Part shown: piece after piece, positions 1 through 64,000 of the stretch
Position numbering within the stretch: position 1 is the first letter of the stretch
Layout of the letters: the number at the start of each line of letters is the position of its first letter
DNA from: Clostridiales bacterium
GTDB lineage: Bacteria > Bacillota > Clostridia > Peptostreptococcales > Acidaminobacteraceae
Length of the DNA stretch: 64,000 bases
Reading direction: 5' to 3'
Assembly (NCBI GenBank): GCA_016933835.1
Contig: JAFGAC010000031.1
Span: forward strand, 62,001-126,000
Notes under the pieces: generated by a model
The model's input: the letters and a program-made list of their open reading frames with translations, nothing else
Database searches by the model: none
Told to the model about the DNA's origin: nothing
Made by a program: the position numbers and the translations under genes

Positions 1-293
1 TTGATTGATTGACTAGCTGCTATAGGTATCGCTCTATAACCTTTCCTTTGAAGCTCTATGACTATTCTCAGAGCAATATCGTCAATCAGACGGTTTACAG
101 ATCGATATAAATGAAAATACTCATGGGTTGGAGCTTCATTAACGGAATCCATGATGCTGTCGCTCATTCGGACAGCAAATGATATGGCAGTTGTTAAATC
201 ATTATATTGAGTAGGAACATATGCCTCAACATCTGAAAATCCAATTTTGTCAGCACCTATCGACCGTGCAATTTCTGTTATTTTTTCTTTCAT
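1..293 (-). CDS. QueG-like Fe-S protein (N-terminal part, runs off window)
   Basis: The first 97 residues of a protein that continues beyond the left edge. The N-terminus (residues 5-24, IGADKIGFSD) and the segment EAPTHEYFHLYR resemble the small epoxyqueuosine-reductase-like family (COG1600) of clostridial proteins with a double 4Fe-4S domain. The Fe-S cysteines would lie in the missing part, so the assignment rests on N-terminal resemblance only. The start ATG at 293 has AAAGGAAC about eight bases upstream. The gene is divergent from the DUF4364 gene. Confidence 0.5.
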   Translation of the reverse strand, partial: MKEKITEIARSIGADKIGFSDVEAYVPTQYNDLTTAISFAVRMSDSIMDSVNEAPTHEYFHLYRSVNRLIDDIALRIVIELQRKGYRAIPIAASQSI

Positions 294-395
294 CTATGAG
301 TTCCTTTCAAAAAACTTCTTTTATAATTATTTATTTTTCTCATCAATATGATATACTTGACGATGACTATATTATAACATATGAAGGAGAAATTT

Positions 396-923
396 ATGCT
401 TATCAATCCAACCGATAAAGAAACAGTTGACCGCTTAGCTCTTCTTCTCGTTCTTGATACTTTCAAATATCCCGTTCAAAAAAATGAGCTGGTAGAATTC
501 ATAATAAAAAACAATATCATACAATACTTTGAAATGCATGAACTTTTAATTTCATTGATTGACAGTTTTCTTATTCATGAAATAAAGAAGGAAAAGAAAG
601 TTTACTATGAAATAACTGAGAATGGTCGTGTTTCTCTTGAATTTTTCAAGGAGCGCGTTCCATATGATCTTCACAATACCATCATCGACCTCGTCAATAT
701 TATAAGAAAACCACCTAAGGTACAGCATGAGATATCAACCTATTTTACAAAAATAGACAATCAAAATTTTGAAGTTTTTCTTGAAATGATTGAAAATAAA
801 AAAAGCATCATGAAGTTAGCAATCAATGTCATTAGTGAAAAACAGGCAAATCAAATAATCCAAAAATGGGAAAAAGATTCAGAATTTCTCTATGGCGACA
901 TTCTCCAACTGCTTACTAAATAA
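396..923 (+). CDS. DUF4364 family protein (winged-helix-like regulator)
   Basis: A 175-residue soluble protein. The N-terminal ~75 residues read as a winged-helix fold (helices around LALLLVLDTFKYPVQKNELVEF, then a YYEITENGR wing), followed by a helical C-terminal part, which is the layout of the DUF4364 family common in Clostridia. The role of the family is not established; DNA binding is inferred from the fold. An upstream in-frame ATG at 381 exists, but AAGGAG lies inside that extension, seven bases before the ATG at 396, so 396 is preferred. It is convergent with rnfB and shares a bidirectional hairpin terminator with it. Confidence 0.75.
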   Translation: MLINPTDKETVDRLALLLVLDTFKYPVQKNELVEFIIKNNIIQYFEMHELLISLIDSFLIHEIKKEKKVYYEITENGRVSLEFFKERVPYDLHNTIIDLVNIIRKPPKVQHEISTYFTKIDNQNFEVFLEMIENKKSIMKLAINVISEKQANQIIQKWEKDSEFLYGDILQLLTK

Positions 924-950
924 TCCCCTGATTTTAAAAATCAGGGGATT
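922..950. terminator. Bidirectional terminator between DUF4364 gene and rnfB
   Basis: A perfect 14-bp inverted repeat (AATCCCCTGATTTT and its complement) with almost no loop sits between two convergent genes. A-rich and T-rich flanks on the inner arms allow termination from both sides. Confidence 0.85.
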
Positions 951-954
951 ATAT

Positions 955-1782
955 TTATTCATTTACAATTATTCTATTATTTTCTTTATCTATCGTAATA
1001 GCATTTGTTGGACATTTTTCAAAACAGATGCCGCAATTGGTACATTTTTCATAATCAATTCTAGCTACATTGTTTTCAACATGAATTGCATCTTCAGGGC
1101 AATTTTTCACACAAATTTTACATGCAATACAAGCATTGCTGCAATTCTTTTTAACATGCCCACCTATTTCAAGATTGATACAGTCTACAAAAACCGTTTG
1201 ATTGTAAGGGACTAATTCAATGATATTCTTAGGGCATGCAGTAATGCAGAGTCCACATGCTGTACATTTTTCAGGATTCACTTCCGCAACACCATATTCA
1301 TTGATATGAATAGCATCAAATGAGCAAACCTGAACGCAATCTCCACCGCCAAGGCATCCATAAGTACAAGCTTTTGAACCGCCTCCACCAATCATATTTT
1401 CTGCTTTACAATCTTCTATGCCATCGTATTCAAATCGAGATAAGCAATTATCTCCACCTTTACATAATACACGTGCCGTTTTTTTCTCACCTGCAACTGC
1501 AGCGACACCCATAATTTCAGCAATTTTACTTGCTGATTCTGGACCACCCACTGGACATCCGTTAACACTTGTTTTACCAGCAAGTACTGCATTTGCAAAT
1601 CCGTCGCATCCAGGAAAACCACATGCACCACAATTTGCACCTGGCAGTGCATTTCTTATTTCTATAGCTCTAGGGTCAATTTCAACAGCAAATTTTTGAG
1701 ATGCAAATGCAAGCACAGCACCAAATATAAGACCCATGCCACCTAAACTGACTACCGCCATTATAATATTTTTGATATCCAA
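955..1782 (-). CDS. rnfB: Rnf complex subunit RnfB, multi-[4Fe-4S] ferredoxin subunit
   Basis: Iron-sulfur subunit of the Rnf ferredoxin:NAD+ oxidoreductase, the ion-pumping respiratory complex of many anaerobes. Residues 1-30 hold one membrane segment. A Fe-S domain follows with Cys51, 54, 59 and 76 (NCGACGFPGC). After residue ~105 there is a long cysteine-rich region containing CTACGLCITACP, CIACKICVKNCP and CTNCGICFEKCP ferredoxin motifs, as expected for the long clostridial RnfB. It is the last gene of the rnfCDGEAB operon, 14 bases after rnfA. The gene ends at the shared hairpin terminator. Confidence 0.96.
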   Translation of the reverse strand: MDIKNIIMAVVSLGGMGLIFGAVLAFASQKFAVEIDPRAIEIRNALPGANCGACGFPGCDGFANAVLAGKTSVNGCPVGGPESASKIAEIMGVAAVAGEKKTARVLCKGGDNCLSRFEYDGIEDCKAENMIGGGGSKACTYGCLGGGDCVQVCSFDAIHINEYGVAEVNPEKCTACGLCITACPKNIIELVPYNQTVFVDCINLEIGGHVKKNCSNACIACKICVKNCPEDAIHVENNVARIDYEKCTNCGICFEKCPTNAITIDKENNRIIVNE

Positions 1783-1796
1783 ATCATCTCACTCCT

Positions 1797-2378
1797 TTAA
1801 ACTAATCCTGTAAATCCCAAGAAGGCAATAGACATCAAACTAGCAGTAATCAACGCAATGGGAAATCCTCTGAAGGGCTTTGGCACGTCAGCAATTTCCA
1901 ATTTTTCTCTTATTCCTGCAAAAAGTATGATTGCAAGTGAAAAACCAATAGCTGCCGAAGCTGAATGCGCTATCGTTTGCAGTAAATTAAATTCATACTG
2001 TATGTTCAAAAGCGCTAAACCAAGCACTGCACAATTTGTCGTTATCAAGGGTAGAAACACACCTAAAGCTTGATAGAGAGTAGGCGATGTTTTCTGAAGT
2101 ACAATTTCAACAAATTGAACAAGTGAAGCTATTACTAAAATAAATGCTACGAGTTCTAAATATCCTAAATTCAATGGGATCAAAATAAATGTATGAACAA
2201 AATATGTGAGAATTCCGGCTAAAGTCATGACAAAAGTAACCGCCATACCCATTCCAAAAGCTGTCTCAACCTGCTTAGAGACGCCTAGGAATGGACAAAT
2301 TCCTAAAAATCTTGACAATACAAAGTTATTTACAAATATCGCACTGACAATAATTACAAAAATACTTGCACCTTCCAT
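1797..2378 (-). CDS. rnfA: Rnf complex membrane subunit RnfA
   Basis: A 193-residue protein with about six membrane segments, full length for the RnfA/NqrE family. The conserved half-helix motifs are present: [10 protein letters not shown] with Cys28 and [10 protein letters not shown] with Cys116. In the family these pair with the equivalent cysteines of RnfE to hold an intramembrane iron centre. It lies 12 bases downstream of rnfE and 14 bases upstream of rnfB. Its homology to RnfE is visible in the two matching cysteine motifs. Confidence 0.96.
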
Positions 2379-2390
2379 TTCCTAACCTCC

Positions 2391-2984
2391 TTAAACAGTT
2401 TTTCTTTCTTTTATTTTATTATTTATTGCAAGCAATATACCCAGTGCAAGAAATGCTCCTGGTGGTAAAATCATTATCAAAGCTGGTTTATATGCTGCAC
2501 CTAATAATGATATGCCAAAAATGCTACCTGCTCCTAAAAGTTCTCTTACTGAACCCAATAGCAATAATGCCAACGTAAATCCAATACCATTTCCAATGCC
2601 GTCAAACAATGAGTCAATCACATTGTTTTTAAAAGCAAACGCTTCTGCTCTCGCTAAAATGATGCAATTTACTACTATTAGAGGTATAAACAGGCCTAAT
2701 GCTTTATAGAGATCAACAAAGTATCCTTCCAACAGCATACCAATGATAGTGACGAAACTGGCGATAATAACAATAAATGCCGGTATTCTTATCTTATCTG
2801 GGATTACTTTTCGGAACATTGAAATAAAAACATTTGATAGCGCAAGAACAGCCGTTGTTGCAAGTCCCATACCCAAGCCATTGATTGCAGATGTTGTAAC
2901 AGCCAGTGTAGGGCACATCCCCAATACTTGAATAAAAATAGGGTTCTCTTTAATAATACCTTTGGTCAAATTTTTTATATCCAA
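2391..2984 (-). CDS. rnfE: Rnf complex membrane subunit RnfE
   Basis: A 197-residue integral membrane subunit of the RnfE/NqrD family with about six hydrophobic segments. Cys24 (VLGMCPTLAV) and Cys107 (LIVVNCIIL) match the iron-binding positions that are symmetrical to those of RnfA. The start follows GGGGTGAAATAATT. It lies 15 bases downstream of rnfG in the operon. Confidence 0.95.
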   Translation of the reverse strand: MDIKNLTKGIIKENPIFIQVLGMCPTLAVTTSAINGLGMGLATTAVLALSNVFISMFRKVIPDKIRIPAFIVIIASFVTIIGMLLEGYFVDLYKALGLFIPLIVVNCIILARAEAFAFKNNVIDSLFDGIGNGIGFTLALLLLGSVRELLGAGSIFGISLLGAAYKPALIMILPPGAFLALGILLAINNKIKERKTV

Positions 2985-2999
2985 TTATTTCACCCCCCA

Positions 3000-3572
3000 T
3001 TACTTATTCAGATGGTCCATTATTTCATCAATGAAATTCACACCATCAGTAACAGCCGCTGACGTAATTGTAGCGCCTGAAATCGCCAATATCTCATTTT
3101 CACCAGGAATTGTCTTACTGACTTTAATTGGTGAATTCACAGTTAAACCTTCATATTGTTCATAAAAATATGGTAATTTTGCATTAGCGCCAAGTCCCGG
3201 CGTTTCTTGGTGATTTCCGACACGCAACCCCATAATAGTACCTTCAGTATCAATTCCGGTTACTACATCGATGCTTCCACCAAATCCACTCGGTTTTGTC
3301 TTGATAACATACCCTGCAACATTTCCACCAGATATTGCATAATAAAGATCCGCTATCGCTGGGTTTATATTCTGCAATTCTGACATTTTTTCATTTGAAG
3401 CTTTTTCAAATGTATCCGCAGCCGGAAAAACCTCTTTTCTGGCAGTTTCATCAGCAATGCTTCTTTGCGTCATTATCTGATCTATTGTTGCGTCATATGT
3501 CAGTGCTAAAGAAGCTGCTGCAACCATACTTATAAAAAACAATATCATGCCTAATTTAATGATTTCTTTCAC
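3000..3572 (-). CDS. rnfG: Rnf complex FMN-binding subunit RnfG
   Basis: A 190-residue protein with one N-terminal membrane anchor (residues 7-25) and an FMN-binding domain on the outer face. The covalent flavin motif is present as SGATIT, with Thr168 the expected phosphoester-linked residue. NHQETPGLGA is a second conserved signature of the family. Its ATG overlaps the rnfD stop by four bases (ATGA), so translation is probably coupled to rnfD. Confidence 0.96.
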   Translation of the reverse strand: MKEIIKLGMILFFISMVAAASLALTYDATIDQIMTQRSIADETARKEVFPAADTFEKASNEKMSELQNINPAIADLYYAISGGNVAGYVIKTKPSGFGGSIDVVTGIDTEGTIMGLRVGNHQETPGLGANAKLPYFYEQYEGLTVNSPIKVSKTIPGENEILAISGATITSAAVTDGVNFIDEIMDHLNK

Positions 3573-4507
3573 TTTTTAACACCTCCAAACACTTTTGGAG
3601 CCGTATATCTTTCAATAATAGGTGTAGCGATATTCATAAGTAAAATGGAAAATTGAACACCTTCAGGATAACCACCATAAAATCTGATTAAAGTTGTCAA
3701 TAATCCTGCTCCTACCGCAAAGATAATTTGTCCCTTTGGTGTTATTGGTGAAGATGAATAATCTGTTGCCATATAAATCGCACCTAGCATCAAACCACCA
3801 ACAAATATTGCATAAAACGAATTGAAAATATCAAATCCACCTAGCAGAAAAGTCAATATAAATACAGTTCCAATGTAAAATGCAGGTATTCTGACACTTA
3901 TTACACCTCTGTAAAGCAAGTATATTCCACCTAGTATCAATAACAATGCCGACGTTTCACCTAAACTGCCCCCTATATTTCCTAAAACAGCATTCATTAA
4001 TGATGGCAATTGTGCAGTTCCACCTTCTTTTATGAGTCCAAGAGGTGTGGCTGCAGTGACTGCATCAGCTCCTGGTGCCAGCCAAGTAGTCATTTCTATT
4101 GGCCATGATGTTACTAGAAAAGCTCTTGCCGCTAAAGCTGGATTCATGAAATTACTTCCTAATCCTCCAAAAGCATGTTTAACAATTGCTATGGCGAAGA
4201 TAGCTCCTATGATTGGAATCCACCAAGGTGCACTTGCCGGTAAGTTCATCGCAAGCAACAATCCTGTTACTACTGCACTCCAATCATTTATTGTAATCGG
4301 TTTTTTTCTTAAAGATTGCATTGCCGCTTCAGTAGCTACGGCAGAAATTATTGAAATTGCTACGATAATCGCTGCATTCATACCAAAGAAGTAAATACCG
4401 GCAAGTGTAGCAGGTATTAACGCTATAACAACATCTCTCATAATTGAACTAACGGTTTCTTTTGATCTAATATGAGGCGATGATGAGACTCTTAATAACT
4501 TTTCCAT
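3569..4507 (-). CDS. rnfD: Rnf complex FMN-binding membrane subunit RnfD
   Basis: A 312-residue integral membrane subunit of the RnfD/NqrB family with eight to ten hydrophobic segments. The covalent FMN site is seen as TAATPLGL (Thr154 the likely attachment residue). GGLGSNFMNPALAARAF is the conserved flavin/quinone-region signature. It lies 16 bases after rnfC and is coupled to rnfG by an ATGA overlap. Confidence 0.96.
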   Translation of the reverse strand: MEKLLRVSSSPHIRSKETVSSIMRDVVIALIPATLAGIYFFGMNAAIIVAISIISAVATEAAMQSLRKKPITINDWSAVVTGLLLAMNLPASAPWWIPIIGAIFAIAIVKHAFGGLGSNFMNPALAARAFLVTSWPIEMTTWLAPGADAVTAATPLGLIKEGGTAQLPSLMNAVLGNIGGSLGETSALLLILGGIYLLYRGVISVRIPAFYIGTVFILTFLLGGFDIFNSFYAIFVGGLMLGAIYMATDYSSSPITPKGQIIFAVGAGLLTTLIRFYGGYPEGVQFSILLMNIATPIIERYTAPKVFGGVKK

Positions 4508-4523
4508 CTCCAGACTCCCCCTA

Positions 4524-5846
4524 TTATTTAGATTTTCTTCTCTGTTCTAATATTTCACGTTTAGCAATTCTTATAGAATCAACCAAAGGTCTTTTAGAAG
4601 GACATACAAAAGAGCACGATCCGCATTCAATACAATCCATTGCATTATATTTTTCTGCCATGACTAAGTTATCAATGAGTGCATAAGCACTAATATATGA
4701 CGGTTGTAAAAATGATGGACACGCCTCAACGCATTTTCCACACTTGATACATGCGCTTGGCTCTGGAATTTTCGCTTCTTTTTCTGTGAATACTAAAATT
4801 CCAGAAGTAGTTTTTGTAGAAGGCAATTTATCAGTATGGCTTGCAATTCCCATCATCGGTCCACCCATAATGAGTTTTCCTACATCATCTGTATAACCTC
4901 CACACTGTTCTACTATTTCATTGATCATAGTGCCAATTTTAATTCGAATATTCTGAGGATCTTTTACTCCTCTACCTGTAACTGTGCATATTCTTTCAAT
5001 CAAAGGCATTCCTGATTGAATGGCATTTGCTATCGCTGCTGCTGTAGCAACATTATTGACAACAGCACCCACTTCCATTGGCAACCCTCCAGAAGGAACC
5101 TGTCTGCCAGTGATTGCATTGATCAACTGTTTTTCAGCACCTTGGGGATATTTCGTCTTTAATCCGACAATTTTAATGCCAGGATTTCTCTTTGCCGCTT
5201 GGGTCATAATCTTGAAGGCTTCTGGCTTATTGTTCTCAATTCCTATGTACCCTTCTTTAAGATTAAAAATTTTCATCAATGCTTCCATACCAAAAATAAT
5301 CTCTTCCGGATTTTCAATCATCAGACGATAATCGTTTGTCAAATATGGTTCACACTCAGCACCATTTAAAATAACAACATCAATTTTTTTATCTGGTGGA
5401 GGAGATAATTTAACATGTGTTGGAAAACCTGCACCACCCATGCCTACAATTCCAGCTTCTTTAATAATCTCAATAATTTCTTTTCCGGATAAATCCTCTA
5501 ATTTTCCCTTCGGCAAAACACTCTCATGGATTTCATTCTTCAGGTCATTTTCTATCGAAATCGTTAATGCACTTCCACCCAAAACAGATTGATTTTTAAC
5601 CGATTTGACGATACCTGAAATACTGGCATGTATTGGTACTGATACAAACCCACCCGCTTCACCTATCTTCTGTCCAACCTTTACAATATCTCCAACTTTT
5701 ACAAGTGGAGATGCAGGAGCGCCGATATGCTGTCGAAGAGGAATATGAACCAATGATGGTTCAACCGCAGTTTTTATAGGCTTGTTTTCAGTGTATTCCT
5801 TCGAATGTGGAGGATGAATGCCACCTTTAAAAGACAGTAAATTCAT
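4524..5846 (-). CDS. rnfC: Rnf complex NADH-site subunit RnfC
   Basis: First gene of the Rnf operon; 440 residues from the chosen start. The N-terminus FKGGIHPPHSKEYT is typical of RnfC. A glycine-rich GMGGAGFPTHVK segment belongs to the NADH/FMN (NuoF-like) domain, an SLBB-type domain follows, and two C-terminal [4Fe-4S] motifs are complete: CIKCGKCVEACP (Cys366, 369, 372, 376) and CIECGSCSFVCP (Cys405, 408, 411, 415). RnfC passes electrons between the soluble Fe-S chain and NAD+. The frame is open to 5870, but AGGGGTG lies eight bases before the ATG at 5846. Confidence 0.95.
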   Translation of the reverse strand: MNLLSFKGGIHPPHSKEYTENKPIKTAVEPSLVHIPLRQHIGAPASPLVKVGDIVKVGQKIGEAGGFVSVPIHASISGIVKSVKNQSVLGGSALTISIENDLKNEIHESVLPKGKLEDLSGKEIIEIIKEAGIVGMGGAGFPTHVKLSPPPDKKIDVVILNGAECEPYLTNDYRLMIENPEEIIFGMEALMKIFNLKEGYIGIENNKPEAFKIMTQAAKRNPGIKIVGLKTKYPQGAEKQLINAITGRQVPSGGLPMEVGAVVNNVATAAAIANAIQSGMPLIERICTVTGRGVKDPQNIRIKIGTMINEIVEQCGGYTDDVGKLIMGGPMMGIASHTDKLPSTKTTSGILVFTEKEAKIPEPSACIKCGKCVEACPSFLQPSYISAYALIDNLVMAEKYNAMDCIECGSCSFVCPSKRPLVDSIRIAKREILEQRRKSK

Positions 5847-5876
5847 TATTATTTCACCCCTTAACCTCATTTATTT

Positions 5877-5906
5877 ATTATACTGTATACAAAAAACAAA
5901 AAACAA
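5877..5906 (-). promoter_or_regulatory. Putative sigma-A promoter of the rnf operon
   Basis: On the minus strand, TTGTTT (5901-5906) and a perfect TATAAT (5877-5882) are separated by 18 bases, about 31 bases before the rnfC start. The -10 box is consensus and the -35 box is weak. It is the only good candidate between the SPOR-like gene and rnfC. Confidence 0.55.
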
Positions 5907-5907
5907 T

Positions 5908-5948
5908 CATGCCCTCACTATACAATAATATTGTACTATAACGAGGGT
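5908..5948 (-). terminator. Imperfect hairpin after SPOR-like gene, upstream of rnf promoter
   Basis: On the minus strand the arms CCCTCGTTATAGTACAATA and TATTGTATAGTGAGGG pair with a two-base bulge, and a T-rich run (TTGTTTTTTG) follows. This fits a terminator of the SPOR-like gene that insulates it from rnf. The inner TACAAT-AAT-ATTGTA palindrome (5921-5935) lies just upstream of the rnf -35 box and could also be an operator. Confidence 0.5.
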
Positions 5949-5998
5949 GATTGTCAATTGTTTGTCAAAGTAGATATACTAATATAGTATAAGCATTT

Positions 5999-6808
5999 TT
6001 AATGGTAAAGTGAAAAAACGTCTTCCAATAAATCATTATATGCTTTATTGAAATCTTCAATTCCAGAATATTTTCCAACTGCTACTGCCTTAGTCTCGTC
6101 AATGAGCTCAAGAAAGCCTTTTCCAAAATCATGATTCCAAATATCATTGACTACTAACTTGTTAAGTTTTTCATTTATTTCTTTTCCTAATGAATCAGAT
6201 GTCTCACTATTTACCAATGCTGCAGCAAACTCGCTAAACTGTCCGATAATATTAAAATATTCATCTATTTGATTATTCAACAATTGAACATCAATCTCTC
6301 CATTCAACTCCATTATTATCGTTTTCTTTTTAAGGGTGCCTGTTGACGTAAAAGCATCAGAATAATTTTCTCTGGCTTTCAATAAAATATCACTTATGCG
6401 ATTATTGCTGAAATACGCTGAATAAACCGCTTTAAACAACCCATCTTTTTCAAATATAATTCCATCTGGATTATTTTGATTGATGAATTTTTGTGCACCA
6501 TCATAAGTACTTAGACTTGCAAGTTGTATCATTACTACTGAACGTTCTTTTAAAATGATTGAATATGTAAAATTGCCCGTTTTATTATCTTCAGTTTCTA
6601 TTTTCTCAGGCTCTTCAGCTGCATCATTGCTTTCTAATGGTTCCAAATCTATGTTGCCATTGTTATCATCAAGAATTACTTCTTGTTCAATCACACCACT
6701 GTTGCTATTCATTTTCAAAAGAATGTATTTAGTGCCAAAATACCCGACTATAGGTGCCAATATTATTAAAATGATTACAATCACCATTGATTTAGTTCTT
6801 CTATTCAA
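5999..6808 (-). CDS. Membrane-anchored SPOR-domain-like protein
   Basis: A 269-residue protein with one N-terminal membrane segment (residues ~8-32) and an acidic linker (residues ~40-75). A region at ~78-145 (YSIILKERSVVMIQLASLST, DGAQKFINQ, GLFKAVYSAY) has the pattern of a SPOR peptidoglycan-binding repeat. The C-terminal ~120 residues are helical and unrecognised. The predicted location is the outer face of the membrane, perhaps at the division septum; the function is unknown. The start is TTG at 6808, with AAAGGAG ten bases upstream. It lies between coaE/tRNA-Leu and the rnf operon. Confidence 0.6.
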   Translation of the reverse strand: MNRRTKSMVIVIILIILAPIVGYFGTKYILLKMNSNSGVIEQEVILDDNNGNIDLEPLESNDAAEEPEKIETEDNKTGNFTYSIILKERSVVMIQLASLSTYDGAQKFINQNNPDGIIFEKDGLFKAVYSAYFSNNRISDILLKARENYSDAFTSTGTLKKKTIIMELNGEIDVQLLNNQIDEYFNIIGQFSEFAAALVNSETSDSLGKEINEKLNKLVVNDIWNHDFGKGFLELIDETKAVAVGKYSGIEDFNKAYNDLLEDVFSLYH

Positions 6809-6870
6809 TCTACACTCTCTCCTTTAATTTTATTTGATACATATTGATTTTATCTTTGTCAGTACTTAAC

Positions 6871-6905
6871 AAAAAAATAAAAAGTCTCTATTTTAATAGA
6901 GACTT
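6871..6905 (-). terminator. Terminator downstream of tRNA-Leu(GAG)
   Basis: The hairpin AAGTCTCTATT / AATAGAGACTT is followed on the minus strand by TTTATTTTTTT, immediately after the tRNA CCA end. Confidence 0.9.
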
Positions 6906-6906
6906 A

Positions 6907-6992
6907 TGGTGCGAGAGGCGGGATTTGAACCCGCACAATCGAATGATCGCTACCCCCTCAAGGTAGTGCGTCTGCCGTTCCGCCACTCTCGC
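6907..6992 (-). tRNA. tRNA-Leu (anticodon GAG)
   Basis: An 86-base class II tRNA read on the minus strand. The acceptor arms GCGAGAG/CTCTCGC pair perfectly, and the anticodon stem CTACC/GGTAG encloses TTGAGGG with anticodon GAG. A long variable arm follows, then GGTTCAAAT in the T loop and an encoded CCA end. It lies only 22 bases after the coaE stop, with no room for a separate full promoter, so it is probably co-transcribed with polA-coaE. Confidence 0.97.
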
Positions 6993-7014
6993 GTATGCAA
7001 AATCAATTATAAAT

Positions 7015-7626
7015 TCATGACCTCGCCTTGTCAAGCCCTATCGAGAATATTATATCATCAATTTCATGATATAATGCTTCAATTGTAAAATTATTATTTA
7101 AAATTATATCTGATTTTTGAATTTTAATACTTTGCTCAATCTGGGACGCCATCCTTTTTCTTGCATTCTCTTCATCGATGCAATCTCTTTCCATCAACCT
7201 TCTAAGCTGAATTTCTTTATCAACAGACACAAACCATACTTGATCGACAAGCTCATCAAGGTGGGTTTCATAAAGAAGAGCCGCATCAATAAAAATGATT
7301 GAATCCTTTTCATAATCAATCCTTTCAAGTATCTCCATTCGTATAAGAGGATGCAGAATTGAATTCAGTTTTTTCATTTCCATTTGATTGTTAAATACTA
7401 GCTCACTCATTTTTTTTCTGTTCAAGCTGCCATCTTCATTTAAAATTACATCTCCAAATTCTTCAATTATATTTTCCAAGCCTACTTTTCCCGGTTCAAC
7501 AACTTCTCTTGCAATCTTGTCTGCATCTATCACCGCAAAGCCTTTTTCCTTTAAGTAATCTGAAACCGTAGATTTTCCTGAAGCAATATTGCCAGTCAGC
7601 CCAATTACTTTTTTATTTTGTTTCAT
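7015..7626 (-). CDS. coaE: Dephospho-CoA kinase
   Basis: Catalyses the last step of coenzyme A synthesis, ATP-dependent phosphorylation of the 3'-hydroxyl of dephospho-CoA. The P-loop GLTGNIASGKST lies at the N-terminus, followed by FAVIDADKIAREVV, and the DAALLYE and RLMERD segments typical of CoaE are present. It has 203 residues, normal for the family. The ATG at 7626 is preferred over an in-frame GTG at 7638 because AGGTGA is eight bases upstream. The start lies inside the end of polA (14-base overlap), so the two are translationally coupled. A tRNA-Leu gene follows at once. Confidence 0.95.
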   Translation of the reverse strand: MKQNKKVIGLTGNIASGKSTVSDYLKEKGFAVIDADKIAREVVEPGKVGLENIIEEFGDVILNEDGSLNRKKMSELVFNNQMEMKKLNSILHPLIRMEILERIDYEKDSIIFIDAALLYETHLDELVDQVWFVSVDKEIQLRRLMERDCIDEENARKRMASQIEQSIKIQKSDIILNNNFTIEALYHEIDDIIFSIGLDKARS

Positions 7627-10246
7627 ACCAATTATCACCTACATTCATATCTACCAAAAGCGGTACAGAAAGTTCAATAGCATTTTCCATATTTCTTTTA
7701 ACGATTTCCTTCACGATTTCAAGCTCATCCTTGCATGTATCTATTATCAGCTCATCATGTACCTGCAGAATCAATTTGGATTTTAAATTCCTTTCCTTCA
7801 ACTCCTGATAAACCTTGATCATGGCTATCTTTATTATATCAGCTGCACTTCCCTGAATCGGTGTATTCATGGCTGTTCTTTCAGCAAAATTTCTTCTGTT
7901 GAAATTACTTGAATTGATTTCAGGAATCGCACGTTTTCTTCCCATTATCGTTTCCACATAACCATTGTTTTTACAGTCTGCAATCAATTCGTCCAAATAT
8001 TCTTTTACTCTTGCATATTTCTTAAAATAATTTTCAATATAAAGTTTTGCTTTTTTTCTTGAAATTCCCAAGTTCTCGGACAATCCATAATCACTGATAC
8101 CATAGACGATTCCGAAATTAACCCCCTTCGCTTCACCTCTTTCTTTAGAAGTCACAGCATCAAGAGGAATATCAAACACCTGCGATGCCGTCAATGTATG
8201 AATATCGATATTTTCTTTATAGGCAAGCATCAAGTTTTCATCTTGAGACAAGTGGGCCAATATTCTCAGTTCAATCTGCGAATAATCAGCATCTACCAAT
8301 TTATAATTTTTATCAGATGCCACAAAAATCTTTCTCAGTTCGCGTCCTAAATCCAGTCGGATTGGAATATTCTGCATATTTGGTTCTGTTGAGCTCAGTC
8401 GCCCTGTCACTGCAACAGTCTGGTTGAAACTTGTATGGACTCTGTTTGTCTTTTCATCCATGACCAATTTAAGTCCATCGATATAGGTTGATTTCAATTT
8501 GCTATATGTTCGGTATTCTATAACTAAGTCTACAATAGGATGTGCATCTATAAGTTTCATTAGGACATCATGATTTGTAGAAAAGCCTGTTTTTGTTTTT
8601 TTCATTGACTTCAAACCAAGTTTTTCAAAAAGAATAGTGCCCAACTGCTTTGGCGAATTAATATTGAATTCCTCCATTGCATACTGATAAATCAAAGTTT
8701 CAAGTTCTATAATACGCTTTGATACTTTATTGTCTATCTCACCTAAAACATCCAAATCTACTTTAAAACCGATAAACTCCATATGGCCTAAAACTTCAAT
8801 AAGTGGAATCTCCACATCGGCATATAAGTCCATCAATCCATTAGCAGTCATCTGACTTTTTATCTGTTCTCTTGTAGCATCAATGAGTATCAATACATTT
8901 TTCAAATAATTTTCCAATACACTTTTTTCCAAATCATTCAATGATATTTTTCCTTTTTTAGTCAACGTATCCAAAGATTCCATTTCAACATTCAATAAAT
9001 GAAGTGATAGTTTTTCAATGTCTGTGCTTGTCCTATCAGGATATAGCAGATAATGGCCAATTAAAAGATCTTCTTTCAATCCTGACAGTTCGATTCCCAT
9101 AGATTTTAAAATCAGGTAATCTTCTTTTAGTGTAAAACCTATTTTATCTATCGTTTCATCTTCAAAAGCAGACTTTAAAAAATTCAAATCTTCAACAATG
9201 TAAATACTCTTGTCCAACAATATGCCAATCATTACTATTTCATAAGTAATCAACGATTGTTTTATACTTAAAGTTTTAAATATCAATTCTTTTTTCTCAA
9301 TTATTTTTTTCAATAAATCTTCTGTATTGTATTCTTTGACTATTTGATATTCAGATAGTTTTTCACTGCGCGAAGCATTTTCACTAATTCCCAAATCTTT
9401 AAGCACTGAATTCATTTCCAATTTAGTAATCAATTCAAGTGATTTTTCTTTGTTTATTTCTTTAAATTTCAAGCTTTCTAAATCCAGATCAAGGGGAATA
9501 TCTTTTATTATTGTCGCCAATTTTTTACTGATAAATGCATTCTCTCTATTTTCGTTTAGGAGCATCTGTGTTCTTTTAGAACTTATCTTATCAATATTTT
9601 CATAAATTGATTCAACCGTACCAAACTCACTAATCAATTTAGCAGCTGTTTTTGCACCAATTCCTCTCACACCTGGAATATTATCCGAGCTGTCACCAGA
9701 TAAACCTTTATAATCAACCACTTGACATGGTAAAACACCGATGTCTTCATAAACATCTTTATCATCATATAATTTGATTTCACTGATTCCTTTTTTGGTT
9801 ATAGCAACTTTTATGTAATTGTTGACAAGTTGAAGTGTATCTTTATCACCAGATACAATAATGCTTTCAATTCCTTTTTCTTTCGCCAATTGTGTTACAG
9901 TTCCCAATAGATCATCCGCTTCAAAACCAGGCAACTCAATCCTACTGACTTCAAAAGCATCCAACAGCTCTTTCAATACCGGCATTTGTACCGCAAGTTC
10001 TTCAGGCATTCCCTTACGAGTCCCTTTGTATTCTGTATAATCAAGATGCCTGAAAGTAGGTGCTTTGACATCAAATGCCACCGATAGATAATCTGGTGAA
10101 AAATCCTGAATGATCTTTTGGAGCATCTTCGTAAAACCTAAAATTGCATTTGTATATAATCCTTCTGAATTTGTTAATTTCGGCAAAGCATAGAATGCGC
10201 GATTGACTAAACTGTTTCCATCTATAATGACTAATCTTTTTTTCAA
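7613..10246 (-). CDS. polA: DNA polymerase I
   Basis: An 877-residue family A polymerase used in Okazaki-fragment maturation and repair. It has an N-terminal 5'-3' nuclease (DGNSLVNRAFYALP, GFEADDLLGT, GLSGDSSDNIPG). A middle region (~310-480) has the 3'-5' exonuclease fold but lacks the acidic DxE catalytic motif (GILLDKSIYIVEDL), so proofreading is probably lost as in Bacillus Pol I. The C-terminal polymerase domain has motif A DYSQIELRILAH, O-helix KGVNFGIVYG and motif C QVHDEL. The start codon is TTG at 10246, with AAGGAG ten bases upstream. It is the first gene of polA-coaE-tRNA-Leu. Confidence 0.97.
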   Translation of the reverse strand: MKKRLVIIDGNSLVNRAFYALPKLTNSEGLYTNAILGFTKMLQKIIQDFSPDYLSVAFDVKAPTFRHLDYTEYKGTRKGMPEELAVQMPVLKELLDAFEVSRIELPGFEADDLLGTVTQLAKEKGIESIIVSGDKDTLQLVNNYIKVAITKKGISEIKLYDDKDVYEDIGVLPCQVVDYKGLSGDSSDNIPGVRGIGAKTAAKLISEFGTVESIYENIDKISSKRTQMLLNENRENAFISKKLATIIKDIPLDLDLESLKFKEINKEKSLELITKLEMNSVLKDLGISENASRSEKLSEYQIVKEYNTEDLLKKIIEKKELIFKTLSIKQSLITYEIVMIGILLDKSIYIVEDLNFLKSAFEDETIDKIGFTLKEDYLILKSMGIELSGLKEDLLIGHYLLYPDRTSTDIEKLSLHLLNVEMESLDTLTKKGKISLNDLEKSVLENYLKNVLILIDATREQIKSQMTANGLMDLYADVEIPLIEVLGHMEFIGFKVDLDVLGEIDNKVSKRIIELETLIYQYAMEEFNINSPKQLGTILFEKLGLKSMKKTKTGFSTNHDVLMKLIDAHPIVDLVIEYRTYSKLKSTYIDGLKLVMDEKTNRVHTSFNQTVAVTGRLSSTEPNMQNIPIRLDLGRELRKIFVASDKNYKLVDADYSQIELRILAHLSQDENLMLAYKENIDIHTLTASQVFDIPLDAVTSKERGEAKGVNFGIVYGISDYGLSENLGISRKKAKLYIENYFKKYARVKEYLDELIADCKNNGYVETIMGRKRAIPEINSSNFNRRNFAERTAMNTPIQGSAADIIKIAMIKVYQELKERNLKSKLILQVHDELIIDTCKDELEIVKEIVKRNMENAIELSVPLLVDMNVGDNWYETK

Positions 10247-10269
10247 AATTATTCAACTCCTTGTCTTCT

Positions 10270-10305
10270 ATTTTACAAAAAAAACAAAGCCCTATAAAGG
10301 GCTTT
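10270..10305 (-). terminator. Terminator of the sigma/anti-sigma/SIMPL operon
   Basis: The hairpin AAAGCCCT-TTAT-AGGGCTTT on the minus strand is followed by a run of eight T, just after the SIMPL stop and upstream of polA. Confidence 0.9.
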
Positions 10306-10309
10306 ATCA

Positions 10310-11020
10310 TTAATATTTAAATATCACTGCCACATTTGCCTTAATGACTAGTTCACCTGACTCTACAGGTGCTACGCCATCTGCTCTCATTGATACTGAT
10401 TCCATATAGATAGGAGAATTATATGAACTTTCACTGACTGATAAAACATCGCTGATTGTCTTACCCATCTTCTCGGCGATTCTTTCAGCTTTTACCTTTG
10501 CATTTTCATAGGCCAAATCCATTGCTTCTTGATAACTTTCATTTTGATCCGAAAGTGTAAATTGTATATTGTTAATTTGATTTGCGCCTAAAGAGACCGC
10601 TTTATCAATCACTTCACCAATTTTTTCAATATCTCTTACAGTTATTTGAAAAGTGTTGTTTACAATGAAGTACTCATTCTCATTGTTATTATAATCATAC
10701 GAGCGATACATATTATAATATTGTGTTTTTATATCTTTTGATTCAATACTCATTTCTTTCATAGCTTCGATGACATTGTTCATAATTTTAGTATTTTCTT
10801 CCTGTGCTATTGATGCTACATCGTTTCTTGTTTCTAGTCCAATATTTACTATTGCCACATCAGGACTTGCATATACTTCTCCAGAACCATCCACACTAAT
10901 TGTATTTTCTTGTCCATTTGCCTGAATTATTTGAATCTCCTGAGGTGTAACTGCCGTCATTATTAAAGCACCACTTATAAGCACTGCTAGAATAACAATT
11001 ATTATTTTTTCCATTTTCAT
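10310..11020 (-). CDS. SIMPL domain (DUF541) exported protein
   Basis: A 236-residue protein with an N-terminal signal or anchor (IIIVILAVLISGALIMTAV) and a SIMPL/DUF541 domain starting at ISVDGSGEVYASPDVAIVNI. The repeated AYENAKVKAERIAEKMG helix is typical of this family (for example E. coli YggE). The family is linked to oxidative or envelope stress, without a known reaction. Its ATG overlaps the stop of the anti-sigma gene (ATGA), with AAGGAG eight bases upstream. The operon suggests an envelope-stress regulon member. Confidence 0.88.
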   Translation of the reverse strand: MKMEKIIIVILAVLISGALIMTAVTPQEIQIIQANGQENTISVDGSGEVYASPDVAIVNIGLETRNDVASIAQEENTKIMNNVIEAMKEMSIESKDIKTQYYNMYRSYDYNNNENEYFIVNNTFQITVRDIEKIGEVIDKAVSLGANQINNIQFTLSDQNESYQEAMDLAYENAKVKAERIAEKMGKTISDVLSVSESSYNSPIYMESVSMRADGVAPVESGELVIKANVAVIFKY

Positions 11021-12231
11021 TTTTTCATTCTCCTTTTGAAAATACCTGTTTTTTTAATCATCCAATATACTGCCCCTAATCCAATCAATCCCATAACAGC
11101 AACTGGCAAGTAACTGATTGCAAAAATCACTGTGGATTGAAGGAAATTGATGATCCGATTTATATTCTTGATTATGCCATCTTTTGCCTCTTGCCATATA
11201 CTTCGGTCTTCTGGGTTGATTTTACTGGAATCTTCCACTTCTCTCAGTGAAATATTCAATGTTGAATAATCAACGTTTTTGTCAATGCTTTTTAAATTTC
11301 TTGTCAATGAATCAATTTCATTTCTTACTCTTGAGAGCTCACTCTCTATTGTAATGATATCTGAAATATTCTTTGCTTCATCCATCAATTCTCTAAGTCT
11401 TGTCTCTCTCACTTTCAAGTTTTCAATCTGCGCATCGATATCGTAATAATAATCCGTCTGGTCAACAGTATTTAAAGATTTTGTTCTCAACTCACCTAAA
11501 CTTTCAACATAAGCTGTTACACTCTCTAATTGATTCGATGGAACCCTTGCATTGATTGATGCATATCTCATTTTCTCTTGGCTCTGGGTTCTCTCATAAT
11601 AGCCATAATAATAATCACCCATATTTGAATATTCAACATAACCACCAACAGCATTCACTTGATTTTGAATGTTATTGAAAGTAAGTTCAATATCACTTGT
11701 ATCTAGTTCCATATAGATATTCTTGATAATTTTTCGCTCTTCCACATTTGTTGCCATCGGAGACTCTTCGGGCATGGCTTCCGGCGAAACCTCAGTCATT
11801 TCTAAATTGACACTTTTACTACTGTCCATAGAAGGTGCTTCCATTCCATAGTCAACACGCTCATCATATGCCACCATTTGTGAAGAACCACGCAATAATC
11901 CTGGTGCCATTTGAATTCCTGCAGTAACAACAATTCCTGCCAAAAGAACGGCAGCTGTCCCTACAGCCCATTTATAGTGTTTCTTAAAGAATGTTTCATT
12001 TATCTTATTTGATTTTCTAATTTCATTCATTAAATTATCATGAAAGTCTTTCGGCAACTCAACTTCACTCAATCGACTCAATTCATCTATCATTTTCTTC
12101 ATTTCATCATACTCCAGTCTGCAGTCATCACATTCAGCCAAATGAGCATCGATTGCCTCAATCTCTTCTTTTGACAAAATTTCATGATCAATGTACAGAT
12201 CGAGATTCTTTTTAATATCTTCACATTTCAT
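11017..12231 (-). CDS. Zinc-finger anti-sigma factor fused to DUF4349
   Basis: A 404-residue membrane protein. The N-terminus has a zf-HC2 zinc-binding anti-sigma domain (Cys near residue 3, then HLAECDDC at ~30-37). One membrane segment follows at ~86-107, then an exported DUF4349 domain (~155-350) with coiled-coil segments (QIENLKVRETRLRELMDEAK). A second membrane segment lies at ~365-390, followed by a basic tail. It probably binds the ECF sigma factor encoded just upstream and senses an envelope signal. The second of two adjacent ATGs (12231) is best spaced from GGAGG. Confidence 0.85.
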   Translation of the reverse strand: MKCEDIKKNLDLYIDHEILSKEEIEAIDAHLAECDDCRLEYDEMKKMIDELSRLSEVELPKDFHDNLMNEIRKSNKINETFFKKHYKWAVGTAAVLLAGIVVTAGIQMAPGLLRGSSQMVAYDERVDYGMEAPSMDSSKSVNLEMTEVSPEAMPEESPMATNVEERKIIKNIYMELDTSDIELTFNNIQNQVNAVGGYVEYSNMGDYYYGYYERTQSQEKMRYASINARVPSNQLESVTAYVESLGELRTKSLNTVDQTDYYYDIDAQIENLKVRETRLRELMDEAKNISDIITIESELSRVRNEIDSLTRNLKSIDKNVDYSTLNISLREVEDSSKINPEDRSIWQEAKDGIIKNINRIINFLQSTVIFAISYLPVAVMGLIGLGAVYWMIKKTGIFKRRMKK

Positions 12232-12242
12232 CATTAACCCTC

Positions 12243-12818
12243 CTAACCGATTAAATTCAGAATATCTGGATTTTGTTTCATAAGCTCATTTTTAAGCATC
12301 GCTCTTCCCCTGCTGATTCGTGAACGAACTGTACCTATTGGTATTTGAAGCACATCTGAAATTTCATCATAAGTGAATCCCTGTATATCCTTTAGTAACA
12401 CCACAATCCTATTTTCTTCATTCAAAGCCATCAATGCCTCTTCAACAATCAGTTTCAGCTCTTTATTTTCTGCATTTTTTACAGGATTTTCTCTCTCTCT
12501 GTCATCAGGCAAATCAATTGAGTGGTCCTCTATTGAGATGATTTTTTCTTTGTTGTTTTTCTTTAAAAAATCCTTGCTTGTGTTGATGACAATTCGATAA
12601 AGCCATGTAGTAAATGATGATTCAAACCTGAAGTTCTTTATGTTTTTATAGACTTTGATCAATGCTTCTTGTGTAACATCCAAAGCATCATCATAATTTC
12701 CCAAATACCTTAGTGCTATGGCAAATGCATTTTTCTCGTATTTGACAATCAATTGTTCAAAACTTTTAAAATCGCCATCAACACATTTTTTAATCAAAAA
12801 TATATCCATTTCAGACAT
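12243..12818 (-). CDS. ECF-type RNA polymerase sigma factor
   Basis: A 191-residue sigma-70 family protein with only regions 2 and 4. Region 2 reads FKSFEQLIVKYEKNAFAIALRYLGNYDDALDVTQEALIKVY in outline, with FTTWLYRIVINT as its -10 recognition end. Region 4 includes FTYDEISDVLQIPIGTVRSRISRGR, a clear helix-turn-helix. It belongs to the SigW/RpoE-like group paired with zf-HC2 anti-sigma factors. The anti-sigma gene follows nine to twelve bases later. An ECF-type promoter lies upstream, suggesting autoregulation. Confidence 0.94.
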   Translation of the reverse strand: MSEMDIFLIKKCVDGDFKSFEQLIVKYEKNAFAIALRYLGNYDDALDVTQEALIKVYKNIKNFRFESSFTTWLYRIVINTSKDFLKKNNKEKIISIEDHSIDLPDDRERENPVKNAENKELKLIVEEALMALNEENRIVVLLKDIQGFTYDEISDVLQIPIGTVRSRISRGRAMLKNELMKQNPDILNLIG

Positions 12819-12852
12819 GTCTACACTCCTTTCAAAGGCCTTCTAATTATTA

Positions 12853-12877
12853 GACGCATATAATCAATAATAGTTCC
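12853..12877 (-). promoter_or_regulatory. Putative autoregulated ECF promoter
   Basis: On the minus strand GGAACT (12872-12877) and CGTC (12853-12856) are 15 bases apart, 35 bases before the sigma gene start. GAAC-type -35 and CGTC-type -10 elements at this spacing are characteristic of ECF sigma factors, many of which transcribe their own operon. Confidence 0.65.
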
Positions 12878-12950
12878 CTTATTACGATTTGATTATACCC
12901 ATTATTTTATGCAATAGTACACTCGCAAAATCTCATTATATAATAATAAA

Positions 12951-12972
12951 AAAAAAGAAGGAATACCCTTCT
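12951..12972 (-). terminator. Terminator of YdjM-like gene
   Basis: The hairpin AGAAGG-GTATT-CCTTCT is followed on the minus strand by a run of nine T. It lies directly after the stop codon at 12974. Confidence 0.88.
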
Positions 12973-12973
12973 C

Positions 12974-13912
12974 TTACTGTTCATTCATTAATATTTTTCT
13001 ATTCATTGTATAAGGCATGAAATATGTCTCCATAACTTTATTTTCATGATCTAATTCCACTAGTCCATTGTGCATGAAATCCCCTTTGATAAAATACCTG
13101 AGGTCAATGATTCGAAGTGTGTTTTTATTATCATCATTAACTTTCATTACATGGAAGTTTGGAGAAAATTTGCTGAAGTAATCACCAAGTGATGTTGCAA
13201 GAGCAATTTCCCTCGCATTCTCATTTCTTTCAAATTCATTTCTTATGACTTGCGTATTTTTTAAAAGATTATATTGACCTACTATGTTGTGTGACTTACT
13301 GTTGATGATGAAGTCCCATTTATGAAAAATCATCAACGATGGCATTACACATACTTTTTCCACTTCATATGAATCTTTAAAATGCTTTAAAATGTTTTTT
13401 TCCGCTCTTTTTTTCATCAATATCCTAATTGAAATATAACTTGCAAACAAAATTGATGCCCCTATATAAGTATAAATATTCTGATTTCTATAGAAAATCA
13501 TAAATAATGCCAACACACTGATAATCGGGTCATAAAGCATCAAGATTGAAACCTTATGTTTTTTTCTGAAAAGCATGGCTCCATAGGAATTTAAAATATC
13601 AAATAAAGTATGGGATAAAGCTCCCAAGAAAGTAAACATTAAAACTTTCAAAAAATTGAAATCAGGAAAAATGAATGACAGTATCCCTGTAATAGCAATA
13701 GAAAATATTGCTAAAAAAGGAATTGAATGTGATTTTCCTCTATGATGTTCTAAATAAACTTTATCATTAAAAAACAGTCTAGTGACTGAATCTAAATCCG
13801 GGGACATTGCTCCTAATGCTGCTCCTATTGAAACGGGATTCATCAAACTGACAGGCTCTCCTGAAAAAGCCGATATCGCTAAGCCAATAACACCATGGGT
13901 TATCGGATCCAT
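12974..13912 (-). CDS. YdjM-family membrane-bound metal-dependent hydrolase
   Basis: A 312-residue protein with several membrane segments in residues ~10-180 and a soluble C-terminal half. The YdjM/PF04307 motifs are present: MDPITHG at the start, SPDLDS, HHRGKSHS and LSHTLFDILNSYG, whose His/Asp residues would bind metal. The substrate is unknown; related proteins are LexA-controlled in some bacteria. The frame stays open for 59 further codons upstream, but AGAGGTGAGCGA directly before the ATG at 13912 and the family N-terminus fix the start. A strong terminator follows. Confidence 0.88.
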   Translation of the reverse strand: MDPITHGVIGLAISAFSGEPVSLMNPVSIGAALGAMSPDLDSVTRLFFNDKVYLEHHRGKSHSIPFLAIFSIAITGILSFIFPDFNFLKVLMFTFLGALSHTLFDILNSYGAMLFRKKHKVSILMLYDPIISVLALFMIFYRNQNIYTYIGASILFASYISIRILMKKRAEKNILKHFKDSYEVEKVCVMPSLMIFHKWDFIINSKSHNIVGQYNLLKNTQVIRNEFERNENAREIALATSLGDYFSKFSPNFHVMKVNDDNKNTLRIIDLRYFIKGDFMHNGLVELDHENKVMETYFMPYTMNRKILMNEQ

Positions 13913-14093
13913 TCGCTCACCTCTTAATATTATTATGTTAACCTTATTCAATGATACCACATGTCTTATTCCTTTAAAAGAAATATTTATGCAAAATGCG
14001 AACATATAAGAATCCTCTATGAATTGTTCATTTGCAAATTCTTGATTTTTCTTGTAAAATGAACTCGTTAATCTAATAATGGAGGTCAAATAA

Positions 14094-14522
14094 ATGAAAG
14101 CAAATTATTCTACAAAATATATTGACGGCATGGCTTTTGAAATGGTACTTGATGGTCATCATAAATTGATTTTAGATGCAGAGCCACAAGTCGGAGGAGC
14201 AGATAGAGGTCCCCGTCCTAAACAACTTTTGATTACTGCTTTGACAGGTTGCACAGGAATGGATGTAGTTTCTATATTGGAAAAAATGCAAGTTTCATTT
14301 GATTCTTTTGAAATCAAGACTGAAGCTGAATTAACTGAGGAACATCCAAAAACTTATACAAAAATTCATTTGATTTATGAATTTGCAGGAAAGAATCTTG
14401 AAGAATCATTGAAAAAAATAGAAAAAGCTGTCACATTGTCACAGGACAGGTATTGCGGAGTCAGCGCTTTACTTGATAAAGTTGTAGATATCACCTATGA
14501 AATCAAACTAATAGAAAGTTAA
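14094..14522 (+). CDS. OsmC family peroxiredoxin-like protein
   Basis: A 142-residue OsmC/Ohr-family protein that would reduce organic peroxides with a thiol pair. The two conserved cysteines are present: Cys53 in LITALTGCTGMDV and Cys122 in DRYCGVSAL. The GPRPKQLL segment is characteristic of the YhfA-like subgroup. The ATG has GGAGG seven bases upstream. It is convergent with the EamA transporter gene; the stops overlap by four bases. Confidence 0.92.
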   Translation: MKANYSTKYIDGMAFEMVLDGHHKLILDAEPQVGGADRGPRPKQLLITALTGCTGMDVVSILEKMQVSFDSFEIKTEAELTEEHPKTYTKIHLIYEFAGKNLEESLKKIEKAVTLSQDRYCGVSALLDKVVDITYEIKLIES

Positions 14523-15424
14523 TTTAAAGAAGGTTCACTCAGTGGACTTTCTTTTTTTGGTTCAAATTGAACAACAAATATTGCAGAAATCACCATGATT
14601 ATTCCAATCAATTGTTCCAAAGAAAGAATTTCTTTAAAGACAGTTATTCCAATAAGAGTTCCTACTATCGGTTCAATGGTTGCCGTTATCGATGCTTTGC
14701 TAGACTCCAAATGAACCAATCCATTTGTGTAAAAGATATAGGCAAGCGCAGTTGGAAACAGACCCAAATTAAAGACTTGAAACCAAAAATGGCCATCTAT
14801 TAAAACGATTGATGGATCTATCGTAAATATTACTGGCATTAGAAAAATTGACGCCACAATGAATGTATATGTAATTAAAGTTAAATAATGGTATTTTCTT
14901 AAAGCTAACTTTCCAAAGATACTATAAAGAGCATATCCTATCCCCGAACCAATTCCTGTCATAAATCCAATCACTGATAAATTTTGAGATATTCCATGGT
15001 GATAGCCCGTGACAAGAATCAAGCCAATGAAAGTAAGCATCAACGCGATTATTTTGGAAAAAGTCCATAATTCTTTAAATACAAATCTTGATATAACGGT
15101 AACTATCGCTGGTGCTGTGTATAAAAGAATCACTGCAATTGATACAGAAGTTTCTTCAATAGTAAAAAAATAACACCAACTGAAAAAAATAATGCTTATC
15201 AGTCCTGTTCCAATAAAATAGTGAAGATCTCTAATTTTAATTTTCATTAAATTTTTATCTATGCCCACAGTATATAAAGCTAAAATAACCATCGCGCTAA
15301 TACTCCTCAGCGCAACGATTTGAGAAGTTGTCAGACCCATTGCATACATCTCTTTTATAAAAATACTGATGATTCCCCAGAGAGATCCTCCGATAACTAT
15401 GTAAATATAATGCTTGCTATTCAC
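14519..15424 (-). CDS. EamA/DMT-family transporter
   Basis: A 301-residue integral membrane protein with about ten hydrophobic segments in two homologous halves (the drug/metabolite transporter fold). Family signatures include SLWGIISIFIKEM near the start and ESSKASITATIEPIVGTLIG in the second half. The substrate cannot be told. The frame is open to 15448, but AGGAGGG sits six bases before the GTG at 15424, the probable start. The 3' end contains the hairpin terminator of the convergent osmC gene. Confidence 0.9.
   Translation of the reverse strand: MNSKHYIYIVIGGSLWGIISIFIKEMYAMGLTTSQIVALRSISAMVILALYTVGIDKNLMKIKIRDLHYFIGTGLISIIFFSWCYFFTIEETSVSIAVILLYTAPAIVTVISRFVFKELWTFSKIIALMLTFIGLILVTGYHHGISQNLSVIGFMTGIGSGIGYALYSIFGKLALRKYHYLTLITYTFIVASIFLMPVIFTIDPSIVLIDGHFWFQVFNLGLFPTALAYIFYTNGLVHLESSKASITATIEPIVGTLIGITVFKEILSLEQLIGIIMVISAIFVVQFEPKKESPLSEPSLN
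14529..14558 (+). terminator. osmC terminator inside the eamA 3' end
   Basis: GAAGGTTCACT and AGTGGACTTTC pair over 11 positions (two G-T wobbles), followed by eight T. It ends osmC transcription and doubles as codons for the C-terminus of the opposing transporter. Confidence 0.75.
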
Positions 15425-15573
15425 TCTATATCCCTCCTGTTTTCTCACTTATTATAACAAATATTTCTTATTCTTATTAATTTTTTAACTTTTATTTAAA
15501 ATATATTTATTTTTTGTAACATATTTGATAAACTAAATTGTGAATGAGTTCAATAATAAGGGGGAAACTAAGA

Positions 15574-16767
15574 ATGTTTACAACAAAAGGTGTTATTGAA
15601 AAGGCCGAAAAATTCGGCGCACATAATTATCATCCTACTGAAGTTGTTTTTTCAAAAGCACAAGGTGTTTGGGTAGAAGATCCAGAAGGAAACAAATACA
15701 TGGATATGTTGAGTGCATATTCTGCAATCAGCCACGGTCACAGACATCCTAAAATTGTACAGGCTGCAAAAGATCAATTGGACAAAGTTACATTGACTTC
15801 ACGCGCTTTTCATAATGAGCTTCTTGGTGAATTTTATGAAAAACTGGCAGCTCTAACAGGAAAAAATATGATTTTACCTATGAACACTGGCGCTGAAGCA
15901 GTTGAAACAGCTCTAAAAGCGGCTAGACGATGGGCAGTGGATGTAAAAGGTGTTGAAGATGGCAAACAGGAAATCGTTGTCTGCAGAGGCAATTTCCATG
16001 GCAGAACAATATCGATTATTTCTATGAGTTCTGAACCTGCTTACAGAAGAGGCTATGGTCCTTTGACTCCTGGTTTCAAAATGATTGACTATGGCAATAT
16101 CGATCAATTGAAAGAATCAATCACTGAGAATACAGCAGCATTTTTAATGGAGCCTATTCAGGGAGAAGGCGGCATCATCGTTCCTCCAATGAATTTTATG
16201 AAAGAAGCTAAACAACTTTGTGAAGAACACAATGTTCTTCTAATCGCTGATGAAGTTCAGACTGGATTTGCTCGAACCGGTAAAATGTTTGCAAGTGAAT
16301 TATTTGGTGTTGAACCAGATGTTTACATATTAGGTAAAGCTTTAGGTGGAGGCGTATTCCCAGTATCTGCCGTTGCAGCAAATAGTGATATTTTAAATGT
16401 TTTCAATCCTGGATCTCACGGCTCTACTTTTGGTGGAAATCCACTTGGTTGTGCCGTAGCTATCGCAGCTATGGATATCATGGTTGAAGATAAATACACT
16501 GAAATGGCAAAAGAAAAAGGCGATTACTTCATGAATCGATTAAGAGAAATTAAAAATCCTAACATTGTAGAAGTCAGAGGTTTTGGCCTTCTCATTGGAA
16601 TGGAATTCAACCACAATGTCGAAGCACTATGTGATGAATTGAAAGATGTCGGCGTGCTTGCACATGATACGCATGAAACAGTTATCAGATTTGCTCCTCC
16701 AATCATCATTACAAAAGAAGAAATCGATTGGGCCATAGAACGAATAAAAAAAGTCATTGAAAAATAA
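15574..16767 (+). CDS. rocD: Ornithine aminotransferase-like class III aminotransferase
   Basis: A PLP enzyme of 397 residues, closest in pattern to ornithine-oxo-acid transaminase. AHNYHPTEVVFSKAQGVWVED at the N-terminus, PMNTGAEAVETALKAARRW, RGNFHGRT, EPIQGEGGI, DEVQTGFARTG and the PLP-lysine motif ILGKALGGG are all seen. It would convert ornithine and 2-oxoglutarate to glutamate semialdehyde and glutamate in arginine/ornithine catabolism. A different class III substrate cannot be excluded. AAGGGGG nine bases before the ATG at 15574 makes this a better start than the longer frame from 15544. A terminator follows. Confidence 0.85.
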   Translation: MFTTKGVIEKAEKFGAHNYHPTEVVFSKAQGVWVEDPEGNKYMDMLSAYSAISHGHRHPKIVQAAKDQLDKVTLTSRAFHNELLGEFYEKLAALTGKNMILPMNTGAEAVETALKAARRWAVDVKGVEDGKQEIVVCRGNFHGRTISIISMSSEPAYRRGYGPLTPGFKMIDYGNIDQLKESITENTAAFLMEPIQGEGGIIVPPMNFMKEAKQLCEEHNVLLIADEVQTGFARTGKMFASELFGVEPDVYILGKALGGGVFPVSAVAANSDILNVFNPGSHGSTFGGNPLGCAVAIAAMDIMVEDKYTEMAKEKGDYFMNRLREIKNPNIVEVRGFGLLIGMEFNHNVEALCDELKDVGVLAHDTHETVIRFAPPIIITKEEIDWAIERIKKVIEK

Positions 16768-16772
16768 AAATT

Positions 16773-16802
16773 GAGCTTGCATAATTTGCAAGCTCTTTTT
16801 AT
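16773..16802 (+). terminator. Terminator of rocD
   Basis: GAGCTTGCA-TAATT-TGCAAGCTC is a perfect 9-bp stem followed by a T run. Confidence 0.92.
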
Positions 16803-16852
16803 TGCTTTATATAACTAGTGAAATTGTCATCACTATTGACAAATGCCAAAAC

Positions 16853-17779
16853 TTAGTACTTAATTATACTTTTATCATCACATTTATCAACTTCTGCCTG
16901 CAATGTTATATGATTTATTCCATAGTGATGTTTAAGTACATGTTCAATTTTCTCATATATCTCTTCAACCTCTGAAAGTCTCATATCTTCCAAATCTATA
17001 TGTGCTTCAAAGTTTATTGTCTTTTCATTGACCATCCAAGAATGAATATGATGAATATTTTTAACTTTTTCGATTTTCTCCACATCCATCTTTATTGATT
17101 CATAATCAATATCGGCAGACGACTGCATCAAAATAAATACTGTCTTTTTTATAATATGCCAAGTTTCTCTCATGATATATATAGAAATCAATATTGTAAT
17201 TAAAGGATCAACCCAGAGTACTCCCCATTTGTTAATTGCAATACCGCCAATTACAACACCTACAGAGGAAACTGTATCACTTAGAAGATGCAAGTAGCTC
17301 GATTTGATATTCAAATTCTCATGCGAATCCTTTTCCAATAAAAATACTGAAAACAGATTAGCAAACAATCCGATCAAAGCAACAATTATCATTAAATTGC
17401 CATTGATAATCTCAGGAGATTTGAATTGCTTGATCGCTTCAAATATCAATACTACGGAGATAGCCATTAGCACAGATGAATTTACAAAAGCAGTAAGAAT
17501 CTCTGCTCTTTTATACCCATAGGTCCTTTTAGCATCCTTTGGTTTTTTTGATAATTTATTTGCATAGTAAGATAAAGCAATTGCAATTGTATCACTCAGA
17601 TTATGCACTGCATCTGACAACAAAGCCAAACTGCCAGACAATAATCCACCGATAATTTCTGCCAGCGTGATTGTCGCATTCAGAACTGTTACCCAAAATA
17701 TCTTATTACCTGATAAGTGCGATACATCATGTGTGTGCCCAGCATCTGAATGATCATGTTCATGTGTATGATGCGCCAT
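16853..17779 (-). CDS. Cation diffusion facilitator (CDF) metal exporter
   Basis: A 308-residue antiporter that would export Zn2+ or a related divalent ion. The N-terminus is histidine-rich (MAHHTHEHDHSDAGHTHD). Six membrane segments follow, with SDAVHNLSD carrying the family H-D metal site in segment 2 and LLSDTVSSVG in segment 5. A cytoplasmic C-terminal domain has HHIHSWMVNE and ITLQAE. It resembles CzcD/ZitB. It is the last gene of an operon with a CMD-family protein and an ArsR repressor, which supports a metal-induced role. Confidence 0.92.
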   Translation of the reverse strand: MAHHTHEHDHSDAGHTHDVSHLSGNKIFWVTVLNATITLAEIIGGLLSGSLALLSDAVHNLSDTIAIALSYYANKLSKKPKDAKRTYGYKRAEILTAFVNSSVLMAISVVLIFEAIKQFKSPEIINGNLMIIVALIGLFANLFSVFLLEKDSHENLNIKSSYLHLLSDTVSSVGVVIGGIAINKWGVLWVDPLITILISIYIMRETWHIIKKTVFILMQSSADIDYESIKMDVEKIEKVKNIHHIHSWMVNEKTINFEAHIDLEDMRLSEVEEIYEKIEHVLKHHYGINHITLQAEVDKCDDKSIIKY

Positions 17780-17781
17780 AA

Positions 17782-18150
17782 TTACTCCCCTTTATTATTT
17801 ATCAACCATTGCATTGCAGAATCAAAACCTGAAATAGATGCAGATGATTTAGAAAATTTTGCTACCGAGTAAACTTCCATAATCTCAGCAGTACTAGCGC
17901 CATTTTTTTTCGCTTCCTTCACATTATGCATAATACATCCCTGAGAATCCAAAGCAACGCCAACAGCTAATGCTATGAAAGATTTTGTCTTTTTATCGAC
18001 AGACACTCCTGAATAAGCATTTTTCTTCGCTTCAATATGTCCCACCAAAACATTCATATCAAGTTCAGCCAGATTCTCCAATTGTTTGGGCACTTCACCC
18101 AACTGTATTTTAAGCATTTTCAACATTTTTTCTTTATCCAAACCTGTCAT
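17782..18150 (-). CDS. Carboxymuconolactone decarboxylase (AhpD-like) family protein
   Basis: A 122-residue all-helical protein of the CMD/AhpD superfamily. ALDSQGCIMHNVKEAKKNGAS carries a CxxH motif in place of the AhpD CxxC, with a single catalytic-type cysteine. A hydroperoxidase or redox-buffer role is possible but unproven. It lies two bases before the CDF gene and 28 bases after arsR. The start follows GAGGAGATGAC. Confidence 0.85.
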   Translation of the reverse strand: MTGLDKEKMLKMLKIQLGEVPKQLENLAELDMNVLVGHIEAKKNAYSGVSVDKKTKSFIALAVGVALDSQGCIMHNVKEAKKNGASTAEIMEVYSVAKFSKSSASISGFDSAMQWLINNKGE

Positions 18151-18178
18151 CTCCTCTTTAAGTCAAGTATTTATTTCT

Positions 18179-18520
18179 TTAAATATTACACTGCATTAGA
18201 TAGATATCCTTGTCTACCAATCTTTCACTATCTTCTTTCAATTGTGAATATTCTTCAATTTCATTGAATATATTTTTTATTGTACTTTCCCAAAACTTAT
18301 TTTCTGTATTCAATGAATAAAATATAAATTGTTCTCTTCTTTTATCAACTACTAAATTCTTGTCACGCAGTTTTGCCAGATGTTTTGATACTTTAGGTTG
18401 AGAAAGATTTAAAATTCCACACAATTCGCAAACACACAATTCCTCTTGCACTAATAAGACAGCAATTCTCAAACGTGTTTCATCTGATAAAATTTTATAA
18501 ACGTCGATTAAACGATTCAT
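18179..18520 (-). CDS. ArsR/SmtB-family metal-sensing repressor
   Basis: A 113-residue winged-helix repressor. ILSDETRLRIAVLL and LNLSQPKVSKHLAKLR give the helix-turn-helix, and ELCVCEL in helix alpha-3 is the classic thiolate metal site of ArsR/CadC-type sensors. A C-terminal cysteine (LMQCNI) may add to binding. The frame is open to 18538, but AAAGGAGTG is well spaced only for the ATG at 18520. It heads the operon arsR-CMD-CDF and probably represses it. Confidence 0.93.
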   Translation of the reverse strand: MNRLIDVYKILSDETRLRIAVLLVQEELCVCELCGILNLSQPKVSKHLAKLRDKNLVVDKRREQFIFYSLNTENKFWESTIKNIFNEIEEYSQLKEDSERLVDKDIYLMQCNI

Positions 18521-18549
18521 ATTCCACTCCTTTCTCAAACCAAATACTT

Positions 18550-18601
18550 ATATACGTATATCGGTATATGCCTATTATACATTCTTCAATTATTTTGTCA
18601 A
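18550..18601 (-). promoter_or_regulatory. Consensus promoter and palindromic operator of the arsR operon
   Basis: On the minus strand TTGACA (18596-18601) and TATAAT (18574-18579), both perfect, are 16 bases apart. Just past the expected transcription start lies the 12-bp palindrome ATATACGTATAT (18550-18561), a likely ArsR-family operator. Confidence 0.8.
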
Positions 18602-18681
18602 TTCACTGCTGAATTTAAATATATCAATTTGTACTTTTAGGAAGTTTGGCGAGAATCCTCCATATTTCAACTCCAAAAAAA

Positions 18682-18726
18682 CGCAAAAAATAAAAAACAC
18701 TACCAATCATATGAAAGGTAGTGTTT
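18682..18726 (-). terminator. Terminator of tRNA-Leu(CAA)
   Basis: AAACACTACC and GGTAGTGTTT form a 10-bp stem, followed on the minus strand by TTTATTTTTT, a few bases after the tRNA CCA end. Confidence 0.92.
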
Positions 18727-18730
18727 CTAA

Positions 18731-18817
18731 TGGTGCCGAAGGAGGGACTCGAACCCTCACGCTCCGAAGAGCTCTGGATTTTGAGTCCAGCGCGTCTGCC
18801 AGTTCCACCACTTCGGC
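18731..18817 (-). tRNA. tRNA-Leu (anticodon CAA)
   Basis: An 87-base class II tRNA on the minus strand. Acceptor arm GCCGAAG/CTTCGGC. The anticodon stem CTGGA/TCCAG encloses CTCAAAA with anticodon CAA. A long variable arm, GGTTCGAGT in the T loop and an encoded CCA end are present. It is monocistronic with its own promoter and terminator. Confidence 0.97.
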
Positions 18818-18833
18818 AAGTGGCAACAAAGAT

Positions 18834-18862
18834 ATAATAACACAAAGGAAGAAGGGTTACAA
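18834..18862 (-). promoter_or_regulatory. Promoter of tRNA-Leu(CAA)
   Basis: Minus strand TTGTAA (18857-18862) and TATTAT (18834-18839), 17 bases apart, about 17 bases before the tRNA 5' end. Confidence 0.75.
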
Positions 18863-18964
18863 TACAATTTTCATATTTTTTTAAATGATAATTATATACG
18901 TTTTTAACATAAATTCCTTGTTGAAATTTCTCTGAATTGAATGTTTTATTTTCTTCAAAACACT

Positions 18965-18996
18965 AAAAAAGTCTCATGTCATAAATAACATGAGAC
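18965..18996 (-). terminator. Terminator of cold-shock gene
   Basis: GTCTCATGT / ACATGAGAC form a 9-bp stem followed on the minus strand by six T. Confidence 0.92.
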
Positions 18997-19010
18997 TAAA
19001 ATATTAGCAA

Positions 19011-19208
19011 TTATAAAATTTCAATATTTTCTGCTTGAGGGCCTTTAGGTCCTTGAGTAACTTCGAAAGAAACTTTTTGACCTTCTTCTAAAGTTTTGAA
19101 TCCTGTTGAGTTGATTTGTGAAAAATGAGCGAAAACATCTTTTCCGTCATCTCCTGTAATAAAACCAAAGCCTTTATCTGCGTTAAACCATTTTACTGTA
19201 CCATTCAT
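19011..19208 (-). CDS. Cold-shock protein (CspA family)
   Basis: A 65-residue single cold-shock domain. The RNA-binding motifs KGFGFI (RNP1) and VFAHF (RNP2) are intact, and the length is normal for the family. It acts as an RNA chaperone in the cytoplasm. AGGAGG lies close to the ATG. It has a consensus promoter and a leader of about 130 bases containing an inverted repeat that can cover the ribosome binding site. A DEAD-box helicase gene, often also cold-induced, lies directly upstream. Confidence 0.97.
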
Positions 19209-19210
19209 AT

Positions 19211-19296
19211 TGGGTACCTCCTAATTTTTATTTCTTAAATCATGCATAACAAATAACAAATACATTTCTAAAACAGAAATACACAAACGGTACCCA
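19211..19296 (-). promoter_or_regulatory. Cold-shock mRNA leader with SD-pairing inverted repeat
   Basis: TGGGTACC near the 5' end of the leader (complement of 19289-19296) is exactly complementary to GGTACCCA (19211-19218), which overlaps the AGGAGG of the csp gene. Pairing would hide part of the ribosome binding site, suggesting a temperature-responsive leader. Confidence 0.5.
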
Positions 19297-19343
19297 TTAA
19301 AAATACAAAGTTAAATCATTAAATTCAATTTAAGCATCGGTTT

Positions 19344-19372
19344 ATTCTAGCATTAAAATCTGTATCTGTCAA
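19344..19372 (-). promoter_or_regulatory. Promoter of cold-shock gene
   Basis: Minus strand TTGACA (19367-19372) and TAGAAT (19344-19349) with a 17-base spacer. Transcription would start near 19337, giving a 5' leader of about 130 bases. Confidence 0.8.
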
Positions 19373-19410
19373 ATATAAATGCATTTATTTATTTTTATTT
19401 TTTATTTTAT

Positions 19411-20562
19411 CTATTTATCCTTCTTATAACTCCTATTTATTTTACCCTCTTTATGGATATGTTCAACTTTTATGAGGGTTTTTCCTATTGATTTTTCTAT
19501 TTCTTCCAAGATGTCTTCATCTTTTGGTGTTGCAATCGTTATTGCTATACCTGTTTTATCCATTCTTCCCGTACGACCAATTCTATGGATATACCCTTCA
19601 ACTGTTTCCGGCATATCATAATTATATATATGAGTCACTCCCGTTATATCTAAGCCTCTCGCAGCAACATCAGTCGCAATCAAATATTGAAAATCAGCAT
19701 TTTTAAATGCTTTCATCACACGTTGTCTGTCTTTTTGTTTCATGTCGCCATGTAATTTCTTGCAGTCATATCCATTCTCAAACATGGCTGTCTCTAAAAT
19801 ATCAGCTCTCCTTTTTGTTCTGCAAAAAACAATGCTTAGAAAAGGATTAACGCGGTCAAGTTCTTTCAATAAAGCTTCCTGCTTCCATCGATCTGTTGTC
19901 AAAATAATTTTTTGTTCAATCAGCTCAAGAGGTATATTTTTCTCAGCTAATTGAATTTCATAAGGATTATTCATGTATTTATAAGCAAGCTTCTTTACTT
20001 TTGAATCAATTGTCGCAGAAAAGCATAATAATTGCTTATCTTTATTAGTATTATCCATTATTATTTCAATATCATTCTTAAAACCAAATTGAAGCATTTG
20101 ATCTGCCTCATCTAAAACTGCAAATTTTAATTGATCAAGTTTTATAGTTTCTCTTCTAAGATGATCCATGAGTCTTCCTGGTGTAGCAATTACCAAATTT
20201 GGACTTCTTCCAAGTTTTCTCAACTGACTGTTGATATCAATTCCGCCATGTACCGCTAAAATATTCAATTTTCCATTTACATTCAACTTTCTTGCTTCAT
20301 CAGTTATCTGTATAGCCAATTCACGTGTAGGTGATAAAATAAGACCTTGAACTTCAGATGATTTATCATCAATCTCCTGAATCATGGGCAGCAAGAATGC
20401 TAAGGTTTTGCCAGTGCCAGTCTTAGCTTTAGCAATAATATCTACTCCTTCTAAAACTTTTGGGATTGTCTGGGTCTGTATGGATGTAGGAACTGTTATT
20501 CCTTGCTTTGATAACAAATCAATCAAAGTCTCATTTATTCCTAATGCTTTAAATTTATTCAT
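19411..20562 (-). CDS. DEAD-box ATP-dependent RNA helicase
   Basis: A 383-residue helicase core: Q motif near PTSIQTQTIP, Walker A AKTGTGKT, PTRELA, DEAD (VLDEADQMLQFG), SAT (CFSATIDS), and HRIGRTGR in the second RecA domain. It ends about 25 residues after the core, with no RNA-binding tail as in DbpA or CsdA, so it resembles short CshB/RhlE-type helicases. It would unwind RNA in ribosome assembly or decay, perhaps during cold shock given the adjacent csp gene. Confidence 0.93.
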   Translation of the reverse strand: MNKFKALGINETLIDLLSKQGITVPTSIQTQTIPKVLEGVDIIAKAKTGTGKTLAFLLPMIQEIDDKSSEVQGLILSPTRELAIQITDEARKLNVNGKLNILAVHGGIDINSQLRKLGRSPNLVIATPGRLMDHLRRETIKLDQLKFAVLDEADQMLQFGFKNDIEIIMDNTNKDKQLLCFSATIDSKVKKLAYKYMNNPYEIQLAEKNIPLELIEQKIILTTDRWKQEALLKELDRVNPFLSIVFCRTKRRADILETAMFENGYDCKKLHGDMKQKDRQRVMKAFKNADFQYLIATDVAARGLDITGVTHIYNYDMPETVEGYIHRIGRTGRMDKTGIAITIATPKDEDILEEIEKSIGKTLIKVEHIHKEGKINRSYKKDK

Positions 20563-20633
20563 ATTGTTACCTTATCTTTCTATATAGTAGTTACAAACTT
20601 TTTAAGTATAACACATCGTTTGAATCCTAACTA

Positions 20634-21743
20634 TCAATACTTATCAAGTTTCACATTGAACACCTTTTTATCACCATTTGCATCGATTGCTGTTATTGAA
20701 ACAACTTCACCGACATCGTATTTGTTCTTTTCTTCAACCAATTGCTCAGTGTTAACAATTACTTTCCCTTCAAATTCAATAATAACATCTCCGATACGCA
20801 TACCTGCTCTATAAGCGGGTCCCTCAGTGTCAATATCAGCAATAATAACACCTATAGGAAGATTGTATACTTCAGCTGAATCCTCTGTAATAGTTCTTGC
20901 TGAAATTCCTAGATAAGGGCGAGCAATAAATCCATCTTTTATCAATGCGCTTATTATTGGTATGGCTTCATTGATAGGAATTGCAAATCCTATTCCCTCC
21001 ACATTTGTATCAGCAATTTTTATGGCATTTATTCCTACAACCTCACCTCTGCCATTGACAAGTGCACCCCCGGAATTGCCTGGATTGATGGCGGCATCCG
21101 TTTGAATCAAGTTGATATCATTTTGTGAGAGCATCAAATCTCTATTAAGGGCACTTATGACACCTACGGTAACTGTATGGTTGTACCCCAGAGGATTTCC
21201 TATTGCAATAGCTATCTCTCCTACTTTTAAAGCAGACGAATCACCAAAAACAACCGGTTTGATTCTATCTAATATTTCTTTGTTCACATTCTCTTTCTTT
21301 ATAAAAATAACTGCTAGGTCAGTGTCAGAATCACGTCCAGTCAATTCCGCAGAAACTATAATATTATCCCCTAAATCAACGGTTATTTCGCTTGCTCCAT
21401 CAATTACATGATTATTTGTCACTATAAAAATACCGTCATTATTTATATCAAAAATTATTCCTGAGCCTGAAGCTTCAGCATCATAAGTCATGTTGAAAAT
21501 ATTTGTCTGTGTTATTCTACTTGTAATCGCAATTACAGACGGCGCAATTTTTTCAACAATTTCCTCAACGGAATACACTCCATTGTCCGACATCAATTCA
21601 TCATTTCCAATCCTTTGAACTAACTCAACATCACTTTTACCGAATCTGTTATCCAACAGCCAGTAGCTACCTCCTACACTTGTACCTGCTACGAAAGAGA
21701 ATATAAGCAATATAACTAGAAATTTTCCAAATGACAGTTTCAT
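20634..21743 (-). CDS. htrA: HtrA/DegP-like membrane-anchored serine protease with PDZ domain
   Basis: A 369-residue protein with an N-terminal membrane anchor (~residues 7-28), a trypsin-like protease domain and one C-terminal PDZ domain (~260-365). The catalytic triad is complete: His112 (NNHVID), Asp142 (DTDLAV) and Ser224 (NPGNSGGAL). It would degrade or refold damaged proteins on the outer face of the membrane. AAGGAG is nine bases before the ATG at 21743; the ATG at 21752 overlaps that site. No two-component system is adjacent. Confidence 0.94.
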   Translation of the reverse strand: MKLSFGKFLVILLIFSFVAGTSVGGSYWLLDNRFGKSDVELVQRIGNDELMSDNGVYSVEEIVEKIAPSVIAITSRITQTNIFNMTYDAEASGSGIIFDINNDGIFIVTNNHVIDGASEITVDLGDNIIVSAELTGRDSDTDLAVIFIKKENVNKEILDRIKPVVFGDSSALKVGEIAIAIGNPLGYNHTVTVGVISALNRDLMLSQNDINLIQTDAAINPGNSGGALVNGRGEVVGINAIKIADTNVEGIGFAIPINEAIPIISALIKDGFIARPYLGISARTITEDSAEVYNLPIGVIIADIDTEGPAYRAGMRIGDVIIEFEGKVIVNTEQLVEEKNKYDVGEVVSITAIDANGDKKVFNVKLDKY

Positions 21744-21825
21744 GATTTTCATCTCCTTAAAAAAATTAAATACTAATTATGAATTAATAATTTTTTTTTG
21801 GGGTATAACATATATGGTGATTAAA

Positions 21826-22203
21826 ATGGCAAAAAACGAAGTGTATTATACACTAGAAATCCTACCAGCAAATATAATTTTAGTTCGCTTCAAAGATAAT
21901 TTCATTATATCAAAAAATAATTTTATTTCAATTCTGGAAATAGTCAGAGACCGTTTCTTTGAATACCCTATCGTGATTGATATTACTAATATAGACGGTA
22001 TTGATTATGATGCGATTGATTTGAATAAAGTTACTATTTTCAATCAATATCCCTGCAGAATAGCCCTGATATATAATTCAAAAAACATAAGCAAGAAATA
22101 CGCTGACCTTATAAAAAATGTCAACAAATCTTGCAAGCATTTTAGTAAATTTGACAAAATAGAAGAGGCGGTAATTTGGGCTAGAGAAATTTCTGTAAGC
22201 TAA
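21826..22203 (+). CDS. Small STAS-like protein of unknown function
   Basis: A 125-residue soluble protein with alternating beta strands and helices (EILPANIILVRFKDN, PIVIDITNIDGIDY, CRIALIYNS) and an ending EEAVIWARE. This recalls SpoIIAA/STAS-like single domains that end in a helix before EEA.xWL. The match is by pattern only. GGTGA precedes the ATG at 21826; upstream in-frame ATGs lack a site. It is followed 20 bases later by a LysR regulator, so the two may be one operon. No function is claimed. Confidence 0.6.
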   Translation: MAKNEVYYTLEILPANIILVRFKDNFIISKNNFISILEIVRDRFFEYPIVIDITNIDGIDYDAIDLNKVTIFNQYPCRIALIYNSKNISKKYADLIKNVNKSCKHFSKFDKIEEAVIWAREISVS

Positions 22204-22223
22204 ACAGCGTTTAAGGAGGAAAC

Positions 22224-23132
22224 ATGGATTTTAAACAGTTGGAAAGTTTTATTACAATTGCAAAATACAATAGCTTTTCAAGAGCTGCAGAAAAGTTGTA
22301 TCTTACTCAACCTACTTTGAGTAATCATATTATTTCTCTTGAAAAAGAACTTGATACCATTCTTTTTAATCGAGTAAATAAAAAAGTTACTTTAACAGAT
22401 GCTGGTACTCTGTTTCTTCAAAACGCTTTGGATATTTTACACAGCAGAGATAGAGCTATTTTTTCATTGAATAAATTCAAAGGTTCAATCAATGGTCTCT
22501 TAGAGATATCGTCAAGTACAGTTCCTCAACATTTTTTCTTAGCTAATCTAATTAAGGAATTCAGTTTAAAATATCCAAATGTCAGGTACAAAATTCTCAA
22601 ACATGATTCACATGATGTAATTGAAAAAATAAGTCAAGGTGAAATTGATTTTGGAATTGTAGGTCAAGCTGTACCCATGAGGAATATAGAATATCGTCAA
22701 ATCATGGGAGACGATATAGTACTGATTTCAAGTAAAGAATTCGAAAAAGACACCGTAAAAATTGAAGAACTTGAGCATCTTCCACTTATTGTCCGTGAGG
22801 AAGGATCTGCAACAAGAGCAGTATTATTTGATAAGTTAAGTGAAGAACAAATATGCATAGAAAATTTGAATATTATCGCAGAAATCGAAAGCACAAGCAC
22901 AATAAAACAATTTGTAACAAAAAATATTGGCCTTGCATTTATTTCTACCAGAGAACTCAATGAAGAAACTTCTTGTGAGCGATTTAAAGTAATCGATATT
23001 GAGAACTTTAAAATTTCCAGAAATTTTTATTTTGCATATAATAAAAAAATTGCATTTTCTCCACTCTGTGAAGAATTCAAAAACTATATTTTTGAACTTT
23101 GCAAAAAAAACGAAGAACCCGGTTCTTTATAA
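22224..23132 (+). CDS. LysR-family transcriptional regulator
   Basis: A 302-residue regulator with an N-terminal winged helix-turn-helix (YNSFSRAAEKLYLTQPTLSNHIISLEKEL) and a periplasmic-binding-like effector domain (~90-295). The effector domain is of the CysB/CysL-like group (ISSSTVPQHFFLANLIKEF). The target and effector are unknown. AAGGAGG lies seven bases before the ATG. A strong terminator follows, so it is the last gene of its unit. Confidence 0.92.
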   Translation: MDFKQLESFITIAKYNSFSRAAEKLYLTQPTLSNHIISLEKELDTILFNRVNKKVTLTDAGTLFLQNALDILHSRDRAIFSLNKFKGSINGLLEISSSTVPQHFFLANLIKEFSLKYPNVRYKILKHDSHDVIEKISQGEIDFGIVGQAVPMRNIEYRQIMGDDIVLISSKEFEKDTVKIEELEHLPLIVREEGSATRAVLFDKLSEEQICIENLNIIAEIESTSTIKQFVTKNIGLAFISTRELNEETSCERFKVIDIENFKISRNFYFAYNKKIAFSPLCEEFKNYIFELCKKNEEPGSL

Positions 23133-23151
23133 AACCAGGTTCTTTTTTTTT
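23113..23151 (+). terminator. Terminator of LysR gene
   Basis: AAGAACCCGGTT and AACCAGGTTCTT form a 12-bp stem with one mismatch, followed by a run of T. The stem starts within the last codons of the gene. Confidence 0.88.
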
Positions 23152-23166
23152 GCTTTATTATACAAA

Positions 23167-24564
23167 TTATCTATTCAAGAAACTCTTATATCCTTTATAA
23201 GCCATGAAAAGATCAACTTTGCTGAGCAATTCGTATGGTGCATGCATACTGAGCATCGGTACGCCACAATCTACAACTTCAGCCCCATAGTTCGCCAATA
23301 TATAAGCTATAGTTCCCCCGCCACCTTGATCTACTTTGCCTAGCTCACCTGTTTGCCAAACAACACCATTGGATTCAAAGATATTTCTAACTTCACTTAA
23401 AAATTCTGCGTTTGCATCATTACAAGAACTTTTTCCTCTTGATCCAGTATACTTTGTCACTTGAAGACCATATCCCATCAACCCTGTATTAGGCTTGTCA
23501 TAAGCGCTTTTAAAATTAGGATCATACGCCGCATTCACATCTGCAGAAAGAACTTTTGAATTCATAAAAGATCTTCTCACATACAAATCTGAATAATTGT
23601 CTTCTTGCAGATTAATAAGTTCAGCAATGATATTTTCAAAGTACATTGAATTTGATCCTGTGTTTCCATTGCTTCCTACTTCTTCTTTATCCATAAACAT
23701 TCCTACTGCAGTCAGAGTTGGATTGTTTACTTCGAAAATTGATCTCATACCGGCATAAGAACAAACACGGTCATCATGGCCGTATGCAGAAATCATACTT
23801 CTGTCAATTCCTACATCACGCGCCTTACCTGCAGGGACAACTTCAAGTTCTGCTGTTAAAAAGTCTTTTTCTGTAATGCCATATTTTTCATTGATTAGTT
23901 TTAAAACATTTTCTTTTACTTTTTCTTTGGAATCCTCATTCTCAGAAGGGATATTTCCGATAATCAGATTAAGATCTTCCCCTTCAATAAACTCACTTGC
24001 TTTTTTTTGCATTTGATCTTTTGCCAAATGAGGTAAAAGATCACTTATGAAGAAAACAGGATCAGTTTCATCTTCACCTATTACTATGTTTACTTTTTTA
24101 TTATCCTTAGTCATCACGATGCCATGAAGTGCTAGAGGAAGTGATGCCCATTGGTATTTCTTTATACCGCCATAGTAATGCGTTTTAAGCATTGCTATAT
24201 CTGAATCTTCATAAAAAGGAACTTGCTTTAAATCAAGTCTTGGGCTATCTATATGCCCGCCAACAATATTCATTCCGCTTGAAATATTTTCTTTTCCGAC
24301 AACAATTAGAATTATTGATTTTCCTTTATTTTGAGCATAGACCTTCAACCCAGGTTTAAACGCTTGTCCTCCACTTAAAACACTTTCAATAGAAACATAA
24401 CCATTCTGCTCTGCCTGTTTTTTTATTTCATCGGCAGATTCTCTTTCTGTTTTACCTACGTCCAGGAAAAGCTTATACGCATCAGCCAAGCTAAAAACCT
24501 GGTCTTTCTCTTCTTCCGATAATTTTAACCACGCACTATCACGTTTATATAATAAATCAGTCAT
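23167..24564 (-). CDS. M18-family zinc aminopeptidase
   Basis: A 465-residue metallo-aminopeptidase of the M18 family (aspartyl aminopeptidase/aminopeptidase I). Metal-site motifs are visible: GGHIDSPRLDLK, MDKEEVGSNGNTGSNS, SADVNAAYDP and the C-terminal GVPMLSMHAPYELLSK. It removes N-terminal residues from peptides in the cytoplasm, in line with peptide and amino-acid use. GGAGGG precedes the ATG at 24564; the frame's first ATG at 24576 overlaps that site. A promoter with a perfect TTGACA lies upstream. Confidence 0.93.
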   Translation of the reverse strand: MTDLLYKRDSAWLKLSEEEKDQVFSLADAYKLFLDVGKTERESADEIKKQAEQNGYVSIESVLSGGQAFKPGLKVYAQNKGKSIILIVVGKENISSGMNIVGGHIDSPRLDLKQVPFYEDSDIAMLKTHYYGGIKKYQWASLPLALHGIVMTKDNKKVNIVIGEDETDPVFFISDLLPHLAKDQMQKKASEFIEGEDLNLIIGNIPSENEDSKEKVKENVLKLINEKYGITEKDFLTAELEVVPAGKARDVGIDRSMISAYGHDDRVCSYAGMRSIFEVNNPTLTAVGMFMDKEEVGSNGNTGSNSMYFENIIAELINLQEDNYSDLYVRRSFMNSKVLSADVNAAYDPNFKSAYDKPNTGLMGYGLQVTKYTGSRGKSSCNDANAEFLSEVRNIFESNGVVWQTGELGKVDQGGGGTIAYILANYGAEVVDCGVPMLSMHAPYELLSKVDLFMAYKGYKSFLNR

Positions 24565-24601
24565 TTTACCCTCCATATAAAAAATTTTTTATAACATAAT
24601 C

Positions 24602-24630
24602 AGCATATAATCTTTAGCAATCATTGTCAA
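24602..24630 (-). promoter_or_regulatory. Putative promoter of M18 aminopeptidase gene
   Basis: Minus strand TTGACA (24625-24630) with TATGCT (24602-24607) 17 bases downstream, or TATATG at 15 bases. It lies directly after the terminator of the hutH-DUF896 unit. Confidence 0.6.
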
Positions 24631-24652
24631 TCAGTATAATATTACATTTTAG

Positions 24653-24684
24653 AAAAAAAATAGAACAAGGCTATACCTTGTTCT
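24653..24684 (-). terminator. Terminator of hutH-DUF896 operon
   Basis: AGAACAAGG-TATAG-CCTTGTTCT on the minus strand, followed by A and eight T. The stem overlaps the stop codon of the DUF896 gene. Confidence 0.92.
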
Positions 24685-24859
24685 AATCAATGTATTCAAT
24701 ATCTAAATTATCTAACTGTTTTTTAAATCTTTTGCGGAATAATTCCAAGTATTCTTTTCTGAGCTCCAATTGATGTGCTTTTTCTTCTTCAGTCAAAGCT
24801 TCAATTTTTGACTTGTTCGCATAAAAATTTATTTGGTCTATAAGCTCTTTACTAATCAT
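24683..24859 (-). CDS. DUF896 (YnzC/YneR-type) small protein
   Basis: A 58-residue protein. It begins MISKELIDQINFYANKSK, continues with ALTEEEKAHQLELRKEYLE and ends LDNLDIEYID. This is the helical-hairpin pattern of the DUF896/UPF0291 family found across Firmicutes; in Bacillus one member is SOS-induced, but the role is unknown. AGGTGG precedes the ATG. It follows hutH by eight bases and shares its terminator. Confidence 0.88.
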   Translation of the reverse strand: MISKELIDQINFYANKSKIEALTEEEKAHQLELRKEYLELFRKRFKKQLDNLDIEYID

Positions 24860-24867
24860 TTCGCCAC

Positions 24868-26394
24868 CTACTTGATAATAATTTCCTTAGTCACTTCACG
24901 ATGTAATTGATGTGATTTAACAAGTTCAAAAACCTTGTTGATATCATAGTACATAACTCGGTCTTCGCCTAAGCTTGTTACATTTTCTCTTACTATATTA
25001 TACGCTATTTTTGTTCCTTTTCCAAGTTTTGCTCCATGATTAGCCAAATCGATCGCTTGGCAAGCTGAAAGTATTTCAATACTGATGACATTCATTGTAT
25101 TAAAAAGAATATCTCTAGCTTTTCTTGCAGCAATCGTTCCCATGCTGACATGGTCTTCCTGATTAGCAGAAGAAGGAATAGAATCTACGCTTGCAGGATG
25201 AGCCAAAATTTTATTTTCCGATACCAATGATGCAGCTGAATACTGGGCAATCATAAATCCAGAATTCAAACCACCATGTTTCGTAAGAAATGCAGGTAAT
25301 TCACTAAGAGCTGGGTTTACAAGCCTCTCAATTCTTCTTTCACATGAATTTGCATATTCTGCCAATGCAATTCCCAAATAATCAAAAGGAAGCGCCATTG
25401 GCTGTCCATGAAAATTCCCTCCTGAAATTGCTTCATTGTCTTCAGGGAATATTATTGGATTGTCTGTAACAGCATTGATTTCTATTTCAATTTTCGTTCT
25501 TATAAATTCAAGCGCATCTTTGCTCGCTCCATGAATCTGAGGAATACATCTCAAGGAATAGGCGTCTTGAACTCTAATTTCACCTTGACGAGTAGTGTTC
25601 TTTGAACCTTCAAGTATTTTCAGCATATTGGCAGCAGCATCAATTTGGCCCTTGTGAGGTCTCAACAAATGCACTCTTTCATCAAATGCATCTGTAATGC
25701 CACTTAAAGCTTCCATTGTCAAAGCGGCAGAAATATCAGCCACTTGAGAAAGCATTTGTGCATCATAATATGTCAACACCCCAACCGCAGTCATTACTTG
25801 CGTACCATTGATCAATGCTAGCCCTTCTTTTGAAGTCAATTCTATAGGTGTGAGTCCCGCTTTTTCCATCGCCGTTTTAGAATCCATTATTTCATTTTTA
25901 TATTTTGCTTCTCCAAGTCCTATAAGTGTCAATACCATATGTGCCAATGGTGCTAAATCACCACTAGCTCCTAGAGATCCTTTTTCAGGAATTCTTGGAT
26001 AAATATCGGCATTTATCATTTCAATCAAAGTTTCCAATGTTTCAAGTCTAATGCCTGAATTTCCTTTAGATAAAGCATTAGCTCTGAGCAGCATGATTGT
26101 CTTCACAATATCATCTTCGAAATAATTGCCAACACCACATGCATGGCTCATAATCAAATTCTTCTGAAGTTGCTTTGTTTCTTCCTGACTGATATTCACA
26201 TCAGAGAATTTTCCGAATCCAGTTGTTATTCCATACACTGATTTGTCTTCTTCAACAAATTTATCAACAACCTGTCTGCAAATCACAACTTTTTTCTTTG
26301 ATTCTTCAGTCATTTCTACCTTATAACCATGACGCGCCACTTTTACAGCGTCTTCAATCGTCAATGAATTTCCATCAATATAAATTTTATTCAT
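24868..26394 (-). CDS. hutH: Histidine ammonia-lyase
   Basis: A 508-residue enzyme that removes ammonia from histidine to give urocanate, the first step of histidine breakdown. The self-forming MIO cofactor motif Ala143-Ser144-Gly145 is in GSLGASGDLAPL. YGITTGFG, NGTQVM, QDAYSLRCIPQIHG and GNFHGQPMAL are further signatures. Length is normal. GGAGG lies seven bases before the ATG. No other hut gene is in this window, so urocanase would have to be elsewhere. The DUF896 gene follows. Confidence 0.95.
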   Translation of the reverse strand: MNKIYIDGNSLTIEDAVKVARHGYKVEMTEESKKKVVICRQVVDKFVEEDKSVYGITTGFGKFSDVNISQEETKQLQKNLIMSHACGVGNYFEDDIVKTIMLLRANALSKGNSGIRLETLETLIEMINADIYPRIPEKGSLGASGDLAPLAHMVLTLIGLGEAKYKNEIMDSKTAMEKAGLTPIELTSKEGLALINGTQVMTAVGVLTYYDAQMLSQVADISAALTMEALSGITDAFDERVHLLRPHKGQIDAAANMLKILEGSKNTTRQGEIRVQDAYSLRCIPQIHGASKDALEFIRTKIEIEINAVTDNPIIFPEDNEAISGGNFHGQPMALPFDYLGIALAEYANSCERRIERLVNPALSELPAFLTKHGGLNSGFMIAQYSAASLVSENKILAHPASVDSIPSSANQEDHVSMGTIAARKARDILFNTMNVISIEILSACQAIDLANHGAKLGKGTKIAYNIVRENVTSLGEDRVMYYDINKVFELVKSHQLHREVTKEIIIK

Positions 26395-26442
26395 AGCCCA
26401 TCCTCCCCAATTTTATTTGCAAAACAATTATAGCACAATTTG

Positions 26443-28248
26443 TTATTTATCATGTATAGGTTTAACCAAACATTTTTCAGAATACCCGATCAGGTCATAT
26501 CTATTTTCTTTAATAAGAGCTTCATGAACCAATCTTCTGTTTTTTGGATTTTTAAATTGCAATAGCGCTCGTTGCATTTTCTTTTCACCAACAGAGCTTG
26601 GGACATAAACCGCTTTCATATCTCTTGGGTCAATTCCTGTATAATACATGCATGTAGAAAGCGTTCCTGGTGTTGGGTAAAAATCTTGAACCTGTTCTGG
26701 TGTATAGTTGGTTTCTTTAAGATATTCCGCTAAACGTATGGCTGATTTCAAAGTACTTCCAGGATGAGATGATATCAAATAAGGAATGATATACTGGTCT
26801 TTACCTACTTCCTTTGTAATTTTATAAAATTCTTTTACAAAGTCTTTATACAGTTCTCCATCAGGTTTTCCCATATACTTTAAAACTTCATGGTCAATAT
26901 GTTCCGGCGCCACTTTTAGTTGTCCTGAAACATGGTGTTCAACAATTTCCTTGAAATATTTTCTCTTGTCATACATCAGGTAATCATATCTGATTCCCGA
27001 CCTGATAAAAACTTTTTTGACACCTTCCGTATTTCTAAGCGTTCTTAAAATATCCAAGTATTCTTCATGAGATACATCTAAATTAGGGCATTTTGTCGGA
27101 AATAGGCATTGTCTGTCTTTGCAACTGCCAAGTGTCAATTGCTTCTTACATGACGGTTGTCTAAAATTTGCCGTTGGACCGCCTACATCATGAATATAGC
27201 CTTTGAAATCCTTATGCCTTATCATTTCATCCGCTTCCTTGACTATTGAATCTTTTGATCGACTCTGTACTGCACGACCTTGATGAAAAGTAAGCGCGCA
27301 AAAACTACAGCTTCCAAAACAGCCACGATTGCTCACTATTGAAAATTTAACTTCTTCAATAGCTGGAACTGAACCTAATTCATCATACATAGGATGAACA
27401 TCTCGTGTAAAAGGCAATTCATAAACATAATCCAGCTCTTCTTGATCAAGTGGCATTATCGGTATGTTTTGAACGATATATCCTTTATCATGCTCCTGAA
27501 CCAATACTTTTCCTCTTATTGGATCTTGATTGTCATAAAATATTTTGAAATACTCAGCAAAAGTTTTCTTGCTTTCACTTATTTCTTTAAACGAAGGCAA
27601 CAAGATATAATCATAGACATTCTCCAATGAATGCGTTTTAAAACAAGTGCCTTTAATATGCTGAATATACTCAATATCAATGCCGTTGTTCATATACTCA
27701 GCAATTTCAAGTATTTGTTTTTCTGCCATTCCATAAACAAGCAAATCAGCACCTGAATCATATAAGACTGATCTTCTCAAACTGTCTTCCCAATAATCAT
27801 AATGAGGAAGCCTTCTGAGCGAAGCTTCAATTCCACCAATGATGACTGGACTGTCCTTGAAAGCCTGTTTAATCAAATTTGTATAGACAATGACTGCACG
27901 ATCAGGTCTTAGCCCCATTTTCCCACCCGGTGAGTATAAATCTGTTTTTCTTCGTCTTTTACTCGAAGAATAATGATTTACCATTGAATCCATATTACCG
28001 GCTGTAACTAAAAATCCTAGTCTAGGCTTCCCTAGACTTTTAATGTCCTCGAGATCTGTCCACTTTGGTTGACTAATAATTCCTACTTTATATCCAGCTC
28101 TTTCCAATACCCTGGCAATCAAAGCGCCACCAAATGAAGGATGATCTATATAAGCATCCCCACTGACCAATATAAAATCTAAAGCATCCCAACCTTTAGA
28201 TTGAATTTCAAATTTACTTACAGGTAAAAAATCCTCGTAATTTCTCAT
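26443..28248 (-). CDS. ygiQ: YgiQ-family radical SAM protein
   Basis: A 601-residue radical SAM enzyme of the YgiQ/UPF0313 family. The N-terminal B12-binding-like region begins [20 protein letters not shown]. The SAM cluster motif is Cys310, 314 and 317 in [12 protein letters not shown] second cysteine-rich segment is [24 protein letters not shown]. The C-terminal part includes [16 protein letters not shown] and [18 protein letters not shown]. The substrate of the family is not settled. It is monocistronic, with AGAGGTG before the ATG. It diverges from the riboswitch-M23 transcription unit. Confidence 0.93.
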
Positions 28249-28415
28249 TTAACACCTCTACTTTGATTCATTAAGGATATTCTAACTTATAACTTTAAAT
28301 AATGGAATAATATTATGCCCTGCTTAATTAATTGCGCTACCATCTTCTTACGTCTATTTTGAAGATTAAGTTGTCTAATCCACTCAGAATACGGTTTACA
28401 TATTTTTTAAAAATC

Positions 28416-28444
28416 TTTACAATCAATATGTCCCATGTTATAAT
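28416..28444 (+). promoter_or_regulatory. Promoter of the c-di-GMP riboswitch transcript
   Basis: TTTACA (28416-28421) and perfect TATAAT (28439-28444) with a 17-base spacer, about 30 bases before the aptamer. Confidence 0.8.
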
Positions 28445-28477
28445 TTACGCAAATAGCAGATTTTTTTCTTGTTCTTT

Positions 28478-28580
28478 CCAACGATAAAGGCAAACTTTGT
28501 GAAAACAAAGGACGCAAAACTATAGGACCTTACCTTTAGGGTATGGTAGCCAGTTCTCGAATTAGAGAGATTTTTTGTTG
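28478..28580 (+). ncRNA. Cyclic-di-GMP-I (GEMM) riboswitch
   Basis: The conserved core of the GEMM aptamer is present in order: ACGATAAAGGCAAAC, the P1b hairpin CTTTGT-GAAA-ACAAAG with its GNRA tetraloop, GGACGCAAAACTATAGGACC, then GGTATGGTAGCC containing the TATGG half of a tetraloop receptor. A short hairpin (TTCTC-GAATTA-GAGAG) and six T follow at 28553-28576 as a possible intrinsic terminator. Outer CCAAC (28479-28483) and GTTGG (28576-28581) could also pair. The only downstream plus-strand genes are the M23 peptidase and bactofilin. Confidence 0.92.
28553..28576 (+). terminator. Possible riboswitch expression-platform terminator
   Basis: A five-base-pair hairpin TTCTC/GAGAG with six-base loop is followed by ATTTTTT directly after the aptamer. 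The stem is short. Its 5' arm overlaps bases that would close the aptamer, so ligand binding could disfavour it, but the direction of control cannot be settled by eye. Confidence 0.5.
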
Positions 28581-28778
28581 GTCAAAAAATTTTATGATCA
28601 ATGCCAGAACTCCCTTGTCTTTAGTCATGGGTAATTCAAAAAGTACTTTTTAACTTTGAGGATGTACTTCCTTAACAAATAATATTACATCTCTTTTACA
28701 TATATTACCTTTAATGACTTTTATTTTAGTTTTTTTGTATTTTTCTGATAAATAATCTTTATCAAAATTCATTTTCTA
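28581..28778 (+). other. Non-coding stretch between riboswitch and M23 promoter
   Basis: About 200 bases with no convincing reading frame; the longest start-to-stop run with any shape is 19 codons from 28592. CCCTTG...CATGGG (28613-28632) can form a short mismatched hairpin, and AAAAAGTACTTTTT is a palindrome. This would be leader RNA if the riboswitch transcript reaches the M23 gene. Confidence 0.5.
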
Positions 28779-28833
28779 TTGAAAATTCTATAAGAAAGGT
28801 GTTATATTTAAATAGGTATCAAATAATAACACC
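28779..28833 (+). promoter_or_regulatory. Second promoter of M23-bactofilin operon with inverted repeat
   Basis: TTGAAA (28779-28784) and TTATAT (28802-28807) with a 17-base spacer lie just before the M23 gene. A perfect 8-bp inverted repeat, GGTGTTAT (28798-28805) and ATAACACC (28826-28833), flanks the -10 box and expected start point. It could be a repressor operator or an mRNA hairpin next to the ribosome binding site. Confidence 0.55.
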
Positions 28834-28844
28834 GGAGATTAAAA

Positions 28845-29852
28845 ATGATTTTTTTCAAAAAACTCAAGCAATTAAAATCTTATAAATTTACAATCATGAT
28901 TATTCCTGATGCCAATAAAAAAGTCATTCAACTCAATTTGAGCAAACTTTTTTTATACACTATGTTAGGGATAACCGTTATCATAAGCTCCTATTTTGTA
29001 ACGAAAAATATTTATTTGGAATCTTTGAATGACTATTACGTTTCATACAGCAATGGTTTGAATGATGAAATAGCAGTCAGAGATGATAAAATTGAAAAAT
29101 TGTATGCTTTAAGAGCTGAACGCGAAAATGAAATGGCATATCTAAAAGATTCTCTCAATACATCTGCCCTATATTTTGAAGAAAAATTAGGCGAACTTCA
29201 TGATCTTGAAGGAGAAGTCAATTCCCTCCTTGTAATGATCAACGATCGCGGTGATACGGCACTGAGTATTCCAATAAGCCGATCTATCGATCAATCAACA
29301 TTGCTTGCCATAAATGAAGAAAAAATCAATGAACCTACTGCTATAGATGAAGTGAAAAATCTTGTCGATGAAGATGAAATATCACTCATGATTAAAAATC
29401 AAATTGATCAGTACAAGAATTTAATTGATGATGTTTCTTCTCAACTGAGTTTTCTGGAATGCTATCCAGATTATTCCCCTGTTAATGGTTATATAACTTC
29501 AAATTTTGGATACAGAAGAGATCCTTTTACTGGTCTTACTGATTATCATAAGGGTGTGGATATTGCTGCACCAAAGGGATCAAAAATTTATGCGGCAGCA
29601 TCAGGTGTTGTAACTTATGTCGGTTATAATGGAAATTATGGCAATATGATTGTTATTTCTCATGGATATGATTATGAGACAGTCTATGCACATAACAGTG
29701 AAAATTTAGTAGCTGTGGGTGATCAAGTAACAAAAGGTGATTTGATTGGATATGTAGGTTCTACCGGAAGAAGTACTGGTCCGCATGTTCATTTTGAAGT
29801 TCATTTTGAAGGTACTCAAATCAATCCAAGAAAAACATTAAATGACTATTAG
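28845..29852 (+). CDS. Membrane-anchored M23 (LytM-type) metallopeptidase
   Basis: A 335-residue cell-wall peptidase. Cytoplasmic N-terminus, one membrane segment (~35-53), a coiled-coil region (~72-130), a linker, and a C-terminal M23 domain (~215-330). The zinc and catalytic residues are present: His235 and Asp239 (YHKGVDIA), His283 (YAH), His314 and His316 (GPHVHFE). It would cut peptidoglycan cross-bridges outside the membrane. GGAG is seven bases before the ATG. A bactofilin gene follows 11 bases later, a pairing known in bacteria that shape their wall. A c-di-GMP riboswitch lies upstream. Confidence 0.93.
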   Translation: MIFFKKLKQLKSYKFTIMIIPDANKKVIQLNLSKLFLYTMLGITVIISSYFVTKNIYLESLNDYYVSYSNGLNDEIAVRDDKIEKLYALRAERENEMAYLKDSLNTSALYFEEKLGELHDLEGEVNSLLVMINDRGDTALSIPISRSIDQSTLLAINEEKINEPTAIDEVKNLVDEDEISLMIKNQIDQYKNLIDDVSSQLSFLECYPDYSPVNGYITSNFGYRRDPFTGLTDYHKGVDIAAPKGSKIYAAASGVVTYVGYNGNYGNMIVISHGYDYETVYAHNSENLVAVGDQVTKGDLIGYVGSTGRSTGPHVHFEVHFEGTQINPRKTLNDY

Positions 29853-29863
29853 GAGGTTTAAAA

Positions 29864-30253
29864 TTGTTTAAAAATGAACCAGTCAATAAAAAAATAAGCA
29901 GCGAAACTTATGACGTAATAGTAGGTAAAAGTTCGAAATTAGATGGTAATATAAGCAGTGAAGGTTCAATCCGAATTGAAGGGATTGTTACTGGAAATGT
30001 TGAAGCACAGGGAAACTTGATTGTTGGTCCAGATGCCAAATTGAATGGCGATATAAGATGTAAAAACATTGAAATTTCTGGAGAAGTAAAAGGCAATGTT
30101 GTTTGCACAGGTCATCTTAAAGTTTATGCACAGGGAATTTTATATGGAGATATAGAAGTAACTTCTTTCAATATTGAAGAAGGCGGCTTATTCGATGGAA
30201 ATTGTAAAATAGAAACAATCAATAAAACTAAAATTGAACTGCCTAAGAAATAG
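29864..30253 (+). CDS. Bactofilin family cytoskeletal protein
   Basis: A 129-residue protein with a right-handed beta-helix pattern of short glycine-rich repeats (SKLDGNISSEGSIRIEGIVTG..., DAKLNGDIRCKNIEISGEVKG). Bactofilins polymerise without nucleotide at the membrane and position wall enzymes. The start is TTG at 29864, with AGGAGG seven bases upstream that overlaps the M23 stop. The protein probably scaffolds the M23 peptidase encoded just before it. A terminator follows. Confidence 0.92.
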   Translation: MFKNEPVNKKISSETYDVIVGKSSKLDGNISSEGSIRIEGIVTGNVEAQGNLIVGPDAKLNGDIRCKNIEISGEVKGNVVCTGHLKVYAQGILYGDIEVTSFNIEEGGLFDGNCKIETINKTKIELPKK

Positions 30254-30276
30254 AGAGATTTGATTCTCTCTTTTTT
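30253..30276 (+). terminator. Terminator of M23-bactofilin operon
   Basis: GAGAGA-TTTGAT-TCTCTC followed by a run of six T, starting at the bactofilin stop codon. Confidence 0.85.
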
Positions 30277-30370
30277 ATATTTTATTGGCAGAGCACTTGT
30301 GACTTTGTCGTGATAGTTTTGATTTCCATAATTATTTTTATTATAAAATCCAGTAGTGAGGTAGAATACC

Positions 30371-31081
30371 ATGAAAAGAATTTTAGGTAATTTAAGAAAA
30401 ACAATTCAAGAAAACAATCTTATCAATGACAAGGATAGAGTAGCTGTAGGTGTTTCAGGAGGCAAAGATTCGATGTTGCTTCTTTACTCACTAAAAAAAT
30501 TGCAAAATTTCATCCCTATCGATTTTGAATTAGAAGCTTTTTTTGTTGATCTTGGCTTCTCTGATTTCCCAATAAATATTATCGAAGATTTTTGCACTTC
30601 TTTAGATGTGCCATTGAATATTGTAAAAACAACTATTTCTGAAGTTATCTTTGATATACGAAAAGAATCCAGTCCCTGTTCACTTTGTGCAAATATGAGA
30701 AAAGGCGCTCTGCATGATGCCGTCATAAAAAAAGGATTCAACAAGTTGGCACTTGGTCATCATCAAGATGACGCTGTTGAAACATTGTTCATGAATATGA
30801 TTTACACTGGTCGGATCAATACATTCATGATGGATACTTATTTATCTAGAGCAGACATTCATGTCATCCGCCCATTTATAACAACGGCAGAAAAAGATAT
30901 CATTCACTCGACAAAGGCGAATGACATTCCAATTGCCAAAAATCCTTGTCCAATGGACAAAAATACAAAAAGAGAAGAAATAAAATTTCTCCTCAATGAT
31001 TTCTACCACAACTTCCCTGAATCTCGAAAAAACTTTGTTACTGCAATCAACAATCCAAATCATGTACAATTAATCAAGTAG
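30371..31081 (+). CDS. TtcA-like PP-loop tRNA-thiolation protein
   Basis: A 236-residue ATP-pyrophosphatase of the TtcA/TtuA group. The PP-loop is VSGGKDSMLLL (~29-38). CSLCANMRKGAL holds a CxxC for a possible Fe-S cluster, and GHHQDDAVET is the second ATP-site motif. NPCPMDKNTKRE near the C-terminus supplies a third cysteine typical of TtcA. Such enzymes add sulfur to tRNA bases (for example 2-thiocytidine), but the exact base here is not determined. It stands alone between the bactofilin operon and the convergent flavodoxin-like gene. Confidence 0.88.
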   Translation: MKRILGNLRKTIQENNLINDKDRVAVGVSGGKDSMLLLYSLKKLQNFIPIDFELEAFFVDLGFSDFPINIIEDFCTSLDVPLNIVKTTISEVIFDIRKESSPCSLCANMRKGALHDAVIKKGFNKLALGHHQDDAVETLFMNMIYTGRINTFMMDTYLSRADIHVIRPFITTAEKDIIHSTKANDIPIAKNPCPMDKNTKREEIKFLLNDFYHNFPESRKNFVTAINNPNHVQLIK

Positions 31082-31098
31082 CTGAAGCTGCTTTTTTT
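31077..31098 (+). terminator. Terminator of TtcA-like gene
   Basis: AGTAGC-TGAA-GCTGCT (one wobble pair) followed by seven T, overlapping the stop codon. Confidence 0.82.
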
Positions 31099-32141
31099 TA
31101 TATCCAATGGCTCTCTTCATTTATATGTCTTGCAAATTCTTCTGCAATTTTTTCAAAATTATCTATTTTCAATATCTCACCTGCATCATTTGCATTGGCA
31201 TTGATTGAAAAATTTGGCGGCAATCTAAATCCCTTATTGATGGTCAATGCACCAATCAACTGTCTCAATGGCGAATCGCTTCCGCTATTCCCTGAAACAA
31301 CTATCGCAAAGATATTTTTCTCAATTAAAGAATGTCTCCTATACAAAACTGTCAATCGATTAATGACTGCCATCAATTTTGCACTGATTGCATCATTGTA
31401 ATTGGGTATCAACCATAAAATAGCATCTGCATTTTTTATTGCAGGAAGAATTTCTTTAACCATTATCCCACCATAGAAACAACTGTCTTGCTGTGCATAA
31501 TATTTGCAAGTCTTGTAGGAGCAACCTCTGCAATCCAAAACAGTGCCATCCTCTACATGTATTTCCTGATATTCAATTTTCAAATTTTTAGATACTTCTC
31601 TCCAAAAAATATGCGTGTTTGAAATATCAGGATTTGAATTTGCATGAAGCACCAGTAATTTGGGATTATCAATGTGTTTTTTTTCATATTTCTGAAGTCT
31701 TTGAATCAATTTTTCTATTAATTTGACAAATGTCTCATCTTTAGTCAACCCTAATTTATTTGACCACTTGTTTAAATTATCTAAATCTCCTAGTGCTTCA
31801 ATAAGTGGCTTTCCTATGACTGTCGCACCCATATTATTGCCGATAAAGGCAATTTCTTTTGCAATTTTCTTTGTATACAAAACACCTGATGAATAAACAA
31901 CCATTGCAATATAAGAGCCCTTAAAGCTCTCTTTGTCTATTAAATAGAGTTCATGCAAAAATGTCATCACTTCAAAATCCATTCCGATTTCATCAGCTTC
32001 CAAAAAAAACAATATTTTTGAATTTTTATAATTACCTTCAATATCTAGCGACATGTCTATAATATTTTTATCAATGGCTTCTATAACTTTCTCCATCTTT
32101 TCTGATAACTTTCTTTTTTTAATCAGTTTTATTTTCATCAT
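31098..32141 (-). CDS. Flavodoxin-fold protein with cysteine cluster
   Basis: A 347-residue protein. The second half (~160-345) has the NADPH-dependent FMN reductase/iron-sulfur-flavoprotein pattern: KLLVLHANSNPDISNTHIFW, then DCRGCSYKTCKYYAQQDSC with Cys204, 207, 212 and 221, and IKNADAILWLIPNYNDAISAKL. The first half (SKILFFLEADEIG, YIAMVVYSSGVLYTKKIA) looks like a second, degenerate flavodoxin-like domain. A redox role is likely; the substrate is unknown. Its start overlaps the dehydrogenase-like gene by 23 bases, so the two are translationally coupled. It is the last gene of the HD/NadD-like operon. Confidence 0.7.
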   Translation of the reverse strand: MMKIKLIKKRKLSEKMEKVIEAIDKNIIDMSLDIEGNYKNSKILFFLEADEIGMDFEVMTFLHELYLIDKESFKGSYIAMVVYSSGVLYTKKIAKEIAFIGNNMGATVIGKPLIEALGDLDNLNKWSNKLGLTKDETFVKLIEKLIQRLQKYEKKHIDNPKLLVLHANSNPDISNTHIFWREVSKNLKIEYQEIHVEDGTVLDCRGCSYKTCKYYAQQDSCFYGGIMVKEILPAIKNADAILWLIPNYNDAISAKLMAVINRLTVLYRRHSLIEKNIFAIVVSGNSGSDSPLRQLIGALTINKGFRLPPNFSINANANDAGEILKIDNFEKIAEEFARHINEESHWI

Positions 32142-33195
32142 AATAACTCACCATCTTATCAAATGAATCTTCAATTCTTTCCATCAGCTTTTCAGGTATT
32201 TCTTCAACATTCATCATAAATCCAAATTCAGTCATTTTGCCCTTCATTCCATAATAAAATCCATTGATATACTGAGAAGAATAAGTTGCTTCACCTCTTA
32301 AATAAGATAAAATTGAAAGTGCTCCTGAAGATATCGCAGGAGCGATATAAGGTTTAAATCCCAGCTTTCTTATTGTAAGATTAGCTTCCACTGTCACTTG
32401 AGTCAATTCTTTTGAAAGTTCATCATCATAATCTTCAACGCTGTTTGCCACGATCAATTCGCTCCCATGAGGACCATATATTCTTCCTTTTTCCTTAAAG
32501 TCATTTACTTGCATTTTTTTTGAAAAATAAAGTGCTCGGGCAAACATTACTCCTTGTCCAAATCCGGCAATCTGTGAAGGCAATAGTGCGCCATCACTTC
32601 TTTCAAGCGCCACTTTGCAAAGCAAATCAACGGGATCAGAAACGATTAAAAACAAACCTTTATACTCTTTTTCTTTAGCTGACTTCACATAAGCCGTAAG
32701 AATTTCACTGTTACCTTTGAATTGGACTTTCCTTACATCTACCGCTTCATCCCCTATGTCAGGTACTGATCGGCTAGCAGTGAAAATAACCACATCTGAA
32801 TTGAATATCTCATCTTCAGAAATTATTTCAATTGGTATATCAACGTCAAAATTCTCACTGTATATTTGATTCATTTCCATCTCATACCTCATACCACGCT
32901 CTTTCCCAGGATTATAAATGTTGATTGATTCAATGGTAGGATGACCTAGAAGTTTCAACCCCAACAATAAATTTCCTCCAACATCTCCAAGGCCGATAAT
33001 TGTAACAGTATAAGATTCTTTCAGATAATTTTTTATTCTATCACTATATTTTCTATTTATTTTTTGGACGTACTCTTTTTTATCCAAAAACGGCTTCTTG
33101 ATATTCAAATAATTCAAAGATTCTTCTTCATCCAACATCCGTAAATTGTTTACTACAATAGAATCTCTTCCCGTATCAGTAAAAATTTTTTTCAT
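32119..33195 (-). CDS. Lactate/malate dehydrogenase-like NAD-binding protein
   Basis: A 358-residue protein with a Rossmann motif VTIIGLGDVGGNLLLG (~64-79), VVIFTASRSVPD as coenzyme loop, IVSDPVDLL (in place of NPVD) and IYGPHGSELIVANS, where His243 matches the catalytic histidine of LDH/MDH. The usual D-x-x-R helix is altered (GFGQGVMFARALYF lacks the aspartate), so the standard proton relay is incomplete and the substrate may differ. An extra ~55-residue N-terminal segment precedes the NAD fold. It lies four bases after the 1628-residue gene. Confidence 0.8.
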   Translation of the reverse strand: MKKIFTDTGRDSIVVNNLRMLDEEESLNYLNIKKPFLDKKEYVQKINRKYSDRIKNYLKESYTVTIIGLGDVGGNLLLGLKLLGHPTIESINIYNPGKERGMRYEMEMNQIYSENFDVDIPIEIISEDEIFNSDVVIFTASRSVPDIGDEAVDVRKVQFKGNSEILTAYVKSAKEKEYKGLFLIVSDPVDLLCKVALERSDGALLPSQIAGFGQGVMFARALYFSKKMQVNDFKEKGRIYGPHGSELIVANSVEDYDDELSKELTQVTVEANLTIRKLGFKPYIAPAISSGALSILSYLRGEATYSSQYINGFYYGMKGKMTEFGFMMNVEEIPEKLMERIEDSFDKMVSYYDENKTD

Positions 33196-33199
33196 TTAA

Positions 33200-36100
33200 T
33201 CAGTCCTTTGAACAAATGTCTTTTAATCTTTCAAGGTGTTCTAAATCGTACTGCAGATAGTCACTTGCTTTCACGGATAAGTCCAATTTTTGCATTTCTC
33301 CTCTGTCAGGATATCTAGGATACACCATTACTTCAGGTAATGAACCCATGGTCAAACTTTTTTCATGAAGTTTTTGATATTCGTCCTCCAATGTCTTCAA
33401 TATATTCAACGCATTTGTAATTGCCACCCTAGACATATCATATATGGATTGCTTTGACGCACCTTTAATATATCCTGCAGAAGCATATGGCAATATAAGA
33501 TTGATTGATGGAATAATATTTCTTTCAGGATTTTGACCTCTCCACAAAGTATCTCCTCCTAAAAAAGGATAGAGTTTACTTTCATTAAACCATACTTTTA
33601 ATCGTGGTATGAAGTAAGCTGAATCGACTTCACGATTCTGCATTTCCATCAAAGACTTTCCTCTTCCTGACATAAGTCCTACAAATACTTTTTTGATTTC
33701 AATGTTTTCTGCCTTCAAAAGCGGATCCACAGCTTTAATCCTATAACCTTTGTTGAGCAAATCATCTACTAAAAATATTGGTCTATTGAATGATTTCAGC
33801 ATTTTTACCTGATTAAGCAAATCCAAGTAATATGGATATGCTTCTATTTCATAATCTTCAGCAGATGGCAACATGAATTTTTCAGTATGTAAAGACTTGG
33901 TTACTGTATTCGGCAAGATTCTTTTCTTGAAAATCTCTCCAAAAGGTACACACATAGCTTCTCCCAGTTGCCTTGGTTGCAGAGGTTCTGTCGGCATACC
34001 ATTTTCTTCCACAATTTTTTTAATCAAATGTTCATAAATCATATTTCTATCAAACGACAAAACTAAATTTCCAGGATAAAGCTTAGTAAGCGACATTAAA
34101 AGTTTTTCTCTTGTTCGATCAATGCTTTTCAATACATTTTCGTTATCTGAAAAAGGCTCTTTGATCATCGATCTTATATCCAGACTCAATGTGCAAGGTG
34201 CACTCATATTCACATGATATATACAGCTGTCTTTACTAGAGCACAGCTTTACAAAACCTTGAAGAATAAGTACTTTTTCAACATTCTTATGTGGCCTGCT
34301 TATAATGAAGTCTCGATAAATTGCGTACGTATAGTCACGCGCTAAATTATATGCCAAAGTTTCAGTAACAAGCAACTGTTCAACATTTCTCATCAGACAT
34401 TGATCATTGGCATAAATGCCATCAATCATCAAAATTCTTCCAACTGAATTGTTTCGAATAGCTTCTTCATACAATGGATCTTTGAATTCATTGTAAATTT
34501 TACTTGATCGGAGCCAATGAAATACAGCAAATCCTATTATCTCATTCTCATCCAATCTTTTTTTGACCACCAAGACTCTTGCTTTGTTAAGTTTTATATA
34601 CTCACTGATTCTTTCAAATTCATTCAGCTTGTATTTAGGCAAAACATCCAATAGTTCTCTTAGATCATCGTCTGCAATATTATCAAGTATTTCAACATCA
34701 ATTGATTTTGTTGTCATAATTTCTTTGAATTGAGGTTCTCTTAAATACAATCCTTTTTTATAAATGAATTTTTGTGCCAAGGGATCAATAAGTTCTGAAA
34801 TATCCCTATTTTCATCAATATAGGTTCTTATCTGAGTAGAACTTATAATTTGCAACTTATCAGGTAGGGTTAGATATTCTACCGATATACCGTATTCTTT
34901 GACACGTTCTTCTAATATTTTAAATTGAACACCAAGATCATTGCTTTCATCCCGCGTGAAAATAACATGATTCAAAGAATGAATGCTGTGCTCTTTTTTT
35001 TCTTTTCTATAGGCAGATGCGTTCATGACAACATCGCTGCCTGCAACAAGATTAACAGTTACATTTCCAAAGTAATCCTTTAGATTTTTAATATCCTCTT
35101 CATTGGCGATATTCACTTGCAAATCTCTAGGAAAAACAAACATGCCAAATTCATCGGCGACAGACATTTTAATAATAGCTCTCCGAATTAAATTAGGTTG
35201 TGTTCTCTTAGACCAAGAGAACTCATCAACTGCTAAATAGACTTCATAGCCAAGATCTCTAATTCTTTTTGCAATTTCCTTATGGCTGAGACTGAATGGA
35301 TCAAAGGCCCCTGGGAAATAGGCTATTCGATTATTTATTTCAATTTTCAAATCTCCGTAATAAAACAGATAATCTGATAAAAACCTATAAATATGCTTTA
35401 TGCCAGCTGCATTGTTAAGGAAATTCAGTTCAAGATTCTCATCATTGTTTACAAGCAGTGATAAAAATTTCTTTCCAATTATCTTGAATACAAACGCTTT
35501 TTCCTTCAAAGACAATATTTTTGAACCAAAAATATCTTTTCCCAGAACGCTGATGGCCATCTGATTCACTTGGGGCTCATAACTGACATATCCATTCATA
35601 ATGATGCTAAGTAAATCTTTCAGTCTTACCATGAGTTCATCGTTTGATTCGTTGAATGCATATCTATACTTAGGATAATTGATGATAAAAACTCCCACTG
35701 TCTTCAGTATCAATGTACTCACTTGTCGATTGGATTTTTTGATTTTAATTTTAAAATCTTTAATGATTTCATTAAGTTCTTTTGGTGCAATATGCACCAG
35801 CATGATACCTAAATATTCTGGTATATATTTTGTGTATTGAAAATTTTCAAGTTCAAGCGCTCTTAGAAGCTCAACAACTATCTCTGTTTTTTCCTCAAAG
35901 GAAAGATGACTTGTCAGATAAGTAAGCCCTTCACCAATAGCCGTTCTCACTTCTTCATTGTTGACAATTTTCAACATGTTGCTGAAGTGCATTGCCGTAT
36001 AAAAACCTTTTGTCTCTTTATTGTAAATACCGTACTTCAAGAGAATTTCCACCTGAAGCTTTTTAGAAATCATTTTTGTTCCTACTTTTAAATTACTGAG

Positions 36101-38086
36101 AAACAAGTCTGAAGAACTCTCCAAATCACTGAAAATAAATTCGTTTTTTTGCTCAATAAGTTCATTGTTTGGATCAATCATCTCTAGATTTTTTACAATT
36201 GCATACGCTTCTGTTCTGTCAAGTTCCTCTAATTTGTCATAGTAGGAAGAAATGTCTATTTCTTTTTTTACTGATTCTTCAATATAAGGTAAAAGCGTGC
36301 TCAAAGTATCCCATGCAATCAATCTCACTTCATCATCAGAATTAACAGTAATCTGCAAAACTCTGTCGATGATGTATTTTGTCTGATCAGTCGTCATCAT
36401 ATATATTGGGAGCACTTTAGCTATATCAAGAAAACATTTCATATGATGCCCTTTATGACAATGGGGATCAATTGTATCAAGAACCTTTTGAAGTTTTTCA
36501 AGTTTGGCTTCTTCTTCGATGTTGTTGAAATATGACTTAAGCATTGATTTAAGATTTCTTGAGATAACAACACGATGTTTTTCTATTATTTTTTGCTCGG
36601 GATCCAAAAATCCATTGATATATTTGTACAACAGATCATCTGAACTGACTTCAAGTGATGATACCCTCGCTCTTGGCGGCAATTCTTTCCTGATTTTTTC
36701 ATCAAAAGTTGCAATAATTTCTCCGATAAGCTGAGCTGATTCAATTCTAATGTCCTCTTCAGGTGTTATGAGTCTTTCATATAAGAATTTTATAACCATC
36801 AATTTTTGTTTCTGAGTCAAGTAAGTGTAGTATTCTTGTACAATATTGATATATCCTCTTAAGCTGTTAATATTATCAATCCCGCGTGCATTCTCCAACA
36901 TTTTGTTCAAGGAATTTTCCGTTTTAATCATATTCATCAATTGAATGTTATGGCTGATTGACATGAATTTAGTGCCTTCAACAATTTCCTGCCCTTGTAC
37001 AAGTGAATAATATCTTCTATTTGCTACTACAATCTCATCTTTTTCAATATCGAAATCAGGACTTAAGTTAATCTCATATTCTCTTAGATATTCTTCAAAA
37101 TCCTTCAATTTTGCATATACTCTTAGATATCTATTTTTCTTTACTTCATCTACATTATCAAGCTTCTTCAAAATGACCTCGAAAGAATCTTCCAAAGAAT
37201 AAAATTTCATTTCTCCATTCAAACCCTGTTTAACTCTGAAATCACAATAAATCAGTAAAAGGGATTCTATTGTCAGGTTTTCAAGTTCCAAATCCCAAGT
37301 TGAATGATTTATGGCGATATTTCTTATGTATACAATTTCTCTTTTTCGAAACCATTCTCCTGAATAATAATAATGATAATAAGCGACCTTGTGCGCTTCA
37401 TCAGGCAATGTTCCAAATTTTCCTATGTCATGGCCTGCAGCGGCACCAGAAACTAATCCCAAGTCAATTTCTAGGTCTTTTAAGTACAATTGTCTGGAGA
37501 TACTCATCGCTATGTGATGGACACCACAGATATGATCCAAGGTATTATATCCTATTACATCTTGATTCAATTTCATCATTTCATACAAATAATCATCATT
37601 GAATGCTGCCGTAAATTTTTTATATTCATCAGATGAATCAAACTTTTTATACTCATTTTTATCCATCAGCCTTAGGGCATATGTGCTTTGCCAATTCCCA
37701 CAATCACACTCTTTTTCGAATTTGAATATGACATGAAAAAGCTTTAACGATAAATCCATTACCCCTCTGTTTTCTTCAGTAGTAAACACTTGAGCGGCTT
37801 CAGGAAAAGACTTTTCCAATGAATAATTGTAAATATATTCAAGTATGTTTGATTCATTGATGTTTGAATCTTTATTTAAAGTCAATATTAGATTTTTAAA
37901 AGCAGCAAACACCTTATATGAATTAAAATCCTTTTCAGATACACAAGTATTTATATGCGTATAGAACTCATTTCCGAAAATAAAATTTTCAATTATATCG
38001 TAATTTAAACCATAATCATCTAAAAATTTTTGATTCAACACTTCGATTTTTATCTGTTCAAATATTTTATTAGAAATTCGATACAT
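33200..38086 (-). CDS. Giant HD / helical-repeat / NadD-like / GNAT-like / PRTase-like fusion protein
   Basis: A 1628-residue soluble protein with at least five parts. (1) An HD hydrolase at ~180-290, with His185, the His219-Asp220 pair in AAAGHDIGKFG, and His261. (2) A long helical, HEAT-like region at ~400-910. (3) A nucleotidyltransferase at ~920-1115 with YFPGAFDPFSLSHKEI (Gly926, Asp929, His935) and ISSTQIR (1081-1087), the two signatures of NadD/cytidylyltransferases. (4) A GNAT-like region at ~1130-1285. (5) A phosphoribosyltransferase-like domain at ~1340-1560 whose PRPP-type loop reads FLVDDLLNKGYR (1438-1449), with Lys where Thr is usual. The reactions are unknown. GGGGGG precedes the ATG. 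It heads an operon with dehydrogenase-like and flavodoxin-like genes. Confidence 0.75.
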   Translation of the reverse strand: MYRISNKIFEQIKIEVLNQKFLDDYGLNYDIIENFIFGNEFYTHINTCVSEKDFNSYKVFAAFKNLILTLNKDSNINESNILEYIYNYSLEKSFPEAAQVFTTEENRGVMDLSLKLFHVIFKFEKECDCGNWQSTYALRLMDKNEYKKFDSSDEYKKFTAAFNDDYLYEMMKLNQDVIGYNTLDHICGVHHIAMSISRQLYLKDLEIDLGLVSGAAAGHDIGKFGTLPDEAHKVAYYHYYYSGEWFRKREIVYIRNIAINHSTWDLELENLTIESLLLIYCDFRVKQGLNGEMKFYSLEDSFEVILKKLDNVDEVKKNRYLRVYAKLKDFEEYLREYEINLSPDFDIEKDEIVVANRRYYSLVQGQEIVEGTKFMSISHNIQLMNMIKTENSLNKMLENARGIDNINSLRGYINIVQEYYTYLTQKQKLMVIKFLYERLITPEEDIRIESAQLIGEIIATFDEKIRKELPPRARVSSLEVSSDDLLYKYINGFLDPEQKIIEKHRVVISRNLKSMLKSYFNNIEEEAKLEKLQKVLDTIDPHCHKGHHMKCFLDIAKVLPIYMMTTDQTKYIIDRVLQITVNSDDEVRLIAWDTLSTLLPYIEESVKKEIDISSYYDKLEELDRTEAYAIVKNLEMIDPNNELIEQKNEFIFSDLESSSDLFLSNLKVGTKMISKKLQVEILLKYGIYNKETKGFYTAMHFSNMLKIVNNEEVRTAIGEGLTYLTSHLSFEEKTEIVVELLRALELENFQYTKYIPEYLGIMLVHIAPKELNEIIKDFKIKIKKSNRQVSTLILKTVGVFIINYPKYRYAFNESNDELMVRLKDLLSIIMNGYVSYEPQVNQMAISVLGKDIFGSKILSLKEKAFVFKIIGKKFLSLLVNNDENLELNFLNNAAGIKHIYRFLSDYLFYYGDLKIEINNRIAYFPGAFDPFSLSHKEIAKRIRDLGYEVYLAVDEFSWSKRTQPNLIRRAIIKMSVADEFGMFVFPRDLQVNIANEEDIKNLKDYFGNVTVNLVAGSDVVMNASAYRKEKKEHSIHSLNHVIFTRDESNDLGVQFKILEERVKEYGISVEYLTLPDKLQIISSTQIRTYIDENRDISELIDPLAQKFIYKKGLYLREPQFKEIMTTKSIDVEILDNIADDDLRELLDVLPKYKLNEFERISEYIKLNKARVLVVKKRLDENEIIGFAVFHWLRSSKIYNEFKDPLYEEAIRNNSVGRILMIDGIYANDQCLMRNVEQLLVTETLAYNLARDYTYAIYRDFIISRPHKNVEKVLILQGFVKLCSSKDSCIYHVNMSAPCTLSLDIRSMIKEPFSDNENVLKSIDRTREKLLMSLTKLYPGNLVLSFDRNMIYEHLIKKIVEENGMPTEPLQPRQLGEAMCVPFGEIFKKRILPNTVTKSLHTEKFMLPSAEDYEIEAYPYYLDLLNQVKMLKSFNRPIFLVDDLLNKGYRIKAVDPLLKAENIEIKKVFVGLMSGRGKSLMEMQNREVDSAYFIPRLKVWFNESKLYPFLGGDTLWRGQNPERNIIPSINLILPYASAGYIKGASKQSIYDMSRVAITNALNILKTLEDEYQKLHEKSLTMGSLPEVMVYPRYPDRGEMQKLDLSVKASDYLQYDLEHLERLKDICSKD

Positions 38087-38122
38087 ATAATTCCCCCCTA
38101 CTCTATCATTATCTTATCATAT

Positions 38123-38151
38123 TCTATATCAATAGTACTTCTAAAATGTCA
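38123..38151 (-). promoter_or_regulatory. Putative promoter of giant-fusion operon
   Basis: Minus strand TGACAT (38146-38151) and TATAGA (38123-38128) with a 17-base spacer, 37 bases before the start codon. Confidence 0.45.
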
Positions 38152-38165
38152 CTGAATATTATCTT

Positions 38166-38193
38166 TTGATTTTCAACAAATTTATTGTATAAT
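38166..38193 (+). promoter_or_regulatory. Promoter of small membrane protein gene
   Basis: TTGATT (38166-38171) and perfect TATAAT (38188-38193) with a 16-base spacer, 17 bases before the start codon. Confidence 0.65.
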
Positions 38194-38210
38194 AATTTTG
38201 AGGTGAAAGC

Positions 38211-38459
38211 ATGGCAAAATTCGACATGATGGAAATAAAAAGAAAATTGGAAATTGAAAGAGCACAAAACAGAAAACCTGTAAAAGAAACACTAGGTCAA
38301 AAAATCTTGATGGTTTTTGTTACGGTAGTCAGTTTGGCTATCTTATATTCATTTATATTATCGTATGATTTATCGAATACAATCAATTATTCAGTTTTAG
38401 CAGTTTTTATTGTTCTAATTGTTCTTAGAATCATTCAAGTTTCAAAACGCAAAATATAA
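38211..38459 (+). CDS. Small two-span membrane protein, function unknown
   Basis: An 82-residue protein with a charged N-terminal ~30 residues and two membrane segments (~30-49 and ~58-75), ending in SKRKI. I recognise no family. GAGGTG lies seven bases before the ATG, and it has its own promoter and terminator, so it is probably a real gene. It is convergent with the BrkB-like gene. Confidence 0.7.
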   Translation: MAKFDMMEIKRKLEIERAQNRKPVKETLGQKILMVFVTVVSLAILYSFILSYDLSNTINYSVLAVFIVLIVLRIIQVSKRKI

Positions 38460-38484
38460 AATCCTGCTAGGCAGGATTTTTTTT
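38459..38484. terminator. Bidirectional terminator, small membrane gene / BrkB gene
   Basis: AAATCCTGC-TAG-GCAGGATTT is a 9-bp perfect stem with a run of eight T on the plus strand and A-rich sequence on the other side. Confidence 0.88.
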
Positions 38485-39288
38485 ATCATAATTATTATTA
38501 TTCATGCAATAATTGACGATTTCTGCCCCTACCATAATAATAGTTGAATTGATATACAACCAAAACGAAAGCAACAATATGGCAGAAATACCACCATATA
38601 CAATAGACATTCGTCCAAAGTTTGTAATTGTTATCGAATAAATCAATGCATTCAATATCCACCCTAGAGAAGCAAACAATGAACCACTCAATGCTTCCCG
38701 AAATCGAATTTTCACATTTGGCATTTTCATATAAATCGCCAAAATGATGAAAAAGAATGCTACAATGATAATTATCCACCTAAATATATCGTAAATTTCC
38801 AAAATATTGTTGGGGATATTGAAAACAGGATTTAAGAAGTTCAATATTTTTTCACCGATAATCGGTAAAAATAAAAATAATATAATCGCAAAAATTAAAA
38901 TGATTGTATAAAAAAATCCTAACACTCGCAAGTAAAAATAATTTCTGTTTTCATCGACTTCGAAAACAACATTAAATGACCGCATCATGGCATGAACCGC
39001 TCTTGAAGATGACCAAAGTGTGATAATCAAAGAAGCGGAAATCAAACCGGTTGAATTGAAGGTAATGGTATTGATGTATTCTTCTAAAAAGGTAGTTATG
39101 TCTGAAGGAATAAATATTTTTGCAAATTCAAACAACATTTGTGAATCTAAAGACAGCTTCCCAATTATTGTGAATAGTACAACTAAAAATGGAAAAATGG
39201 ACATTGTAAAGAAAAATGCCATTTGTCCACTGTACGCTTGTATATGATGTCTTTCAAAATTTTTACTTATAGAACGAATGATATTCAT
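38467..39288 (-). CDS. YihY/BrkB-family membrane protein
   Basis: A 273-residue integral membrane protein with six predicted segments. AYSGQMAFFFTMSIFPFLVVL, SSSRAVHAMMRSFNVVFE and FGRMSIVYGGISAILLLSFWLYINSTIIMVGAEIV are the signatures of the YihY/BrkB family (once mis-called RNase BN). The transported substrate, if any, is unknown. The frame is open to a GTG at 39297, but GAGGAG is well spaced only for the ATG at 39288. It diverges from hflK. Confidence 0.93.
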   Translation of the reverse strand: MNIIRSISKNFERHHIQAYSGQMAFFFTMSIFPFLVVLFTIIGKLSLDSQMLFEFAKIFIPSDITTFLEEYINTITFNSTGLISASLIITLWSSSRAVHAMMRSFNVVFEVDENRNYFYLRVLGFFYTIILIFAIILFLFLPIIGEKILNFLNPVFNIPNNILEIYDIFRWIIIIVAFFFIILAIYMKMPNVKIRFREALSGSLFASLGWILNALIYSITITNFGRMSIVYGGISAILLLSFWLYINSTIIMVGAEIVNYCMNNNNYDKKNPA

Positions 39289-39379
39289 ACAATTCACTCC
39301 TCAATATCATTATATTTCATTTACTCAATAAATCCAAAAATATTATTATATTGCTTAACAGAGAAAAGGAGGAAAAAAA

Positions 39380-40336
39380 ATGAAAAATGGCAAAATCGTT
39401 TTTTTAGTCATTATTATCGCCATTGCAGCCTTTATTGGTATGCAAAGCTATTATTTCATCGAAAACGCCGAACAAGCTGTTGTCCAAAGATTTGGTGAAG
39501 TCGTTGAAGTCAAAACCCAGTCAGGTTTAAATTTTAAAATTCCTTTCATTGACAAAGTGACAATTTTCAAAACAAATGAAATTTTAAGCATTCAGTACGG
39601 TTATCGTCCAAAAGATGATCCCACTACAACTACAGCAGGCACTTATGTGAGTGTAGAGGATGAATCTATCGTCTTGACTAAAGGTTCCTATCTAGTGAAT
39701 GTCGGTGCGGTCATCCAGTATAGAATAACTGATCCCGCTCAATATTTAATCAATGTAGATGATCAGATTGGAACAATCCGTCTTGCTTTTGAAAGTGTCT
39801 TAAGAAGCAATATGCAAAATAAGGAATTAGAACAAGCTTTGATCAACAAAGAAATCATAGCTAGAGAAATTCAACCTGAATTATCAAAGAAATTGGCAAG
39901 TTATGGATCAGGTATCACTATTACAGATGTTAAATTTACTGATGTTCTTTTACCTGAATCTGTACAGTTTTCTTATGATGATGTAAATAACGCAGAAAAT
40001 CAAAAAACACAATATTTATCACAGGCTGCACGATATGAAAATGAAAAACTTCCTGAGGCAAGAGCTGAAGCTTATCAAAGGATTCAATCAGCAGAGGCCT
40101 ATAAAGCACAAAAGGTTTCTCAGGCAAAAGGTGATGTAGAGAATTTTCTTCAGGTATATGAAAAATATGCGGTTGCAAAAGAAATTACAAAGACCCGTCT
40201 TTATTTAGAAACTATGGAGAATATTCTAAGTACTGTTCAGTATAAATACATTATCGATATGAGTTCTGACGGCACAATCAAGTATCTTCCTCTCAATCCA
40301 GAAACTTTAAGCAAAGGAGGTACTATCAATGAATAA
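39380..40336 (+). CDS. hflK: HflK, SPFH-domain modulator of FtsH protease
   Basis: A 318-residue membrane-anchored SPFH (band 7) protein. One N-terminal membrane segment (~5-24) is followed by VVQRFGEVVEVKTQSGLNFKIPFID and the HflK-type TDPAQYLINVDD and SYDDVNNAENQK segments. A helical, Ala/Glu-rich C-terminal region (ARAEAYQRIQSAEAYKAQKVS) follows. With HflC it forms a cage-like assembly around FtsH on the outer face of the membrane. AGGAGG lies before the ATG. It overlaps hflC by eight bases. Confidence 0.92.
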   Translation: MKNGKIVFLVIIIAIAAFIGMQSYYFIENAEQAVVQRFGEVVEVKTQSGLNFKIPFIDKVTIFKTNEILSIQYGYRPKDDPTTTTAGTYVSVEDESIVLTKGSYLVNVGAVIQYRITDPAQYLINVDDQIGTIRLAFESVLRSNMQNKELEQALINKEIIAREIQPELSKKLASYGSGITITDVKFTDVLLPESVQFSYDDVNNAENQKTQYLSQAARYENEKLPEARAEAYQRIQSAEAYKAQKVSQAKGDVENFLQVYEKYAVAKEITKTRLYLETMENILSTVQYKYIIDMSSDGTIKYLPLNPETLSKGGTINE

Positions 40337-41351
40337 TAACAACTTTAATTCAGATAATATCAAAAACATTGAAGACGCTCTAAAAAATAAAGCACAGCAA
40401 TTCAAATCTTCTTCAAAGAAAATGATAAAATACGGCAGTGTGTTCTTTGTACTTCTTATCCTATTAGGAAGTTTAGGAAGCTTTGTCTACATTGTAGCTG
40501 AAGATGAAGTGGCTACTGTCACTCAATTTGGAAAAATTTCAAAAGTCATAGTCGATAAAGACAATGTATTGGCAGAAGAACAGAATAAATTGATTCCAAG
40601 TTTCTCTGATATCAAGATAATCAAAGATAAAGGTTTGTTCTTCAAGATACCGTTTATCACTCAGGTTCAAAAAGATACAAGCAAATTGATTACTTATATT
40701 TCAAATTCTGCAAACATCAATACACAAGATAAATTGAAATATGAAATAGCCATGTATGCACAATGGGAAATAACTCATCCTGGCCTTTTTAGATCTTCAC
40801 TAGGCACGTATATCAAAGCAAATAGCGTCATCGATGAAATCGGTTATGCAGCTGTCATTGAAAAAATAAACAGTTTGACTTCTCAAGAATTTTTAACTGA
40901 TAAGGAAAAACTTAATGAAGTTTTACAAATTGCTTTGACTGAACTTAATGAAGATTTAGCACTAAAAGGAATCGCACTTGTTGACATTGAAGTCTATAGA
41001 ACAATACTTCCGCCATCAAATGTTGAATCTACTTACAATAAAATGATTGCAGAACGTGAAGCCATTGCAGAGCAAAAAAGAGCTGAAGGACTTGAGCTTT
41101 ATCAAAATACAGTCGCTGATACAGATAAGAATGTGGCAACTATCATTGCTGATTCCATAGAAGTTTCAGAGAAAATAATCGGTGAAGCAGATGCGACTGC
41201 ATTAGAAATTTATGCAAATGCCTTTAGTATCGATCCTGGATTTTATGAATTTTGGAGGTCTTTACAATCCTATGAAAATGCCTTCGATGAAAATACTGTC
41301 ATCTATCTCGATAGAAACAATGCTTTCCTCAAATATTTTTCAGGCAATTAA
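40329..41351 (+). CDS. hflC: HflC, SPFH-domain modulator of FtsH protease
   Basis: A 340-residue SPFH protein. After a ~33-residue cytoplasmic tail it has one membrane segment (~34-56), then EDEVATVTQFGKISKV, GLFFKIPFI and the HflC helical motif IAEREAIAEQKRAEGLELY, ending with IDPGFYEFWRSLQSYENAF and DRNNAFLKYF, as in HflC. Partner of HflK. Its ATG lies inside the end of hflK, with AAGGAGG close upstream. A strong convergent terminator follows. Confidence 0.92.
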   Translation: MNNNNFNSDNIKNIEDALKNKAQQFKSSSKKMIKYGSVFFVLLILLGSLGSFVYIVAEDEVATVTQFGKISKVIVDKDNVLAEEQNKLIPSFSDIKIIKDKGLFFKIPFITQVQKDTSKLITYISNSANINTQDKLKYEIAMYAQWEITHPGLFRSSLGTYIKANSVIDEIGYAAVIEKINSLTSQEFLTDKEKLNEVLQIALTELNEDLALKGIALVDIEVYRTILPPSNVESTYNKMIAEREAIAEQKRAEGLELYQNTVADTDKNVATIIADSIEVSEKIIGEADATALEIYANAFSIDPGFYEFWRSLQSYENAFDENTVIYLDRNNAFLKYFSGN

Positions 41352-41365
41352 CAGTAATAATAAAT

Positions 41366-41397
41366 AAGCTGGAGAAAGTTCTCCAGCTTATTTTTTT
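41366..41397. terminator. Bidirectional terminator, hflC / aroF
   Basis: AAGCTGGAG-AAAGTT-CTCCAGCTT is a perfect 9-bp stem followed by ATTTTTTT on the plus strand. It lies between two convergent operons. Confidence 0.92.
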
Positions 41398-42167
41398 ATC
41401 AATTTCATTAAATTTTCATACTGTTCAATATCTAGCGACTGTTCTCCATCCGACAAAGCATTGTCAGGATCCTCATGCACTTCAACCATAATGCCATCTG
41501 CCCCTGCTGCTAAAGCAGCCAAAGACATAGGAATTATAAGTTCTCTTATCCCTGTTCCATGACTGGGATCTACAATTACAGGCAATCCTGTTTCTTTTTT
41601 CATAATAGGAACTGCTGCCAAATCCAAAGTATTTCGTGTATAGTTATCGAAAGTTCTGATGCCTCTTTCACAAAGAATGATATTGTCATTGCCATGATGC
41701 GCTATATATTCAGCAGCTAAAATCCATTCCTTGATAGTAGCACTCATTCCTCTTTTTAAAAGTACCGGTTTATTAAGTTCACCGACTGCCTTCAACAAGG
41801 AATAATTATGCATATTTCTAGAACCAATTTGAATGATATCTGCATATTTACAAATCAAGTCAATATTTGATGCATCCATCAATTCTGAAATAACAGGAAT
41901 ACCTGTAATCTCAGATGCTTCTTTTAAATATTTTAGACCTTCTTCACCCAAACCTTGAAATGAATAAGGACTGGTTCTAGGTTTGAATGCGCCGCCCCGT
42001 AGAACATCCACGCCTATTGCTTTCAATTTAATCGCCAATTCTATGATTTGCTCTCTTGATTCGACAGAACAAGGTCCAGAAATGATTATTGGTTTTTCAC
42101 CACCAAAGACTAAATTTCCTACTTTTACTTTTTTAGGGTTTTTCCCACTTAAGATTATATTACTCAT
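41388..42167 (-). CDS. aroF: 3-deoxy-7-phosphoheptulonate (DAHP) synthase, short form
   Basis: A 259-residue TIM-barrel enzyme joining phosphoenolpyruvate and erythrose-4-phosphate, the first step of the shikimate pathway. [42 protein letters not shown] and DPSHGTG are the family's catalytic and metal motifs (KDO8P-synthase-like type Ib). It lacks the N- or C-terminal regulatory domain that longer forms carry, so it is probably not feedback-inhibited. It is the last gene of the pab-fol operon, overlapping folK by eight bases. Confidence 0.93.
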
Positions 42168-42648
42168 TATCTATTTTTTTTACTCCTTGCTTTTCAATTT
42201 CATCCAAATACAAGTCAATCAGACGATTATTAATCATAATCTGTTCATTTATTTCCTTCAAAGGAACTAACACAAATTCTCTTTCTGTCATTCTCGGATG
42301 TGGAATCTTAAGAATGCTTGTATCAATATCAAGTTCATCATATAACAATATATCAATATCAATAGTTCTCGGTCCCCAGTGAACATCTCTGACTCTATCA
42401 AGCTGTTTTTCAATTGACTGCAGCTCTTTCAAAAGATTCATCGGGCTTAGCTCAGTTTCTATTTCAACACATACATTGATAAACGCCTTCTGTTCTTTAT
42501 ATCCCCATGGTTCAGTCTCATAATAAGAAGATTTTTTTACGACCTTTATCATATGATGCTTATCGATATGTTCCAGTGCAGCATCAATGTAATCAAACCT
42601 TTGTCCCATATTGCTTCCAAGGCTCAGGTAAGCTATCTTTGTCTGCAT
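42160..42648 (-). CDS. folK: 6-hydroxymethyl-dihydropterin pyrophosphokinase
   Basis: A 162-residue HPPK that transfers pyrophosphate from ATP to 6-hydroxymethyl-dihydropterin. [11 protein letters not shown] at the start, [10 protein letters not shown], and the ATP/metal motif [14 protein letters not shown] are intact; [14 protein letters not shown] is the C-terminal signature. It overlaps folB by 16 bases and aroF by eight, in a compact folate operon. Confidence 0.96.
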
Positions 42649-42992
42649 ATTTCCACCCCGAAACTCCCGTATATACCTTGCACAGGTGCTTCTGGCTTCA
42701 AAATTTTCACTTTTAATTCCTGTACCTTATTAAATTTTGTTAGAATACCTGAACTTATTTCTTCAGCCAGTTTTTCAATTAGATCAAATTTATTATCTTC
42801 TACAATCTCTCTGACAATATAATAGACCTCAGCATAACTGACTGTATCTGCTACTGAATCATTCATTCCAGCCTGTTTAAAATCCAGACTCAGTTCGACG
42901 CTGACAATAAATTTCTGACCTAAAATTTTCTCTTCCTGTAGAACGCCATGATAACCATAGAACATCATGTCATTCATTAAAATTTTATCCAT
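42633..42992 (-). CDS. folB: Dihydroneopterin aldolase
   Basis: A 119-residue FolB that cleaves dihydroneopterin to 6-hydroxymethyl-dihydropterin and glycolaldehyde. MFYGYHGVLQEEKILGQKF, the catalytic-region SYAEVYYIVREIV and LKVLKPEAP-like KVKILKPEAPVQG are seen. The ATG at 42992 has GAGGTGG upstream; a GTG at 43001 is the alternative. It overlaps the end of folP and the start of folK. Confidence 0.95.
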   Translation of the reverse strand: MDKILMNDMMFYGYHGVLQEEKILGQKFIVSVELSLDFKQAGMNDSVADTVSYAEVYYIVREIVEDNKFDLIEKLAEEISSGILTKFNKVQELKVKILKPEAPVQGIYGSFGVEICRQR

Positions 42993-43836
42993 TGATTCCA
43001 CCTCTAATCATCGCATCCATAACTCTAGCCATTCGAACATGTGCTTTAATATCATGAACTCTAATAATTTCACAGCCAAGTACTATGCCAAAGGCATTTG
43101 TCGCCAATGTTCCTTCTAGCCTTTCATCAACTGGCAAATCAAGAATTTTTCCAATCATTGATTTTCTTGAAGTTCCCAACAATACCGGGAATCCAAAAGC
43201 TTTGATTTCATCCAATCTGCTCATGACAAGTATGTTCTGCTCAGGCGTTTTGCCAAATCCTATGCCTGGATCCAAAATGATATTGTCCATATCAAGACCA
43301 TTCTTCAATCCAAGTTCAATCGACTTATCAAAGAAAGACTTCATACTTTCAATAATATCAATATTATAGTCCGTCGTTTCTTGATTGTGCATCAAAATAG
43401 AAGGCACTTGAAATTCAGCAGCGACTTTTGCCATGTCTAGATCTTTTTGAAATCCCCAGACATCATTAATTATATGAGCACCGTTTTTCAGTGCTTCATA
43501 TGCAACTTTTGATTTATAACTGTCGATTGAAATCAAAGTATTCCATTGATTAGAAATTGCCTTGATGATCGGAACTGTCCTTCTTATTTCTTCGTCAGTA
43601 TCAACTAAAACCGACCCCGGTCGAGTCGATTCACCGCCTACATCTACAATATCTGCACCTTCAGAAAGCATCTCATTGACATGAATTAAGGCTTTTTCAA
43701 CTTCATTGAATCGTCCACCATCTGAAAAAGAATCAGGCGTCACATTCAATATACCCATTATTAGTGTTTTATCACCTAATAACAGTTCTTTTCCCATAGC
43801 CTTCAGTCTTCTTCTTATAGCTTTATTGTCAACCAA
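42985..43836 (-). CDS. folP: Dihydropteroate synthase
   Basis: A 283-residue TIM barrel that joins p-aminobenzoate to the pterin pyrophosphate; the target of sulfonamides. MGILNVTPDSFSDGGR, DVGGESTRPGS, DPGIGFGKTPEQN, LGTSRKSMIG and IIRVHDIKAH are the substrate-binding motifs. The start is taken as TTG at 43836 because of GAGGTGA just upstream; ATG at 43797 would match the usual family N-terminus but lacks a good site. It lies four bases after folE. Confidence 0.95.
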   Translation of the reverse strand: MVDNKAIRRRLKAMGKELLLGDKTLIMGILNVTPDSFSDGGRFNEVEKALIHVNEMLSEGADIVDVGGESTRPGSVLVDTDEEIRRTVPIIKAISNQWNTLISIDSYKSKVAYEALKNGAHIINDVWGFQKDLDMAKVAAEFQVPSILMHNQETTDYNIDIIESMKSFFDKSIELGLKNGLDMDNIILDPGIGFGKTPEQNILVMSRLDEIKAFGFPVLLGTSRKSMIGKILDLPVDERLEGTLATNAFGIVLGCEIIRVHDIKAHVRMARVMDAMIRGGING

Positions 43837-43840
43837 AAAA

Positions 43841-44404
43841 TCACCTCATATTAATTAAAGTAAGTGCTTCCGCTCTACTTTTTTCATCAGTTTTAAGTGT
43901 TCCTCTAACAGCTGATGTCACTGTTTTGCTGCCAGGTTTTTTAGCCCCTCGCATTGTCATGCACATGTGCTCTGCTTCAATCACAACGATAACGCCATAT
44001 GGCTGCAATTTCTCCATAATAATGTCAGCTACTTGAGATGTGATTCTCTCTTGAAGCTGAGGCTTTTTAGAAATTGTATCCACTACTCTCGCCAACTTGC
44101 TGAGTCCAGTCAATCTGCCGTCTTTTGGAATATAACCTATGTGTGCTTTCCCATAAAAAGGCACTAAATGATGTTCACACATAGAATATATAGGAATATC
44201 TTTAACAAGAACCAACTCATTGTGTTTTTCATCGTTGAACTGCACATCTAAATGTAGACCTGGATCAGAATCAATTCCACAGAAAATTTCTTCGTACATA
44301 TCTGCAATTCTTCTAGGTGTATCAATCAATCCTTCTCTTTCAGGATTTTCACCGATCGCCTCTAAAATATCTCTTACTGCATTTTGAATTTTTACTTTAT
44401 CCAT
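43841..44404 (-). CDS. folE: GTP cyclohydrolase I
   Basis: A 187-residue enzyme that opens GTP to dihydroneopterin triphosphate, the entry to folate synthesis. The zinc/active-site motifs [40 protein letters not shown] and [14 protein letters not shown] are present. The second of two close ATGs is best spaced from GAGGG. It starts inside the end of pabC. No dihydroneopterin triphosphate pyrophosphatase is obvious in the operon. Confidence 0.96.
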
Positions 44405-45146
44405 TTTCATTCCCTCTTTTACTATAAATTCTTATCAACTCTTTCACCCATAAATGATTGACAGAGTCAAACTTTCTTCCTTTTATCTCCTTGACAGGCA
44501 TGACACCCATGATGGCATTTGTCAGAAAAACCGCATCTGCTGAAAGCAATTCATCTAAACTGATTCTACTTTCAATTACTGGAAATTTTTGATCCGTCAG
44601 TATTCTTTTTCTCATGATTCCATCAAGACAACCTGACTTTAAATCCGGTGTCAAAATAGTATCATCTTTAACAATAAAAACATTTGTCTTGCTGCCTTCT
44701 GACAATGAATTCTCCGTGTTAAAAAAGATAATTTCATCAAAACCCGATTCTTTTGCCTTTAGCCATTCAAGATAGTAAATCATATAATTTGTACTTTTAA
44801 TCCGATAGATATTTTTCTCCAGTACAGGTATTTCTGATAACGCGATCGTAAATCCCTCTTTGTAATTCTCGCATTTATAAATGTTTTCACGAAAAAAAGC
44901 ATTTATACCCATGTCGTTTACAACAACTTTTATGATACCATCTTTCAATTTATTTTTCACTAATTTATGCTGAATTTCATTTTCGATGTCCTCTATTGAA
45001 AACTGCTTCAGTCGAATGACTTCAAGGGCATGTTTCAACCGTTCCATATGCAAATCTAGATCTGTAATTTCGCCTGATTCAATTTTCATGGTTTCGAATG
45101 CACCTATGCCATAATTGAACGCCAATGACTTCTCTATTTCAGACAT
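44397..45146 (-). CDS. pabC: 4-amino-4-deoxychorismate lyase
   Basis: A 249-residue fold-type IV PLP enzyme that releases pyruvate from aminodeoxychorismate to give p-aminobenzoate. [16 protein letters not shown], then [20 protein letters not shown] and [10 protein letters not shown] are the family signatures, and Lys near residue 136 is the expected PLP site. Branched-chain or D-amino acid transaminases share the fold, but the position between pabB and folE settles the role. It lies four bases after pabB. Confidence 0.9.
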
Positions 45147-45150
45147 GTCC

Positions 45151-46515
45151 TCATCCCTTCAAAGTCTCAAAAAGAGCCTTTCCTTTATCCAAAGTTTCTT
45201 GGAATTCCATTTCTTCATCTGAATCCCATACTATTCCTCCGCCAACTTGAAAATGCAGCCTATTGTCCTTCATGACAATTGAGCGAATCACAATATTCAA
45301 ATCCAAATCACCCGAAAAATCAAAATACCCTATTGAACCTGTATATATATTTCTTTGTGTCGGTTCTAATTCATCGATGATTTCCATGGCCCTTATCTTC
45401 GGCGCTCCTGTAATTGAACCTCCAGGGAAAACACCTTCAATCAATGTTTTAATATCCATATCATCCAGCAATTCTGCTTCAACAGTCGATACAAGATGAA
45501 AAACTGTTTCATACGTTTCCAGTTTAAATAACTCTGGTACTTTTACACTACCTATTTTTGATATTTTACCTAAATCATTTCTTTCAAGGTCTACAATCAT
45601 TAATAGCTCAGCATGGTCTTTGTCGCTCTCCATCAAAGTTTTCCTGTTTTTTTCATCTTCTTCAGAATCTTTTCCTCTTGGCATAGTGCCCTTGATTGGA
45701 CGAGTTCTTATAATGCCTTCTCTTACTTCGATGAACCTTTCTGGTGAACTTGAAAGAATTTTCACTTCGTCAAAATCCATATAAGCAGAAAACGGCGCGG
45801 GATTTTTCTTCCTGAGTTTTTCATAGAGATGAATAGGATTGCCACTGAAATCTGCACTGAACCTTTGCGTCATATTAACCTGATAGATATCACCACTTCT
45901 AATATATTCTCGTATTCTTCCAATAGTTTTCAAATAATCTTCTTTTTTGAAATTTGAAGTAATATCTGATAGAAGTTTAAAATCATAATTCTCAGGGGGC
46001 TTAAAATCAGCCTTATTTATTTTTTCTTGTATATATTGCCATCTCGCAAGTCCTTCCTTGTCCAAATCGTAATCAGAATAGTAAATTTCATTTTTAAGAT
46101 GGTCCATGACAATTCCGCCATGATAAAAATTCAACATGACATCCGGTATTTCGACATCATCAACTGCAGTCACTGGCAGTTTTTCAATCTGATGTGCCAG
46201 ATCATAAGAAAGATAACCCACAGCACCCCCAGAGAAAGGAAGTTCACTTTCTTTTTTCTGCTTGAATTTATTCAATAGTATTTTAAAAGTATCCAGCGGG
46301 TTTTCATTGAATTCTTCAATCTTGTCCCCTTCAATCATTGTCACTTTGCTTCCCTTTGCAGAAAATTTTATGAACGGATTGAATACAATAATCGAGTATT
46401 TTCCCAATGTCGAATCCTCGCTGCTGCTATCCAAATACATCACTTGTTTTTCATCTGAAAACATCATGAAAATATCATTGAAGCTTCTATCGGTCGTTAA
46501 TTTTTTAGTGATCAT
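45151..46515 (-). CDS. pabB: Aminodeoxychorismate synthase component I
   Basis: A 454-residue chorismate-binding enzyme. Motifs SGDIYQVNMTQRFSAD, FSAYMDF, SSSPERFIEVR, RPIKGTMPRG, ADELLMIVDLERNDLG-like HAELLMIVDLERNDLG, and FPGGSITGAPKIRAMEII mark PabB/TrpE. The PIKGT form (Lys in place of the Ala of TrpE) and folate neighbours point to aminodeoxychorismate rather than anthranilate synthase. It overlaps pabA by 11 bases. Confidence 0.93.
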   Translation of the reverse strand: MITKKLTTDRSFNDIFMMFSDEKQVMYLDSSSEDSTLGKYSIIVFNPFIKFSAKGSKVTMIEGDKIEEFNENPLDTFKILLNKFKQKKESELPFSGGAVGYLSYDLAHQIEKLPVTAVDDVEIPDVMLNFYHGGIVMDHLKNEIYYSDYDLDKEGLARWQYIQEKINKADFKPPENYDFKLLSDITSNFKKEDYLKTIGRIREYIRSGDIYQVNMTQRFSADFSGNPIHLYEKLRKKNPAPFSAYMDFDEVKILSSSPERFIEVREGIIRTRPIKGTMPRGKDSEEDEKNRKTLMESDKDHAELLMIVDLERNDLGKISKIGSVKVPELFKLETYETVFHLVSTVEAELLDDMDIKTLIEGVFPGGSITGAPKIRAMEIIDELEPTQRNIYTGSIGYFDFSGDLDLNIVIRSIVMKDNRLHFQVGGGIVWDSDEEMEFQETLDKGKALFETLKG

Positions 46516-47095
46516 TCTTCCACCACCTTTTCGACATAAGCAAAAAATTATTCAAAATATCAAACCCCTGTTCTGTTAAAATAGCTTCAGGATGAAATTG
46601 GACGCCTTCTATCGGAAGCCATTTATGCCTGATTCCCATAATTTCACCTTCAACCGTTTCTGCAGTTATCTCGAATACTTCAGGCAAGGTCTCTCTTTCA
46701 ACAATCAAGGAGTGATATCTTGTCACATTTAGAGGATTGTTCAAGCCTTCAAAAACACCTTTATTCCTATGATTGATTGAATGCACTTTCCCATGAACAG
46801 GTTCTTTCGCCTTGACAATATTTCCTCCGAACATCTGTGCAATGGTCTGATGTCCCAGACAAATCCCCAAAATAGGATAATCCAATTGCAAATATAATAC
46901 AATATCTCTGCAAACACCTGCTTCATTCGGTGTGCAAGGCCCAGGAGACAAAACAATCATTTCAGGGTTCAATGCTTTTATCTCTTCAATTGTGATTGCA
47001 TCATTTCTGACTACCTTAACCTGCTCTCCAAGCATTGAGAGATATTGATACAAGTTGTATGTAAAAGAATCATAATTATCAATCATTAAAATCAT
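46505..47095 (-). CDS. pabA: Aminodeoxychorismate/anthranilate synthase glutaminase component II
   Basis: A 196-residue class I glutamine amidotransferase feeding ammonia to PabB. It starts MILMIDNYDSFTYNLYQYL, has LSPGPCTPNEAG, the nucleophile motif GICLGHQTIAQMFG and the histidine motif GVQFHPEAI. The frame is open to 47143, but AAGG is nine bases before the ATG at 47095 and the family N-terminus begins here. PabA may be shared with anthranilate synthase (amphibolic). It is the first gene of the pab-fol-aroF operon. Confidence 0.93.
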   Translation of the reverse strand: MILMIDNYDSFTYNLYQYLSMLGEQVKVVRNDAITIEEIKALNPEMIVLSPGPCTPNEAGVCRDIVLYLQLDYPILGICLGHQTIAQMFGGNIVKAKEPVHGKVHSINHRNKGVFEGLNNPLNVTRYHSLIVERETLPEVFEITAETVEGEIMGIRHKWLPIEGVQFHPEAILTEQGFDILNNFLLMSKRWWKNDH

Positions 47096-47172
47096 TCTAT
47101 TCATCCTTTCATTTTTGATGTATTGCATAATTATCCAAGTCATATTAAGATTGTTTTAAAGGATGGTGACAT

Positions 47173-47958
47173 ATGATTGGACTTACTTTTGAAGAAAAAA
47201 ATTTGCTGCAAATGACAGTTGAACAATATATAGAATATATTAAGAATTTTCATATTTTCTCATCTTTGGAAATCAGTTTGACTGAAGAAATGTTGAAATC
47301 TAATGAGTTGAAATTCATACAAAATTCTGGTTTTGACCTTACTTTTCATGTTCCCTATCATCTGAAAAAGATTCCTTTCGATGCTGCCTTTTTCAAGTCA
47401 GATTCTGCTCAGCATAAAAAAGAAACATTGAAATTCATAGATTTTGCCAATGCTTTCAAAACAAGCAATAACGGAATCATTGTTCTTCACGGTGCACAGA
47501 GCACGGAAAAAGACCTTACTTCAAGTTATTTGGATTTTCTTTTGAATTACGTTGAAAAGAAACAATATTCTCTCACTTTCGCACTTGAAAACCTTCAAAG
47601 TGATTATACCACATATAGCTTAAAAGAGGTTTATGAGATGACCACAAGTTTTTCTGATTCAAAATTGAAGATATGTTATGATGTGCCTAATGAGTACTCA
47701 ATCAATCCAAAATTATCTGCTATGGAGAAAGCTATTGAAGATGAAATAGTTCATGCCCATATCCATGGATTCAATGAAAATTTTAAACATCAAGCGATAG
47801 ATGCCTATTCTTTTTCAATAATTAATGAATTATTGAAAAAATTGGATATCCCCCTTTATAATTTCGAACTTTTATGGGACAATAGTTATATGGAATCTTT
47901 AAATACTTCCATACCTTTCCTAAAAAATTTATTAAAAAGGAATAATTCATATGAGTGA
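47173..47958 (+). CDS. Xylose-isomerase-like TIM-barrel protein (AP endonuclease 2 superfamily)
   Basis: A 261-residue soluble protein with the sugar-phosphate isomerase/epimerase pattern: LEISL strand, FHVPYHLKK, IIVLHGAQ, FALENLQSDYTTYS, KICYDVPNEYS, HAHIHGFNE and YNFELLWDN, giving His/Glu/Asp residues at the ends of barrel strands that could bind metal. The substrate is unknown. It overlaps the receiver-domain gene by eight bases, so they are co-translated. It diverges from pabA. Confidence 0.75.
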   Translation: MIGLTFEEKNLLQMTVEQYIEYIKNFHIFSSLEISLTEEMLKSNELKFIQNSGFDLTFHVPYHLKKIPFDAAFFKSDSAQHKKETLKFIDFANAFKTSNNGIIVLHGAQSTEKDLTSSYLDFLLNYVEKKQYSLTFALENLQSDYTTYSLKEVYEMTTSFSDSKLKICYDVPNEYSINPKLSAMEKAIEDEIVHAHIHGFNENFKHQAIDAYSFSIINELLKKLDIPLYNFELLWDNSYMESLNTSIPFLKNLLKRNNSYE

Positions 47959-48784
47959 TACAACTAATATTTTAATATACGAAAAAATGCAATCAGTACA
48001 GTACAGGATTCTTGAGGTCATTAAATCAATAAATTTAGAATCTGTAGGTGCAGTCACAAAAACTGATTTCATGACAGAATTCAAGAAACTGAATTATAAG
48101 GCAGATTTGATCATACTTGATGTGAGTTCAAATATAGATATAGAATTCGTTGAAAAGATAAACCATCTCAATCCCGATATTCCTATCATTGTTTTCACAG
48201 ACAAGCAAGATAAGGAATTTTTTATAAAATTATTAAAAGTTGGTGTTCAGGATTTCATCATCAAACCTTTTACCAATGAAATATTTATAAAAAAAGTCCT
48301 TAATTTTCCTTTTGACAACTACATCAGTGAAATTTCTGATATCACATTTGAACCTATCAAATACTTGAGAGCTGAATATCGAAAAGCTGAAAAGGGAAAT
48401 TTTCCTTTGACAGTCATACTTTTTGCTTTTCTGAAATCTGTCGAATCCGGCAGTGATTATTTTATTGATATCAGAGATAATATTTTCAAAGAATTTCAAT
48501 CATTATTTTGGGATACAGACTTGTTTTTTCAACTTGATAGAAAATATGTTCTTGCAATTCTGCCATTTTGTACTGAAGACAACATTCCCATCGTAGAAAG
48601 TAAAGTCAGCAAAAAATTGACAGAAATGACGCGGACACATCCATCAATGAAAGACACTGTCTTAGAAAGCGTGTCATCCATTTTCCCTGAAAACAATTCA
48701 ACCGCTGAAAAAGTATTAGGTGAATTAGTAGCCGAATTACATAGAAAATATCCTGAAATGAACTTGCAAATCAATCTTAAATAG
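47951..48784 (+). CDS. Response-regulator receiver fused to degenerate GGDEF-like domain
   Basis: A 277-residue protein. Residues 1-120 form a receiver domain with phospho-acceptor Asp57 (LIILDVSS), Thr83 (PIIVFTD) and Lys105 (DFIIKPF). Residues ~135-275 follow the strand/helix order of a GGDEF domain (FPLTVILFAFLKS, DTDLFFQLDRKYVLAILPF) but have no GGDEF signature, so no diguanylate cyclase activity is expected. No histidine kinase is adjacent. AAAAGG precedes the ATG. The C-terminal assignment is by pattern only. Confidence 0.7.
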   Translation: MSDTTNILIYEKMQSVQYRILEVIKSINLESVGAVTKTDFMTEFKKLNYKADLIILDVSSNIDIEFVEKINHLNPDIPIIVFTDKQDKEFFIKLLKVGVQDFIIKPFTNEIFIKKVLNFPFDNYISEISDITFEPIKYLRAEYRKAEKGNFPLTVILFAFLKSVESGSDYFIDIRDNIFKEFQSLFWDTDLFFQLDRKYVLAILPFCTEDNIPIVESKVSKKLTEMTRTHPSMKDTVLESVSSIFPENNSTAEKVLGELVAELHRKYPEMNLQINLK

Positions 48785-48822
48785 GAAAAACACTTCAATT
48801 TACAAGTGCTTTTCCTATTTCT
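48780..48822. terminator. Bidirectional terminator, receiver gene / RsuA-type gene
   Basis: A long stem of AATAGGAAAA plus CACTT pairs with AAGTG plus TTTTCCTATT (one bulged C), then a T-rich run. It lies between two convergent genes. Confidence 0.88.
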
Positions 48823-49496
48823 TCTTTATTCAATTTTCTACTTTCACCCAATTTCAGATTCTCATCGAGTTTCAAATCGCCTATTTGAATCCGTTTCAAA
48901 TACACAACTTCATAATCAAATGCACTAAACATTCTTTTGACCTGATGAAATTTACCTTCTTGTATCTCCAGGGTACATGTTTTTTCACTTAAAATTTCAA
49001 GTCTTGCTTCTTTAGTAACATAATCTCCTATGTCAACGCCATTAATAAAGGCACTCACCAGATCACTTTTTAAATTCTCATCTACTTCAATATAATAAAT
49101 TTTAGAAACTTTTTTATTGGGATGCATCAGCTGATGTGAAAATTTTCCATCATTTGTCAATAAAATGAGTCCTTCTGTATCTTTATCCAATCTTCCAACA
49201 GGAAAGAGTCTCTTCTGATATTTCAAATCAAGCAGCTCCATAATTGTTTTCTCTCCGTCAGTCAAAGTTGCTGATATATAACCTTTTGGCTTGTTGAGCA
49301 TCAGGTATACAAATTCTTCATATTCCAATATTTCATTGAAGAGTTCTATCTGGTCTTTTTCAGTATCAACCTTATAACCGCTTTTTTTGACAATTTCTCC
49401 ATTCACTTTCACTTTGTTGTATTTAAAGAAATTTTTGACCTCACTTCTTGAATACTGTGTCGCATCACTGATCCATTTATCTATTCTAATAATCAC
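48795..49496 (-). CDS. RsuA-family 16S rRNA pseudouridine synthase
   Basis: A 233-residue rRNA-modifying enzyme. The N-terminal S4 RNA-binding domain (RIDKWISDATQYSRSEVKNFF) is followed by the synthase domain with NKPKGYISA, the catalytic aspartate in PVGRLDKDTEGLILLTND, and EGKFHQVKRMF. It is of the RsuA/RluB/E/F group. The start is a GTG at 49496 with GGAGG eight bases upstream; this GTG overlaps the upstream methyltransferase stop (GTGA), so the pair is coupled. Confidence 0.92.
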   Translation of the reverse strand: MIIRIDKWISDATQYSRSEVKNFFKYNKVKVNGEIVKKSGYKVDTEKDQIELFNEILEYEEFVYLMLNKPKGYISATLTDGEKTIMELLDLKYQKRLFPVGRLDKDTEGLILLTNDGKFSHQLMHPNKKVSKIYYIEVDENLKSDLVSAFINGVDIGDYVTKEARLEILSEKTCTLEIQEGKFHQVKRMFSAFDYEVVYLKRIQIGDLKLDENLKLGESRKLNKEEIGKALVN

Positions 49497-50818
49497 GTCA
49501 ACATCCTCCATGAAATTGCATATTTATTTTTCAAAACACCCTGAGATAATTTTGCCCATCCTAAAGGATAGCCCTCAACACATACTAGGTACCAACCATT
49601 TTCCCCTGCGTAATGCAATGTATCCCCTTTCAAATACTTGATTACATTCGTATCAGACTGAGAAAAACTGATTCTGTTATTAAATTCTTTACAAGACAAC
49701 CCCATCGCAAAGCTCTGAGATGGCTCAAAACGAGACTTTTTTATTTCGCCCAAGTACCAACCATTTCTCAATACATTTAATCCTACCAGCTTATCTTCAG
49801 CTACAGGAGACATATATAGTTTATCACCATATAGTCTGAAATGACCCCTCAAGTTTTCGACAAAGTATTTATCCATAAATTCAGTGAACTCAGGTGGTGC
49901 TTCAGTTGCAGAAGGAATATGCTCAAAGGATTCATCAATACCTTTTTTCTTGAATTTAGCGAGGAAATGTCCCTCACCCCTCAATTTATGGGGAAATAAT
50001 CGTACCACCTCTTTAATGCCTACGCCTTCTGAAAATCCATTCTCCTTTTTTACATCAATCAATTCTATACCTGTTTCTTCAATAAAATTCGAGACTTGGT
50101 CTTCATTTTCTTTTTTATTGAATGTGCAGGTTGAATAAAGCAGTGATCCTCCTGATTTTAAAACCATTTCTGCATTGAAAAGAAGATTTTTCTGCATATT
50201 GGCATATTTATCCACTTCATCGAGCGACCAACTGTTGACCATTTTTTCGTCTTTCCTGAACATGCCTTCTCCTGAACACGGCGCATCTACTAATATAAAA
50301 TCAAAATAAGATTGAAATTTTTCCGCTATTTCTTCTTCTTTGTTATTGATCACTACAGCGTTTTTAATGCCATATTTTTCAATATTTTTAATGACTGCTT
50401 TCAACCTGTTGAAATTGATATCATTCGCAAAAATTACACCTGTCTGATTCAACTTTGATGCAATTTGAACAGTTTTACCACCAGGCGCTGAACAAAAATC
50501 AAGCACATAAGAATTGCTCTCAGGTTCCAAGATTTCAACTGGTGCCATTGCTGTCGGCTCTTGCACATAAAAAAGTCCCGCATAGTAAAGAGGACTTCTC
50601 GTTATATCATCCTCTCCACTGTAATAATAACCATCACTTGTCCATGGAATTTTAGTTATTTTATAAGGGAATATTTTTTCAAACGCTTCAGGAGTCAATT
50701 TCAAAGTATTGACTCTCAATCCATAAGTTCTACTTTCTTTATAATGATTGATGAACTCTTCATATTCATCATTTAGCAAATCCTTCAAAGATTCTGTATA
50801 TTTTTTAGGTAATTTCAC
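49493..50818 (-). CDS. rsmF: NOL1/NOP2/Sun-family rRNA cytosine-C5 methyltransferase
   Basis: A 441-residue SAM-dependent methyltransferase. YVQEPTAMAPVEIL, the SAM motif LDFCSAPGGKTVQIA, FILVDAPCSGEGMF with motif IV cysteine, and LLYSTCTFNKKENE with the catalytic motif VI cysteine are complete. A C-terminal PUA/RsmF-associated domain (~300-440) supports RsmF-like 16S rRNA modification. GGAGG is seven bases before a GTG at 50818, which is preferred to the frame's first codon at 50851. It is coupled to the pseudouridine synthase gene. Confidence 0.9.
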   Translation of the reverse strand: MKLPKKYTESLKDLLNDEYEEFINHYKESRTYGLRVNTLKLTPEAFEKIFPYKITKIPWTSDGYYYSGEDDITRSPLYYAGLFYVQEPTAMAPVEILEPESNSYVLDFCSAPGGKTVQIASKLNQTGVIFANDINFNRLKAVIKNIEKYGIKNAVVINNKEEEIAEKFQSYFDFILVDAPCSGEGMFRKDEKMVNSWSLDEVDKYANMQKNLLFNAEMVLKSGGSLLYSTCTFNKKENEDQVSNFIEETGIELIDVKKENGFSEGVGIKEVVRLFPHKLRGEGHFLAKFKKKGIDESFEHIPSATEAPPEFTEFMDKYFVENLRGHFRLYGDKLYMSPVAEDKLVGLNVLRNGWYLGEIKKSRFEPSQSFAMGLSCKEFNNRISFSQSDTNVIKYLKGDTLHYAGENGWYLVCVEGYPLGWAKLSQGVLKNKYAISWRMLT

Positions 50819-50919
50819 ATTTTTTCCTCCATATGACAAATACTTGACCATTCTATAGCATTATTATAGTACATGTTCTATAATATCAGTATATGAAATA
50901 AAAATATAGGAGGGTTATT

Positions 50920-51852
50920 ATGCCATTAGTTACTACAAAAGATATGTTTGAAAAAGCATATGCAGGACATTATGCAATTGGTGCATTCAACGTAAACAAC
51001 ATGGAAATCATTCAAGGAATCGTTGAAGCGGCAAAAGAAACAAAGTCTCCAGTGATTCTTCAAGTATCAGCAGGTGCAAGAAAATATGCAAATGCTTCAT
51101 ATCTAAAAAAATTGGTTGAAGCAGCTCTAATAGAAGCACCAGAAGTGGAGATCGCTCTTCATTTAGACCACGGTGACACATTTGAACTTTGCAAGCAAGT
51201 TATTGATGACGGCTTTACTTCTGTCATGATTGACGGTTCACATCTACCTTATGAAGAAAATATCGCACTTTCAAAGAAAGTCGTTGAATACGCACATCCA
51301 AGAGGTGTTGTTGTTGAAGCTGAACTTGGAAGGCTTGCTGGTGTTGAAGATGCTGTAAATGTATCTGCTAAAGATGCAACTTACACTGATCCAATGCAAG
51401 CTGTCGACTTTGTAAAAAGAACAGGCGTCGATTCATTGGCAATCGCTATCGGAACAAGCCACGGTGCCTATAAATTTAAAGGTGAACCGGAATTGGACTT
51501 TGAAAGATTGAAAACTATTACAGAATTATTGCCAAACTATCCTTTGGTATTGCATGGTGCCAGCACAGTCATTAAAGAATTCGTAGATACTTGCAACCAA
51601 TACGGCGGCGATATTCCAGGCGCTCAGGGAGTTCCTGAAGATATGCTCAAAGAAGCTTCAAAATACGGCGTCTGCAAAATTAATATCGACACCGACTTAA
51701 GACTTGCCATGACTGCTGCCATCAGAAAAAGCTTTGTTGAATCACCATCAAATTTCGATCCTAGAAAATACTTGGGTGATGCAAGAACAGCTATCAAGGA
51801 AATGGTTAAGCACAAAATTGTAGATGTACTGGGCAGCAACGATAAATTGTAA
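50920..51852 (+). CDS. fba: Class II fructose-1,6-bisphosphate aldolase
   Basis: A 310-residue zinc aldolase of glycolysis/gluconeogenesis. ALHLDHGDTFELC with metal His and catalytic Asp, SVMIDGSHLPYEEN, VEAELGRLAGVED, IAIGTSHGAYKF, LVLHGAS and INIDTDLRLAMTAA are all present. AGGAGGG lies six to seven bases before the ATG. A TATAAT box at 50879-50884 marks the probable promoter, but the -35 element is unclear. Tagatose or ketose-bisphosphate substrates are less likely. Confidence 0.95.
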   Translation: MPLVTTKDMFEKAYAGHYAIGAFNVNNMEIIQGIVEAAKETKSPVILQVSAGARKYANASYLKKLVEAALIEAPEVEIALHLDHGDTFELCKQVIDDGFTSVMIDGSHLPYEENIALSKKVVEYAHPRGVVVEAELGRLAGVEDAVNVSAKDATYTDPMQAVDFVKRTGVDSLAIAIGTSHGAYKFKGEPELDFERLKTITELLPNYPLVLHGASTVIKEFVDTCNQYGGDIPGAQGVPEDMLKEASKYGVCKINIDTDLRLAMTAAIRKSFVESPSNFDPRKYLGDARTAIKEMVKHKIVDVLGSNDKL

Positions 51853-52124
51853 TTGAATATTTTAAAAATAACTGCCGATTTTTTTCGATAATTTGTTTTT
51901 CTTTACTTGTGTAAAGATATTCCAAAAAATGTCTGGCAGTATTCCTTGAATTATATGAAGCGGCTATCATCTCCAAAGTCAAAACTCTAAACACATTGAA
52001 TTTGATGGGTTTAGAGTTTTTTGCTTTTTTAAGATAGCGCTTTTCAAAAATAATTAATCTAGAAAAGATTTTAAATAAGTCAGTATGGCTTAACGCAGAA
52101 TAAAGCGTATTATGGAGGAAAAAA
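51853..52124. other. Intergenic region between fba and the U32 gene
   Basis: About 270 bases. CTTTAC-TTGT-GTAAAG (51901-51916) is a small hairpin nested between ACTGCC and GGCAGT arms (~51872 and ~51934). The strong hairpin at 51981-52020 ends fba transcription. A minus-strand frame of 54 codons (51806-51970) crosses this region but is not supported well enough to call. Confidence 0.5.
51981..52023 (+). terminator. Terminator of fba
   Basis: AAAACTCTAAAC and GTTTAGAGTTTT form a perfect 12-bp stem with a 16-base loop, followed by TT GC and six T. It lies about 130 bases after the fba stop. Confidence 0.82.
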
Positions 52125-54368
52125 ATGACTGAATTATTAGCTCCAGCAGGAAGTATGGAAGCTTTAAAAGCCGCAATTTCCAATGGTTGTGATGCATTAT
52201 ACTTAGGAATGCAAAAATTTGGTGCACGTGCATACTCATCTAATTTTGATTTAGATTCCTTAAAAGAAGCGGTTGCATATGCTCACCTGAGGAATGTTAG
52301 AATCTATGTTACAATGAACACCATCATTTTTGAAAATGAAATCGAAGAGATGAAAGTACAGATGCACGCTTTGAATGAAATAGGTGTTGATGGAATAATC
52401 GTCCAGGATCTGGCTGCTTTCGATTATCTAGTTACAAACTTTCTTGATATGGAAGCACATTGTTCAACTCAAATGGGAATAGACGATTTAGACGGAACTT
52501 TATTATTTAAAGAACTTGGAGCCAAAAGAGTTGTTCTGTCCCGTGAGGTCGAGATTGAAAAAGTTAAAGAGATAAAGAGAATATCTAAATTGCCTTTAGA
52601 AATCTTTGTTCATGGTGCTTTGTGTGTATCTTATTCAGGAAACTGTCTCATGTCTGGATTGATTGGCTATCGAAGTGGAAATCGCGGAAGATGTGTCGGT
52701 TCATGCCGTAAGGAATATGAGCTCATCGATACGACAACTGATACATTGTTAGGAAAAAACTATATTCTATCTACTAAAGATTTAAAAACGATCGATTATA
52801 TCGATGATCTAAGAGAAATTGATTCTTTAAAAATAGAAGGTAGAATGAAAGAACCTGCTTATGTTGCTAATGTTGTATCAAAATATCGCATGGCCTTAGA
52901 TCATGAAATAACAGATAAAGATAAGGACGATCTGAAAAAAACATTCAACAGAACATTTACTAAAGGATATTTGTTTCATGAAGATCCGAAAGATATTACA
53001 AATGTCTTAAGACCTAATAACAATGGTTATGAAATTGGTAAAATAAGCAAGATTGTCAAAGACATGTATGAAATATCACTTATACGACCTTTAAATCAAA
53101 ATGATATCATCAGAATAAGTCATAATAATGAAGATGTTATTTTAAGTGTTGTAAAACTGTACGACCAAGATGGCAATTTAATCAACAGGGCAGATGATGT
53201 CTGCTATATCAAGCTCAAAGAAAAATTGTCCAAGGGTGATTCAGTATACACGACAAAAGATAATTTCTATTACAAGGCTCTAGAATCATCACTGGAAAAA
53301 GAATATAGACGTTTTAGCCTTGATATTAGTGTTTATGCTTACCCAAACACAAAGCTGATTATTGATGCGAGAGGCTTAGGCTTTGATTATTCATATGAAA
53401 GTGATGAAGTTACAGGCGAAGCAATTAATAATCCAACAACAAAAGAACAGGTAATCAAACAATTTTCAAGATTAAATGATACAATATTCGAGCTTGATCA
53501 TGTGAAGTTTGAGGAATGCAATGCATTTATTCCCGCTAAACTATTAAATGCCGCTAGAAGAGAAATTGTACAAGGATTATATGACTTGAAGCTTAACAGT
53601 CAAAATAAGAGAACAAAAACTTTGAATGCTAAAGAAAAAATAAACTTTGCTTCTGAAAAACCGTATCTTACAGCCTCTGTGACAACTAAGGAACAATATG
53701 ATGCATGTGTGAGTCATGGAATTGAGGAAATCTATTTTGAAAACGTTGTTAGACGAAACCAGAACGATTATACGGAAAAAGAAGGCCAGCTGCTAATCGG
53801 AGGATACGGCGGAATTTATCACTACAAAAAAACGAATCCTTTTGTAGCAGATTATTCTCTTAATGTTGTCAATGCAGATAGTTGCCATGAATTATATAGA
53901 TTAGGTGCAAAACGAATCACTTTATCTTATGAATTGAACAAGGGACAGATTGAAGATTTAATCAATGCCTATTATAAAAAAAATGCCGGCTATCCAGCAC
54001 TCGAAATGATTGTATACGGCAGAGCTCCATTGATGTTTACAAAATACTGTCCACTGAAAAAAATGAATCAATGTGGAATTTGCAGAACAAAAAACTATGA
54101 GTTAAAAGATGAACACGGAAGCTTCCCTATCATTTCTCACGATGATTGTTCAACGACTATCCTCAATGGAAAGACGCTCAATCTTTTAGATGAGCTACAA
54201 AACATACATGGAATTGAGGCATTCAGATTGAATTTCACTATTGAATCAAAAGAGCAAGTTGTCAAAACCATTCATGCGGCATTAAGCAAATTAAACGGCT
54301 CAATGAATAAAGATGTCTTCAATCAAGAAACAGACACAAGAGGACATTTCAATAAAGAGATTTTGTAG
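52125..54368 (+). CDS. U32-family protein, RlhA/YdcP-like (23S rRNA hydroxylation)
   Basis: A 747-residue protein with an N-terminal U32 domain: LLAPAGSMEALKAAISNGCDALYLG, DGIIVQDLA, EIFVHGALCVSYSGNCLMSG, and NRGRCVGSCR with conserved Fe-S-type cysteines. A DUF3656 region follows (KYRMALDH, FNRTFTKGYL), and the C-terminal half has a second, weaker U32-like part ending with YCPLKKMNQCGICRTKNY. Members of this arrangement hydroxylate C2501 of 23S rRNA in E. coli. Older annotations call them peptidases. GGAGG precedes the ATG. A terminator follows. Confidence 0.88.
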   Translation: MTELLAPAGSMEALKAAISNGCDALYLGMQKFGARAYSSNFDLDSLKEAVAYAHLRNVRIYVTMNTIIFENEIEEMKVQMHALNEIGVDGIIVQDLAAFDYLVTNFLDMEAHCSTQMGIDDLDGTLLFKELGAKRVVLSREVEIEKVKEIKRISKLPLEIFVHGALCVSYSGNCLMSGLIGYRSGNRGRCVGSCRKEYELIDTTTDTLLGKNYILSTKDLKTIDYIDDLREIDSLKIEGRMKEPAYVANVVSKYRMALDHEITDKDKDDLKKTFNRTFTKGYLFHEDPKDITNVLRPNNNGYEIGKISKIVKDMYEISLIRPLNQNDIIRISHNNEDVILSVVKLYDQDGNLINRADDVCYIKLKEKLSKGDSVYTTKDNFYYKALESSLEKEYRRFSLDISVYAYPNTKLIIDARGLGFDYSYESDEVTGEAINNPTTKEQVIKQFSRLNDTIFELDHVKFEECNAFIPAKLLNAARREIVQGLYDLKLNSQNKRTKTLNAKEKINFASEKPYLTASVTTKEQYDACVSHGIEEIYFENVVRRNQNDYTEKEGQLLIGGYGGIYHYKKTNPFVADYSLNVVNADSCHELYRLGAKRITLSYELNKGQIEDLINAYYKKNAGYPALEMIVYGRAPLMFTKYCPLKKMNQCGICRTKNYELKDEHGSFPIISHDDCSTTILNGKTLNLLDELQNIHGIEAFRLNFTIESKEQVVKTIHAALSKLNGSMNKDVFNQETDTRGHFNKEIL

Positions 54369-54399
54369 AAAAATTCTATTTTGAATACTATGAATAATT

Positions 54400-54445
54400 A
54401 AAGCGCTCCTTTGATTGAACCAATCCAAAAGAGCGCTTTTCCCTT
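54400..54445 (+). terminator. Terminator of U32 gene
   Basis: AAAGCGCTC and GAGCGCTTT form a 9-bp stem with a 22-base loop, then TTCCCTTATTTTTTT. It is also positioned to end the convergent ppiB operon. Confidence 0.8.
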
Positions 54446-54487
54446 ATTTTTTTACCTTTGATACAACAGATCTTTTTTTATTTGCAT

Positions 54488-55003
54488 TTACATTTTTTCT
54501 GGTTCGCCGTACACTTCACCAAATGTTTCAACAGTCATTTTTTCTATTTTCTGATCTTCCATAGGCTTATCAGAATACCCTGTCTTTACTTCAGCAATTT
54601 CATCTACAACATCAAGTCCTTCAATTACTTTTCCAAATGCAGCATACTGATTATCCAAATGTGATGACTTTTGATGCATGATGAAAAACTGGCTTCCTGC
54701 AGAATTTGGCATTGAAGCTCTTGCCATTGAAATGACACCTTTATCATGTTTTAGATTATTATTGAATCCGTTATTCAAGAATTCCCCTTTTATGCTGTAT
54801 CCAGGACCGCCCATTCCAGTTCCATCCGGGCAACCTCCCTGAATCATGAATCCTTTGATGACACGATGAAAAATCAAACCGTCATAATAATTCTTATTGA
54901 CTAGACTGATAAAGTTTTTCACAGTATTAGGTGCCACCTCTGGATATAATTCCAATTTTATTGTTTTGCCGCTTGCCATTTTAATTTCTACTATTGGATT
55001 CAT
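54488..55003 (-). CDS. Cyclophilin-type peptidyl-prolyl cis-trans isomerase
   Basis: A 171-residue cytoplasmic cyclophilin (no signal peptide). LIFHRVIKGFMIQGGCPDGTGMGGPGY holds the catalytic Arg and Phe/Gln, and ISMARA, NSAGSQFFIM and AFGKVIEGLDVVDEI complete the fold. It catalyses proline isomerisation in protein folding. It is the last gene of the tig-clpP-clpX-lon-engB-nudix-ppiB run, directly adjoining the Nudix gene. Confidence 0.95.
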   Translation of the reverse strand: MNPIVEIKMASGKTIKLELYPEVAPNTVKNFISLVNKNYYDGLIFHRVIKGFMIQGGCPDGTGMGGPGYSIKGEFLNNGFNNNLKHDKGVISMARASMPNSAGSQFFIMHQKSSHLDNQYAAFGKVIEGLDVVDEIAEVKTGYSDKPMEDQKIEKMTVETFGEVYGEPEKM

Positions 55004-55483
55004 TTATTTCCCTCCGTTGAATATCACTTGATGTGATATGTATTTTTTTTCTTTATATATGAATTTTGCACTGAATGTTTGATTCGCATATTCAGGATTG
55101 TATATCCACTCCAGGAAATAAGGATCTCCATCCCATAGATTGAGTTTAATTATTTCTTCATCTTCAATCCAATGAAGCGTACCTTCATCGGAATCAACAA
55201 CTTGCCCCGTGAAATCCGACGCCGTATACACAAAAGTATACCAGTCATCGACTCCATCAAACATGGGAAAGGAAATAATCCCTTCATAATTGAATTTATT
55301 CAATATAAGCCCAGTTTCTTCAAAAACTTCTCTTATAAGGCATTCTTCTGGTGTTTCTCCTTTTTCGAATTTTCCACCGACGCCATTGTATTTTCCTTTA
55401 TGAAAGTCTTTTTCACGCTTGTCCCTTTTAAGCATCAGTGTTTTTCCATCTTTTCGAATATAGCACAGACTACTTAGTACCAT
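55004..55483 (-). CDS. Nudix hydrolase (MutT/8-oxo-dGTP diphosphatase-like)
   Basis: A 159-residue Nudix enzyme. The Nudix box is complete: G-x5-E-x7-REVFEETGL within GKFEKGETPEECLIREVFEE. KYNGVGGKFEKGE and DDWYTFVYTASDFTG match the 8-oxo-dGTP diphosphatase-like group, which would cleanse oxidised nucleotides; the true substrate is not proven. The ATG overlaps the end of engB by 14 bases. Confidence 0.9.
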   Translation of the reverse strand: MVLSSLCYIRKDGKTLMLKRDKREKDFHKGKYNGVGGKFEKGETPEECLIREVFEETGLILNKFNYEGIISFPMFDGVDDWYTFVYTASDFTGQVVDSDEGTLHWIEDEEIIKLNLWDGDPYFLEWIYNPEYANQTFSAKFIYKEKKYISHQVIFNGGK

Positions 55484-56096
55484 CTTGTCTCTCCAATTTT
55501 ATATCATAACCATTCTCTTCGAATATCTCATTGAACAGATCCCAAACCTTATATTTATTCACACGATTCGAGGCTGAAATCGGTATGATAATCGATCCAC
55601 CTGCATTCAGTTTTTTTCGTATGATACTGATTTGCTTTTGAATTTGACTGCTTTTCAATTTATCTGATTTTGTTGCAATGATAATGCCACTGAAGCCTGC
55701 ATCCAAAATCCATTTGTACATTTCCTGGTCTTGCTCTGTTGGTTCATGACGTATATCTACAAGCTGAATAATCTCCAAAAGGTTTTCTCGCCCTTTTAAA
55801 TAAGTATTCATGATGCCACCCCATGATTCATGCTGAACTTTGGAAACTTTAGCATAGCCATAACCCGGTAAATCCACAAATCTGAAAGCATGGTCCATTT
55901 CATAAAAGTTTATGGTTTGTGTCTTTCCTGGTGTAGAACTGGTCCTTGCAAAATTCCTTCTGTTTAAAAGCATGTTGATCATTGAAGATTTTCCGACATT
56001 GCTTCGCCCGGCAAATGCAATTTCGGGCAATGGTTCTTCAGGATATTGATCTGGTTTTACAGCGCTTATCAAAAATTCCATGTTTCTAATCTTCAT
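55470..56096 (-). CDS. engB: Ribosome-biogenesis GTP-binding protein EngB/YsxC
   Basis: A 208-residue GTPase of the TrmE-Era-EngA-YihA-Septin class, required for 50S subunit assembly. G1 [15 protein letters not shown], the T-loop [15 protein letters not shown]3 [10 protein letters not shown] and G4 TKSDKL are intact. Its start lies inside the end of lon (11-base overlap), the usual lon-engB arrangement of Firmicutes. Confidence 0.96.
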
Positions 56097-58434
56097 TTTT
56101 TTTCTCCTCTTTAATCAACGCATGCTCCAAAACTTCATCCATTGTTTTTACAGGAATGAATTCAATTATTTTCTTGACTGAACTTGGTATGTCTTCCAAG
56201 TCTTTGATATTGTCAAAAGGAATCAGTACTTTTTTGATGCCAGCTCTTTTTGCAGCCAAAGATTTCTCTTTTAATCCTCCAATTGGCAGGACGCGTCCTC
56301 TAAGTGTGATTTCACCTGTCATTGCGACAAATTTATCGACAGGACGTTTAGTCAGTGCTGAAATTACAGCCGTTGCCATTGTAACACCTGCAGAAGGTCC
56401 ATCTTTTGGAATAGCACCTTCAGGTATATGAATATGCAAATCACATTTTTCATAAAAATCCTGTTGTATATCAAGTCGATCAGCAATTGAACGAATATAG
56501 CTGAGCCCCGCTCTAGCTGATTCTTTCATCACATCACCCAACTGACCTGTTAAAACAAGTTTCCCAGTACCCTTCATAAGCGTAACTTCAACGCTTAATG
56601 TTTCTCCACCTACACGTGTCCAAGCAAGGCCAGTCACAACACCGACTTGATTTTCGGCTTTTATTTCATCATGTCTGTATCTCTCAACACCTAGATATTT
56701 GTCAAGGTTGCGTTTTGTCACGCGAAGATTCGTCATTTCTTCTTCAACTATTTTAGCTGCTGCTTTTCTGCTGACAGCTGCAATTTTTCTTTCAAGTTCA
56801 CGCACACCACTTTCTCGTGTATAGTGATTGATGATCGATCTGAGTGCATCATCAGAAATAGAAATGTTCTCTTCCTTCAGTCCATGCTCCTTCAATTGCT
56901 TAGGTACTAAATAACGCTCTGCAATATTTACTTTCTCATCTTCTGTATAGCCAGACACTTCAATGACTTCCATTCGGTCCAATAAAGGTCGCGGAATAGT
57001 GCTGATTGAATTGGCAGTGGTAATGAACATCACTTTTGAAAGATCAAAAGGCACTTCCAAATAGTGGTCTGTAAATTCCTTGTTTTGTTCAGGGTCTAAA
57101 ACTTCAAGAAGTGCTGAAGCTGGGTCTCCTCTGAAATCACTGCTCAACTTATCTATCTCATCAAACAAGAAAAGTGGATTTTTCGATCCTGACTCTTTTA
57201 TGCCATTGATGATCCTGCCTGGTATCGCACCGATATATGTTCTTCTATGGCCTCTGATTTCAGCTTCATCACGCAGTCCACCCAGTGACATTCTTACAAA
57301 TTTTCGATTGAGTGATCTCGCAATAGATTTAGCAATAGATGTTTTACCAACACCAGGAGGACCTACCAGACAGAGAATAGGACCTTTCATACTATTTGTA
57401 AGTTGTCTTACTGCCAAATATTCCAATACTCTTTCTTTGACAGTTTTCAAACCATAATGGTCTTCATCCAAAATTCTCCTGGCTTTTTTAAGATCCAAAG
57501 TGTCTTTTGTCTGTTTGCTCCATGGCAGTTCCAGTATCCAATTCACATAGCTTCTAATGACATTGCTCTCAGCAGAAGACGCTGACATTTTGCTGAGACG
57601 ATCTATCTCTTTTTTGATTTTTTCGTCAATTTTCTTAGGCAACTTTATTTTTCTGAGTTGTTCATACATCTCATCGATTTCATCGTCAAGATCATTTTCC
57701 TCGCCCAACTCTTTTTTAATCATTTTCAACTGCTCTCTCAAGTAATATTCCTTTTGCATTTTATTGATATGAGTTCTTACTTTGTCATTGATCTGCTTTT
57801 CAACTTCAAGTATTTCAATTTCCTTCAACAGAATTTCATGAATGATCTCGAGTCTTCTCTTAGGAATATAGGCTTCAATAATCTGTTGTTTTTCTTCTGT
57901 TTTAAGTGTAAGTTGTGAAGATATCACATCTGCAAATCTGCCTGGTTCATCTATCGAAGCGACAGATAGAATTATTTCAGGTGAAATTTTACTGCTGACT
58001 GAAACATATTTCTCAAATGTTCTCAAAACCAATCGCATCATTGCTTCAGTTTCTATGTCTTTTTCGTGTTCATCATCATAGTGGACTTGAACATTCACTT
58101 CAAAAAAAGGTTCCGATCCTATGATTGAAAGCACTTCAGCTCTGTGAAGACCCTCAACAAGCACTCGTATCGCATCTCCTGGAAGTTTCAGCATCTGCTT
58201 TATTTTTGATACCGTTCCCACTTGATAAAAATCTTCTTTTGTCGGCAAGTCAACATCGATATCTCTTTGAGTCGTCAAAAATATATGCTGGTCTCTCAAC
58301 ATTGCTTCTTCCAAAGCTTTGACAGATTTATCCCGACCCACATCAAAATGCAAAACCATAAAAGGAAAAACTGATAATCCTCTTAATGGAATCAACGGTA
58401 AAGTTTCAAATTTATTTTTGTTTTCGTTTTCCAA
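56086..58434 (-). CDS. lon: ATP-dependent protease Lon (LonA)
   Basis: A ~782-residue AAA+ protease: N-terminal substrate domain (~10-200), coiled coil (~205-270), AAA+ module with Walker [10 protein letters not shown] and Walker [11 protein letters not shown], and C-terminal Ser-Lys protease domain with [13 protein letters not shown]. It degrades misfolded and regulatory proteins. Two starts are possible: a TTG at 58434, with GAGAGGTGA correctly spaced, or a GTG at 58443 that overlaps that site; TTG is preferred. A perfect hairpin lies between clpX and lon. Confidence 0.95.
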
Positions 58435-58454
58435 TTTGTTCACCTCTCTAAGTT

Positions 58455-58480
58455 CATAGCGAGCCTATTGGCTCGCTATG
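58455..58480 (-). repeat. Perfect hairpin between clpX and lon
   Basis: CATAGCGAGCC-AATA-GGCTCGCTATG on the minus strand is a perfect 11-bp stem with a 4-base loop. It overlaps the clpX stop codon and ends some 12 bases before the lon ribosome binding site. No T-run follows, so it is not a standard terminator. Confidence 0.8.
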
Positions 58481-59732
58481 ATATGGATTCTTTTTCCTTA
58501 TGTTCTTTATCATACAGCACAAGTGTCGGTTTATGACCTTTTGTTATGACTTCTTTTGTGATGATGCATTTTTCTACATCATGTCTTTCTGGCAATTCAT
58601 ACATCACTTCAAGCATCACTTTTTCTATAATGTTTCTCAATCCCCTCGCACCTGTGTTCTTTTCTTTTGCCTGCTTGGCAATAGCAACTAGCGCGTCCTT
58701 TTCAAAGCTGAGTTCAACACCGTCGACATCGAATAAAACACCATATTGCTTAACCAATGCATTCTTAGGCTCTTGAAGGATTTTAACCAATGCCTCTTCA
58801 TCAAGCGCATCAAGTGTCACGATTACTGGGACTCTTCCAATAAATTCGGGAATCAAGCCATATCTCAGCAAATCTTCTGTTTCAATTTGTCTCAAGATAT
58901 CACCAATCTGCATTTCCTTCTTGCTCTGAATTGGCGCACCAAATCCTAAAGATTTTTGACCCACTCTTTTTTGGATAATCTTGTCTATACCGTCAAAAGC
59001 ACCACCAACAATGAAGAGAATATTTGTCGTATCCACTTGCAAGAATTCTTGATGCGGATGCTTTCTTCCTCCTTGAGGAGGTACAGAAGCAATCGTGCCT
59101 TCAATTATTTTAAGCAAAGCCTGTTGTACACCTTCACCACTGACATCTCTAGTAATGGATGGATTTTCTGTTTTTCTTGAAATTTTGTCGATCTCATCTA
59201 CATAGATGATGCCGTATTGCGCTTTCTCAATATCATAGTCAGCTGCCTGAACCAATTTCAATATGATGTTCTCAACGTCTTCTCCTACATAACCCGCTTC
59301 AGTAAGTGAAGTTGCATCAGCTATTGCAAAAGGCACTTTCAAAATCTTGGCTAAAGTTTGAGCCAACAAAGTTTTTCCTGAACCAGTAGGACCCAATAAG
59401 AGCACATTGCTCTTTTGAATTTCTACGTCATCAGTATTTTTCATATTGATACGTTTATAATGATTATAGACAGCAACTGACAAAGCTTTCTTAGAAAACT
59501 CCTGTCCTATGACATACTGATCTAAAATACTTTTTATCTCGTGGGGTTTCGGTAAACTGTCAAGATTAATATCTATATCTATTACTTCATCCTCTGAAAT
59601 TATTTCCATACATAAATGAACACATTCATCACAAATATATACATCAGGACCTGCAATCAATCTTTTAACCTGATCCTGAGATTTTCCACAAAATGAACAT
59701 CTCAATTTATGCTTATCATCAATTTTCGTCAT
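58476..59732 (-). CDS. clpX: ATP-dependent Clp protease ATP-binding subunit ClpX
   Basis: A 418-residue AAA+ unfoldase that feeds ClpP. The N-terminal zinc-binding domain has RCSFCGKSQ and CDECVHLC (four cysteines). It is followed by Walker [15 protein letters not shown], Walker [11 protein letters not shown], the pore loop GYVGEDVE and sensor motifs, and the IGF-type ClpP-binding loop region (QKSLGFGAP). AAGGAG lies before the ATG. It follows clpP by 13 bases. Confidence 0.97.
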
Positions 59733-59745
59733 TCTTTGCTCCTTC

Positions 59746-60330
59746 CTACTTCCTATCCATAATTACTTTATCAATTAAACCGTAATCCAGGGCTTCCTCA
59801 GGAGTCATAAAATTGTCTCTATCTGTATCTCTTGCGATATCCTCAAGGCTTTTTCCAGTTTGCTTACTTAATATTTCATTCAATTTACTTCTTTTTTTCA
59901 AGATTCTTTCAGCCTGAATGCGAATGTCTTCAGCTTGACCTTGAGCACCGCCCAATGGCTGATGAATCATGATTTCGGCATTTGGAAGCGCATATCTTTT
60001 TCCCTTTGCTCCTGAAGACAATAGAAAAGCGCCCATACTTGCAGCCATCCCCATGCAGATTGTAGAAACATCAGGTTTGATATAATTCATCGTATCGTAT
60101 ATTGCCATTCCAGCAGTGATTGAACCACCAGGACTGTTGATATAGATATTGATATCTTTATCGGGATCATCACTTTCCAGAAACAACAATTGTGCTACTA
60201 CTAAACTCGCTGTCACTTCAGTTATTTCCTCACCGATTATGATAATTCTGTCTTTCAACAGTCTTGAAAAGATATCATATGATCGCTCTCCACGATTTGT
60301 TTGTTCAACAACTATAGGTACTAAGCTCAT
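59746..60330 (-). CDS. clpP: ATP-dependent Clp protease proteolytic subunit ClpP
   Basis: A 194-residue serine protease that forms a two-ring chamber with ClpX. The triad is Ser98 (GMAASMGAF), His123 (MIHQPLGG) and Asp172 (TDRDNFM). The N-terminus [22 protein letters not shown] is typical. AGGAGG precedes the ATG. It lies nine bases after tig and 13 before clpX. Confidence 0.97.
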
Positions 60331-60339
60331 AAGGACCTC

Positions 60340-61629
60340 CTACTCAACTATTTTCGCGTTTTCAACTAATAAATCCACTACTTTTTTAGAAGTCAATGAT
60401 TCTCTCAAGTATGAATAATCATCTCTTGAGTAGATTTTTTCAACTTCCTCAAGTGGTGTATTTTGCGTCTCAGAAATAACGGCTATTTCAGCTTTTAATT
60501 CTTCTTCAGTTATTTCAATTTTCTCTATTTCAGCTATCTTCTCTAAAACAATCAAAGTCTTGACTCTGTTTATCGCGTCTTCTTTCATTTGTTCTTTTAA
60601 GTCTTCTAAAGTTGTTCCTGTGATTGAAAGATATTGCTCTAGATTGAAACCTGAGTATTGCAGTTGATATTCCATGTCTTTAAGCATGAATTCCAATTCA
60701 GATTCAATCATGCCATTTGGAATTTCAACTTCAACATTGGCAACAGCTTGATCGACTATAGAATTTTTAACGAAATTCTCTGCACTCTTGGCACTTTCCT
60801 CTTCCAATTTCTTTCTGAATGATTCTTTCAATTCTTCCAATGTGTCAAATTCTGAGCTGTCCATTGCAAAATCATCATCTAGTTCAGGCAATTCCTTTGC
60901 TTTTATTTCATGAATTTTCACTTCAAAGACAACTGCTTGTCCTGCTAGATTTTCCGCATGATAGTCTTCTGGAAAAGAAACTTCAACCTTTACATCAGAT
61001 CCGATTTCAGCACCAATCAATTGCTCTTCAAATCCAGGAATAAATTCATTTGATCCGATTGTCAAAGCATGATTTTCAGCTGTTCCACCTTCAAACGGCT
61101 CTTCACCAAGAAAACCTTTGTAATCGATTGTCACAATGTCACCATCTTCAACATTTCTTCCTTCTACAACAACCATTCTTGCATTCATTTCCTGCATTTT
61201 CTGAAGTTCCATTTCAACATCTTCTTCTTTTACTTCTACAGCAGGTTTTTTTACTTCCAATCCTTTGTACTCACCCAATATCACTTCAGGTCTTACATCC
61301 ACTTCAAAAGTTATTTTTAAATCGACATCTTTGCCAACTTCAACAACATCCACTTCTGGACGATCAACTGGTGTAAGTCCCAATTCTGTAACAGCTTTAT
61401 CATACTCGATTGGCAATATCGCATTGATTGCCTCATCATAAAAAACACCTTCGCCATAATTCATTTCAATAACTTTTCTTGGTGCTTTACCTTTTCTGAA
61501 TCCTTGAATGTTAAATTTGCTTCTTGTTTTCAAATAAGCTTTTTCTACATATTCAGCAAATTCTGCATTGCTGACAACCACTTCTATTTTCACTTTGTTG
61601 TTTTCCTTATTCAATAATTGATAACTCAT
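60340..61629 (-). CDS. tig: Trigger factor
   Basis: A 429-residue ribosome-bound chaperone. The ribosome-binding loop is FNIQGFRKGKAPRKVIE. An FKBP-type prolyl isomerase domain (~160-245, DIVTIDYKGFLGEEPFEGG) follows, then a long helical C-terminal arm domain. It is the first gene of the tig-clpP-clpX-lon-engB operon, with AGGAGG before the ATG and a promoter upstream. Confidence 0.97.
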   Translation of the reverse strand: MSYQLLNKENNKVKIEVVVSNAEFAEYVEKAYLKTRSKFNIQGFRKGKAPRKVIEMNYGEGVFYDEAINAILPIEYDKAVTELGLTPVDRPEVDVVEVGKDVDLKITFEVDVRPEVILGEYKGLEVKKPAVEVKEEDVEMELQKMQEMNARMVVVEGRNVEDGDIVTIDYKGFLGEEPFEGGTAENHALTIGSNEFIPGFEEQLIGAEIGSDVKVEVSFPEDYHAENLAGQAVVFEVKIHEIKAKELPELDDDFAMDSSEFDTLEELKESFRKKLEEESAKSAENFVKNSIVDQAVANVEVEIPNGMIESELEFMLKDMEYQLQYSGFNLEQYLSITGTTLEDLKEQMKEDAINRVKTLIVLEKIAEIEKIEITEEELKAEIAVISETQNTPLEEVEKIYSRDDYSYLRESLTSKKVVDLLVENAKIVE

Positions 61630-61664
61630 TTTTTTCCTCCTAAAATTGTATATTCCAATATAAT

Positions 61665-61693
61665 ATATTATATCATTAAAAGTGATGTGTAAA
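61665..61693 (-). promoter_or_regulatory. Putative promoter of the tig operon
   Basis: Minus strand TTTACA (61688-61693) with TAATAT (61665-61670) at 17 bases, or a perfect TATAAT (61667-61672) at 15 bases. It lies about 35 bases before the tig start. Confidence 0.6.
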
Positions 61694-61727
61694 CCCTTTT
61701 AAAGCAACTTATCACCTTAATTTTTCG

Positions 61728-62402
61728 TTATATCTCTATTATTTCATACATATTGTTCAATAAATCAATAAAAAGCACCTTATTTTCAAGATATAAACCT
61801 TTTTTTAAGAGATATTTAATTCCTTCACTTACTTGCACGCCTGCAATCACCGCAGGGGTAAAAGAAGGATTCCCCAACTCGCTGTTATTCTCTGAATCAT
61901 TTTTGTATAAATGCTCCATCACATGTGCATGATCAGTCATCACACAGACTTGGCCAAACCAACCGTCAATGGCCCCATGAACCAATGGAATACCGTATTC
62001 ATCACATACAGCGGACAAAAGCAATCTTGTCTTTATATTGTCCAAAGCGTCAAACACCATATCACAATCTTTCAACATCTCTTTTCCGAAAGAATAAGTG
62101 AAAGTTTCACTGTAAACAATTAAATTGACTTCTTTATCGATATTTCTTGCATGTTTAAGAGCTGTTTCAGACTTTTTCTTTCCAATATTATCTTCATTGG
62201 ATAAAATTTGTCTATTTAGATTCGTTTCATCAAAAACATCATCATCTACCGCTGCGATATTTCTGAATCCAAATCGAACAAGCATCTCCAATATGTTTCC
62301 ACCTAGACCGCCCAATCCTATAATTCCTATTTTCTTGTCTCTGATCGATTCAAATTCTTTTTCTGATATAAAATTAAAGTTTCTCTGATATCGTTTGTTC
62401 AT
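61728..62402 (-). CDS. ThiF/MoeB/HesA-family E1-like adenylyltransferase
   Basis: A 224-residue Rossmann protein. GIIGLGGLGGNILEML is the ATP site, DDDVFDETNLNRQIL carries the conserved Asp and Arg, and DALDNIKTRLLL the second Asp. It would adenylate a C-terminal glycine of a ubiquitin-like sulfur carrier. No CxxC zinc pairs are visible, as in short family members. No carrier or cofactor genes are nearby, so the pathway is unknown. Its start lies 29 bases inside recX, with GGTGGTGA upstream. Confidence 0.85.
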   Translation of the reverse strand: MNKRYQRNFNFISEKEFESIRDKKIGIIGLGGLGGNILEMLVRFGFRNIAAVDDDVFDETNLNRQILSNEDNIGKKKSETALKHARNIDKEVNLIVYSETFTYSFGKEMLKDCDMVFDALDNIKTRLLLSAVCDEYGIPLVHGAIDGWFGQVCVMTDHAHVMEHLYKNDSENNSELGNPSFTPAVIAGVQVSEGIKYLLKKGLYLENKVLFIDLLNNMYEIIEI

Positions 62403-62985
62403 AGCGATTCACCACCTGTTTAATCGTATCAAATTGAAATCCTCTTTGCGACAGATACTGTGACATCTTTCCTTTTTGTTCATAACTTAATTCATTAAAA
62501 TCATCGCCATACTTCTTGATTAGAAAATTGAAGGCTACTTCGGAATCATCTTCCATGGATATTTGATCCAATACATTCTCTTCTATACCCTTGTTTTTAA
62601 GATTTGCCACAATTTTAAAAACACCATTTTTTTTGCGGTAAGATTCATAATAATCATTGGCATATTCAGCATCATCAAGATATTTTTCCTTAATCAACAG
62701 ATCAATAACTTGTTCAATGACGCTTATATCATATTCATCTTTCAAAAGCCTTTTTTTAGTCTCGTCACAGGTTCTTCTCTGATAGGCAATGTAATTTACC
62801 GCTAGATCAAAAGCATTGAAGTACTGACCTTTATGAACCATCTCAGCCACTTCTTCTTCTGTCATCTCTTTACCGACATATAGATAGAGATCAATTTGCA
62901 ATTTATCATTGAGCACATAACTCGCTTCATCAAAAATCACTTTTATTCTATGCTTTTTCAAATTTTCCATTCTAAGGATTATCAT
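62374..62985 (-). CDS. recX: Regulatory protein RecX
   Basis: A 203-residue helical protein that modulates RecA. The three-helix RecX repeats are visible: AVNYIAYQRRTCDETKKRLL, VIDLLIKEKYLDDAEYANDYYES, and NLKNKGIEENVLDQI. An N-terminal beta region of ~55 residues precedes them, as in Firmicutes. GGGGTGA is five to seven bases before the ATG at 62985, so the longer frame to 63030 is rejected. It is coupled to the ThiF-family gene; recA is not in the window. Confidence 0.92.
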   Translation of the reverse strand: MIILRMENLKKHRIKVIFDEASYVLNDKLQIDLYLYVGKEMTEEEVAEMVHKGQYFNAFDLAVNYIAYQRRTCDETKKRLLKDEYDISVIEQVIDLLIKEKYLDDAEYANDYYESYRKKNGVFKIVANLKNKGIEENVLDQISMEDDSEVAFNFLIKKYGDDFNELSYEQKGKMSQYLSQRGFQFDTIKQVVNRYEQTISEKL

Positions 62986-63010
62986 ACATTCACCCCAATC
63001 AATAATAGAA

Positions 63011-63039
63011 AAGAAAAAAAATTGAGCCATCAGCTCAAT
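63011..63039 (-). terminator. Terminator after the 31-residue peptide gene
   Basis: ATTGAGC-TGATG-GCTCAAT on the minus strand followed by TTTTTTTCTT, a few bases after the peptide stop and upstream of recX. Confidence 0.85.
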
Positions 63040-63042
63040 TCA

Positions 63043-63138
63043 CTAATACATCATATAGACAAGTGCAGAACCGAAAGTTGCAAGCACCAATGTTGCAACT
63101 ATAAGAATCGCAATGACTTTTCTTGTATTTTTCATCAT
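63043..63138 (-). CDS. 31-residue single-span membrane peptide (Prli42/DUF4044-like)
   Basis: A 31-residue peptide, MMKNTRKVIAILIVATLVLA then TFGSALVYMMY: a basic start followed by one membrane helix. Size and layout resemble Prli42, the stressosome-linked miniprotein of Listeria, and related Firmicute miniproteins; this is resemblance, not proof. AAGGAG lies nine bases upstream within the end of the preceding gene, whose stop is two bases before this ATG, so translation is probably coupled. A terminator follows directly. Confidence 0.7.
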   Translation of the reverse strand: MMKNTRKVIAILIVATLVLATFGSALVYMMY

Positions 63139-63140
63139 AA

Positions 63141-63512
63141 CTATTCGCTCCTTTTAATTACTTTTTTTATTTTCAATTCTTTCATATCCAAAGGATATTC
63201 AAATTTCATTCTCACATTGTTATTATAAACCATATCGAAGCTTACAATCAACTTAGTTTCAGTAATCCACTTGATATCTATAGCATCCACCCATTGTTTG
63301 ATCTTCTCTTCTTCCAATTTTCTGTAGATAAAGTTTCTGTACTGATATTTGACAAAATCAGCATCTGGGTGCTCAACCAGATAGACCGTCGTCAAGATCA
63401 ACACACGCTGCTTTATCTTAGTAAGAAGATTGAAACGATTGATGCTCTTATACATTCGTATCGTCATAAAGACGACAAAAGTTCCAAATAATGCTATCAT
63501 ATATTCATTCAT
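63141..63512 (-). CDS. Small membrane-anchored protein of unknown function
   Basis: A 123-residue protein with an N-terminal membrane segment (~residues 3-20, YMIALFGTFVVFMTIRMY) and a basic soluble remainder with alternating strands (FIYRKLEEEKIKQWVDAIDI, KLIVSFDMVYNNN). I recognise no family. GGAGG is nine bases before the ATG at 63512; the frame begins at a TTG at 63518. Its stop codon adjoins the 31-residue peptide gene, with which it forms an operon. Confidence 0.65.
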   Translation of the reverse strand: MNEYMIALFGTFVVFMTIRMYKSINRFNLLTKIKQRVLILTTVYLVEHPDADFVKYQYRNFIYRKLEEEKIKQWVDAIDIKWITETKLIVSFDMVYNNNVRMKFEYPLDMKELKIKKVIKRSE

Positions 63513-63598
63513 CAACAATTTCCTCCAAATATATTATACAACCATTATATCTTAATGATAATATATAATAAAGACATCTTACAATAAGGAGCCATGAT

Positions 63599-64000
63599 AT
63601 GTCAAAATCAACGTCAAATCTTTTGAAAATAATCGCCATGGTCACCATGCTCATAGATCACATCGGATATCTTTTCTTCCCGAACATCATTCTATTGAGA
63701 ATCATCGGAAGAATCGCTTTCCCTTTATTTGCCTATCTCTTGGTCACTGGTTATATCTACACCAAAGATATCAACCGCTATCTATTTAGACTCGGAATAT
63801 TTGCGATTATATCCCAGATACCTTATCATTTCTTTGTACCCGGAAGATACAATGTCATACTTTTTTTCTTCATTGCTTTATTATCACTCAAATACCATAA
63901 GAAATCACCAATGCTTATCATCATCGCAACTGCTTTTCTGACAGAAACTCTTAATATTTCTTACGGCATGTACGGTATATTCACAATCTATATTTTTTAT
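63599..64000 (+). CDS. TraX-family membrane protein (5' part, runs off window)
   Basis: The first 134 residues of an integral membrane protein continuing past the right edge. LLKIIAMVTMLIDHIGYLFFP and LRIIGRIAFPLFAYLLVTGYIYTKD are the N-terminal signatures of the TraX/YbjM-type acyltransferase family, first described for F-pilin acetylation. ISQIPYHFFVPG fits as well. The chromosomal role in Firmicutes is unknown. AAGGAG is seven bases before the ATG at 63599; the ATG at 63594 is out of frame. Confidence 0.85.
   Translation, partial: MSKSTSNLLKIIAMVTMLIDHIGYLFFPNIILLRIIGRIAFPLFAYLLVTGYIYTKDINRYLFRLGIFAIISQIPYHFFVPGRYNVILFFFIALLSLKYHKKSPMLIIIATAFLTETLNISYGMYGIFTIYIFY

Follow-up and report, generated by a model that had tools for sequence, protein, structure and literature searches.

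The c-di-GMP-I riboswitch located upstream of an M23 peptidase-bactofilin operon in a 64,000-nucleotide stretch of Clostridiales DNA (hereafter, the window) is tentatively explained as a displaced copy of a leader that has kept an intact aptamer, with the operon being transcribed mainly from a promoter of its own. We favour this account, although it falls just short of probable. Under it, c-di-GMP would provide at most a lineage-specific, auxiliary input. The features concerned are listed in Table 1.

Table 1. Leader, operon and neighbouring features in the window.
Feature	Position	Strand	Evidence or remark
Riboswitch leader promoter region	28395-28444	+	Start of DNA match to G000:C66:34043-34246, and alignment
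c-di-GMP-I (GEMM-I) aptamer	28479-28561	+	RF01051; pairs kept with two-sided changes relative to sister units
Weak hairpin UUCUC-GAAUUA-GAGAG followed by a T run; sole candidate attenuator	28554-28577	+	-4.7 kcal/mol
Linker homologous to the linker after C66 unit 1	28562-28590	+	DNA match and alignment
49-bp repeat, similar to an IS200/IS605 right end	28591-28639	+	12 copies genome-wide, this one included
AT-rich stretch; no relative recognised	28640-28745		Only weak DNA matches, confined to the AT-rich portion
Proximal promoter of the M23-bactofilin operon, TTGAAA-N18-TATATT	28779-28808	+	Common to relatives
M23 metallopeptidase, 335 aa	28845-29852	+	PF01551, 1.2e-36
Bactofilin, 129 aa, TTG start	29864-30253	+	PF04519, 3.1e-27
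Terminator-like hairpin past bactofilin	30252-30271	+	Terminator scan
PP-loop ATPase	30371-31081	+	PF01171

The aptamer was identified in an Rfam scan with model RF01051 at 71.1 bits (E 6.2e-12; gathering score 35 bits), and the match covers model positions 1-87 of 87, bearing out the full-length aptamer of the original prediction. The near-consensus promoter claimed for it is also present, as TTTACA-N17-TATAAT at 28416-28444 with a TG preceding the second hexamer. Promoter-like sites as a class are not more frequent than in shuffled sequence (10 found versus 11.7 expected); this particular hexamer pair falls, in alignment with a homologous leader, on that leader's promoter region. All 17 drawn pairs of the aptamer helices are standard in each of the five units of the same subtype and six of them have changed on both sides, showing structural constraint on the subtype. 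The covariation score across these units is 0.376, compared with 0.132 for shuffles and at most 0.053 for slid controls. Such conservation across the subtype is no evidence of constraint on the window copy after its presumed move. Judged by its match in sequence and structure, the window RNA is a genuine c-di-GMP-I aptamer that would be expected to sense c-di-GMP. It is one of 10 c-di-GMP-I matches in the genome. Contigs C123 and C139 carry an identical aptamer sequence at their ends (L044 5-78 and L045 1-65), so that one leader was probably split by assembly and the genome may hold nine aptamers rather than ten.

The aptamer ends 283 nt before the start codon of the M23 gene, which is followed on the same strand, after 11 bases, by the bactofilin gene. 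The predicted arrangement of riboswitch, peptidase and bactofilin is thus correct. The further statement that these two are the only downstream genes on that strand is not: past the hairpin behind bactofilin lies the gene for a PP-loop ATPase, which we take to be TtcA-like. A divergent radical-SAM gene borders the other side of the gap upstream of M23. No plus-strand gene was found among the ORFs between aptamer and M23. A minus-strand ORF of 40 codons (28650-28772) was rejected as a gene, having no relative below E 0.08 besides itself in 41 genomes; another minus-strand stretch, 28281-28409, holds a short frame with stops. Elsewhere in the window, the minus strand encodes a 1628-aa protein (33200-38086) in which Pfam recognises only a cytidylyltransferase-like domain.

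The leader has a close homologue in the same genome. Positions 28395-28590 are 80% identical to a segment of contig C66 containing the first of two tandem aptamers (the tandem leader spans 34133-34373), flanked by genes for a sortase and a transglutaminase-like protein. Genome G002 has three aptamers in a corresponding layout and G016 has two before a similar gene. In the last tandem unit the start codon, preceded by GGGAGA, follows the aptamer by 14 nt. Missing from the window copy are the second unit, the GGGAGA ribosome-binding site and the transglutaminase gene; the second hexamer of its promoter is closer to consensus than that of the C66 copy. The surroundings of the C66 leader (L041, 22000-41000) comprise five c-di-GMP-I aptamers, two SdrD_B-repeat surface proteins, the sortase, the transglutaminase-like protein and two PAS-GGDEF proteins, placing c-di-GMP synthesis and sensing side by side. 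On contig C26 of G002 (L091), three tandem c-di-GMP-I aptamers precede a transglutaminase-like gene, which is itself followed by a TnpB-like gene.

Directly behind the linker lies a repeat of which 12 matches of 41-49 bp were found: the window copy and, elsewhere in the genome, copies on C48, C141, C96 (two), C183, C22, C181 (two), C66, C23 and C85. It contains a TGAC-TTTA-GTC hairpin, often with a TAATTCAA end, and in the window hairpin and end read CCCTTGTC-TTTA-GTCATGGG-TAATTCAA. The corresponding sequence at L113, behind a TnpB-like fragment, and at L117, at its start, is CTCGTGAC-TTCA-GTCATGAG-TAATTCAA. The window repeat has a subterminal hairpin and a TTCAA-type end like those behind the TnpB elements of this genome, and we take subterminal hairpins of this type to mark IS605 ends. 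Neither TnpA nor TnpB is present among the ORFs beside 28591-28639, so that the element could at most be a remnant or a non-autonomous copy; no transposase was seen beside the inspected copies either, and the genome's TnpB matches are short or broken. We read 28591-28639 as a putative IS200/IS605 right end of this kind, partly on the strength of general features of the family. None of the other inspected copies has a riboswitch at the corresponding place. A further c-di-GMP-I aptamer is located some 230 bases away from the copy at C181:2555-2595.

To place the riboswitch in an evolutionary context, the M23 locus was compared among 41 genomes, in which the window's genome is the sole member of its genus. 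Full or partial M23 matches occur in 40 of the 41, many of them to the shared peptidase domain only. Bactofilin lies beside M23 in 26 of the 30 best loci including the window's own, that is in 25 of 29 relatives, and the PP-loop gene adjoins the pair in L012, L013 and L014. The aptamer is present at the window's locus and at none of the 38 relative loci subjected to Rfam scans (batches of 9, 20 and 9; flanks up to about 1.5 kb, with 24 bases upstream for L039, and with L031 and L040 derived from partial matches). Conservation of the riboswitch before M23-bactofilin was accordingly rejected for these 38 loci. An M23 search of the genome contigs gave four loci only, two of them, by match position, on the same contigs as L012 and L013, and hence added little. 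Conversely, 65 loci retrieved because of a riboswitch hit or a DNA match contained M23 or bactofilin in just two cases, L007 and L077, both of which are the window's own locus.

In the alignment with L012 and L013, the leader is confined to the window: the gap between radical-SAM and M23 genes is short in these relatives, and similarity to the window resumes near 28746. The resumed part includes the proximal promoter. TTGAAA-N18-TATATT/TATAGT is found 105-113 bases 5' of the same protein motif in all five closest loci (the window, L012, L013, L014 and L122). Since in the window this shared promoter sits downstream of the riboswitch, M23 can be transcribed without it. On the other hand, the riboswitch promoter is nearer to consensus (11 of 12 positions versus 10 of 12 for the M23 promoter) and might dominate.

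The terminator near 28576 implied by the original prediction corresponds to a candidate hairpin with a T run, which is weak, comprising five pairs at -4.7 kcal/mol, and which the terminator scan did not list; in five other leaders of the genome the hairpins reach -8.8, -9.9, -11.9, -12.0 and -16.4 kcal/mol. The idea of a strong terminator in the first tandem unit was rejected, the hairpin of C66 unit 1 having only -2.8 kcal/mol. There is no ribosome-binding site right behind the window aptamer, and the interval from aptamer to M23 revealed no strong terminator. As no plus-strand gene intervenes either, read-through is physically possible.

Folding of the free window leader predicts that the GAGAGA arm pairs locally (maximum probability 0.77), whereas with the aptamer enforced it pairs with the 5' leader (0.82, against 0.21 local). 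Of the free sister units folded, C66 unit 1 (0.54 with the 5' leader versus 0.32 local) and G002 unit 2 (0.67 versus 0.31) favour pairing with the 5' leader and G002 unit 1 shows the reverse (0.04 versus 0.91), leaving the direction of the switch uncertain. ON-type attenuation may therefore operate in the window leader. Pairing of GAGAGA with the 5' leader, beside the T run, could equally terminate transcription, and the local hairpin may be too weak for any termination. By eye, an upstream hairpin GUUGG/CCAAC (or CGUUGG/CCGACG) is kept in six of the seven other units of the subtype and lost in the window, a loss more in keeping with a copy in decay than with a functional one.

In the account that we favour, promoter, one aptamer and linker, together the first unit of a tandem leader of c-di-GMP-I type, would have been copied from elsewhere in the genome. 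As we infer, this copy was inserted where the radical-SAM gene and M23-bactofilin are separated by a short gap, either along with the IS200/IS605-like repeat or next to it. The operon would have retained the promoter at 28779-28808 and would most likely be expressed mainly from there, transcription added from the riboswitch being presumably minor. Transcripts from the riboswitch promoter could continue into M23, because only a weak hairpin intervenes. Binding of c-di-GMP would hold the AGUU of the aptamer 3' end in helix P3 and disfavour the attenuator hairpin, so that read-through would increase modestly, acting as an ON-type auxiliary input. Since the leader looks like a copied-in piece of an adhesin-operon leader, present before M23-bactofilin in this genome only, and the operon has retained a promoter of its own, c-di-GMP may, but need not, be linked to cell shape. 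In a broader and rather doubtful reading, a riboswitch regulon would be growing by leader transfer: a promoter-aptamer module copied from an adhesin locus, apparently helped by insertion-sequence-like DNA, would add c-di-GMP input to a putative cell-shape operon.

The main rival holds that the copied leader, having lost its output part, does nothing for M23-bactofilin, its transcript either ending intergenically or running on regardless of c-di-GMP. The missing second unit and ribosome-binding site, the lost upstream hairpin, the weak terminator and the occurrence of the leader before M23 in one genome only all fit such an inert remnant, and gene-less class I riboswitches of Clostridioides difficile (PMC6200980) and Bc1 (PMC11218506) offer precedents. 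An intact aptamer core with all its drawn pairs is less expected of it, as is an intact promoter whose second hexamer departs less from consensus than that of the C66 copy; we consider this rival somewhat unlikely. The view originally put forward, that c-di-GMP sets M23-bactofilin expression and thereby couples wall remodelling to whether the cell is motile or sessile, draws on the same aptamer, which is intact, on a strong promoter that points the right way, on the absence of a plus-strand gene or strong terminator before M23, on the structural switch suggested by folding, and on the evident use of c-di-GMP by the genome, which encodes two GGDEF proteins next to the C66 cluster and has 10 c-di-GMP-I matches. 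The position is right and read-through physically possible, as noted above. Evolved c-di-GMP control of wall remodelling finds no support: the aptamer is absent from the 38 relative loci, the operon has a shared promoter downstream of the aptamer, the 65 riboswitch and DNA-match loci yield M23 or bactofilin at the own locus only, and the leader, which by descent belongs to a transglutaminase gene, lacks its output part and adjoins an insertion-sequence-like repeat. Riboswitch control of M23-bactofilin is thus weakly supported, and a dedicated switch appears improbable.

Much less probable still is a separate small RNA, in which the riboswitch transcript would, for example, carry the insertion-sequence-like hairpin at 28591-28639. 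This hairpin presumably looks like the 3' terminus of a TnpB guide RNA. The repeat follows the leader immediately, in the same orientation, and is similar to the end behind the genome's TnpB-like fragment. However, no TnpB gene adjoins it, TnpB matches in this genome are not intact, and the other inspected copies of the repeat have no riboswitch at that place.

If read-through proves c-di-GMP dependent, an RNA switch would connect c-di-GMP with a peptidase that cuts the wall and with the bactofilin that serves as its scaffold, and the locus would be an example of a riboswitch relocated to a new operon. If it does not, the locus is a useful caution against inferring regulation from an intact aptamer that lies upstream of an operon.

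In the literature searched, neither a direct precedent for a c-di-GMP-I leader before M23-bactofilin nor a paper combining a c-di-GMP-I riboswitch with a peptidoglycan hydrolase was found; c-di-GMP, riboswitch and bactofilin co-occur there, as far as the available text goes, only in work on the Myxococcus protein CdbA. The pairing of M23 peptidase and bactofilin is itself well described. LmdC-BacA of Hyphomonas neptunium is such a pair with adjacent genes, and pairs of this kind occur in 226 species (PMC10945521). The window shares this arrangement and differs in its c-di-GMP-I leader, none being mentioned for LmdC-BacA in the available part of that report (PMC10945521).

Compared with RF01051 riboswitches in general, the window has the full-length aptamer, a promoter upstream and a same-strand gene downstream, but it lacks a strong terminator or ribosome-binding site right behind the aptamer, has a long distance to the start codon and consists of a single unit of an otherwise tandem leader. 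It shares promoter, first aptamer and linker with the C66 sortase-transglutaminase leader and differs in having no second aptamer, ribosome-binding site or transglutaminase gene.

Bc1, a class I aptamer of Bacillus thuringiensis, is described as binding c-di-GMP with expression unchanged (PMC11218506). In C. difficile, where working class I switches are, according to the available text, mostly OFF, five class I riboswitches (Cdi-1-4, -5, -6, -7 and -10) have no downstream gene, two of them being recent duplications, and were judged nonfunctional or acting other than in cis (PMC6200980). These are class I aptamers, two of them duplicated, without a gene that they would control; the window differs from them in having a complete operon downstream, into which read-through is possible.

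Follow-up and report, generated by a model that had tools for sequence, protein, structure and literature searches.

In Rel/SpoT proteins, a single polypeptide contains both a synthesis domain and an HD domain for hydrolysis. A related logic is seen in the fused NadD-YqeK protein (NF005519/PRK07152; JCVISYN3A_0380), which makes NaAD analogues and whose HD part hydrolyses them (PMC9426524). A rule for HD domains with the six-ligand pattern H..HD..H..H..D, shown by the Ap4A hydrolase YqeK, has also been described (PMC8177086).

Here we analyzed a three-gene operon in a 64,000-nucleotide stretch of DNA (the window). Its first gene encodes a protein of 1628 residues, here called GIANT, which, as in NadD-YqeK, combines an HD hydrolase domain with an adenylyltransferase of NadD fold in a single chain. 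However, the order is reversed, with the HD domain first, and this HD domain gave no match to a four-sequence YqeK profile. GIANT also has additional HEAT, GNAT-like, and PRTase-like domains, has lost the nicotinate motif, and occurs alongside a canonical NadD. The likeness to Rel/SpoT is an analogy of logic only, and the nucleotidyltransferase folds differ. No description of the GIANT family was found in a literature search, and no library names it.

Organization of the locus

The features of the locus, all on the minus strand, are as follows.

38091..38099, minus strand: ribosome-binding site AGGGGGGAA, preceding the GIANT start codon (sequence)
33200..38086, minus strand: GIANT, 1628 aa, HD / HEAT / NadD-like / GNAT-like / PRTase-like (ORF, full-length homologues, AlphaFold)
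37052..37669, minus strand: HD domain, GIANT residues 140-345 (Pfam HD, invariant ligands)
35357..36991, minus strand: HEAT-repeat solenoid, GIANT residues ~366-910 (Pfam HEAT, fold searches)
34733..35332, minus strand: NadD/NMNAT-like adenylyltransferase, GIANT residues ~919-1118, with GAFDPFSLSH, DEFSWSK, and ISSTQIR (profile, fold, motifs)
34187..34705, minus strand: GNAT-like domain, GIANT residues ~1128-1300 (AlphaFold, fold library, profile comparison)
33347..34159, minus strand: type I PRTase-like domain (probable), GIANT residues ~1310-1580, with the FLVDDLLNKGYR loop (Pfam, NCBIfam, fold)
32119..33195, minus strand: LDHL, 358 aa, LDH/MDH-like NAD-binding oxidoreductase (ORF)
31098..32141, minus strand: FMNL, 347 aa, FMN_red/flavodoxin fold with an N-terminal extension (ORF)

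The three open reading frames lie exactly where the original prediction, made from the sequence alone, had placed them, with a 4-base gap between GIANT and LDHL and a 23-base overlap between LDHL and FMNL. A clear ribosome-binding site, AGGGGGGAA, precedes the GIANT gene, and full-length homologues of the GIANT protein are present in many genomes. An Rfam search of the region upstream of GIANT in the window and seven relatives returned no riboswitch or any other match, and the frequency of promoter-like sites around the operon was not above chance.

Domain content of GIANT

GIANT was modeled in two AlphaFold models (pLDDT 89). PDB fold searches with whole halves of the protein returned only NadD-type proteins for the C-terminal half and HEAT proteins for the N-terminal half; support for the HD, GNAT, and PRTase folds therefore comes from other evidence.

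The NMNAT fold of the predicted nucleotidyltransferase is clear. CTP_transf_like scores over its cut-off, the top PDB matches of the C-terminal half (pLDDT 89, pTM 0.87) are all NadD/NMNAT proteins (4rpi_B, Z 20.4, rmsd 2.4, 186 residues aligned), and profile comparison with NadD gave an E-value of 2.3e-19. The NF005519 model matches the NadD part of 45/54 GIANT homologues, and the NadD model TIGR00482 scores 32.6 bits, below its curated cut-off of 112.45. The domain shares GxFDP and ISSTxIR with NadD/NMNAT and retains the ATP-site residues, but the HxGH of NadD is (S/T)LSH in GIANT, an (S/T)xxH form in which the first His is replaced (compare the TxGH of CoaD), and PHK is WSK. Two nicotinate-site features, an SYT-type motif and a Trp, are present in the consensus of 24 canonical NadDs from the same clade and absent from that of 65 GIANT homologues. 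A canonical NadD scores over the cut-off in 58/61 genomes, which rules out GIANT as a replacement of the housekeeping NadD. The loss of the nicotinate-site motif and the presence of an ordinary NadD nearly everywhere together indicate that GIANT is not the housekeeping NAD enzyme.

The HD hydrolase fold had been proposed from three residues. Pfam HD is matched in 38/54 homologues, and six residues (H185, H219, D220, H238, H261, and D282) are invariant and form the H..HD..H..H..D pattern, pointing to a putative two-metal hydrolase. The nearest library models, TIGR00295 and DVU_1551, are both far under cut-off, and the NCBIfam matches include no YqeK model. A search for direct kinship with YqeK, made with a small YqeK profile of four sequences, returned nothing.

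One could imagine from this domain content an alarmone switch, in which the nucleotidyltransferase would make, and the HD domain break, a dinucleotide signal (Ap4A-like or similar), a logic like that of RelA/SpoT, with the redox proteins sensing this signal or responding to it. The single chain, with a solenoid linking the two domains, and the metal pattern shared with the Ap4A hydrolase YqeK would fit, as would the natural separation of the two predicted activities among paralogues described below. However, a PRTase and two co-transcribed metabolic redox enzymes would be odd for such a switch, and the four-sequence profile detects no YqeK likeness; we consider this reading unlikely.

The region described originally as helical repeats corresponds to a HEAT solenoid, with Pfam HEAT in 27/54 homologues and HEAT proteins returned by a fold search with residues 383-917. 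The GNAT-like assignment also stood, with many GNAT matches in a viral structure library and a profile comparison E-value of 0.0013, against 0.1-0.6 for controls. A Pfam search gave no GNAT match in this domain and the acetyl-CoA loop (R/Q)xxGx(G/A) was not found in the GIANT alignment consensus; only the fold fits GNAT.

The PRTase-like assignment, likewise anticipated, has weak sequence support and is the least secure of the domain assignments; a PRTase fold is likely. PF00156 matches 19/54 homologues with E ≤ 0.1 (best 2.8e-4), the GIANT of the window itself being without a match, and NCBIfam models of Apt and HPRT match up to 37/54, aligned at the VDD loop. The domain resembles type I PRTases (PF00156; Apt, HPRT) in its VDD loop, its beta-alpha pattern, and weak matches in many homologues. 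It differs from them in its PRPP loop, which keeps the acidic pair but ends in NKGYR (an xKGYR phosphate part) and not in a TG[GK]T-type sequence, and in the extra conserved motifs WFNE and YPFxGGD.

The original prediction had also hinted at a nicotinamide pathway, and in this form the proposal was not supported. A module for NAD salvage or repair would use NMN, NaMN, or some damaged form of a nicotinamide nucleotide as acceptor, with YqeK-like proofreading by the HD domain and treatment of damaged or reduced forms by the redox proteins. NadD/NMNAT proteins are the nearest relatives of the nucleotidyltransferase, NadD-YqeK proofreading is a precedent, and LDHL has kept a Rossmann-type NAD-binding half. 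Nevertheless, the canonical NadD of nearly all genomes, the missing SYT motif and Trp, and the resemblance of the PRTase to purine-type (type I) enzymes, not to nicotinate/nicotinamide PRTases, make a salvage or repair role rather improbable.

The two redox partners

LDHL was expected to be LDH/MDH-like, and it has the NAD-binding Rossmann half of L-lactate/malate dehydrogenases (PF00056) and keeps R155, R220, and H243, equivalent to Arg109, Arg171, and His195 of LDH. It departs from these enzymes in an N-terminal extension, a diverged C-terminal half, and its motifs: SDPVD and GVM take the place of SNPVD and LDxxR, Asn140 becoming Asp and the catalytic Asp168 becoming Met.

The flavodoxin fold and Cys cluster foreseen for FMNL were found as a match to PF03358 (FMN_red; E 2.6e-18) and four invariant cysteines (Cys204, 207, 212, and 221). 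These align to the CxGCxxC...C of FMN_red paralogues in related genomes, as in Isf-type flavoproteins (PF03358), although the spacing is CxxCx4Cx8C and FMNL has an N-terminal extension of ~150 residues. From its fold and four cysteines, FMNL is a putative Fe-S flavoprotein.

Distribution and second copies of GIANT

GIANT is found across anaerobic Bacillota, and the three-gene set is present in many anaerobic Clostridium relatives. Discounting three weak NadD-only matches, 44 of 61 related genomes contain both GIANT and LDHL and 17 contain neither; the distribution of FMNL matches this, with exceptions where contigs end. Homologues of the three genes sit together, and no other gene is conserved beside them in a neighbour survey. 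The two refutation checks named in the original prediction, for the NMNAT and PRTase folds and for adjacency of homologues, did not contradict it. As the arrangement is kept in dozens of genomes, it is not due to chance, and the perfect co-occurrence of GIANT and LDHL supports the single pathway originally deduced from tight coupling. Joint retention or loss of the three genes points to a nucleotide or cofactor pathway not yet described. In addition, the distances of GIANT, LDHL, and FMNL correlate beyond the species signal (partial r 0.57-0.64, 16 genomes). In one incomplete genome (G232), a partial GIANT was found and the LDHL search gave no match. A link to sporulation was ruled out, Spo0A being missing in the organism's own genome and in many carriers.

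Conflict systems commonly contain large multidomain proteins acting on nucleotides. However, a PADLOC search gave no match, viral contigs contain no GIANT relative, synteny of the three genes is stable, chromosomal, and shared across genera, and GIANT divergence is similar to that of the housekeeping NadD. Anti-phage defence or another conflict system with nucleotide chemistry is therefore highly improbable.

Every tested genome with two GIANTs has exactly one LDHL, as does G756, where the genes lie apart. GIANTs adjoining LDHL essentially all retain (S/T)xxH, K960, and ISS(T/S)xIR. Second copies without LDHL have degraded adenylyltransferase residues in 11/12 cases and keep all HD ligands and most PRTase residues; a tree indicates that the adenylyltransferase residues were lost at least two times independently. 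Three-gene GIANTs that lack the HD domain (one event; G019, G023, G031, and G033) are accompanied by an HD-bearing second copy. The residue losses in second copies and the lineage of HD loss show that the adenylyltransferase is tied to the redox genes and that the HD domain is separable. One second copy, L070, has an intact adenylyltransferase and no adjacent LDHL, and a few distant three-gene GIANTs (L130 and L131) have altered PRTase residues.

In another reading, the enzyme folds would have been retained chiefly to provide binding pockets, carried by a HEAT scaffold with a regulatory role towards the redox proteins. The GNAT-like part without its acetyl-CoA loop, the missing Asp168 of LDHL, and the degraded nucleotidyltransferases of second copies are compatible with such ligand sensing. 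However, across classes, three-gene GIANTs show almost no variation in their metal ligands or in the residues of the ATP site and PRPP loop, as active enzymes do, and we regard a mainly sensing role as improbable.

Proposed pathway

Our preferred reading, held tentatively, is that the three genes form one small pathway of anaerobic Bacillota. GIANT would make and break an adenylylated nucleotide, much as NadD-YqeK fusions do, and the redox enzymes would use this product or complete it. The catalytic activity of each GIANT domain, the reaction directions, and the sequence of steps are inferred as follows. With an NTP as donor, the NadD-like domain would attach AMP (or another nucleotidyl group) to an acceptor that is phosphorylated and nucleotide-like, forming a dinucleotide. 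The two-metal HD domain would hydrolyse this dinucleotide, defective forms of it, or some related nucleotide, and the PRTase-like domain may bind or attach the ribose-phosphate side. The HEAT solenoid and GNAT-like domain would keep the active sites together. NAD-dependent LDHL and the predicted Fe-S flavoprotein FMNL would act on the product or its precursor by reduction or oxidation, or take the product as a cofactor.

A more speculative and rather doubtful proposal is that the adenylylated nucleotide made and used by the three genes throughout anaerobic Bacillota is one not yet described, serving as a redox cofactor or as a signal and unlike NAD, FAD, CoA, and F420. One 1,630-residue protein would both synthesise and hydrolyse it.

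From a biological perspective, GIANT is a very large and widely conserved protein that has no name. At least two of its catalytic centres look intact and it is inseparable from the two redox genes, which implies a gap in the known nucleotide or cofactor metabolism of anaerobes. The split between copies, with the adenylyltransferase kept with the redox genes and the HD domain elsewhere, yields direct, testable predictions. Should GIANT act in NAD repair, the idea of proofreading known from NadD-YqeK would apply to a far larger machine as well; should it instead produce a new dinucleotide that serves as cofactor or signal, that dinucleotide would be an addition to a very short list.

Gene layout and conservation

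The original prediction placed three open reading frames on one strand, including a 4-base gap and a 23-base overlap, and this placement is exact. A strong ribosome-binding site precedes the large gene.

33200-38086 (-), GIANT, a 1628-residue HD/HEAT/NadD-like/GNAT-like/PRTase-like protein
32119-33195 (-), LDHL, an LDH/MDH-like oxidoreductase
31098-32141 (-), FMNL, an FMN_red/flavodoxin-fold protein
38211-38459 (+), a small 82-residue protein, divergent from GIANT
28479-28561 (+), a c-di-GMP-I riboswitch (71 bits)

The 82-residue protein (family f22) is retained in the closest relatives and has no Pfam match. The riboswitch lies ~280 bases upstream of genes for an M23 peptidase and a bactofilin, which suggests that c-di-GMP controls genes for the cell wall or for cell shape.

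Of 61 related genomes, 44 carry GIANT (47 raw matches, three discounted as canonical NadD only), as do 32/391 genomes of a class-wide sample and 8/398 of a phylum-wide one. Its homologues usually span about 1,600-1,650 residues; some are shorter or split. LDHL is present in the same 44 related genomes and missing from the same 17, and FMNL tracks both, save at contig ends. Some surveyed genomes are incomplete, among them G232, which has a partial GIANT and no LDHL match. The GIANT-LDHL-FMNL order, on one strand and with frequent overlaps, is the sole feature common to ~70 neighbourhoods; in a few genomes the three genes are interrupted by others or located apart. Flanking genes (an SPFH pair, a BrkB-like and a PP-loop protein) are also syntenic across many genera of the window's family, which indicates that the three-gene set is inherited vertically within it. 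GIANT and canonical NadD have similar mean divergence (0.55 and 0.50, respectively), and the two correlate (r 0.73); GIANT, LDHL and FMNL distances intercorrelate beyond the NadD correlation (partial r 0.57-0.64, 16 genomes).

Domains of the three proteins

AlphaFold models built on 54-sequence alignments of the window protein and translated loci from genomes are confident for both residues 1-925 (pLDDT 89.5, pTM 0.86) and residues 880-1628 (pLDDT 89.1, pTM 0.87). All six ligands of the two-metal HD pattern (PMC8177086) are invariant, and a HEAT solenoid is also part of the protein. The NadD-like domain matches M. tuberculosis NadD in structure (Z 20.4) and same-clade NadDs in profile (E 2.3e-19). 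Set against 24 canonical NadDs, 65 such domains retain GxFDP and ISSTxIR together with the second His of HxGH; however, the first His of HxGH is Ser/Thr, PHK reads WSK, the Trp is replaced by Tyr and there is no SYT motif.

The GNAT-like assignment is supported by weak sequence scores and the model fold: the domain matches viral GNAT proteins in structure and is well separated in profile comparison (0.0013 versus 0.1-0.6 in controls), and it has no acetyl-CoA loop. The PRTase-like assignment likewise draws on weak sequence scores and the model fold. Many members give weak PF00156 or Apt/HPRT matches, five of six PDB profile matches are PRTase-fold proteins with the VDD loop aligned, and the profile comparison gave 0.002 versus 0.2-0.7 in controls.

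LDHL matches LDH/MDH in their NAD-binding half (E 1.1e-13 for the best PDB match) and retains equivalents of Arg109, Arg171 and His195, but has Met at Asp168 and Asp at Asn140. FMNL is an FMN_red protein whose four invariant Cys align to an Isf-type motif.

Second copies and domain losses

Some genomes carry a second GIANT, and neither LDHL nor FMNL adjoins any of these copies. Among the 12 scored, all with the nucleotidyltransferase (NTase) region present, 11 have lost its residues, with His changed to Gln, Lys replaced by Arg or another residue, and ISST gone; their HD ligands are intact and PRTase residues mostly retained. L070 is the lone exception, with an intact NTase. On a tree computed without NTase columns the degraded copies form two separate groups, so the NTase was lost at least twice. 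Most full-length second copies sit beside an APH-type kinase gene in place of LDHL/FMNL. This small-molecule kinase, choline kinase- or fructosamine kinase-like, was observed at L070, L106-L109, L113, L242, L243 and G016:C12:79588-80487, and nearly all best-matching APH-family kinases are located at second-GIANT loci.

Conversely, three-gene GIANTs of 1075-1201 residues in four genomes of two genera (L101-L104; genomes G019, G031, G033 and G023), one event on the tree, have no HD domain. They retain LDHL as well as NTase and PRTase, and these genomes hold an HD-bearing second copy elsewhere. L101-L104 lie directly downstream of a CoaD-sized gene.

The simplest reading of these sequence patterns is that NTase activity would serve the LDHL/FMNL pathway, and HD activity would be needed in the cell but could reside on another chain; two losses and one split are few independent events and lend this reading limited weight.

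Proposed role

Canonical NadD is near-universal in the related genomes. At L202, L207, L212, L218 and L222, in genomes that also carry GIANT, it occupies ~400-residue open frames consistent with NadD-YqeK fusions. NadD-fold enzymes transfer a nucleotidyl group onto phosphorylated acceptors, and two-metal HD enzymes, such as YqeK, hydrolyze phosphoanhydrides. In a minimal mycoplasma, a NadD-YqeK fusion protein both makes and destroys NaAD analogues (PMC9426524). By analogy with these enzymes, we tentatively propose that GIANT may be a make-and-break enzyme, whose acceptor would be other than simply NaMN, given the prevalence of canonical NadD and the loss of the nicotinate-site motif.
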